From Candidatus Kuenenia stuttgartensis (GTDB lineage: Bacteria; Planctomycetota; Planctomycetia; Planctomycetales; Planctomycetaceae), in NCBI GenBank assembly GCA_945861465.1, contig CAMAVB010000058.1, positions 1 through 33,870 of the forward strand: 33,870 nucleotides of DNA. Direction: 5' to 3'. Positions 1-33,870 of this stretch are shown here, in pieces. A program made the position numbers and the translations under genes. Positions within the stretch are counted from its first letter, which is position 1. Each line of letters begins with the position of its first letter. The notes beneath the pieces are model-generated. The model was not told where the DNA came from. It saw only the letters and a program-made list of their open reading frames with translations, and did not search any database.

Positions 1-16
1 CTGTGGAGAAAGTCTT

Positions 17-1060
17 ATGCGTTCATGTTCATACTTCCTGATGAGTTCAGCGATTCTCAGTGCCTTGACGGTTACAGGTTACGCCGCAGCAGATGAACCT
101 GTGAAGCCGATGCGAATCGGGATGATCGGGCTGGACACTTCGCATTGTCTGGCGTTTGCCGAATTGCTGAACAAACAGCAACCCGATCCGGAAGTGGCTG
201 GCTTTCGAGTTGTGCTTGTGTATCCCAAGGGCAGTCCCGATATCGAAAGCAGCGTTAGCCGTGTGCCCGCGTACACAGAGAAAATCAAAGCCCTCGGTGT
301 TGAGATCTGCGACGACCTCGACACCATGATTTCGCAAGTCGATGCGGTGTTGCTGGAGACCAACGACGGCCGACCACATCTGGAGCAGGTTGCACCGGTG
401 TTGAAGGCGCGCAAGCCCGTCTTTATCGACAAGCCGATCGCTGGTTCACTCGTCGATGCAATCGCGATTTTTGAACTTGCGAAACACTATGATACGCCGG
501 TCTTCAGTTCATCGTCGCTGCGTTTTTCTGAAGCCATCCAGGAGATTCGCGGTGGCTCACTCGGTCCGGTGACGGGGTGCGATGCGTATTCGCCCTGTTC
601 TCTGGAAGCGACTCATCCCGATCTGTTCTGGTATGGCATCCATGGATGTGAAGCCCTGTTTACGGTGATGGGAGCAGGTTGCGAATCTGTGGTGCGCACC
701 TCCACCAAAGATTTTGATCAGGTGACAGGCGTTTGGGCCGACGGTCGGATCGGAACATTTCGCGGCATCCGCGCGGGCGGTTCCGGATATGGCGGCACGG
801 CGTTTGGAGCCAATGGTGTCGCCTCACTTGGCAAGTTCGACGGCTACCGTCCACTGGTTGTTGAGATTGTGAAATTCTATCGAACCGGACATCCGCCGGT
901 GTCTGCGGAGGAAACTATCGATCTGTACGCATTCATGGAAGCGGCAGACGAAAGCAAGCGTCGAGGATTTGTACCGGTGAAGATCGCGGATGTGAAAGCG
1001 GCGGCGGTCGAGGCGGCATCGCGGAAAGTCGCGGCCATGACAGTGACGGAATCGAAATAG
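17..1060 (+). CDS. Secreted Gfo/Idh/MocA-family oxidoreductase
   Basis: 347 aa. The first ~25 residues form a signal peptide ending near YAAADE, so the protein is probably exported. After it comes a Rossmann start (MRIGMIGLDTSHCLAF), then EICDDLDTMISQVDAVLLE and the KPVFIDKPIAGS stretch; the family's E-K-P motif appears here as D-K-P (residues ~136-140). This is the NAD(P)-binding half of Gfo/Idh/MocA proteins. The C-terminal half is short and the usual long beta-sheet substrate domain is reduced. Substrate unknown; the family mostly oxidises or reduces sugars and cyclitols. GGAGAA lies 7 bases before the ATG, which supports the start. Upstream context is cut by the window edge. Confidence 0.85.
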   Translation: MRSCSYFLMSSAILSALTVTGYAAADEPVKPMRIGMIGLDTSHCLAFAELLNKQQPDPEVAGFRVVLVYPKGSPDIESSVSRVPAYTEKIKALGVEICDDLDTMISQVDAVLLETNDGRPHLEQVAPVLKARKPVFIDKPIAGSLVDAIAIFELAKHYDTPVFSSSSLRFSEAIQEIRGGSLGPVTGCDAYSPCSLEATHPDLFWYGIHGCEALFTVMGAGCESVVRTSTKDFDQVTGVWADGRIGTFRGIRAGGSGYGGTAFGANGVASLGKFDGYRPLVVEIVKFYRTGHPPVSAEETIDLYAFMEAADESKRRGFVPVKIADVKAAAVEAASRKVAAMTVTESK

Positions 1061-1166
1061 GCATCTTCGCCGTTGGCGAACCCCCATGGGTCGCACCTCC
1101 GCTCCACCTCGCCGCGTAACCGTCCTTTCCACCACGACTCGTCGCTGGTCGCGGCGTGGCCGCGAA

Positions 1167-1187
1167 GTCCTGCTCGGCAAGCAGGAC
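1167..1187. repeat. Small hairpin in the 1061-1344 intergenic region
   Basis: Perfect 8-bp arms GTCCTGCT / AGCAGGAC around a 5-base loop. The surrounding GC-rich stretch (about 1080-1200) has no convincing coding content and looks like part of a dispersed repeat. It could also act as a weak terminator for the upstream gene, but there is no T-run. Confidence 0.4.
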
Positions 1188-1238
1188 CTACCGACATCGG
1201 CGACTGCACTTATGACGATTCCTGCGTTCCCGCATGTT

Positions 1239-1266
1239 TTGACACCGGGCGGTCGTAGCCTAGAAT
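1239..1266 (+). promoter_or_regulatory. Predicted sigma70-type promoter of the glucose dehydrogenase gene
   Basis: TTGACA at 1239-1244 and TAGAAT at 1261-1266 with a 16-base spacer. The -35 box is a perfect consensus match and the -10 box matches at 5 of 6 positions. A start about 7 bases downstream would give a leader of roughly 70 bases before the ATG at 1345. Inference from sequence only. Confidence 0.5.
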
Positions 1267-1344
1267 TCCGGTTTTGCTCGCAAAGCAGGTTGCACCTGTG
1301 CTCCAACCAACAAACGTCACAGCACATTCAGGAAAGTTTGATCA

Positions 1345-2448
1345 ATGAAAGCCATTGCCGTCCGTCCCGGAACTCCGAACAGCGTGCATCTGGCAGAGCT
1401 GGAAAAACCGGCGGTGACTGATATTCCCGATGGTCGCGGAGTGCTGACTCGAGTTCTGAAGGTCGGCGTGGACGCCACTGATCGGGAAATCAACGACGCA
1501 CTCTACGGCAACGCGCCTCCGGGATACGATTTCCTTGTGATCGGGCATGAGTGCTTTGGAATTGTGGAAGAAATCGGTCCGAGCGTTCGCCGAGTGAAAG
1601 TCGGCGACTACGTGACATGTACCGTACGGCGTCCTGGCGGATCGATCTACGACCGCATTGGTCGTTCAGACATTACCAGTGAAGAACAGTATTACGAGCG
1701 CGGGATCAATCTGCGACATGGATATCTGACGGAGTATTTTGTGGACGATGAAGAATTCGTCGTCCGTATTCCGGTGGGACTCAAGCATCTGCACGTGCTG
1801 GCGGAACCGATGAGCTGTGCGGCGAAGGCCGTTGATCAGGCGATCCTCGCTCAGAAGCGACTGCAGGTCTGGGAACCAAAGCGAGCCTGGGTGACCGGTG
1901 CCGGTCAGATCGGGCTGCTGTCGACATTGATTCTGCGCTTGCGAGGCATTGAGGTTTTGACATTGGCTCGAGGTCGCAAGCCGAACCTGAAAGCGGAAAT
2001 CGCCGAAGGATTTGGTTCGACCTACATCAGCACGCAGGATTATTCACTCAAAGAACTCGCTGCCACTCACGGTAAGCCCGATCTCATTATCGAAGCGACT
2101 GGAAGCAGCGAGCTGGCGTTTGAAGCCATGCAGATTCTTGGTCACAACGGCTGCATGGTCTGGACGAGCATTACTGGCGGCACCAGGAAAACAGAAGTCC
2201 CCAGTGACAGTATCAACCTGAACTGGGTCCTGGGGAACAAATTGCTGGTAGGTTCTGTAAATGCCAACTTCCGTCATTTCGAATCAGGCATCGCAGATTT
2301 GGCACTGGGAGAAGTGACATGGCCCGGCGTAATTCAGAAGATCCTGACGACACCCGTTCAGGGCCTGGATAACTATAAAGAGATGATGCGTCTGCTGGTT
2401 GAACATAAGGATGCCCTCAAAGTCTACGTCAACGTGGCGGAAGGCTAA
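1345..2448 (+). CDS. Glucose 1-dehydrogenase-like medium-chain dehydrogenase
   Basis: 367 aa zinc-type medium-chain dehydrogenase most like the archaeal/haloarchaeal glucose dehydrogenase group, which oxidises D-glucose to gluconolactone with NAD(P). Visible signatures: D43 in GVDATDREI and H68-E69 in [12 protein letters not shown] (catalytic zinc ligands), a second acidic ligand in VLAEPMSCA, the group-typical TVRRPGG and [16 protein letters not shown] stretches, and a Rossmann motif [10 protein letters not shown]. The four-cysteine structural zinc lobe of classical alcohol dehydrogenases is absent, as in some members of this group. Cytoplasmic; no signal peptide. AGGAAAG stands just before the ATG. 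Stands alone with its own predicted promoter. Confidence 0.85.
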
Positions 2449-2465
2449 TGTTCGGTCAACCATGC

Positions 2466-2547
2466 TTTGATGTGTGCCACTGGCTCTGCCAGTGTGCTTC
2501 ATCGGCATGAAACACTGGCAGAGCCAGTGGCACACAACCCATCAAAC
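2466..2547. repeat. Long palindrome, GTGTGCCACTGGCTCTGCC family
   Basis: Perfect 25-bp inverted arms (2471-2495 and 2512-2536) around a 16-base spacer, with an outer TTTGAT/ATCAAA pair. A half copy of the same sequence lies at 11902-11933, so this is a dispersed REP-like family. It sits 18 bases after the dehydrogenase stop and could also stop transcription. The rest of the gene-free stretch 2449-2910 holds only this and the next palindrome. Confidence 0.8.
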
Positions 2548-2770
2548 CATCTCTGACAGTGCATTAGTACCTCTGTTCTTAGACGGACTTGAGCCAGTTT
2601 GTTCAAAAACCGGCTGATTTTGCCCGGCACCCCCTGCCAACGCCTGAAATCCGGCAGATTCTGCTGGAGTGTGAACGGTGCAGACAATTGTGCGTCGATC
2701 CTTGCCGAATCGCCGTTGCCTGAAAATTGCGGCAGCAGGTATCCTGCGTTCCTCTCCGATCTCATTGGCT

Positions 2771-2848
2771 TTGAAAAAGGGGTCAGGAACCAATAGCCAA
2801 ATGGCCCAAAGGGTGCTCCGCACTATTGGTTCCTGACCCCTTTTTCAA
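2771..2848. repeat. Long palindrome carrying GGGGTCAGGAACC
   Basis: Perfect 26-bp inverted arms at 2771-2796 and 2823-2848 with a 26-base loop. The outer ends read TTGAAAAAGGGGTCAGG. The RAYT transposase gene at the right end of the window ends in a similar AAAAAG-ACGTGACCCCTT context, which suggests (inference) that this kind of palindrome is a RAYT substrate. Confidence 0.8.
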
Positions 2849-2910
2849 ATCCCCGTCTCCTGCTGTCTCAGCACTCTCACCTTTCCAGAATCCTCTGAAA
2901 GGCCGTCGTC

Positions 2911-4140
2911 ATGCGCTCCTTCAGGTTGCATCTGCAGCTTCCTTGCTTTGTCGTTTTAATGGCCATCACTGCGGCTGGCTGCCATACAATGAATGGCTAC
3001 GCGACGAATTCGTCGGGCATGGGCTATTACGAACAGGGAAACTACACGGCTGCTGCGAATGAGTTTCAGCAGGCGATGATGGCGAATCCTTCGAATCCCG
3101 ACTACGTCGCGAACTTCGCCAAGGCAAAGATGAAACTGGGCGACACACAAGGCGCGGAACAATTGTATCGCCAGTCGCTGGCCATGGCACCGTCGCATCA
3201 GCCGTCCTATCATGGACTTGCAGAAACGATGATTGCTCAGGGACGAAGCGACGAAGCGGCGAGCTTGTTGACAACCTGGGCAGGAACTCAGCCATACGTT
3301 GCCGAGTCCCATGTCGAACTGGCATGGTTGCAGCGGGAAATGGGCCAGTCCGGCGCGGCATCTCAATCGTTGCAGCGCGCGCTTCAGGTCAACCCTAATC
3401 ATTCAACCGCACTCGCGCAATTGGGGCAGTACTACGAAGAGAACGGACAACCGGATCAGGCTGTCGCTGTTTATCAGCGATCACTGCAATCCGACTGGAA
3501 TCAGCCCGAAGTACATTCTCGCATCGCCGCAGCGTCGCAAAGTGCGGGGCCAGCCAGCCCGATGGCCGCGACCGCAATGGCACGCGGCGTGCATCCTTAC
3601 AACGTGCCTCGCCAACAGACCGCCTTCGGTCCGCCGTCGCGCGGTGCCCGAATGGCGCAGATGCGTACGTCGCAAACTCAAATGGCCATGCGTGGAAATC
3701 CCATGTATGGCGCTCAGATGACCGCCGCTCCGAACATGCATCAGAGCATGATGTCAGCCCATTACGCGCCGAACGGGATGCAGATGCCGGGAAGCATGCC
3801 GTCAACAGGTGGCTGGCAACCCGCCGATTCGATCATGAACGTGCCACCGGATCAGACCGCATCCATGTCATTCGGAACCGGAATGCCCGGCAATGGAACG
3901 CCGGAGTTTCAGCCGTCTGGCGGAGAATGGTCATTCGAAACCCCGACGCCAGCGGCGACTCCTTCGGCAGTTCCTCAGAACTCGACTCCCAACACTGCCG
4001 TCGCCCCGACACCGGATCCAGCGTTTTCCGAAACAGAGTCTTCGACGAACGTGACCAACGTTTCATGGACACCCTCCAGCACGAAAACTCCGATTACTGG
4101 CAGTTCCTCAGACGAACCGCCGCTGGTTGAAGCGTTCTAG
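2911..4140 (+). CDS. TPR-repeat lipoprotein with Met/Gln/Pro-rich tail
   Basis: 409 aa. A lipoprotein signal peptide ends in the lipobox TAAGC (Cys24), so the protein should be lipid-anchored in a membrane facing the periplasm. Residues ~35-200 hold about five tetratricopeptide repeats (for example YEQGNYTAAANEFQQAM, AKAKMKLGDTQGAEQLYRQS, LGQYYEENGQPDQAVAVYQR), a protein-interaction scaffold. From ~215 on the sequence is low-complexity, rich in Met, Gln, Pro, Ser and Thr, and probably disordered. GAAAGG precedes the ATG by 9 bases. No partner can be inferred, since the neighbours are repeats. Confidence 0.85.
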   Translation: MRSFRLHLQLPCFVVLMAITAAGCHTMNGYATNSSGMGYYEQGNYTAAANEFQQAMMANPSNPDYVANFAKAKMKLGDTQGAEQLYRQSLAMAPSHQPSYHGLAETMIAQGRSDEAASLLTTWAGTQPYVAESHVELAWLQREMGQSGAASQSLQRALQVNPNHSTALAQLGQYYEENGQPDQAVAVYQRSLQSDWNQPEVHSRIAAASQSAGPASPMAATAMARGVHPYNVPRQQTAFGPPSRGARMAQMRTSQTQMAMRGNPMYGAQMTAAPNMHQSMMSAHYAPNGMQMPGSMPSTGGWQPADSIMNVPPDQTASMSFGTGMPGNGTPEFQPSGGEWSFETPTPAATPSAVPQNSTPNTAVAPTPDPAFSETESSTNVTNVSWTPSSTKTPITGSSSDEPPLVEAF

Positions 4141-4250
4141 TTCGACTGTCCAGGATTCACGACCCGAGCAGGAAATCGCTTTGAATAAGGTGGCAGCAGA
4201 TCAATATCCTGCAGCATCCTCACGTGTGTGCCGCGTGTCCGCTGCTGCAG

Positions 4251-4622
4251 AAGTGCCCCGTTCGATTTGGGTCGGGCTGGAATCCGGTGACGATTGAAGC
4301 GAAGCAGGTGCGGCTGATCAATCGTCGGCGCAAGGAATAGACAACGGAGTTTCGAGATGAATACCGACTGCGCAGCGGCATTGAGGCGACCAACCGTCTT
4401 CTGAAACGAGTGACGGGGCTCGACCGTCTTCGCGTGCATGGTCGTCCGGCGGTGTTTTCAAACATCCTGCTGAAAGTCGCCGACTGGAATCTCCTGCGAG
4501 CCGCGAGCGTGCGCCCACTCATCGCCAAACTGACGAAAGGTGGTCAGGCAGGGCAGTCTGCGCTGAGTTTTTCGACGTCAAATCGCCGTCTGGTGACCTT
4601 CATCACGCTCTTGGTCGCCTGA
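4251..4622 (+). pseudogene. C-terminal remnant of a DDE transposase (IS1182/ISNCY-like)
   Basis: The frame reads ...INRRRKE-stop-TTEFRDEYRLRSGIEATN, then RVTGLDRLRVHGRPAVFSNI and LLKVADWNLLRAA. The R-SGIEATN and L-RLRV-GRPAV blocks are typical of the C-terminal end of IS1182/ISNCY-type DDE transposases. Only this end is present, and an in-frame TAG at 4338-4340 breaks it, so it is not functional. No terminal inverted repeats were found for the original insertion sequence. The surrounding gene-free stretch 4141-5071 otherwise holds the nested repeat at 4726-4849. Confidence 0.75.
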
Positions 4623-4725
4623 GTAGTCCGCCAACCACGCTGCAGTAAAAAAATCCACGTCCGTCACCAAAACCGAATTCAACCCAACGGTCTTTTGTCG
4701 CACGTGTCTGTCCAACATCCTTTTT

Positions 4726-4849
4726 AGGCGAGCGGCAGGATAGAACTTACCCTCCGCAATTTGTACGACGGACTTCCAGTCCGTCGAGTAGCACCATGCG
4801 ACGGACTGGAAGTCCGTCGTACCGGTAAATTCATTTCTGCCGCTCGCCT
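4726..4849. repeat. MITE-like nested inverted repeat, 124 bp
   Basis: Terminal 13-bp inverted repeats AGGCGAGCGGCAG (4726-4738) and CTGCCGCTCGCCT (4837-4849), with weaker complementarity extending inward. Nested inside is a perfect 24-bp palindrome pair carrying GACGGACTTCCAGTCCGTC (4763-4786 and 4799-4822). It has no coding capacity and looks like a non-autonomous element carrying, or invaded by, a second palindrome. Confidence 0.75.
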
Positions 4850-5071
4850 TAACAAAGGTACGCAGACGAACGCTGACTCCTCCCAGAGGGTAGGCACTGA
4901 CAATTTGTTTGTCAAGGATCGTCTGTCTCGAAGCAGATTGAAGCTCAGTCGATTCAACTCTATGATCTCCAGCGTATGATTCCGCCGGAGATGCGTCATT
5001 CGACCTACCGAAGCAGGCTGAGACGACAGAAACACGGTATCTACAAATCTACGCAAAGGATTTTTGTAAAA

Positions 5072-6574
5072 ATGTTATCCAGATTTCGAATATTCATACT
5101 TGCGTGCTCAATGATTTCAGCTGCCATGACGACTTACGGTGCTGATCCGTTGCCATCCGAGTCGGACTCAGGCAGCAGTCTGCTTGTCGGCGTTGCGGAG
5201 ACGGACATCACCCCGCCCGTCGGTTTTCCGATGGCGGGTTACTATCACGAGCGACTGGCCGAAGGGACGATTGATCCGCTGAAGGCCAAAGCCATCGTCT
5301 TTCGTGATGGCGACACGGCAGGCGCTCTGGTGGTGTGTGATCTAATCGGCATCGCCACGGATCTGTCGCGTGAAGTTCGCCGGCGAGTCTCCGAAAAGAC
5401 CGGCATCCCCGCAAACAATATTGCGATCTCAGCAACGCACTCACACACCGCTCCAGACTACATGAAAGAATTGTATCTGTATCTCGGCAGAGAAGTACAG
5501 GAAGATCTGCGGGCCACATACATCGAAAAACTGATCAACGGACCTGTGGAAGCAATCGTCCAGGCTCATGCCAACGCGAAGCCCTCGTCGCTGGCAACAG
5601 GTTCAGCGACGCAGGCGACACCGGTTTCTTTCAACCGCCGATTCGTGATGCGCGACGGCAGCGTTCAGACGTGGCAAGGTTTGTCAAATCCGGAAGTCGT
5701 CCGTGCCGCTGGTCCGATTGATCCTGAGATCGGGCTGCTCGCGATTCGAAATCCGGAGGACGGTACAACTCGCGGAATTCTCAGTAACTTCGCGCTCCAT
5801 CTGGATACAGTCGGAGGCATGAGATGGAGCGCTGATTATCCGTTCTTCATCGAACGTACGCTCCGTAAGGCGTGTGGACCGGATGTCGTCTCGATCTTTG
5901 GCACCGGATGCTGCGGAGACATCAACCACGCCGACCCTTCGACGACTGTCAGGAACAAAGCCGATTTTATCGGTGATTCAATCGGAACATCGATCAGCGC
6001 ACAACTCACTCAATTGACACCGATTGAAAACACGCGGCTGGCGGTCAAATCGCAGGTCGTGCGGTTGCCGCTCGAAGACGCAACCCGTGAAGAGGTCGAG
6101 CGATCGGTGCAGCTCGTGGATCTGGCAAATCACGGCGGGAAGGTGGAATTCCTCGAGCACGTCACCGCTTACAAAAAGCTGATTATTGATCAACTGCGCC
6201 ATCGCGAACCCTACACCAAAACGGTCGAACATATCACCTGGGGTCTGAGTCGCTCACTGGCAGGCGTGGGCGAGACACTGCCGGTTGACCTGACCGTGAT
6301 CACAATTGGCAATGACGTCGCGATTGTGTGCCTTCCCGGCGAGATCTTTGTCGAGCTGGGACTGGCGATCAAACATGCGTCGCCGTTCCGCACGACAATC
6401 GTTGTCGAACTGTCGAACGCGGTTGAGTCCATCTATGTCCCGCATCGGGCGGCGTATGCCGGGGGAAGCTATGAGGTGACGAATTCGACTGTCCAGCCGG
6501 GTAGCGGCGAGATGCTGGTCGAGACCGCTCTGACGTTGCTTCGCGCCGCTGCCACGGAATCTTCAAGGCCCTGA
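5072..6574 (+). CDS. Secreted neutral/alkaline ceramidase-like hydrolase
   Basis: 500 aa from the chosen start. The frame is open further upstream to 4976, but the ATG at 5072 begins a clean signal peptide (MLSRFRIFILACSMISAAM..TYGA) and has AAGGA 11 bases upstream, so I take it as the start. The body matches the neutral/alkaline non-lysosomal ceramidase superfamily: VGVAETDITPPVGFPMAGY near the N-terminus, the zinc-binding SATHSHTAPDY motif, SNFALHLDTVGG with a further histidine, and GTGCCGDINHADP. The C-terminal immunoglobulin-like domain of bona fide ceramidases is missing, as is usual in planctomycete relatives. True substrate unknown; an amidase or esterase on lipids or sugars is possible. 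Confidence 0.8.
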   Translation: MLSRFRIFILACSMISAAMTTYGADPLPSESDSGSSLLVGVAETDITPPVGFPMAGYYHERLAEGTIDPLKAKAIVFRDGDTAGALVVCDLIGIATDLSREVRRRVSEKTGIPANNIAISATHSHTAPDYMKELYLYLGREVQEDLRATYIEKLINGPVEAIVQAHANAKPSSLATGSATQATPVSFNRRFVMRDGSVQTWQGLSNPEVVRAAGPIDPEIGLLAIRNPEDGTTRGILSNFALHLDTVGGMRWSADYPFFIERTLRKACGPDVVSIFGTGCCGDINHADPSTTVRNKADFIGDSIGTSISAQLTQLTPIENTRLAVKSQVVRLPLEDATREEVERSVQLVDLANHGGKVEFLEHVTAYKKLIIDQLRHREPYTKTVEHITWGLSRSLAGVGETLPVDLTVITIGNDVAIVCLPGEIFVELGLAIKHASPFRTTIVVELSNAVESIYVPHRAAYAGGSYEVTNSTVQPGSGEMLVETALTLLRAAATESSRP

Positions 6575-6585
6575 CAGGCAACTGG

Positions 6586-6661
6586 GGTGTCAAAGTGACG
6601 GTGTCAAAGTGACGGTGTCAAAGTGACTGGTACTTGCGTTTCTCTGGTACTTGCGTTTCTC
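6586..6661. repeat. Two adjacent short tandem repeats
   Basis: GGTGTCAAAGTGAC occurs three times in a row (6586-6627, 14-bp unit), followed at once by TGGTACTTGCGTTTCTC twice (6628-6661, 17-bp unit). All copies are identical. Located 12 bases after the ceramidase-like gene. Confidence 0.85.
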
Positions 6662-6689
6662 TGACTGGACAGCGCATGGTCGGGCGGCA

Positions 6690-6766
6690 GGGCGGCAGCC
6701 CTCCGAGCGGAGATGCTGCAGATACCAACATGCTGGTCCCACGAATCACTCGGAGGGCTGACGCCC
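6690..6766. repeat. Inverted repeat between the ceramidase-like gene and pgk
   Basis: Arms GGGCGGCAGCCCTCCGAG (6690-6707) and CTCGGAGGGCTGACGCCC (6749-6766) pair at 17 of 18 positions around a 41-base spacer. REP-like; it may also end transcription of the upstream gene. Together with the tandem repeats it fills most of the gene-free stretch 6575-6959. Confidence 0.65.
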
Positions 6767-6855
6767 AGCCGCTCGCCGACGTTATCATTCATGACCCACA
6801 GCCAGATACCATAATCGTGCTCGAAGCACGTGAAATATGAATTCCTGCGGATGCC

Positions 6856-6883
6856 GTGACTGAAAGCGCCAGTTCGCTAAAAT
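6856..6883 (+). promoter_or_regulatory. Possible pgk promoter
   Basis: GTGACT (6856-6861) and TAAAAT (6878-6883), 16 bases apart, about 77 bases before the pgk ATG. The -10 is a 5/6 match and the -35 only 4/6, so this is tentative. Confidence 0.3.
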
Positions 6884-6959
6884 GCGGCGAGAGTGCGTCG
6901 TCCAGGTAGACGGTGCGGTGATTATTACGGTGCGTGCAAAGACGATAAGAAGCAGAATC

Positions 6960-8147
6960 ATGGCGAAAAAATCAATTGCAGATGTGAATGTTGCCGGAAA
7001 ATCGGTCCTCATGCGAGTCGATTTTAACGTTCCGTTGGATGATCACGGCAATGTGACCGACGATCGCCGTGTCCGGATGGCCATTCCTTCGATCAGGTCC
7101 GTGATCGATCGTGGCGGAAGAGTAATTCTGTGCAGTCACCTGGGACGACCTGAATCCGGTCAGGATAATTCTAAGGAAAGCCTGAAGCCCGCTGCTGATG
7201 TCCTGGCGAACCTGCTCGGGAAGCCAGTCGCTTTCGCCACGGACGCAGTCGATGCCGATGCCTCCGCCAAAGTTGTTGCATTGCAGGACGGCGAGGTCCT
7301 CGTCCTCGAAAACCTGCGCTTCTATAAAGGCGAAAAGAAGGGTGATGCTGCGTTTGCAGCGAAGCTCGCCGGATTCGCGGATATCTACTGCAACGATGCT
7401 TTTGGAACATGTCACCGCACCGATGCATCAATGGTGGCCGTGCCTCAGGCGATGGTCGGCAAACCACGAGTCGTCGGATTCCTGGTGCAGAAGGAAATTC
7501 AATATTTGTCAGACGCAATCGCGAATCCAAAACGGCCTTTCATCGCGATTCTTGGCGGAGCCAAAGTCTCCGACAAGATCAACGTGATCAGGAACCTGTT
7601 GGGTATTTGCGACAAAGTACTGATCGGCGGCGCGATGGCCTACACGTTTTCGCTGGCGAAGGGTGGCAAGGTCGGCAAGAGTCGCGTGGAACTGGACAAG
7701 GTCGAACTCGCAAAGGAGCTCATCCAGATTGGCGGAAGCAAATTGGTCCTGCCGGTGGACACACATTGCGGCGATGCCTTCAACGCGGACTGCAACAAAC
7801 TTGTCGTGAAAGCTGGCGACATTCCCGATACGTTTGAAGGCTTTGATATTGGCCCTGCCACGTCAGCCCAGTACGCTCAGGAATTGAAGAACGCAAAGAC
7901 GGTTGTCTGGAACGGTCCAATGGGCGTGTTTGAAATGCCTCCATTTGATGCCGGAACACGCATTGTGGCCGAAGCCATTGCCAACAGTTCCGCCACCAGC
8001 ATCATCGGCGGTGGCGACAGCGCGGCAGCGATTCAGCAACTGGGCTTTGCCGACAAAGTCTCACATGTCAGCACTGGCGGTGGAGCCAGTCTGGCGATGC
8101 TGGAAGGCCAAAAATTCGCCGCAGTAGAATTGCTTGATGAAGCGTAG
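6960..8147 (+). CDS. pgk: Phosphoglycerate kinase
   Basis: 395 aa. Transfers the acyl phosphate of 1,3-bisphosphoglycerate to ADP in glycolysis (reverse in gluconeogenesis); cytoplasmic. All family blocks are present in order: [92 protein letters not shown] and [15 protein letters not shown]. The segment around residues 140-155 reads [16 protein letters not shown], where most relatives have VNDAFGTAHRAH, a mild variation. The frame stays open upstream to 6882, but the family normally begins at MAKKSI, and AGAAGCAG precedes that ATG. Monocistronic, followed by a strong palindrome. Confidence 0.97.
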
Positions 8148-8172
8148 CGCTTTGTCAAGGTTTAGTTTCAGG

Positions 8173-8251
8173 GTAGGCCGGACCAAGCGCAGCGCCGTTC
8201 CGGCAGGTGTCTGGCAATTGCCGGAACGGCGCTGCGCTTGGTCCGGCCTAC
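8173..8251. repeat. 79-bp palindrome, GTAGGCCGGACCAAG family (short form)
   Basis: Perfect 33-bp inverted arms at 8173-8205 and 8219-8251 with a 13-base loop. The outer 15 bases match the ends of the two 138-bp repeats at 11976-12113 and 30906-31043. Lying 25 bases after the pgk stop and before a convergent gene, it could act as a two-way terminator, although it lacks a T-run. Confidence 0.85.
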
Positions 8252-8285
8252 AGATTCAACCCCCATTTGTTGTCTCGATCAAGCC

Positions 8286-9374
8286 CTACTCGTTCGACAG
8301 AACTTCTTCCGGATCTTTCTGAGGCGGTTCGCTCTTGTCCCATTTTGCTGCTCGGGCTTCTTCATCCGGCGTCATGAAAGGTCGGACCACACGCAGGCCA
8401 ACCCCCAGTGCGTCGGTAAAGTACCAGATGCTCTGTGGCAATTGCGGATCCTGCTGCTTCCATTCTTCGCTCGATCCTTCACGCACTGAGCTCCGAAGCA
8501 TATCGGCCGGATCATCCCAGCCTCCGCCACGCACGACACGGGGGTATTCCGTGAGCGGAATAACGAGTGGATCGGTTGAGACCTTGCCAGCCTGCAGCGA
8601 ATACGCTTCGGGAACATATTGATCCAGGACCCACTCCGCGACATTACCATGCATGTCGTGCAGTCCCCAGGGATTTGGTTTCTTCTTTCCGACAGGCTGA
8701 TAATTCCCGTTGCTGTTTTCTTCGAACCATGCATAGGCATCCATTTCCGTCGCGTCATCACCAAAGGAGTATGCTGTCGTTGTTCCGGCGCGACAGGCGT
8801 ATTCCCATTCTGCCTCTGTCGGCAATCGATAATAGCGTCCCGACTTGGCACTCAGCCACGCACAGTACATTCTCGCAGAATGCTGCGTCATGCAGATCGC
8901 CGGATGATTTTCACGGCCCATACCGAAACTCATGTCCGTGTAAGGCGGAGTCGGGCGAGTCACGGCATCGGCCACTTTGTCACGCGGATTCGATGGTTTG
9001 CCGTAGGCCGCCCGACGCAACGAATCGACGCGGTCGCTCCACACTTCGTACTGATTCCATGTGATCTCGAATTTGCTCATCCAGAAGGGCGAGACCTCAA
9101 CCTCATGTTGTGGTCCTTCGTCGGCGCGTCGATCTGTTTCGGTCTCAGGGCTGCCCATCACGAGCTTCCCGCCTGCAACTGGCAGCATTTCAATTTTGAA
9201 AGCTGTGTGTGCCAAAGGTTCGATATACGCCTTCATGTCGGCAGGCGATTCAGCAATCGCGTCCGGCACTTTCACAGGCTCCGGCTTGTCCTCCGCGATC
9301 GTTGCGCGGTGCAACGAAGCGGCCAGAATTAAAGTGCCGAACAAACGGAACCAAACGGACGACTGTAACGTCAT
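8286..9374 (-). CDS. Exported SUMF1/FGE-family protein
   Basis: 362 aa with an N-terminal signal peptide (ending near HRATIAEDK) and one formylglycine-generating-enzyme-type domain (residues ~60-355). Family blocks: LVMGSPETETDRRADEGPQH, FWMSKFEITWNQYE, YRLPTEAEWEYACRAGT, WGLHDMHGNVAEWVLD, YPRVVRGGGWDD and a GLRVVRPF end. The region where true FGE carries its catalytic cysteine reads LRSSVREGSSEEW and has none, so this is unlikely to make formylglycine. In planctomycetes such proteins are numerous and mostly of unknown role. Convergent with pgk. Confidence 0.88.
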   Translation of the reverse strand: MTLQSSVWFRLFGTLILAASLHRATIAEDKPEPVKVPDAIAESPADMKAYIEPLAHTAFKIEMLPVAGGKLVMGSPETETDRRADEGPQHEVEVSPFWMSKFEITWNQYEVWSDRVDSLRRAAYGKPSNPRDKVADAVTRPTPPYTDMSFGMGRENHPAICMTQHSARMYCAWLSAKSGRYYRLPTEAEWEYACRAGTTTAYSFGDDATEMDAYAWFEENSNGNYQPVGKKKPNPWGLHDMHGNVAEWVLDQYVPEAYSLQAGKVSTDPLVIPLTEYPRVVRGGGWDDPADMLRSSVREGSSEEWKQQDPQLPQSIWYFTDALGVGLRVVRPFMTPDEEARAAKWDKSEPPQKDPEEVLSNE

Positions 9375-9406
9375 GATCCACGAGCCTCAACTTCATTACG
9401 TAGTAT

Positions 9407-9484
9407 GTAGGGTGGGACAAGCGACAGCGCCGGCCCACCATCTGTCCGATGTGGTGGGCCGGCGCTCCGCTGGTCCCACCCTAC
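9407..9484. repeat. 78-bp palindrome, GTAGGGTGGGAC family, copy 1
   Basis: Ends are GTAGGGTGGGAC and GTCCCACCCTAC; the arms pair along nearly their whole length (CAAGCG...CGCTGG part imperfect). A near-identical copy lies at 23440-23516, and both copies follow AGTATG. Apart from this and the palindrome at 9801, the gene-free stretch 9375-9933 shows nothing I can support. Confidence 0.85.
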
Positions 9485-9800
9485 GAATTCAAGAACCGGA
9501 CCGCCGTGCCCTGTTCTATGCTACTCAGGCGGACCATTTCTGTCCCGTCCGAACTGACCGGCAACACAGAATTCCTGTGCTTTGAACGGACGATCCATTG
9601 TATATCCATTGGAATAATGCGGTCGCGGGTCTGAGTGAGGCATTTACTTGCAGCCGAAGTCGTGAGATTTCGGGCTGAATCATGGCCGGGCTCTGGATTC
9701 TGACGAATCCGGCTACAACTTGCTGCAATCGGCGCAGGATATCACGCGGTCGCGCCAGTCCGATCGCAGCTGCCGTGAATTGCAACCGATACGACAGGAA

Positions 9801-9818
9801 CAACATGACCTCATGTTG
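9801..9818. promoter_or_regulatory. Perfect 18-bp palindrome upstream of the CBS gene
   Basis: CAACATGA-CC-TCATGTTG, two 8-bp arms around a 2-base centre, 115 bases before the GTG start at 9934. The size and symmetry fit an operator for a dimeric regulator, but no regulator gene is nearby. Function is inferred only. Confidence 0.35.
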
Positions 9819-9933
9819 CAAAATCCTCTGTGAAAGCAGGCAGAACGCCGACTTTGTGACGCCTTTAACGAATTGCCGACACAGATTCCTTTTGGAAACA
9901 TTCACTCTTCCCAACCGCGCCAGGAGGTGTACT

Positions 9934-10545
9934 GTGCAGCAACATTTTGTTCGAGATCTGATGAGAATCCGGCACGGCCTTGTCGTGACGGCAACAGCAA
10001 CTTTGAGAGAAGTGGCAGAGCGGCTGATTATCAGCGACAGTGATCTGATGGCCGTGACTGATGAATGTGGCAAGCTTGCCGGCGTCGTCTGCGAAAGCAG
10101 CATCGTGCGAGCATTACTCGTAAATCCGGCTACGCACGTCACGATACAATCCATCGTCGTCCCACATGCCGAGTCTGTCCGACTCAACGCCAATCTCGCA
10201 ACCGTGCAGCCCTTGTTTCGTTCCTGTGCCAATACGGCGATCCCAGTTGTGGACGAGAATGGCTTTGTCTGTGGATTGCTGATGCGAAGCGATGTGATTC
10301 GCAGTCTGCTCAATCGCAACACCGAATCGGCGGAAACTGCGACGTCAACGGCGTCAACAGCCAGATTGATTCCGGCCACTCCAGTGGCATTCACCGGTTC
10401 AGTCACGGCATTCACACCGCCAATGAAGCGAACCATTCACGCAGGCGAATCCGTTTACGAAGCCGAAAGCAACCAGCCTCGTCCGCACTTTTTGCGAGCT
10501 GATGAAGCTCGTCGAGTCCTGTGGACCGCTGAGGACAGACTCTAG
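9934..10545 (+). CDS. CBS-domain-pair protein
   Basis: 203 aa from a GTG start. The frame is open upstream to 9682, but AGGAGG at 9922-9927 lies 6 bases before this GTG and the recognisable fold begins right after it, so I place the start here. Two tandem CBS motifs: FVRDLMRIRHGLVVTATATL..DLMAVTDECGKLAGVV and TIQSIVVPHAESVRLNANL..AIPVVDENGFVCGLLMRSDV. CBS pairs bind adenosyl nucleotides and act as regulatory modules. The C-terminal ~65 residues are Thr/Ala-rich and unassigned. No catalytic domain is fused, so it may act as a stand-alone sensor. An opposite-strand reading frame over the same bases has no recognisable content. Confidence 0.8.
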   Translation: MQQHFVRDLMRIRHGLVVTATATLREVAERLIISDSDLMAVTDECGKLAGVVCESSIVRALLVNPATHVTIQSIVVPHAESVRLNANLATVQPLFRSCANTAIPVVDENGFVCGLLMRSDVIRSLLNRNTESAETATSTASTARLIPATPVAFTGSVTAFTPPMKRTIHAGESVYEAESNQPRPHFLRADEARRVLWTAEDRL

Positions 10546-10623
10546 CTGTTGGACTGGTTGACTTTCTCATTGGAGATCCCATCCGGCTTGGGAACTTTCG
10601 CTGCAGGACTGCGACAGAAATAA

Positions 10624-10712
10624 GTGGGGCACGATTCCATCGTGCCCGATTCCATCGTGCCAGGCACGTTACAAACGTACCATCGTGCCAGGCACGTTAC
10701 AAACGTACCCCA
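10624..10712. repeat. Compound tandem repeat, CCATCGTGCC
   Basis: A 15-bp unit CGATTCCATCGTGCC occurs twice (10632-10661), overlapping a 28-bp unit that starts CATCGTGCCAGGCACG and is repeated twice perfectly (10653-10708). The outer ends GTGGGGCAC and GTACCCCAC are roughly inverted. Lies in the gene-free stretch 10546-10905. Confidence 0.85.
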
Positions 10713-10768
10713 CGTCCGGAAGACGACAGTCATTTCTCGCCGGTCCTTAATCTCCTCGATCGCCATCT

Positions 10769-10830
10769 TCGTTTAACGGCGAGCCGTACGCGAAACCCGG
10801 CACTGACGCCTGCGGCTTGCCGTTAAACGA
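10769..10830. repeat. Inverted repeat with TCGTTTAACGGC ends
   Basis: 62-bp imperfect palindrome. The ends TCGTTTAACGGCGAGCCG and CGGCTTGCCGTTAAACGA pair at 17 of 18 positions. REP-like, at the 3' side of the glycosylase gene. Confidence 0.7.
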
Positions 10831-10905
10831 TTCAGACGAGCGTCCCCTTGCCCAGATGGTGTGGTCTGGCAGGCAAAGCTAACAGCTTTACCTCGCGACT
10901 CCTCA

Positions 10906-11811
10906 CTACTGCAGCTCAACGCCCAGTTCCAGCATGAAGAACTTCATGTCATCCCAGACTTCCTTCTTGGCGGAAGGATTGCGGAGCAGATACGACGGGT
11001 GATACGTACACATCACCTTCGCGCCGTTGTGTGTGAAGAACTGACGCCGGAGTTTGCCCACTGCGCGTGTTTCATTCAATAGATTCTGGGCAGCGACCGC
11101 ACCCCAGCAAATGATGTACTCCGGCTGCACAATCCGGATCTGGGCGTCCAGAAACTCGCGGCAATTGGAAGCCTCCTGAGGCAACGGATTTCGATTGCCA
11201 GGCGGGCGACACCGCAGCACGTTGCAGATGTAGATGTCTTCGCGCCGCAACTTGCAGGCCGTGACAATCTTGTTGAGCAACTGACCGGCTTCACCGACAA
11301 ATGGCTCTCCCTGAGCGTCTTCGTCCGCTCCCGGTGCCTCGCCGATAAACATGATGCGTGCATTCGGATCGCCGACACCGAATACCGTTTGCTTTCGAGT
11401 CGCTGCCAGCTCACTGCACCGACGACATTTTGCCACGATCGCCGCCAACGAACAAAGTGCGTCGTGCTTTTGTTGAGTATCAGTCAACTCCTGGAGCAGC
11501 AGGCCCTGGACCTCTGCCAGCGCTTCAGGCCGATCAGCATCCGTCACCTTGAGTTCTTCCACCGACCGCAAGCCGCTGGTCGGACGACGCATTTCAGGAA
11601 CCGCCGCCGCTTTCGAGGACTTCCGTCCCGGTTTCGTGACATCCTTTGCGCTAACTCCGTCAGCGGTCGTGTTCGCAGCAACGCCGCGCGCCGTGGATTC
11701 GGTTTTCTGTGCCGGTTTCACGGGCTTTGGAAACTCCACACGCGGCACATGAGTCACCCCGACACCAGAGAGGTGCTGCAGTAACTGAGCAATCGCGCGT
11801 TTGCTGTTCAC
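10906..11811 (-). CDS. Type-4 uracil-DNA glycosylase (Fe-S)
   Basis: 301 aa, probable GTG start. Removes uracil from DNA as the first step of base excision repair; cytoplasmic. The C-terminal ~190 residues carry the family-4 signatures: four cysteines for a [4Fe-4S] cluster (C129, C132, C201 and C217, the last two separated by 15 residues), motif [18 protein letters not shown] (from residue 157) and motif [10 protein letters not shown] (271-279). The N-terminal ~110 residues are a Lys/Ala/Thr-rich extension of low complexity not found in short thermophile enzymes but common in planctomycetes. The frame remains open about 75 bases upstream without an ATG; GTG at 11811 begins the plausible [11 protein letters not shown] start. 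Confidence 0.9.
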
Positions 11812-11901
11812 AGGATTCTGTCCGAAAAGACGATCAACAATCAGAGCTGCGGCATTATCGCAGATTTCAGACAGACTCCAAGGACGCTGTCATGCATTCA
11901 T

Positions 11902-11933
11902 TGATGGATTGTGTGCCACTGGCTCTGCAAGTG
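11902..11933. repeat. Half copy of the GTGTGCCACTGGCTCTGCC repeat
   Basis: TGATGGATTGTGTGCCACTG followed by GCTCTGCAAGTG matches one arm and flank of the palindrome at 2466-2547, with a single change in the arm (CCAGTG to CAAGTG). The opposite arm is missing, so this is a truncated copy. Confidence 0.75.
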
Positions 11934-11958
11934 CTCCCTACAGGATTCAGCGCGCGAG

Positions 11959-12133
11959 CCTGCATTGCGCACAGTGTAGGCCGGACCAAGATCGCCGCAT
12001 GTGCCGGAACAGCGCAAACCCGAGTTTTACTTGGTGACAGGTTCTCGGCAGGACTTGCATTCGACTGGCGGTCGCCGTTCCGGCATTTGCCGGGTTTGCT
12101 CGGTCCGGCCTACAATGCCGTGCATAATGCAGG
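11959..12133. repeat. GTAGGCCGGACC repeat, long form, copy A
   Basis: 138-bp core (11976-12113) bounded by GTAGGCCGGACCAAG and CTCGGTCCGGCCTAC, flanked by an outer inverted pair CCTGCAT (11959) / ATGCAGG (12127-12133). The core aligns without gaps to the reverse complement of 30906-31043 at 117 of 138 positions by hand count. The outer end touches the stop codon of the DUF1501 gene. With the preceding half repeat it accounts for most of the gene-free stretch 11812-12133. Confidence 0.85.
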
Positions 12134-13546
12134 CTACGCCAGCACATCATGCACAATATTTCCAAATACATCTGTCAGGCGAAAATCGCGACCGGCGTGG
12201 CGGAATGTCAGACGCTCATGATCCAGTCCCAGAGCGTACAAAATCGTGGCGTGCAGGTCGTGCATGTGGACCGGATTCTCTGCCGGAGCATAACCAAAGT
12301 CGTCGGTTGAGCCGTACGTCAGTCCGCCACGCACTCCTCCACCCGCCATCCACATCGTGAACGCCTTCGGATGATGATTGCGACCGTCGCCGTTCTCGAC
12401 CATCGGCGTTCTGCCAAATTCGGCTCCCCATACGACCAGCGTATCGTCCAGTAATCCACGCCGATCCAGGTCTTCCAGCAGGCCAGCGATCGGGCGATCC
12501 ACTTTCGCGGATTCCTTCACATGTCCAGACTGCACTTTCTGATGATGATCCCATGTATAGTCCGTCGAAACCTGAATATACCGCACGCCGTTCTCAGCAA
12601 ACTTGCGGGCGAGCAGGCACTGACGTCCGAAGTTGTCGGTCGGCTCTGAATCAATGCCGTAGAGGTCAAGTGTCTCTTTGGATTCGTCGCTCAGACTCAT
12701 GATCTGAGGCATCGTGGACTGCATGCGAAATGCCAGTTCGTAATTGGCAATCAGCCCTTCGATGTTCTGGTCAACCGTTGTGTCTCGCAGATGCCGACGG
12801 TTGATTGACTGAATGAGGTCCAGCTGTGAACGCTGGATGCCCTTGTCCAGCCTCGTATTGGCAAGATTCGAAACGACGGCCTTCGCAATCGGGATTTCAG
12901 CCGATCCAATCGCCGTCGCCTGATGGATGGCGGGCAGAAACGCACTCCCATAATTCTGCACGCCTCCGTGGCCTCGCGGCGGCGAGATCGTGATGAACGC
13001 CGGCAGGTTGTCACTCTCGCATCCCAGTCCGTAGCTCACCCAGGCACCGACGCTGGGCCGCACAAGATTTGCCTGGCCCGTGTGGAGTCGCAGCAACGCC
13101 TCGCCGTGAGCGCTGCCTTCCGTATGCAAAGATCGGATCACGCACAGGCGGTCCGCGTGTCTGGACAAGTGCGGGAACAACTCACTGATCCAGACTCCGC
13201 TGTAACCATGTTGAGCGAACTTGAAGGGTGATCCCAGGGCCGTGCCAACGGACTCGGCATCGCTGCCCACAGCCTTCCCGGACAACGGTTGACCGGATAA
13301 TGCATTGAGCTGCGGTTTCGGATCGAACAAATCAACATGACTCGGCCCACCCCACATAAAGAGAAAGATCACCCGTTTTGCCCGCGCTGCAACATGCGGG
13401 GACGGCGCAATCGATGGACTCAGTTGCTGATCCGCCGCTGCCCGCTGCCCTGCGAACGCAGCCAGCGCCAATGATCCAAAACCGGCGGCGCTGTTCTGCA
13501 GCATCGCGCGGCGGGTTGTCGTCGGAAGGAATTGATGACACCTCAT
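12134..13546 (-). CDS. DUF1501 secreted protein (Tat-type signal)
   Basis: 470 aa. Begins with a twin-arginine-like signal (TTRRAMLQNSAAGFGSLALA), so folded export is likely. DUF1501 is an alkaline-phosphatase/sulfatase-fold family expanded in planctomycetes; its activity is not established. Visible blocks: RVIFLFMWGGPSHVDLFDPK, QCLLARKFAENGVRYIQV, LVVWGAEFGRTPMVEN, DGRNHHPKAFTMWMAGGGV and HATILYALGLDHERLTFRH. It starts only 3 bases after the upstream cytochrome gene ends, with GGAG overlapping that gene's 3' end, so the two are translated from one message. This pairing recurs across planctomycete genomes. Confidence 0.93.
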   Translation of the reverse strand: MRCHQFLPTTTRRAMLQNSAAGFGSLALAAFAGQRAAADQQLSPSIAPSPHVAARAKRVIFLFMWGGPSHVDLFDPKPQLNALSGQPLSGKAVGSDAESVGTALGSPFKFAQHGYSGVWISELFPHLSRHADRLCVIRSLHTEGSAHGEALLRLHTGQANLVRPSVGAWVSYGLGCESDNLPAFITISPPRGHGGVQNYGSAFLPAIHQATAIGSAEIPIAKAVVSNLANTRLDKGIQRSQLDLIQSINRRHLRDTTVDQNIEGLIANYELAFRMQSTMPQIMSLSDESKETLDLYGIDSEPTDNFGRQCLLARKFAENGVRYIQVSTDYTWDHHQKVQSGHVKESAKVDRPIAGLLEDLDRRGLLDDTLVVWGAEFGRTPMVENGDGRNHHPKAFTMWMAGGGVRGGLTYGSTDDFGYAPAENPVHMHDLHATILYALGLDHERLTFRHAGRDFRLTDVFGNIVHDVLA

Positions 13547-13549
13547 CGT

Positions 13550-16078
13550 CTACTCCAGCACCTGAAAACGGCTCGACGCGAACAACGCCTGGCAAACCAT
13601 CGACCAGGCCCGAACTTTGGCATCCGTGTCGCCATTTCCCTCGAAGCGATTCTGTGTTTCAGCGACGAACGCGAGCAGTTCCAGGCGCTCGTCGTCCTCA
13701 GGACGTGCCGTCAGTACCAGTTCGAACAGCTGGTCCAGTCGCGCTTCAGGCCCGAGTGCGGATTCTGTCGCCAGCAGGCGTCGCGCTGTGGCCTCGGCGG
13801 CGTCCATGACGGACGTATCGTTCAGCATGAACAGTCCCTGCGTGGCGACCAGCGTTTGTGCTCTCATACCGGTTGTCGCATGCGGGTCAGCGAAATCAAA
13901 GACGCCGAACAGTTCCGGTAAATCATTGCGAATCACGGGCAGGTAGACACTGCGACAGGGAAAATCCGTGCGCCGTCGGTTTGGGTTCTCTCCGACAGCT
14001 GTGGCCTGATCCCCCAGATAGGACACCGTGGAATCCATCGGCTTCAGGTCCAGGTTGCCTGCGGCTGACAACATTGCATCGCGCAACGACTCGGGGTCAA
14101 GACGTCGTCGGTGGGCGCGCCACAACAAGCGGTTTTCCGGATCGATGGCATGCGCAGTTTCATTGTGCTGACTGCTCATCCTGAACGTGCGACTCAATGC
14201 AATCTTTCGGACCAGGGATTTTACCGACCACTTCGAAGCAATTAACTCGCTGGCCAGATGGTCCAGCAATTCCGGATGACTCGGCATTTCTCCCGTGCGG
14301 CCAAAATTATCGACCGTTCTGACGATGCCGCGACCGATCATGTGGTACCAGATGCGGTTGGCCAGGACTCGCGCGGCAAGCTGCCCCGCGCCGCTATCGA
14401 CGTCCGTGAGCCAGTGAGCCAGCTCCAGCCGTCCGCTGTGTCCGTCGGGAATCTCGGCGGCCGTGTCGCTGACGACTCGCAGAAACCCGCGCGGGACTTT
14501 TTCGCCATGGCGATCAAACTGACCGGCGAGTCTGATCGATTCGTCCGCAGGCGTTTCGGCATCGCTGGGGATCATGGCACGCGGCGGAATTTCAGGCGGC
14601 TTCGCGATTGATGCATCCAGTTCTGCGACGAACGCTTTCTGAGCTTCGATCCGTTGTTCCGCTGTCGTCGTGGAACCAGCGACTCCTTCGGCAATGGCAT
14701 CTGCATGTTCGGCGGCGAATGTTTCAAACGCCGCTAAATCACGCTTCTCTAACAGTTCGAGCGCGGACTTTGCCTGCTTTTGCTGCTCCAGCAACTGCGG
14801 TCGACCACGCCAGTATTTCTCGTAGGCGGCATCCAGTTGATCACCGTCGGAGCCCAGTCCTGTCAGCTGTTCCATCACCCTTTGCTCGCCGAGCATATAG
14901 CGCCGTTCCATCACCTGCGTGGATGTCAGAATCCCCGCGAGCGCGTAATAGTCGGCTGTGGGGACAGGATCGAACTTGTGATCGTGGCATCGTGCACATC
15001 CCAGCGTCTGGCCGAGAATCGCGCGCCCGATCGTGTCGAGCTGTTCATCGGCAACGTCCATGCGCTGCTGGTTCGGGTCGCTGCCGAGTAATACTTTCGG
15101 TCCCATTGCAAGAAAACCAGCCGCGATGCGCTGTCGATCCCGCTGTTCGATTGATTCATGCGGCAGCAGGTCGCCCGCGATCTGTTCAAGCAGGAATCGG
15201 TCAAACGGAACATCCGCGTTGACGGCATCAATCACCCAGTTGCGGTATCGCCACGCTTCGCGGAACAGAAAGTTTTCGTCGAGCCCGTTGGAATCGGCAT
15301 AGCGACCCAGATCCAGCCAGTGCCGTCCCCAGCGCTGCCCGAATTGCGGCGAGTTCAGCAGCTCATCAACAGTGCGTTCCCAGGCATTTTCGGAATCATC
15401 ATTCAGAAAGGCCGTCACTTGTTCCGGTGTCGGCGGCAACCCGATCAGTTGAAAATACACTCGCCGAACCAGCGTGCGACGATCGGAGTCTTCCGTTGGC
15501 GTCAGGTTCGCCGTTTCAAGCTGTGCCAGTACGAAGGAGTCAATTGGCGATCGAGGCCAGTCCATTGCTTTGACGGCAGGACCATCCTGCGATTCCGCCG
15601 CCAGCGGTCGAAAGGCCCAGTGGTCACGCCCGGCAATCGGATCGGAAGGATTTCCCCGCTGGACGTCTGCGGCCAACACCTCGTCGCGCGGATCCGGTGC
15701 TCCGATCGCAACCCATCGCTCCAATGCCGCGACCGCTTCTTTTGGCAAAGCCTTGTCCGGCGGCATCTGCAGATCCGGATTTGTGTATCTGACGGCAGAA
15801 ATCAAAAGACTCGCATCGACATCGCCGGGAATAATGGCCGGACCTTTGTCACCACCCACGGACCAACCCGCCATGCTGTCCAGCAGCAAACCGCCTTCAC
15901 GCTTCTGCGAACGTGATGAATGACACTTGTAGCAATGCTCAATCAGAAGCGGTCGAACGTGCGTTTCAAAATATGCCACACCTTCAGGTGCTGGTGGTTC
16001 GGAAGCAAACGAGGTCGCTGTCGCAGAGAATGCGCACAGGAGACCGGTCATGCAGATTTGTCGCCGAATGAGTTTCAT
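13550..16078 (-). CDS. DUF1549/DUF1553 planctomycete cytochrome protein
   Basis: 842 aa exported protein (signal peptide ending near TSFASEP). Domain order: planctomycete cytochrome C module with haem motif CYKCH (C49, C52, H53) and a downstream LQMPPDKALP stretch; DUF1549 (~170-370) containing a second motif CARCHDHKFDP (C361, C364, H365); DUF1553 (~540-820) with SDTAAEIPDGHSGRLELAHW, NRIWYHMIGRGIVRTVDNFG and RLLWRAHRRRLDPESLRD. Probably a periplasmic c-type cytochrome; proposed links to polysaccharide breakdown are unproven. First gene of the operon with the DUF1501 protein. Confidence 0.94.
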   Translation of the reverse strand: MKLIRRQICMTGLLCAFSATATSFASEPPAPEGVAYFETHVRPLLIEHCYKCHSSRSQKREGGLLLDSMAGWSVGGDKGPAIIPGDVDASLLISAVRYTNPDLQMPPDKALPKEAVAALERWVAIGAPDPRDEVLAADVQRGNPSDPIAGRDHWAFRPLAAESQDGPAVKAMDWPRSPIDSFVLAQLETANLTPTEDSDRRTLVRRVYFQLIGLPPTPEQVTAFLNDDSENAWERTVDELLNSPQFGQRWGRHWLDLGRYADSNGLDENFLFREAWRYRNWVIDAVNADVPFDRFLLEQIAGDLLPHESIEQRDRQRIAAGFLAMGPKVLLGSDPNQQRMDVADEQLDTIGRAILGQTLGCARCHDHKFDPVPTADYYALAGILTSTQVMERRYMLGEQRVMEQLTGLGSDGDQLDAAYEKYWRGRPQLLEQQKQAKSALELLEKRDLAAFETFAAEHADAIAEGVAGSTTTAEQRIEAQKAFVAELDASIAKPPEIPPRAMIPSDAETPADESIRLAGQFDRHGEKVPRGFLRVVSDTAAEIPDGHSGRLELAHWLTDVDSGAGQLAARVLANRIWYHMIGRGIVRTVDNFGRTGEMPSHPELLDHLASELIASKWSVKSLVRKIALSRTFRMSSQHNETAHAIDPENRLLWRAHRRRLDPESLRDAMLSAAGNLDLKPMDSTVSYLGDQATAVGENPNRRRTDFPCRSVYLPVIRNDLPELFGVFDFADPHATTGMRAQTLVATQGLFMLNDTSVMDAAEATARRLLATESALGPEARLDQLFELVLTARPEDDERLELLAFVAETQNRFEGNGDTDAKVRAWSMVCQALFASSRFQVLE

Positions 16079-16257
16079 CCCGCTATTCTACCGGCTTCAC
16101 CATGAACGCAGCAAATGAGGAGTTGCTCCAAAATCCACTCTGCGCCAACGGCTCGCATTGCGTTCTGAACCAAAGGCCCATCGCCGCCTTCGCCAGCAAC
16201 CCATCGTCGAAGTCGGTACACAAGAACAGCGTTGTCATTCAAGCAGGAACACATTCA

Positions 16258-16340
16258 GCAGAAAAATTGATGGCAGAAAAATGAATCGCAGAATGACCTC
16301 AAGTCGTAGTCTGTATTTTTCTGTCCCTCATTTTTCTGCC
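16258..16340. repeat. Doubled-arm palindrome, GGCAGAAAAAT type (solo copy)
   Basis: Left side carries GCAGAAAAATTGAT then GGCAGAAAAATGA; right side carries the inverse TATTTTTCTGTCCC then TCATTTTTCTGCC. Two similar units per arm is the same design as the repeats flanking the GxxExxY gene (27287 and 28191, GGCAAGAAAATT type). No gene accompanies this copy. Otherwise the gene-free stretch 16079-16678 holds only a small hairpin. Confidence 0.75.
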
Positions 16341-16532
16341 AGATCTGACCTGACTACTGTAAACAGACGCCTGAAAATCTTCGCGGGGGAACAAGCGATC
16401 AACTGTGTGTCGATGGTGTGGATGACTCACAGTGTCTTGCATATTGCGCAAGATACATCTTGCTTCGGGACGCAGCCAGACTCATTCGTCACCTCACTCG
16501 CATGGATCTGCGCTTCACCGAGTTTCTGCTTT

Positions 16533-16556
16533 ATCGTTGGGTAAAACCCCAACGAT
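16533..16556. repeat. Hairpin ahead of the DUF4253 cassette
   Basis: ATCGTTGGG / CCCAACGAT, perfect 9-bp arms with a 6-base loop. Contains GTTGGGT (16536-16542), which fits the integron R' core pattern GTTRRRY, but no attC arms are seen upstream, so I do not call a recombination site here. Confidence 0.45.
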
Positions 16557-16678
16557 TGTAGTAGACTCTTCCCCCTGATAAACTTGAACCGACACCGGAA
16601 TAGAAATACTGATAATCACTTTATGTCGGTGATTTGACCCGATAAGTAAATAAGTTCTGCAGCAAAGAGGTAAGAATC

Positions 16679-17077
16679 TTGAGCCAGTTTGATGTCTTGC
16701 GTGAGCACCAGACTTGCGCGCCGGGCTACGAACCAACGAATGACCAGATCGTTGCCACAGTAGAACAGTGGAACAGTCAGCTTGGTGTGGTTGTTTCCGA
16801 GGTTGGACCAGATCGTTTTGCTATCCAGTTCAAGACGCTTCCTGACAATCTCGGCGAATTCGCGCAAGAACTCTACGCGTTTTGCCCAAACATTATTGAA
16901 CAGGATTTCGGAAACTACGAAGACATCCTTGAGTCTGCCGATGCTTTGCCTCCCGACTACATTGCCCATGTTCGAAGAATGGCTGATGGAGTAGACTTTG
17001 AAGATCCCAACTATCCGTTCGAACTCCTGAAGAAATCGTTGCGCGAAACCAAACAAGTCTCGTTCATGTGGGATTGA
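16679..17077 (+). CDS. DUF4253-domain protein (cassette gene 1)
   Basis: 132 aa from a TTG start; AGAGG lies 8 bases upstream. The C-terminal half has the DUF4253 pattern: QELYAFCPNIIEQDFG (the 'FCPDivdQG' block), followed by a divergent stretch and the closing VSFMWD. Function of the domain is unknown; it is often a small stand-alone protein and has been seen beside toxin/immunity genes, which I mention only as a possibility. No signal peptide or membrane segment. An attC-like site begins 6 bases after its stop, the arrangement of an integron gene cassette. Base composition is more AT-rich than the flanking operons. Confidence 0.75.
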   Translation: MSQFDVLREHQTCAPGYEPTNDQIVATVEQWNSQLGVVVSEVGPDRFAIQFKTLPDNLGEFAQELYAFCPNIIEQDFGNYEDILESADALPPDYIAHVRRMADGVDFEDPNYPFELLKKSLRETKQVSFMWD

Positions 17078-17083
17078 ATCGCT

Positions 17084-17176
17084 GCAGAACCAAGCCATGC
17101 ACGCCGAGCAAGCGATCGGCCATATTTGAAATGGTGGCTTCACTCGCGCGTGCCGGGGTGATGGCTGCCGTTAGCC
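17084..17176 (+). other. Integron attC-like recombination site
   Basis: 93-bp site between two genes. R'' box GCAGAAC (17084-17090) and R' box GTTAGCC (17170-17176) pair through AAC/GTT. Inside, L'' AGCCATGCAC (17093-17102) pairs with L' GTGATGGCT (17158-17166), leaving one extra G on the L'' side, the hallmark extrahelical base of attC bottom-strand folding. The inner part also folds imperfectly (GGCCAT...ATGGTGGC). The overall pattern recalls attC sites of environmental and planctomycete integrons. No integrase gene is in the window. Confidence 0.7.
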
Positions 17177-17198
17177 ATCCGAACGAAGCGATACATGG

Positions 17199-18176
17199 AT
17201 GAACATCAGCAAGAGAAACCACTTCAACCCTTGCTTCTGGACGGCGTACTGGAACCGCGACTTCTACGCCGCCGCAACAACCTCTAAGAAGCGACCATAT
17301 GCACGCGACCAGCGGGTATTCTCGCTTAACGTCAAGGCAAACAAGGTCATCAAGCATGCAGTCGAAGACGTCCATTTCGACAAGCATCTCGGAGTCGCCG
17401 AGATCACGCCTCATGACCTCAAGGCGTTTTGTAAACGCAATTTCCCCGACAAATATGACTCCGTTTGTCGTGAACTGGATGCCGATCCAGAGACGGTATA
17501 TCTCGATTTCGAGCCTGTTCTGTCAACGCTTGAGAATACGCCAGCCTATCAAGTCCTGCATGAAGTGATTCCGAAACAACGGATCGACACGCAACTCGAA
17601 CGGGCATTCGTGGCCTCGTTTATCTACATCCACATGCTGCGAGGGCATGCAATCCTCAACTCCCTCGTGCAACTCGCCGAATTGGGTGAACGCCCGAAAT
17701 TCGAGCTGTTCTGGGCAATGAAAAATGCTCTTGGCGACCCACAGTTTCTCGGTGAACAAGTCATGCCATTCTACGAGGCCGAATGGGTTCTGCATCGCTC
17801 AGATTCTGATGATTTCGCTTTGTGTGATTCCCCAGTTCTTGGTGGCGGTGATTTGGGATTTGTCGCATTGTCACCGCATCTACTGCTCCAGTTTGATCTC
17901 AGTAAAAAATGCAGTGATGATGGCACACTATCAGCAATACCCGTAACGCCTGACATTCAATCCGAATTCAGAAAGCGAACGATTGGCAACACATTCCGCG
18001 AGATCATCTCGTCCAACGAACAACTTCTCGAAGCGTGGCAACAAACACCGGAATTCCAACGCCGACACCAAATGCTCGCCGACGAAAATCAGTACAATAA
18101 ATTGGTCGCCCAAAACGCCGAAGGAGAACTTTGGAAGATCAACGCGTTAGGTTACGGTCATCGAAATGATGAGTGA
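17199..18176 (+). CDS. DUF4238-like protein (cassette gene 2)
   Basis: 325 aa, no signal peptide. The start KRNHFNPCFWTAYWNRDFY resembles the 'QHYVPqFYLrnF' opening of DUF4238 proteins, and the middle DDFALCDSPVL plus VALSPHLLLQFDLS matches their 'SD.Pv' and 'lSp...l' blocks, so I assign it to that group with moderate confidence. Function unknown; such proteins are common in accessory DNA. The ATG lies 22 bases after the attC-like site with no clear ribosome-binding site, as often seen in integron cassettes. A hairpin and a second, truncated attC-like half follow the stop. Confidence 0.75.
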   Translation: MNISKRNHFNPCFWTAYWNRDFYAAATTSKKRPYARDQRVFSLNVKANKVIKHAVEDVHFDKHLGVAEITPHDLKAFCKRNFPDKYDSVCRELDADPETVYLDFEPVLSTLENTPAYQVLHEVIPKQRIDTQLERAFVASFIYIHMLRGHAILNSLVQLAELGERPKFELFWAMKNALGDPQFLGEQVMPFYEAEWVLHRSDSDDFALCDSPVLGGGDLGFVALSPHLLLQFDLSKKCSDDGTLSAIPVTPDIQSEFRKRTIGNTFREIISSNEQLLEAWQQTPEFQRRHQMLADENQYNKLVAQNAEGELWKINALGYGHRNDE

Positions 18177-18181
18177 ACGGC

Positions 18182-18207
18182 GGGGCCATCCAAAGTACTT
18201 TGGCCCC
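18182..18207. terminator. Hairpin after the DUF4238-like gene
   Basis: GGGGCCA...TTGGCCCC stem enclosing the perfect 14-bp palindrome CCAAAGTACTTTGG (18190-18203). Located 5 bases after the stop codon. It lacks a T-run, so terminator function is a guess. Confidence 0.4.
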
Positions 18208-18211
18208 CAAC

Positions 18212-18235
18212 TTCTAACAAGCCACGACGCTCGAC
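18212..18235 (+). other. Left half of a second attC-like site (truncated)
   Basis: TTCTAACAAGCCACGACGC and the next few bases resemble the left half of the attC at 17084 (CAAGCCACG-ACGC versus CAAGCCATGCACGC) and carry an R''-like TTCTAAC. No matching L'/R' half follows; the sequence changes into gene debris near 18236. This suggests the cassette array was cut here. Confidence 0.45.
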
Positions 18236-18288
18236 TTGACTGTCGATGCCAGTTCCATGGCTCTGTTCGCAAGCTCGATGCTGGCCAT
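18214..18288 (-). pseudogene. Short coding remnant (24 codons)
   Basis: Reads MASIELANRAMELASTVKSS and ends in TAG inside the attC-like half. AAGGA stands 5 bases before the ATG, so it looks like the beginning of a gene that followed the 18323-19156 gene and was cut off by a rearrangement. Product unknown. Confidence 0.3.
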
Positions 18289-18322
18289 TGTGATCCTTTC
18301 GCGGCAGGGCTTCGTGCCGACT

Positions 18323-19156
18323 TTACCGGGCAGCCTGAGCAGAGTTTCGCTGCTGTTCTTCTTCTGCCGCGAGATTGGCTTTCAGTTGCGTGATCAGGAT
18401 TTCTGCTTCGTCCTGCACGGCGCGGTCCCTGGAGATTTCGCGGAGGCGGGCCAGGGCAGGTTCTGCGAGGCGTCCGAGTGCCGCAAATTCTGGTGGCATC
18501 GGCACATCAATGGGCGGCGTTGTCCCGTTGGCAATTTGCTCTGCCAGCGTCCGGGCGCGTACTTTTGCCGAATCCTGAACGACTGCAAGGAGCCGCTTTT
18601 CCTCTGAGGCCGACATGATTTCGACTCGCCCCACGATGACTCGTGTCGTTTCCGCTGGCGTCGGCGTAATGTGCAGTGGCAGCAGTTTGTCGGTGAGTTC
18701 CTGCGGCACCAGATAGAACAGGCGTGTGCCTTCTTCCGCAAACCACGATGTCGTCCAGGTATCGACCATCGCCTAAGGTTCTTTGGGATACAATCCGGCA
18801 GCAGTCAATTCAACTGTCATGATCCCACGCAGGTCCTCGAGCGACACATTCAACATTGGGGATGTCGCAGCAACGTTCTTGCCCGGTGCGACGTCGGGAA
18901 CGATCGAGTACTTCAGTTGATCACGTTTGACGTTGAGGAGCAGCATTCGTTTCAATGTCTGCTCGCCATTGTTGGCAACGGCCAGAAGGCCATTTGAATC
19001 GGTCGCTACACTCACGGGTACGTCAAACTTTCCCACGCCGCGATAGAACAGGAATTTTTCGATGTAGTCACCCGACAGGACCCGCGCCGCTCCTGCGACG
19101 AGTTCTGAGGGGGCAGCCTTGTTTATGTCAGCCTGGACCTGATGCCTGACATGCAC
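18323..19156 (-). pseudogene. 5'-truncated planctomycete hypothetical gene with in-frame TAG
   Basis: Two reading frames (18773-19156 and 18323-18769) are in the same phase, separated by a single TAG at 18773-18775. Joined, they read ...EKFLFYRGVGKFDVPVS..., GIMTVELTAAGLYPKEP-stop-AMVDTWTTSWFAEEGTRL and FYLVPQELTDKLLPL, the C-terminal part of a hypothetical family I recognise from planctomycetes (EKFLFYRGVG and KEAxAMVxTWxxSWF blocks). The usual N-terminal ~250 residues are missing, because near 19140 the DNA changes into an FGE-family fragment on the other strand. The TAG probably arose from CAG. The initial MHVRHQ residues come from the foreign FGE side. Confidence 0.75.
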
Positions 19157-19400
19157 GAAGGCGGAATCCGAATGGTGTCACGACTGGCACGGTGACTATC
19201 CTTCCGAGTCCCAGGTTGATCCAATCGGTGCGGAAACGGGCTCGCTCCGTGTGGTGCGCGGCGGTAGTTGGATCTACTACGCTCGCGATTTGCGGTCAGC
19301 CTGCCGGTACAGGAGCGACCCGGGCTTTCGGTACGACGACCTGGGCTTCCGCTTCCTGAGTTCAGCCAGTCCGGACAGGAACCAGCGGCCGAGCAAGTGA
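19148..19400 (+). pseudogene. C-terminal fragment of a SUMF1/FGE-family gene
   Basis: Reads DMH, then after a one-base excess (13 instead of 12 bases before the next block) EWCHDWHGDYPSESQVDP, GSLRVVRGGSWIYYARDLRS, ACRYRSDPGFRYDDLGFRFL and a stop at 19398-19400. These are the final blocks of the formylglycine-generating-enzyme-type domain. The N-terminal two thirds are missing and the frame is shifted at 19157-19169. Unlike the intact relative at 8286-9374 it keeps a cysteine in RSACRYR. Confidence 0.8.
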
Positions 19401-19651
19401 GTTGCTTCTCGTACGAAGCCGAGGGCACGAGGCCGTCGAGAAGCAACGAACGCAGTGAGGCTCGAATTTTTTTGTCTTTACGGGAGCCGCTGAAGCAAAA
19501 CGACGATGGTCGCGGCGAAACAAAGCAAGAAAGGCCATTGCGTATACTCGATACGCCACGGCCCGCCTCATCCGGCCTCCGGCCACCTTCTCCCCCTTAC
19601 AAGGGCGAGAAGGGACTTCGAGAAACCCTGTGAAAATACGACGATAAATGC

Positions 19652-19758
19652 TTAGGACCGCTCGAGAAATAACTGTCTCTTTTTATACCCCTCACCCTGC
19701 CCTCTCCCCTTCCAGGGGAGAGGAGGATGCGGTCAATTATTTCTCGAACGGTCCTTAA
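19652..19758. repeat. MITE-like element with 24-bp terminal inverted repeats
   Basis: Ends TTAGGACCGCTCGAGAAATA (19652) and, inverted, TATTTCTCGAACGGTCCTTA pair nearly perfectly over ~24 bases. The 107-bp interior contains CTCTCCCCTTCCAGGGGAGAG, a further hairpin. No coding content. The rest of 19401-19881 contains no gene I can support. Confidence 0.75.
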
Positions 19759-19881
19759 CGGCGTTGGCCCAGGCTGTTATCCGGCCAACCCGTAGGGCCG
19801 GAAGACAGATTTTGCGGTGCCGTAGATCGCACGTTTCGGCGACAAGTGGTTGGACACCTCGGGTTGTGCTTCCAATCCCCG

Positions 19882-21252
19882 CTACGAAAACAACGGAGAA
19901 ATTATCTGTCCCGCGTTGATTTTGTGCGGACGGCCCAGACGGTCAGTCATCGTGCTTGCGGGATCGATTCCCAGTGCCGTGAAAATGGTGGCTCCCAGGT
20001 CAGCCGGATACCAGCCGCGAGTCGCCGGATACGCCGCCTGATCGTCGCTGGCCCCGATCACCTGGCCGCCGCGAACTCCAGCACCGGCGAAGACAGCGGA
20101 GAACACGCCGGACCAGTGATCTCGCCCGCCGCCGGGATTGATCTGCGGCGTCCGTCCAAATTCACCCACAGCGACCACCAGTGTCGTGTCGAGCAAACCG
20201 CGTTCGTCCAGATCTGTGAGCAATGCCGACAAGCCCTGATCGAACGGCGGCAGCAGGCGATTCTTCAGTTGTCCAAAATTATCGCCGTGCGTATCCCAGT
20301 TATTCATCGTCCCCATATTCGCCTGGATGATGGGCATACCCGCTTCGACCAGTCGACGTGCCAGCAGCAGCGATTGACCGAACGAATGACGACCGTAGCG
20401 ATCCCGCACTTCGGCAGGTTCACGATTCATGTCGAACACATCGCGAAATCTGCCGGCAGCCCCGAGCAGTTGATGAGCCTTCTCCACTGATCGACTAAGG
20501 GACTGCGACGCCGATGGCGTTTGAAGATGACGATGCTGGTCATCCAGAGCCGTCAACAGGCTGCGTCGGTTTTGGATACGTTGTTCCGTCAGATCCTGCA
20601 GCAACGTCAGTTCATCGATATTGAAATCAGCCGCGTTGGGATCTTTGGTGACGTGCCACGGATCGTACTGACTTCCCATGAACCCACCGGTCTGTCCGGA
20701 AAACCCATAGCCGTTATGAATGTACGTCGGCAGCATCACGCCGGATGGCACACCGTCTTCGCGCGGTCGCACGGCCTGCATCGTCGCTGAATAACACGGC
20801 CAGTCGGCTCGGCTGGCCATGTGCGTGGCTCCGGGCGGGACTTGATTCACGCCTGTCAGCACAAAGTGTGTGGCATGTTCGTGACTCGGAAGGCTGTGAG
20901 TCATCGAACGCACAATCGCGAATTTATCCGCAACCATCGCCAGCCGAGGCACATGCGGCCCGATCCGAACTCCCGGAGCGACCGTATCGATTGGACGGAA
21001 CTCACCACGCACTTCAGCCGGTGCGTCGGGCTTCAGATCCCAGATGTCCTGATGCGACGGCGCGCCTGAAAGGAACAGCAGAACCACACTCTTCGCTCGT
21101 CCGAACAACGCATTCGATTCCATCGCCGCGCAGGCGTTACGCCCGGTGGCAAGGTCCGCGAGTCCTATTCCGAGTGCTCCTGAAAAGCCAACCTGTAGAA
21201 ACTGATTGCGGCTGATCGCAGCAGATGAATGGACTGGTCGAAGGTGAGGCAT
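19882..21252 (-). CDS. DUF1501 protein with degenerate twin-arginine region
   Basis: 456 aa from the ATG at 21252, chosen because GGAG lies 7 bases upstream and relatives begin in this region (the frame is open to 21357). DUF1501 blocks: SVVLLFLSGAPSHQDIWDLK, FAIVRSMTHSLPSHEHATHF, LLLARRLVEAGMPIIQANMG, VVAVGEFGRTPQINPGGGRD and GVFSAVFAGAGVRGGQVIGA. The N-terminus reads AISRNQFLQVGFSGALGIGL, so the second arginine of the usual R-R pair is replaced by Asn and Tat export is uncertain. Unlike the other two DUF1501 genes here it has no adjacent cytochrome gene; its flank is gene debris. Confidence 0.9.
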   Translation of the reverse strand: MPHLRPVHSSAAISRNQFLQVGFSGALGIGLADLATGRNACAAMESNALFGRAKSVVLLFLSGAPSHQDIWDLKPDAPAEVRGEFRPIDTVAPGVRIGPHVPRLAMVADKFAIVRSMTHSLPSHEHATHFVLTGVNQVPPGATHMASRADWPCYSATMQAVRPREDGVPSGVMLPTYIHNGYGFSGQTGGFMGSQYDPWHVTKDPNAADFNIDELTLLQDLTEQRIQNRRSLLTALDDQHRHLQTPSASQSLSRSVEKAHQLLGAAGRFRDVFDMNREPAEVRDRYGRHSFGQSLLLARRLVEAGMPIIQANMGTMNNWDTHGDNFGQLKNRLLPPFDQGLSALLTDLDERGLLDTTLVVAVGEFGRTPQINPGGGRDHWSGVFSAVFAGAGVRGGQVIGASDDQAAYPATRGWYPADLGATIFTALGIDPASTMTDRLGRPHKINAGQIISPLFS

Positions 21253-21386
21253 AGCAAGCTCCAGGGCGGAGTCACGGACGAGGGCAGAGGCGGGCGGGAA
21301 AGCGAGGAATTCAAGCGAGGGGAAGGAAGCATATACGTTTTTTAGGGTAGATCGCAATGCGTTTGCCCGAATAAGGCGACATCACG

Positions 21387-22340
21387 TCAATTTTGGCGGC
21401 TGTTTCTCGCATGCACAGCGTCCGCGAATTCTTTGCCCAGATCGAGATATCCGGCAGAGTCATAGTGCCAGGGATCTGAGTAGCTGTATTCGTCGGTGCT
21501 GATCACGATCGCCGCGTTTTCGTCGTGCTCCACGAAATTGGCCTGAGCGTGTCGGACGGTTTCGCCGAATTCCCAGACTTTCCCGTTGGCCCCCGCCTGC
21601 TCATAATCATCTTTGCCCGAATCAGAAATTCTGCCGATGACGACCGGAATGTCGTCTTCGCGCAATGCGGCTCGAATCAGATCCATCAGTCGCTTGAGAT
21701 TCGCTTCATAGTGTGCTGCGACTTGTTCTTCACCGGCGTCGCTTTCTCCCTGCATCCAGACAATGCCTTCCGGATTGAATGTGTCGGCTTCACCGTCGCC
21801 ATCAATATCGACAACCGCAAATGCTTGTCGCAATGTCGCGAGAAAGTGATCGTACTGATTGACGTCGCCGAGGAATTTTTCCTGATGGAAGTCGGGCTCC
21901 CAGCAACCGAACGTCTTTGCGGCCTCAGCGTCGGCGGAAATCGACGTGCCGCCTCGGGAATACTTGATGATCGCGATATTCGAATCCGGATCGAGTTCCC
22001 TCAACCGGCGCGCGAATGATAACTCAACGCCGAAGCGATCCGAATACGTATTCTTCATTCCATCCGACGTGAAGCCGGTGCCGTTACCCGGTCTGAGTTC
22101 TGCCCACATTCCTCGACCGTCCGTCGACTGGCAATCCAATCCCTGATTGCCGTGAAACATCATCACGCCTTTCACAGGTTCCGCGTTCTGCGCCTGCAGA
22201 TCTTTGACATAACCGAATCCGTCCATATTCGATTGCCCGCCGAGGTAATACAGCTTGTAGTCTTTTGCCTCAGCAGACGAAGACCACAGACAAACGACGG
22301 CGAGGAAACCGAACACCAGTTTTTCGAAAAGCTCTCTCAT
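21387..22340 (-). CDS. Secreted sialate O-acetylesterase-like (SASA/CE6) protein
   Basis: 317 aa. The ATG at 22340 is preferred because AGGA lies 8 bases upstream; two ATGs a few codons earlier lack a ribosome-binding site. A signal peptide ends near SSSAEAKD. SASA-family blocks of SGNH hydrolases: YYLGGQSNMDGFG with the nucleophile serine, YSRGGTSI, IVWMQGESDA and the C-terminal DPWHYDSAGYLDLG carrying the Asp-His pair. The family removes acetyl groups from sialic acid or xylan; the substrate here is unknown. Lies 135 bases behind the DUF1501 gene start, same strand, possibly cotranscribed. Confidence 0.88.
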   Translation of the reverse strand: MRELFEKLVFGFLAVVCLWSSSAEAKDYKLYYLGGQSNMDGFGYVKDLQAQNAEPVKGVMMFHGNQGLDCQSTDGRGMWAELRPGNGTGFTSDGMKNTYSDRFGVELSFARRLRELDPDSNIAIIKYSRGGTSISADAEAAKTFGCWEPDFHQEKFLGDVNQYDHFLATLRQAFAVVDIDGDGEADTFNPEGIVWMQGESDAGEEQVAAHYEANLKRLMDLIRAALREDDIPVVIGRISDSGKDDYEQAGANGKVWEFGETVRHAQANFVEHDENAAIVISTDEYSYSDPWHYDSAGYLDLGKEFADAVHARNSRQN

Positions 22341-22440
22341 CGACATCATCCTGTAGAATCAGGGATTTATTTTGACAGAACAGAAGTGTGCAGTTCTGGT
22401 TCCACTCTGTCCAGCAAATCGCGATTTTCCCGGTTGGCGT

Positions 22441-22827
22441 TCAGCCGGGCTTTCGCTGCACGAGGAAACTGCGTTCGCCGCGGGTGACGTAGATGGCGTC
22501 TTCGGTGAGGCGATCACACAGCTCGATCAGGAATTCGATCAGCCGCTCAAATTCTGTTTCGCTGCCGAAGGAGACTTCAAAGCGTTCCATCACGTCATGC
22601 ACCAACTGGCCGTTCAGATCGACCCAGTAGCCTTTGACCGGTGTCGGCGACTGCGTGTAGGCTCGATAACGATGCATCAAAAATTCATGCGTGGCCATGC
22701 GGGCTGTCTGAGTGCCATGATAATAGCGTGGATCGTCAAGTTTGTGCGATGGTATGTAAAAGACGGTAACCTTGCCCAGTTCGTAAACCTGTGACATCGG
22801 GAAACCCGCAGATTTTTCAGCAGTCAT
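22441..22827 (-). CDS. Small protein of unknown function
   Basis: 128 aa from ATG 22827 (MTAEKSAGF); a second possible start is ATG 22797 (MSQVYELGK), and neither has a clear ribosome-binding site. Not recognised. It has no signal peptide or membrane segment; the C-terminal half (FEVSFGSETEFERLIEFLIE, LCDRLTEDAIYVTRGERSF) looks like an alpha/beta fold. Divergent from the HExxH gene at 23027, with a shared 200-base spacer. Confidence 0.65.
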   Translation of the reverse strand: MTAEKSAGFPMSQVYELGKVTVFYIPSHKLDDPRYYHGTQTARMATHEFLMHRYRAYTQSPTPVKGYWVDLNGQLVHDVMERFEVSFGSETEFERLIEFLIELCDRLTEDAIYVTRGERSFLVQRKPG

Positions 22828-23026
22828 GAGTGTGCAGTCATCGAAAAGCAGGGCAGAGAGATTTGAGCGGAACCGCGATAATGGGTATGGTACGCGAAAT
22901 CGTGGAATCTGTGATACAATCGGGGGGCGTATCCGCAACTGCCCTGGTGCTCTGCTCAGATAACAAATCAGGTTTGAATTTGTAGGCCTACCCCAAAATC
23001 AAGTCTTGACAATACACAAGCATGCA

Positions 23027-23443
23027 ATGACTCGATTCAGATCGGAAACAGATTATCACATGTGTTTCGCCGCGTACCTCGAATCATTTTCTGAGCACCC
23101 CATTTTGCAGCAGCGCGTGTTGCTGGTGCTCGAGCAACTGCCGTCAGAAGTTCAACGCGACTTTCTGGAGGATCATCGATTCGGCGTCACGATCGACAAT
23201 TACGAGCCGGGAATTGGCTGGTCATTCGTCATGCCGACGCCCGGGCTTCCGGGGAACGGCAGCCGCTGCGTGGTCCTGCGTCCGAAGCTGGCGGCGGCTT
23301 CCGAGCAGTTTGCGATGTACGTGATCGCGCACGAATTTGCGCATGCGTTTCTGCGGAATGACGGCTGGGGAGAAATTACCGACATCGAAGAAGCCGCCGA
23401 CGCCATGGCCGCCTCATGGGGTTTCCATCGACCCAGTATGTAG
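23027..23443 (+). CDS. Small HExxH zinc-peptidase-like protein
   Basis: 138 aa from the ATG at 23027; a TTG seven codons upstream is in frame but lies in TTGACA, so the ATG is preferred. Residues ~95-105 read VIAHEFAHAFL, an HExxH zinc motif, followed after ~18 residues by EEAADAMAASWGF, whose acidic residues could supply the third ligand as in ImmA/gluzincin-type peptidases. Family assignment is tentative. The stop codon TAG (23441-23443) lies inside a repeat, so the last residues may have been lost or replaced. Confidence 0.7.
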   Translation: MTRFRSETDYHMCFAAYLESFSEHPILQQRVLLVLEQLPSEVQRDFLEDHRFGVTIDNYEPGIGWSFVMPTPGLPGNGSRCVVLRPKLAAASEQFAMYVIAHEFAHAFLRNDGWGEITDIEEAADAMAASWGFHRPSM

Positions 23444-23516
23444 GGTGGGACAAGCGGAGCGCCGGCCCACCATTTGTCCGATGCGGTGGGCCTGCGCTCC
23501 GCTGGTCCCACCCTAC
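23440..23516. repeat. 77-bp palindrome, GTAGGGTGGGAC family, copy 2
   Basis: Same ends and internal sequence as 9407-9484, differing by one base in length and a few substitutions. Its second to fourth bases form the stop codon of the upstream gene. Lies between that gene and the convergent PPC gene. Confidence 0.85.
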
Positions 23517-23541
23517 GAACGCTACAAAAGGATCTGTGGAT

Positions 23542-25881
23542 TCAATCCACCACTTCCACGAGCACCGTTGTTTCTGAGATGACAGGATACGAGCCATCGT
23601 TCAAAAGCGTTGCGCGGATCTTCAGGGGGTGCTCGGCAGGGGCTGATGCCGTTGGGATGATTGAGACTGTGAATTCGGTATGCGATACATCTGACGCCAG
23701 ATCCTGAGGAGTAGCAGTAAACGGCGAGCTTTGAGAATCCTGACCGCAGAGTTCCAGGGAGATGCGTGCTGTCAGCTTTTCTGATCGATCGATGTGAATC
23801 GGGATCGAAATTTTCGCGCCCGGTTTTGCCTGGAATTCAGTTTCGCCAGCGGAGATTTTCAAAAGGGCTCCAGTGGGCAGGAAACCCATGCGGGTTTTCT
23901 GGTGGCTGACGGAGTACCTCACGTTGCCCTTTGGGTCGGCGACCTTTGCGACGCCGTTGACGACCATTCTCGAAGTGCGCGTTGTTTCCAGCCATTCGGG
24001 CAAATAGACGGGATACAAAATCCGATTCACACCCGGCGCGACGACCAGTTCAGGCCCGGTGATTCCCTGCACATGTCGGCCCTGCATCGACGTCATTTCC
24101 AGCATGATCTCCCCGTCAAATCCTGCGTCACGGGCAATCAGCACGGGAGCCGGAAAGGTCGAACCGCGCGGCCATTTAGTGACGTCGTCCTGACCTTCAG
24201 CATCGATCGAAAATGGCGGCTTCATGGTCGTTGCGACCAGGACGGGACCAGCTGTTCGCTGCACGGCCTTTTCGCTGATTGTCGCGGTTCCGAGCACTTC
24301 AACCAGAGCCGCCGAGGCAGCTGCATCGGATGCCACCGTGAGTTCCACATTCAGCGCATTCTGGTTCGCGGGAACCTGCAGTTTTTCGGGCACGGTGACC
24401 CCGACCGGCAGGCCGGATAATGCCACATCGATCGCCTCCGAAAATCCACCGCGCCGCGTGACATTGATGGCGAGTGCCGCCTTGCCGCCGATGGGAGAGT
24501 TCAGCAGTTCCGGGACGCTCAACCGAAAATCAGGCTCGGCAGGCCGCACCGACAGATGATACGTGGCGGCTCGCGTGCCGCTTTTCGAAGCGACATCGGT
24601 CACGCTGATCTGATAGTCACCGTCCGCTGGAACCGGGAATTCGATTTCGGCGTCGGTCGAACTTGTACGATCGTCATTGCGGGCCAGTTGTTTTCCTGCA
24701 TGATCGAAAATCGCCAGAGTCGCATCGACCTGCGATCTCGTCGTTTCGTGCGACACTTCAATCGCCCAGACGTCGCCTTTCTTTCCCGAAACCTGATAAC
24801 GGTCTTCGCCAAAACGCTGGTCCAGCACGCCGGTGACTCCAGCGGGCACGGTCAGCGAGGAGACGTCTTCTGCTTGCTGCGCGTCATCGCTGAGGTGCAG
24901 CGGAAATGGTTGACAGTCGCCGTGTTCCGTTGTGAGTTGATAACGAAATGAAATCGAGTTTCTGTCGTCGGGGAACGTCACGTCGCGGCTGACGGATTCG
25001 AGTTTCGCATGGCCTGTCGCGATGCCATAGCCCACGAATTCGACCGGGCGAGTTTCGCCCCGCCGCCCCACGGACGGAATCGCTGTGACGACTCGCGGAC
25101 CCGGGGTGACGGTGAGTTGGTACACCAGAGCCCGGTCACCGCGAAAGTCGAGATCGTAAACCGCAGCCGTGTAGGATTCGTCAGCATTCGCCGAAAATAT
25201 TAACGCCGTATCGTCGCCTGCCGTGTCGGCCGCTTCGGCGATGATCCGCCCGGTTTGATCGCGAATTTCAACGACCGCGTTCAGCTGTGAGCCGATGGAA
25301 CGGGCGACGACGGAACATGTGATCGGTCCGGATTTCGTCGCTGTGAATCGAAAGTGATCGACTTCCCCGATCAGCTTGATCTGACCGGAAATGCAGACCG
25401 GCAGGGATTCGATCTGCTGGGGTGTGGATGCCGATTCTCCCTGCATGAGCATTTCCGCTTCGACAACATTGACCGTGTCATTGACGACAAATCTTCCGAC
25501 AGACGAGGCACCATTGGCGTTGGCGGCCTGCCACTTCACGATGCCCGGCGGAACATCGCTCGGAATGGTCAATCGAGCTTTGGTTTCGCGCGGTAATGGT
25601 TCGGGTGATCTCCGGGCTTTTTTTCCAAACCAATAGGGCGGTTCGGGCACAAGAACCGGGCCTGGGGGACTGATGATCTCCAACTGAATGCGGCGATCAT
25701 GCGCCAAGAGTTGCATATCAGGCGTCCAGTCGTAACCGCCCAGAATTACTTCAATCGTCTGACCGGCCTGACCTCCGGGCGGAAACATGTATCCGATCGC
25801 TGGCGGATGCTGGGCGAACGCGGACGGCGGAAGGATGATGAGCACAAGTGTTGCCAGAATTGTTGAAAAGTAATTCTTCAT
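23542..25881 (-). CDS. Large exported PPC-domain protein
   Basis: 779 aa with a signal peptide (ending near SAFAQHPP). Typical planctomycete multi-domain beta protein: an N-terminal IPT/TIG-like start (PPAIGYMFPPGGQAGQTIEV), a first pre-peptidase C-terminal-type region (~165-265, ISGQIKLIGEVDHFRFTATK), a second (~350-450, DRYQVSGKKGDVWAIEVSHE) and a C-terminal part with further Ig-like strands. No catalytic motif seen. Probably periplasmic or surface-bound. Starts 15 bases after the DUF1501 gene; the trio DUF1553-DUF1501-PPC is a recurring planctomycete operon. Confidence 0.85.
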   Translation of the reverse strand: MKNYFSTILATLVLIILPPSAFAQHPPAIGYMFPPGGQAGQTIEVILGGYDWTPDMQLLAHDRRIQLEIISPPGPVLVPEPPYWFGKKARRSPEPLPRETKARLTIPSDVPPGIVKWQAANANGASSVGRFVVNDTVNVVEAEMLMQGESASTPQQIESLPVCISGQIKLIGEVDHFRFTATKSGPITCSVVARSIGSQLNAVVEIRDQTGRIIAEAADTAGDDTALIFSANADESYTAAVYDLDFRGDRALVYQLTVTPGPRVVTAIPSVGRRGETRPVEFVGYGIATGHAKLESVSRDVTFPDDRNSISFRYQLTTEHGDCQPFPLHLSDDAQQAEDVSSLTVPAGVTGVLDQRFGEDRYQVSGKKGDVWAIEVSHETTRSQVDATLAIFDHAGKQLARNDDRTSSTDAEIEFPVPADGDYQISVTDVASKSGTRAATYHLSVRPAEPDFRLSVPELLNSPIGGKAALAINVTRRGGFSEAIDVALSGLPVGVTVPEKLQVPANQNALNVELTVASDAAASAALVEVLGTATISEKAVQRTAGPVLVATTMKPPFSIDAEGQDDVTKWPRGSTFPAPVLIARDAGFDGEIMLEMTSMQGRHVQGITGPELVVAPGVNRILYPVYLPEWLETTRTSRMVVNGVAKVADPKGNVRYSVSHQKTRMGFLPTGALLKISAGETEFQAKPGAKISIPIHIDRSEKLTARISLELCGQDSQSSPFTATPQDLASDVSHTEFTVSIIPTASAPAEHPLKIRATLLNDGSYPVISETTVLVEVVD

Positions 25882-25896
25882 GCGTTGCTGCCAGCA

Positions 25897-27237
25897 CTAA
25901 ATCAGGTCGTGAATCACTTTGCCGCCGTCAACAATCGGCACAGGTCGACCAAGAGGTCCCAGAAATGTTCGGTCCGGATCGATGCCCATCAGGACTGAAA
26001 TCGTGCGGAGCAGATCGTTGACGCCCACAGGATTTCCCGTGGGTGCCGTGGCGTGCTTGTCGGTCGCTCCGATCACTTGCCCGGGCTTCGTGCCGCCGCC
26101 GGCAAAGATGATTGTCTGCGCCATCGACCAGTGATCGCGTCCGGCCTGAGCGTTGATCCGCGGTGTGCGACCCATTTCGCCCATCATCACGACAAGTGTC
26201 TCATCCAGCAGTCCACGTTGTTCCAGGTCTGTGACCAGTGCGCTGAACGCGCGGTCGGCGTAGGGGATGAGGTCCGTTTTCAGGCTGGGAAAACAGTTGA
26301 AGTGTACGTCCCAGCCTGGTGCATCGACGCCGACAAAACGGCAGCCGCCTTCGACCAGCCGTCGCGCCAGCAAGGCACATTGCCCCAGTTGCGTGCGACC
26401 ATAGGCGTCTCGTACCGCATCCGGCTCGGCGTGAATGTTGAACGCTTTTCTGGCGTCGTCCGATGTAATCAAACTGTACGCTTTTTCATAATAGGTCGAC
26501 ATGGCCTTACCCTGAGCCTGATTGCGTTCGCGCTCCAGTTGATCAATGCCGGACAACAATTGCTTACGGAGACTGAGTCGTTTGTCCGACAGATGTCCGG
26601 GCGGGCGCAGGTCCTTGACTTCAAAGTCCGGCTGCGTGGGATCGGCTTCGATGACAAAAGGCGCATGTTCCGCACCGTAAAATCCGGGGCCGCCGGCCTG
26701 CATGGGATGCGGCAGATTGATGTACGCCGGCAGGGCACCGCGCTGGCCCAGCGTCCGTGAGACGACTGATCCGATGGACGGAAAATACTCGTTGTTGGGT
26801 ATGGGATTGTCGCCGTCGGCGAAGCTGGGCCGATGGCCGGTCATCACATAATGGTATCCCGTCGAGTGTCCGTTATCGTTGTGACTGTGACTGCGGAGGA
26901 TCGTATACTTGTCTGCCATCTGCGCGCACAACGGCAACTGATCTGTCACAAAGATGTCGGGGACATTTGTGCTGATCGTGCCGAACGGTCCCCGAATTTC
27001 CGGTGGTGCTTCCGGCTTGGGGTCCCACATATCCTGATGTGGCGGACCACCTTCCAGAAACAGGAAGATGCAGGACCTGGCTTTGGCCGCAATCGGACTT
27101 GCGGCCAGCGCCTGCAGTTCCAGCAGGCGCGGCAACGTCAAGCCGCCGATCAGACCGCACGCGCCAAGACGCAGCGCATGTCGGCGCGATGCTCCATTGC
27201 AGTTCAAATGCTGTCTGCCGAGAGATAATCGGAGCAT
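25897..27237 (-). CDS. DUF1501 secreted protein (Tat-type signal)
   Basis: 446 aa. Starts with GASRRHALRLGACGLIGGLT, a twin-arginine-type signal. DUF1501 blocks: SCIFLFLEGGPPHQDMWDPK, YTILRSHSHNDNGHSTGYHY, LLARRLVEGGCRFVGVDAPG, VVMMGEMGRTPRINAQAGRD and HWSMAQTIIFAGGGTKPGQV. GAGG precedes the ATG by 9 bases. Same strand as the cytochrome gene at 28286-30712, but separated from it by 1,048 bases that hold the oppositely oriented GxxExxY unit; in related operons these genes are adjacent. Confidence 0.93.
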   Translation of the reverse strand: MLRLSLGRQHLNCNGASRRHALRLGACGLIGGLTLPRLLELQALAASPIAAKARSCIFLFLEGGPPHQDMWDPKPEAPPEIRGPFGTISTNVPDIFVTDQLPLCAQMADKYTILRSHSHNDNGHSTGYHYVMTGHRPSFADGDNPIPNNEYFPSIGSVVSRTLGQRGALPAYINLPHPMQAGGPGFYGAEHAPFVIEADPTQPDFEVKDLRPPGHLSDKRLSLRKQLLSGIDQLERERNQAQGKAMSTYYEKAYSLITSDDARKAFNIHAEPDAVRDAYGRTQLGQCALLARRLVEGGCRFVGVDAPGWDVHFNCFPSLKTDLIPYADRAFSALVTDLEQRGLLDETLVVMMGEMGRTPRINAQAGRDHWSMAQTIIFAGGGTKPGQVIGATDKHATAPTGNPVGVNDLLRTISVLMGIDPDRTFLGPLGRPVPIVDGGKVIHDLI

Positions 27238-27286
27238 TCATCAATTCCTCATAAGCGCAACTCGACAAAGAAACATGAATTCGGGA

Positions 27287-27355
27287 GGCAAGAAAATTGA
27301 GGGTAAGAAAATTATCTGAAACAGCTTCTACCAATTTTTCCCTGTAATTTCCCTG
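27287..27355. repeat. Doubled-arm palindrome left of the GxxExxY gene
   Basis: Left arm GGCAAGAAAATTGAGGG + TAAGAAAATTATC (27287-27316) is nearly identical to the left arm of the repeat at 28191. The right arm (CAATTTTTCCCTG + TAATTTCCCTG) is diverged but keeps the two-unit design. Direct orientation relative to the other copy. Confidence 0.7.
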
Positions 27356-27393
27356 AGTAATCCCCTTCCATTGCCGTTGCAGAGGACTCGCTC

Positions 27394-28191
27394 ATGCCCA
27401 TTACATGCCTAATATCATTCAAGCCACTGAGTACCGAAGACTTCGGCAAGCTGGATTATTCAGTGATGGCCAGCGCCTTTGCAACACACAAGGAGTTCGG
27501 TCGGCTTGCCGATGAAGTAATTTACCAAAGCGATTTCGCGGCAAGACTCTCACAAGCTGAATTCAAAATCTCCCGTGAAGTTCCTGTCACCGTCTCGTTT
27601 GGGTCTTTCAGTAAAGTGTATTTCCTGGATCTGGTTGTCGATGGAAGCGCGATTTACGAACTGAAAGCCGTCGCCAGGCTTACTTCGGAACACGTTGCTC
27701 AGTTGCTCAACTACCTTTACCTCGTTGAATCGGAGCGAGGAAAATTAGTCAACTTTCGACCAGCCTCAGTTGAGACAAAATTCGTCAATGCCCCTTTGTC
27801 GCGTCAGCATCGCCAGCGCTTTGTGGTGAATGAAATCCACTGGAATGGCCCCAGCGTGTTTCACAATCTACTTATTGATTTGCTCCGTGACTGGGGTACC
27901 GGCCTTGAGTTGTTACTTTACCGCCAAGCCATTGTGAATCTGTTGGGTGGCGACGAGCGTGTAGCAGTCGTGCTTCCGATGATGAGAAGCGGAATCCCAT
28001 TAGGCAACCAGCGTTTTCTCCTATCAGATCCGGAGTCCGCATTCCGACTCACAGCGTTGTCGGGGGACTTTATTCCTTACAGAACGCACCTCGAACGCCT
28101 GCTGCGGCACAGCCCACTCTCATCGATCCATTGGATCAACATCGACCTCGAAACCGTCACCTTTACGACGATTAAAAAAGAGCGCAATTAG
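27394..28191 (+). CDS. GxxExxY-family protein, long form (PD-(D/E)xK-like)
   Basis: 265 aa; AGAGGA lies 7 bases before the ATG. N-terminal half matches GxxExxY proteins: YSVMASAFATHKEFGRLADE, then the G36..E41..Y44 signature (spacing one residue longer than the name implies), hydrophobic strand VYFLDLVVDG with D79, and YELKAV (E89-x-K91), then TSEHVAQLLNYLYL and GKLVNF. The D..ExK arrangement resembles PD-(D/E)xK nucleases. Residues ~130-265 are an extra C-terminal domain that I do not recognise. The stop codon's last base is the first base of the right-hand palindrome. Role unknown; DNA handling of the flanking repeats is a hypothesis. Confidence 0.8.
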   Translation: MPITCLISFKPLSTEDFGKLDYSVMASAFATHKEFGRLADEVIYQSDFAARLSQAEFKISREVPVTVSFGSFSKVYFLDLVVDGSAIYELKAVARLTSEHVAQLLNYLYLVESERGKLVNFRPASVETKFVNAPLSRQHRQRFVVNEIHWNGPSVFHNLLIDLLRDWGTGLELLLYRQAIVNLLGGDERVAVVLPMMRSGIPLGNQRFLLSDPESAFRLTALSGDFIPYRTHLERLLRHSPLSSIHWINIDLETVTFTTIKKERN

Positions 28192-28263
28192 GCAAGAAAA
28201 TTTGAGGTAAGAAAATTATCGGTCCAGGTCTGACTTAATTTTCTTACCCGTAATCTTCTTGCC
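28191..28263. repeat. Doubled-arm palindrome right of the GxxExxY gene
   Basis: Arms 28191-28218 (GGCAAGAAAATTTGAGG + TAAGAAAATTA) and 28236-28263 pair at 24 of 28 positions; each arm contains two AAGAAAATT-like units. The loop contains GGTCCAGGTCTGACT. Confidence 0.8.
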
Positions 28264-28285
28264 GGAAAAAAACAGAGCAGCTCAA

Positions 28286-30712
28286 CTAGTGGTTGAATAC
28301 GAACTCTTTGGAATTCAGCAGTGCCCACAGCACATCTTCGGCTGCGGCGCGGCGATCGGAGTCGCTGAACGCGGAGAGCATCATTTCTTTTTCGGCACTT
28401 GTCGGAAAACGCGACAGTGTGCTCAGATACAGTTCATCGATCAATTCGGCGGGTGATATTTCTGACGCGGCCAGTTTTCGCACGAGACCATGTCGGTGTG
28501 AGATCTTTTCGAGAATCTCGGGCGCATTCAACAGGTGCAGTGCCTGAGCGATACTGGGTTCAGTGCTGCGTTCGCATTCACAAACGGTGGCGCGCACAGG
28601 CCGACCAAAGATGCGAAAGAAATAGGAGGGCATGTGATTATCCCAGATCTGAATCGCGCGGTAGCCCTTTGGCCAGCCGTTAAAATCTTCCGGCACACCG
28701 GTGCTCCGGGAAATCGCATCGAGCAATACTTCTGCAGGTTGTGATTTCTGAATGAAGTGCGAAAAGTTCTGCTGGTCGTCGCTGTTCGATGGCAACGCGA
28801 TGGCACTCAACTGGTACACATGCGAGTTCAACAGCGTCCGTGTGAAGGCTTTCAGATCGTACTTCACGTCTCGCAGATGACTGGCCAGTGCATCCAGCAA
28901 TGCAGGGTTGGTGGCTGGATTTGTCTCGCGGATATCATCGATCGGCTCGATCAGACCTCGACCGAAATAGTGCGCCCACAAGCGATTGGCGATGGCTTTA
29001 GCGAAGAATGGATTCTGATCCGCAGTGAGCCAGTCGGCCAGGACACGCCGCCGATCGGACACACCCGTAAAATCGGCCGCAGCAGCTCCCAGAGCATGCG
29101 TCGCCACGGCCTCACCTCCTCGTGGATGCGGCAGATCATTGCCACCAAATGAGACCAGGGCTTGTTCGCCGTTTGGCAGTTTCTTCAGTGTCAGGCCGGT
29201 AAAGAATCCGGCCAGACCAACATAATCTGCCTGACTCCAGCGTTCCGAAGGATGATGATGACACTGAGCACACTCGATGCGCACACCCATCAGCAGCTGG
29301 CTGATGGATCGCGCGGCCTCGTCCGGCTTGTTCAAAATCTTATAGAAGGAACCCGGGCCTTCCGCCGAAGTATTTCCCTGAACCGTCAGCAGATCGGTGG
29401 CGAATTCGTCAAACGGGCGATTCTGTGCAAAGCCAGTCCGCAGCCAGCGCTGCATGGCCACCGCACCCTGGGGCGAAATGGTCAACTGATCGGCACGGAG
29501 AATGTTCAGCCAGTTCATGGTCCAGTAATCGACGTACTCGGCGCGGTCCAGTAGCTGGTCGATTAGTTTTGCTCGCTTGTCTGGCGACGTATCGCTCAGG
29601 AATTCGCGGACTTCTTCTCGGGTGGGCAGCGTTCCAATGGTATCCAGCGACACACGTCGCAGAAATGTGGAGTCATCGGAAAGCGAACTGGGTTCGATGC
29701 CCAGGCGTTCGAGTTTGTTCCAGGCCAATGTGTCAATGAAGTTGATTTCCGGTGGGCGGGCAAACTTTACGCCCGGCCGCGGCAGCGTAATGCGGCATGT
29801 GGCGACATGTCCCAGGTGTCGTACCAGAATGGCGGCTTCACCCGGAGTCTCGCTGGCCTGGATCAAACCTCGGGAATCCACATCGGCGATGGACGCGGCA
29901 TTGGATATGAATTCTGTTTCGTTGGTGACGCAGCGCCGATGTCCGGAAGCATCGATTGTGCTGACCTGAATCTGCTGAGTCTCACCGCCGAGTAAGATCT
30001 GCTGTGGCGGATCAATTTCAATCCCCACAATTTCCGATGCGGGATCGTCAACCGCATCGAATCGCGCCCCTTCGGCAATCCACCGCAGGAGTCGGCGATC
30101 TCGGTAACTGCCAGGCTCGATCCGTTGACCACCGCCGTGTGGTGTTCGCGCAGACGCTTTCAGAAACAGCAGACTGCTCGCAGGCGCCGCCGCAGAAATG
30201 CGTCGCCCGCGACCTTCCAGCACCAGTGCCTCGAAGTCCGCTTGTGCGTCATAACCAAAGATGCTGAGCTTAAATCCGTTCTGACCTTCTGCCTTGCCAT
30301 GACAGCCACCCGAATTACAACCGGCTTTTGTGAGGATCGGAATGATCTCGCGGCGAAAGGAAATCGGCACCGGATTGTCCAGACGGCTGACTCTGATCGG
30401 GATCGTCGTGCGTTCATCGGCTGACTGAATTATGATCGATCCTGTCCCATTCGCCATGGGGCTGATCAGCCCGCGGTCATCCACAACCGCAATGCTCGGC
30501 GGATCGATTTGAATCGACACGGTGCGTGTGATATCGAGCGCATGACCGGTGCCATCTGTGCGATAAACGACAATCTGCTGCGTGGCTTCGGGGCGCTCCA
30601 GAGTCACTTCGGGCGGACTAATCTTCAGCGTCCCGGCCTGAACGAATTCAACGTTCCCGAAAAGGGCGAAGAGCCAGACGACAAACAGAGATGGAGCAGG
30701 CAGGCGAAGCAC
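28286..30712 (-). CDS. DUF1549/DUF1553 cytochrome-like protein with Ig-like N-terminus
   Basis: 808 aa from a GTG start (AGAGGA 7 bases upstream) with a signal peptide ending near FVQAG. Domain order: a BIG2-like Ig domain (~28-110), a cytochrome-like module with CNSGGCH (C132, C137, H138; a CX4CH spacing), a second Ig-like domain (~228-310), DUF1549 (~322-510) with CAQCHHHPSERW (C481, C484, H485), and DUF1553 (~550-800) with DRRRVLADWLT, NRLWAHYFGRGLIEPIDDIR and STEPSIAQALHLLNAPEI. Exported, probably a c-type cytochrome. First gene of the operon continuing, after the GxxExxY unit, with DUF1501 and PPC genes. Confidence 0.93.
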   Translation of the reverse strand: MLRLPAPSLFVVWLFALFGNVEFVQAGTLKISPPEVTLERPEATQQIVVYRTDGTGHALDITRTVSIQIDPPSIAVVDDRGLISPMANGTGSIIIQSADERTTIPIRVSRLDNPVPISFRREIIPILTKAGCNSGGCHGKAEGQNGFKLSIFGYDAQADFEALVLEGRGRRISAAAPASSLLFLKASARTPHGGGQRIEPGSYRDRRLLRWIAEGARFDAVDDPASEIVGIEIDPPQQILLGGETQQIQVSTIDASGHRRCVTNETEFISNAASIADVDSRGLIQASETPGEAAILVRHLGHVATCRITLPRPGVKFARPPEINFIDTLAWNKLERLGIEPSSLSDDSTFLRRVSLDTIGTLPTREEVREFLSDTSPDKRAKLIDQLLDRAEYVDYWTMNWLNILRADQLTISPQGAVAMQRWLRTGFAQNRPFDEFATDLLTVQGNTSAEGPGSFYKILNKPDEAARSISQLLMGVRIECAQCHHHPSERWSQADYVGLAGFFTGLTLKKLPNGEQALVSFGGNDLPHPRGGEAVATHALGAAAADFTGVSDRRRVLADWLTADQNPFFAKAIANRLWAHYFGRGLIEPIDDIRETNPATNPALLDALASHLRDVKYDLKAFTRTLLNSHVYQLSAIALPSNSDDQQNFSHFIQKSQPAEVLLDAISRSTGVPEDFNGWPKGYRAIQIWDNHMPSYFFRIFGRPVRATVCECERSTEPSIAQALHLLNAPEILEKISHRHGLVRKLAASEISPAELIDELYLSTLSRFPTSAEKEMMLSAFSDSDRRAAAEDVLWALLNSKEFVFNH

Positions 30713-30881
30713 GATCAGTCCTCTGGGAGAGATCTATTGCGGAAAGCGTGGCGGGGCGCTGAGTCTACCAGAGGCAACCAGGCACAGGCAACTGTCTTTC
30801 GCTGCCGACAACACTTTGCTGCGATGAAACTTCCGGGCAATCGTTGGCCGGCGCTGACGCTTGCCGCACCCTGCAACTCTG

Positions 30882-31064
30882 TTAACCTGCATCGAGGATG
30901 GAAGGGTAGGCCGGACCGAGCAAACCCGGCAAAATCCGGAACTGCGGCCGCCGGTCGAACACAAGTCCTGCCGAAATGGTGTCCTGAAGGAAAACTGGGA
31001 TTTGCGCTGTTCCGGCAGACGCGGCGGCCTTGGTCCGGCCTACCTCAGGCGCAATGCAGGTTAA
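30882..31064. repeat. GTAGGCCGGACC repeat, long form, copy B
   Basis: 183 bp with terminal TTAACCTGCAT (30882-30892) and ATGCAGGTTAA (31054-31064). The 138-bp core (30906-31043) is the inverted counterpart of copy A at 11976-12113. Dominates the gene-free stretch 30713-31115. Confidence 0.85.
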
Positions 31065-31115
31065 TGTCCATGCCCCATTGAACTGCTCGCATTCAGGACG
31101 AACGGACAAATTTTA

Positions 31116-33326
31116 ATGAGTATCCTCAGAGTCATCCTCACCGCCAGTCTGATGTTCTCAGTAACCACCGGGGACGCAGCGGACGCGCCGGATGAACAGT
31201 CAAAACAGCTCGCCGAATCCGTCACCATCCATCGCGACGAATGGGGCGTGGCTCATATTCTGGGATCAACGGACGAATGCGTGGTTTTTGGAATGGGGTA
31301 CGCGCAGGCGGAAGACTATTTCTGGCAGGTGGAGGACACCACCATTCGGGCTCTTGGGCGCTATGCAGAGGTGCAGGGGGACGCAGGTCTTCAGGTCGAT
31401 CTGTTGAACCGCAGCTTCGAAGTCGTATCACGTTCAAAGGCCGATTTCGCGCGAATTCCTGTGGAGCAGCAGACGCTGATCGCGGCGTTCACGAAGGGGT
31501 TGAACTGGTTTCTGCTGCGTCATCCGGAGACGCCGCGGCGGCTGATCAATACGTTTGAACCCTGGATGGTGATCGCGATCGAACGACATCTGTTGCTTGA
31601 TTTCACGTACAGCCAGACTCATGCCGGTCGCCCGCAGATTCTGTTCGATCAGAACCAGACCGCACAGCTGGACGAAATTCTCAGTCCCCTGGAACAGGCA
31701 GCCAGAGATGCCATCGGTTCGAACGAATGGGCGATCGGACCATCAAAAACGGCCGATGGAAAAGCCATGCTGCTGATCAACCCACATCAACCCTGGCACG
31801 GCTGGGGACAGTTCTATGAAGCCCATTTGCACAGTGAGCAGACGATTCGTATTTCCGGCGCCTGTTTTTTTGGCACACCGATCCCAACGATCGGCCACAA
31901 CGAGTTTCTGGGCTGGACCTACACGATCAACGAACCGGATAACGCGGATGCATGGCGCGTGGTGTTCGACCAACCGGACCAGCCGCTGGCGTATCGCTAC
32001 GACGACGGCCATCGCATGGCTGTCGAGTGGACTGAGTCGATCGGAGTGTTGCAGGGTGAAGAGGTTCAGCAGCGCAACGTGACATTTCGAAAGACGCATC
32101 ACGGGCCGCTTGTCCGAAAGGAAACGCCGACAACGTATCTGGCAGCGAACGTCGATGGCATCTTCGATCTGCGGAGAATTGACCAGGCGATCGGGATGGT
32201 TCGCGCGAAAAATCTGACGGAGTGGAAGGCGGCTGTCGAGCCATGCTGTATTCCGATGTTCAACGTCGCCTATGCAGATTGTGACGGAAATATTCTCTAC
32301 GGCTACAACGGTTCGATCCCTGTTCGGGATCCACAGTTCAACTGGACCTCACCCGTGGACGGCACGACATCGGCAACTGAATGGAAAGGGCGACATCCTT
32401 TCAGTGACCTGCCCCAGTTGCTGAATCCCGAGTGTGGATATGTTCAAAACTGCAATACGAGTCCGTTTGCCACAACTCACGCGCAGAATCCAGCCCGCGA
32501 AAATTTCCCCACGTACATGTTTGAAGACGCGGATTTTCAAAAGCGGCGGGCTCAGCAATCACAAAAAATTCTGAGCGAACTCTCTGGCTGCACGTTTGAG
32601 CAGTTTCAGGAACTGGCCTTCGACACGCGATTGTATTGGCCAGAGACGCAGCTTCCGGAATTCGCACGGCAGCTGGATGAGTACGAGAAACAGGATCCTG
32701 AGGCGACCGGCAGGATTCGCCCCTATCTGAAACACTTGCTGGACTGGGACTGTCGAGCCACCAACGAATGCACTCGGACCGCACTGTGTGTTGCCTGGCA
32801 TGAAGAGCTGCATCAGGGAACCTATCCTGGCGAAACACTGAAGCCGGAATATGCTGAGAGCCGCAAGGCTCAACTGGAAGCTCTGGCGACAGTTGCCGAA
32901 CAGTTGCAGTCACTGCACGGGACATGGACGATTCCGTGGGGCGACGTTCATCGAATTCAGCGCGTCCACAATCAGTCGGAAGTGATCGGTGCCGCTGTGT
33001 TGCTGAATCGCTGGATGCGCAGCCTGCCGTGTGCCGGAGTTCCTGGGCCGTTGGGAGTCGTTTACACCGTCTACTCTACGCCGAGCATTCCTGTCGTCCG
33101 GCCCGAACGGTATGGCGTGGTCGGTTCGTGTTACGTGGGGGCCGTGGAATTCGGAGACCGCATCCGCGCCGCCAGCGCCGTCCAGTTTGGAGCAAGCTCC
33201 AATCCTCAGTCGAAACACTATTTCGATCAGGCGACGTTGTTTTCAGAAGGCAGACTCAAACCTGCCTGGTTCTATCCTGAAGACGTGCTGGCGCACGCTG
33301 TGCGATCCTACCATCCAGGGGACTGA
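31116..33326 (+). CDS. Penicillin-acylase-family Ntn hydrolase
   Basis: 736 aa with a signal peptide (ending near TTGDAADAP). The family makes one precursor that cleaves itself into alpha and beta chains in the periplasm and hydrolyses amides such as beta-lactams or acyl-homoserine lactones. Visible: VTIHRDEWGVAHILG at the alpha-chain start, YAQAEDYFWQ, and the cleavage site GSNEWAIGPSKT with Ser202 as predicted nucleophile and new N-terminus, then MLLINPHQPW, PTIGHNEFLGWTYTINEPDN and a C-terminal part with WTIPWGDVHRIQRV. Substrate cannot be told. No clear ribosome-binding site directly before the ATG. Convergent with the RAYT gene. Confidence 0.9.
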   Translation: MSILRVILTASLMFSVTTGDAADAPDEQSKQLAESVTIHRDEWGVAHILGSTDECVVFGMGYAQAEDYFWQVEDTTIRALGRYAEVQGDAGLQVDLLNRSFEVVSRSKADFARIPVEQQTLIAAFTKGLNWFLLRHPETPRRLINTFEPWMVIAIERHLLLDFTYSQTHAGRPQILFDQNQTAQLDEILSPLEQAARDAIGSNEWAIGPSKTADGKAMLLINPHQPWHGWGQFYEAHLHSEQTIRISGACFFGTPIPTIGHNEFLGWTYTINEPDNADAWRVVFDQPDQPLAYRYDDGHRMAVEWTESIGVLQGEEVQQRNVTFRKTHHGPLVRKETPTTYLAANVDGIFDLRRIDQAIGMVRAKNLTEWKAAVEPCCIPMFNVAYADCDGNILYGYNGSIPVRDPQFNWTSPVDGTTSATEWKGRHPFSDLPQLLNPECGYVQNCNTSPFATTHAQNPARENFPTYMFEDADFQKRRAQQSQKILSELSGCTFEQFQELAFDTRLYWPETQLPEFARQLDEYEKQDPEATGRIRPYLKHLLDWDCRATNECTRTALCVAWHEELHQGTYPGETLKPEYAESRKAQLEALATVAEQLQSLHGTWTIPWGDVHRIQRVHNQSEVIGAAVLLNRWMRSLPCAGVPGPLGVVYTVYSTPSIPVVRPERYGVVGSCYVGAVEFGDRIRAASAVQFGASSNPQSKHYFDQATLFSEGRLKPAWFYPEDVLAHAVRSYHPGD

Positions 33327-33339
33327 AAGGGAGAAGGGG

Positions 33340-33870
33340 TCACGTCTTTTTCTTTGGTCTTCCTCTCGGGCGAGTTGTGGTTTCGAGCCCAAGGCGAACG
33401 GCACTGCTTCGGGTCCAATTGTCATCACCAAACGGCAAGCCGCGTTTGACACTGCGACGAAGCGCGTTGAGTTCTGCCTCAGTCTCGACCTTGTTCACCG
33501 ATGAACGCCAGTTTCGCGGCAACTGCGGGTCATCGGGAATTGCCAGCCAGCGGCGTTCGTCAGCAGGTTGGCGGCGAGCAAAAGCGGAACACCATTGCCA
33601 GTCTTCCGCAAGCTCAACGAAATTTGCACGAACGGGATTTCGCTCCACGTACCGCATCACGGTCAGCAAGTGCCCGTCCGATTGAATCGGGAACGATTTG
33701 AAGCGCCCCTGATACAGATGCCCCGTGCCACCAGTCTTGTAGTGAGCATGCCAACGCATTGTGTGCATCACCGTGAGGCGACGGAAAAACTCACTCACCT
33801 GATCATTGGTCTCGGGCCGGACGACAAAGTGCCAGTGATTCGGCATTGCCACCATCGCATAAATCGGCAG
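33340..33870 (-). CDS. REP-associated tyrosine transposase (RAYT), 5' end outside window
   Basis: Only the last ~176 codons are in view; the reading frame (LPIYAMVAMPNHWHFVVRPE) runs open to the window edge. Y1/IS200-like transposase domain: HUH motif in PNHWHFVV and the catalytic tyrosine in MRYVERNPVRANFV, both typical of RAYTs. These single-strand transposases are associated with REP palindromes. The C-terminus ends in GRPKKKT, an AT-hook-like basic tail, and the stop lies in AAAAAGACGTGACCCCTT. Confidence 0.88.
   Translation of the reverse strand: MPIYAMVAMPNHWHFVVRPETNDQVSEFFRRLTVMHTMRWHAHYKTGGTGHLYQGRFKSFPIQSDGHLLTVMRYVERNPVRANFVELAEDWQWCSAFARRQPADERRWLAIPDDPQLPRNWRSSVNKVETEAELNALRRSVKRGLPFGDDNWTRSSAVRLGLETTTRPRGRPKKKT

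Follow-up and report, generated by a model that had tools for sequence, protein, structure and literature searches.

A GxxExxY gene bracketed by doubled-unit palindromes in a planctomycete genome: a candidate gene-plus-repeat unit comparable to REPIN-RAYT

A gene encoding a GxxExxY protein and bracketed by two copies of a palindrome is found in the window, by which we mean the whole stretch of 33,870 nt of DNA that was analysed, and our results revealed that this observation is real as well as general. In fact, the association of gene and palindromes, the insertion of both as one block of ~1 kb, the recurrence of the same anatomy with other units in relatives, and the occurrence of gene-less palindromes in several contexts have all been established. 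The best reading of the protein is that of a cognate nuclease which spreads or maintains the palindromes, and we consider it rather probable that gene and palindromes make up one functional unit similar to a REPtron, with a different enzyme. In both statements recognition, cleavage and mobilisation are inferred, as there are no data on activity, binding or movement and no exact junction is readable.

The gene, its protein and the host operon

The window is contig C58 of an 8.2-Mb genome in 474 contigs, a planctomycete judging from its gene content. The features referred to in the text are as follows.

8173-8251, no strand given: REPIN-like element, a perfect 33-nt inverted repeat with GTAG start, GTAGGCCGGACC...
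16271-16341, unstranded: second doubled-unit palindrome, of the GGCAGAAAAATG type, with no GxxExxY gene attached
25897-27237, minus strand: DUF1501 gene of the host operon, left neighbour, Pfam profile match
27262-28283, unstranded: inserted block (limits approximate) that three congeners lack at this operon junction
27287 to ~27357, plus strand: left doubled-unit palindrome, arm 27287-27314, right arm decayed
27394-28191, plus strand: long GxxExxY gene, 265 aa, MPI start
27451-27780, plus strand: N-terminal catalytic GxxExxY / PD-(D/E)xK domain, residues 20-129
27841-28188, plus strand: C-terminal domain, predicted to be a degenerate second GxxExxY domain, without the catalytic triad
28191-28263, plus strand: right doubled-unit palindrome, its first base being the last base of the stop codon
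28286-30712, minus strand: PSCyt2/PSD1 gene of the host operon, right neighbour, Pfam profile match
33340-33855, minus strand: RAYT-like open frame (Y1_Tnp), at the right edge of the window

As the initial annotation had stated, the GxxExxY gene stands opposite to its two neighbours, between the cytochrome (PSCyt2/PSD1) and DUF1501 genes, and the profile matches as well as the strands agree with this. The PD-(D/E)xK-like residues D79, E89 and K91, to which it had also pointed, are invariant in 20 aligned long relatives, just as D67, E77 and K79 are in 34 aligned short forms. The N-terminal domain is a member of GxxExxY / PDDEXK_3 over both curated cut-offs, with 76.9 bits against 22 for TIGR04256 and 71.4 bits against 35 for PF13366 (PDDEXK_3), and its key residues are G36, E41, Y44, D79, E89, K91, Q103 and N120. 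In a Pfam scan of the protein PDDEXK_3 is the sole domain found, and no Y1/HUH tyrosine transposase domain was seen. Unlike the typical GxxExxY family, the long form has a presumed degenerate C-terminal domain fused to it, an MPI start that is invariant across the 20 aligned long relatives, and the motif spacing G36-x4-E41-x2-Y44, which does not meet the literal GxxExxY spacing (G24-x2-E27-x2-Y30 in the aligned short forms). Judged by a dN/dS of 0.07-0.11 in seven pairs from five orthologue groups, all from other genomes of the family, the long genes are under purifying selection. Neither a function of GxxExxY proteins nor a link to repeats is given in those parts of PMC8934634 and PMC12085832 that were available.

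The extra C-terminal domain, for which structure prediction had been proposed, comes out as a degenerate second GxxExxY domain. In the AlphaFold model of the window protein (mean pLDDT 95; 92.7 for a short-form model), residues 154-261 are predicted to repeat the element order of the N-terminal part and of the short-form model, namely two helices, three strands, a helix and two strands, with short extra elements set aside. Comparison of the profile of the short family with the C-terminal half gave E 4.3e-4 and a score of 28.4, where 100 column shuffles gave at most 19.9; the comparison of the N half with the C half of the long form was weaker (19.3 versus 17.5 in shuffles, and P 0.049 in the first comparison). 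Moreover, the domain keeps G168 and Y176 of the motif and also N249, the catalytic residues being gone. Because of the matching element order, the profile match and the survival of these G, Y and N residues without the catalytic ones, the C-terminal domain is best read as a decayed second GxxExxY domain, which would make the long form a single-chain pseudo-dimer with one active centre.

Palindromes of the window and insertion of the block

Doubled-arm palindromes had been noticed on both sides of the gene, the right one beginning on the last base of the stop codon, and both claims hold, the base in question being the G of TAG at 28191. The palindromes are ~73 nt long and every arm consists of two copies of one ~12-nt unit, which in the right copy read GGCAAGAAAATT and GGTAAGAAAATT. 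The left and right copies have 28 of 31 nt in common at their start, the left arm of the left copy matches the right copy at 25 of 28 positions, and within the right copy 24 of 28 positions pair between the two arms. The hairpin score of the right copy is 16, compared with at most 11 in 210 dinucleotide shuffles of such flanks; the left copy was missed in the hairpin scan because its right arm has decayed.

A check of the same operon in relatives for an empty site, as the initial annotation had suggested, found three congeners with neither gene nor palindromes at the junction (G133, G118 and G122, all of the same genus). There the two operon genes are ~20-27 nt apart, and in the window 1048 nt, as read from the sequences; the identity of the flanks to the window is 85-86% in G133 and G118 and 75-77% in G122. 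Since gene and palindromes are lacking at all three junctions, the ~1-kb block is, on the evidence of these alignments, an insertion in the operon. No target duplication is readable at the window insertion, where the empty sites are 75-86% identical and the ends are uncertain by ~20 nt.

Sites of other long genes were also inspected. The site of the L069 gene in G104 has the same neighbours, with neither long gene nor visible palindrome. At the site of the L073 gene in G108 the gene is absent and what looks like another, GC-rich palindrome is in its place, so that G108 was rejected as an empty site of this gene. Besides, locus L107 (G112:C95) holds an unrelated stretch of ~1.2 kb where G105, G111 and G114 hold a long GxxExxY gene, and this stretch contains what appear to be two small open frames, along with palindrome arms of another GxxExxY type.

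Matching flank repeats in the long relatives

In a search of 170 family genomes, 23 long matches reached E <= 1.5e-33, one of them being the window. The 21 long genes analysed are the window gene and those of 20 fetched regions; L111, L113 and the fragment L112 were inspected by eye only. For each gene the left flank was compared with the right one by a local similarity score, with a threshold of at least 41. The survey of flanks that had been called for showed that matching repeats recur, as the two flanks of the same gene reach the threshold in 18 of the 21 long genes. When flanks of different long genes are paired, 12 of 406 combinations pass, most of them from types whose units are alike, and of the neighbouring ORFs from the long loci and the window none of 51 passes (ORFs of at least 250 aa, some mutually overlapping). 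The three genes below threshold are L056, with visible, short repeats, and L057 and L072, without recognisable paired palindromes.

Of the 21 long genes, 14 have a hairpin scoring at least 12 in a flank, as do 23 of 51 neighbouring ORFs, and the hairpin alone was ruled out as a mark of the gene by this count in the neighbours; the distinguishing mark of the long genes is the matching repeat pair, not the hairpin as such. Matching flanks as a general habit of ORFs in these loci were likewise ruled out by the neighbours (0/51 here, and 0/9 and 0/66 in the samples of short genes described below).

In all 19 genes with recognisable arms the start of the nearest right arm lies at -27 to +24 nt relative to the stop codon, and in L061, L065, L066 and L071 this arm encodes the C-terminus together with the stop. 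The last recognisable left arm ends 11-46 nt 5' of the start codon in 18 of the 19, the exception being the window with its decayed arm. The unit differs by the type of long gene, for example GGCAGAACGATG, GGCAAAATCATG, GGCAGAGGAATG and ATCAAACGAATG, and the type is conserved in close genes with similar surroundings from different genomes (L073/L074, L066/L071, L068/L069/L070, L059/L064 and L060/L062). Moreover, the two units of an arm vary jointly, with 10.5 of 12 positions identical within an arm and 7.7 across 13 types (permutation p = 1e-4; the arms were typed by hand and then checked against the flanks). No graded co-variation of arm and protein is detectable among these 13 divergent long types (rho 0.04, p = 0.38).

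Outside the family, the phylum yielded two further long forms, one with too little flank. The long form L077 of another family has a right-side arm of the same kind, but its left-right score is 27. Some long genes are decaying: L068 has an internal stop, L111 has eroded palindromes, and L113 is apparently out of frame in its second half.

Palindromes without the gene

BLAST of the own genome added 16 places with the window palindrome, spread over 14 other contigs, and at 12 of these 16 complete palindromes could be aligned. Six of the copies belong to one repeat of ~260 bp, and a second repeat, of 130-176 bp, contains three. The copies in the window, on C240 and on C194 and one of those on C173 have little mutual likeness beyond the palindrome, and the similarity of unrelated contexts stops near the palindrome edges. 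Taking into account that copies are nested in the two longer repeats, there are about six independent contexts among the copies examined. No compensatory pairing changes or RNA-type covariation were found in the own-genome palindromes, and an Rfam search of the palindrome gave no family (best E 0.74, with 21.5 bits versus a gathering score of 60.5). Of GxxExxY genes, the own genome contains one long and two short ones.

The ~260-bp repeat is seen at L006, L012, L013, L014, L015 and L016 with 91-98% identity and holds the palindrome off centre, and can be described as a MITE-like carrier of the window-type palindrome. The second doubled-unit palindrome of the window, at 16271-16341, resembles the arms of L073/L074. 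Furthermore, perfect inverted repeats of 24-27 nt with different sequences lie outside long open frames at 2471-2536, 2770-2849 and 4763-4822.

Across the family, a 77-nt query from the window matched 2 of 170 genomes, its own and G133, which has one window-type copy (77%) and no long gene that we could find. This search is of limited sensitivity, returning 4 own-genome contigs versus 15 by the own-genome BLAST. Gene-less copies of the L073 type are, among the matches listed (down to E 2.3e-6), in G105 and G114 only, both carriers of the L073-type gene (that of G105 being truncated by the contig start); the matches listed include none in eight genomes without the gene, and none for G110, which carries it. 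For the L069 type, the gene carriers G105, G111 and G114 have 10, 6 and 10 gene-less places among the matches listed, G112, in whose assembly no matching gene was found, has 15, and the other seven genomes have 0-2, also when the matches of a second search are counted in. Solo copies show either order of the arms. The exception of G112 could be explained by gene loss or an incomplete assembly. As far as these matches can tell, a palindrome type is for the most part restricted to genomes that carry the matching gene, with G112 and G133 as exceptions. No two long genes of the same type were found within one genome in G105, G111, G112 or G114, each with at least two typed, and therefore an IS-like multiplication within the genome is not seen.

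At locus L120 (~410-540) and at L264, past the same upstream stop codon, a GxxExxY-type palindrome is present in G112 and G114, and at the same L120 spot G111, G104 and G107 have a GTAG-type repeat instead, so the two kinds of repeats use one niche there. A clean empty site of the solo palindrome on L120 was not found, G111, G104 and G107 holding the GTAG-type repeat.

Short GxxExxY genes across phyla

The short GxxExxY genes were first taken as controls for the association of the long form; these controls are positive too, and an association peculiar to the long form is ruled out. A left-right score of at least 41 is reached by 11 of 16 short genes in the family; by 10 of 25 in a phylum sample versus 0 of 9 neighbours, or 8 of 22 without the long form L077 and two duplicates (L089 and L098, which repeat L047 and L052); and, in named genomes from a wide range of phyla, by 30 of 72 versus 0 of 66 neighbours, which become 43 of 72 versus 1 of 66 at a threshold of at least 34. 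Left out for short flanks or for having no open frame were L076, L084, L088 and L096, as well as 8 of 80 named loci. In the phylum and named sets the scores count any common stretch, and a few high ones (e.g. L085 and L099) are not word repeats; the named set leans towards one subfamily, because it is the best 80 of 578 confirmed matches to a narrow query.

The flank words of short genes vary by subfamily, for example CACGCAAAGGCGCAAAG, CACCAAGGCACCAAGACACCAAG and CGCTAATGAACGCTGA. Among 109 short genes, the flank similarity rises with protein identity (rank correlation rho 0.39, p = 0.0005), the sharing of words (score at least 34) going from 2% of pairs at 30-40% identity to 67% at 70% or more. 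For the 4542 cross-phylum pairs only, with phylum labels typed from record titles, it goes from 1.7% at 30-40% identity to 52% at 60% or more (rho 0.38, p = 0.001). The kinship of loci is not fully removed from either correlation. Since this rise is also seen between phyla, the short gene and its flank word seem to tend to travel together. To this extent the co-variation of gene and palindrome that the initial annotation had expected is supported, by the 109 short genes and by the palindrome types being largely confined to certain genomes, but it fails among the 13 long types, where no tracking is found. That relatives in many bacterial groups often have their own matching repeats suggests an undescribed class of repeat-spreading gene system.

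Comparison with known systems

The closest likeness is with REPIN-RAYT, or REPtron, systems. Here as there, a nuclease gene that is apparently mostly vertical and single per type is matched to dispersed palindromes, cognate palindromes are dispersed without the gene, palindromes differ between gene lineages, and the arms come in inverted pairs. So far as the accessible parts of these sources go, RAYTs are single-copy and vertically inherited (PMC8049555), and TnpA-REP and REP have co-evolved (PMC8266576). Unlike REPIN-RAYT, the enzyme here is a PD-(D/E)xK nuclease and not an HUH tyrosine enzyme, the arms are tandem repeats of one 12-nt unit, and there is no regular GTAG foot, an outer-edge GTAG being found in 2 of 13 own-genome copies, which are the duplicated C240 pair. 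By analogy, the system appears to work like REPIN-RAYT without being a member of it, having neither an HUH domain nor a regular GTAG foot.

A likeness to Cas4 and RecB-like nucleases exists in the fold: the best PDB match of the long model is 4ic1 (SSO0001, E 8e-4), at TM-scores that are low (0.30 and 0.39). Unlike Cas4, the protein scores 14.3 bits against the TIGR00372 cut-off of 65, and no CRISPR proteins were found among the seven window proteins scanned with Pfam. The best viral fold matches include PD-(D/E)xK nucleases of archaeal viruses.

Another likeness is with the S23 (PF05635) elements, the intervening sequences of 23S rRNA, which also have a small selfish-looking gene; in the family, S23-type genes likewise tend to be flanked by tandem words on both sides, these words being other than ours. 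The S23 protein is a four-helix protein unrelated to GxxExxY. In the S23-type genes of the family (L213-L242), the tandem words in both flanks are GA-rich heptamers, e.g. GGGGCGA and GGAGTTA; 9 of 28 loci reach at least 34 in the flank test and 3 of 28 at least 41, with 0 of 25 neighbours (2 of 30 loci were dropped for short flanks or no open frame). GxxExxY is therefore not the sole gene with such a habit, and the S23 genes are possibly a parallel class. The S23 case of Coxiella is located in 23S rRNA, according to the part of PMC4990558 that was available.

A link between GxxExxY and repeats was not found in the open-access literature searched, and a prior description elsewhere is not excluded. 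The enzyme class, the repeat architecture and their pairing are in no system that could be named, and appear to be new, the lifestyle being REPtron-like.

Proposed mechanism and alternative explanations

If gene and palindromes are one unit, the following steps may be imagined, all of which are inferred. The protein would recognise the repeated unit, and the two units of an arm would be read by the two-domain chain or, in the case of the short form, by a dimer. The single active PD-(D/E)xK centre would then nick or cut the palindrome, as a single-stranded DNA hairpin or a cruciform, and repair or replication might leave a new copy of the palindrome, occasionally together with the gene, which itself would be passed on mostly vertically. 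Counted against this reading are the palindromes without gene in G112 and G133 and the lack of arm/protein tracking among the 13 long types, and also L057 and L072 with no recognisable palindrome pair, the low score of L077, the lack of compensatory pairing changes and the similar habit of the S23-type genes. The initial annotation had gone as far as an undescribed mobile unit of gene plus palindrome; its association and insertion are established, but mobilisation by the protein is not.

The strongest rival, which we regard as unlikely and yet worth serious weighing, is a homing-like parasite, whose nuclease cuts pre-existing palindromes and whose gene is copied into the break, the palindromes being targets and no part of the unit. 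That gene-less palindromes outnumber gene-bearing ones, and that G112 has many of them with no matching gene found, would agree with such a parasite, as would the solo palindrome or GTAG-type repeat at one stop-codon-proximal spot in different genomes, which implies that such spots attract repeats. However, 168 of the 170 genomes of the family gave no match to the window palindrome type, which would leave such a parasite few targets; no palindrome stands at the three empty sites of the window; and across phyla the flank words go with the protein subfamily.

Somewhat less credible is a regulatory or toxin-antitoxin role, in which the palindromes are RNA hairpins (terminator, operator or RNA antitoxin) for a nuclease gene that acts as a toxin or in defence, with the dispersed copies arising as by-products. 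The position of the right palindrome at the stop codon is terminator-like, the left one precedes the start, hairpins are also common beside other ORFs (23/51), and there are weak Cas4-like profile matches (best E 0.0015). However, copies on both sides of the gene and throughout the genome do not fit such a role, nor do the lack of compensatory base changes in the palindromes and the lack of an Rfam family at a best E of 0.74.

An ordinary IS or MITE, with GxxExxY as the transposase of a cut-and-paste unit with terminal inverted repeats, would explain why the ~1-kb block is bounded by repeats and missing at the empty sites, but is very improbable given that no two long genes of one type occur in G105, G111, G112 and G114, that no target duplication was seen, and that the gene is rare on plasmids and the window protein has no phage match (4 plasmid records and 0 of 50,697 phage records for the window protein, 8 of 72,556 plasmid records for the short form). 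Finally, a RAYT of this genome might have moved the palindromes as its REPs, the GxxExxY gene having landed among them as a passenger. This can hardly be maintained despite 19 Y1_Tnp matches in the genome, one of them in the window, and the GTAG-type hairpin of the window, since none of the 19 Y1_Tnp loci has a window-type arm (10-13 mismatches in 28 at best versus 2-6 in ten real copies), by which RAYT-borne repeats were ruled out, GTAG is at the outer edge in only 2 of 13 copies, and the association with GxxExxY is found again and again with different palindromes, in 18 of 21 long genes.

Implications

Returning to the reading of gene and palindromes as one unit, a broader and more tentative proposal, to which we give slightly less than an even chance, is that all GxxExxY nucleases serve as the enzymes for a class of repeat spreaders which spans phyla and does not depend on HUH proteins. 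Each subfamily would recognise its own tandem word, arranged in palindromes, and would move between phyla together with that word; the planctomycete long form would be a single-chain pseudo-dimer of the same enzyme, and many of the word-type interspersed repeats in environmental bacteria would be due to this class.

If true, the finding would provide a function for a widespread protein family known only by its motif, and an owner for interspersed palindromes of environmental genomes. It would also mean that the REP/RAYT lifestyle, that is, a resident nuclease with its own palindrome population, arose more than once and on unrelated nucleases, and the natural enzyme variants paired with their recognition units could then serve for studying DNA recognition by PD-(D/E)xK proteins.
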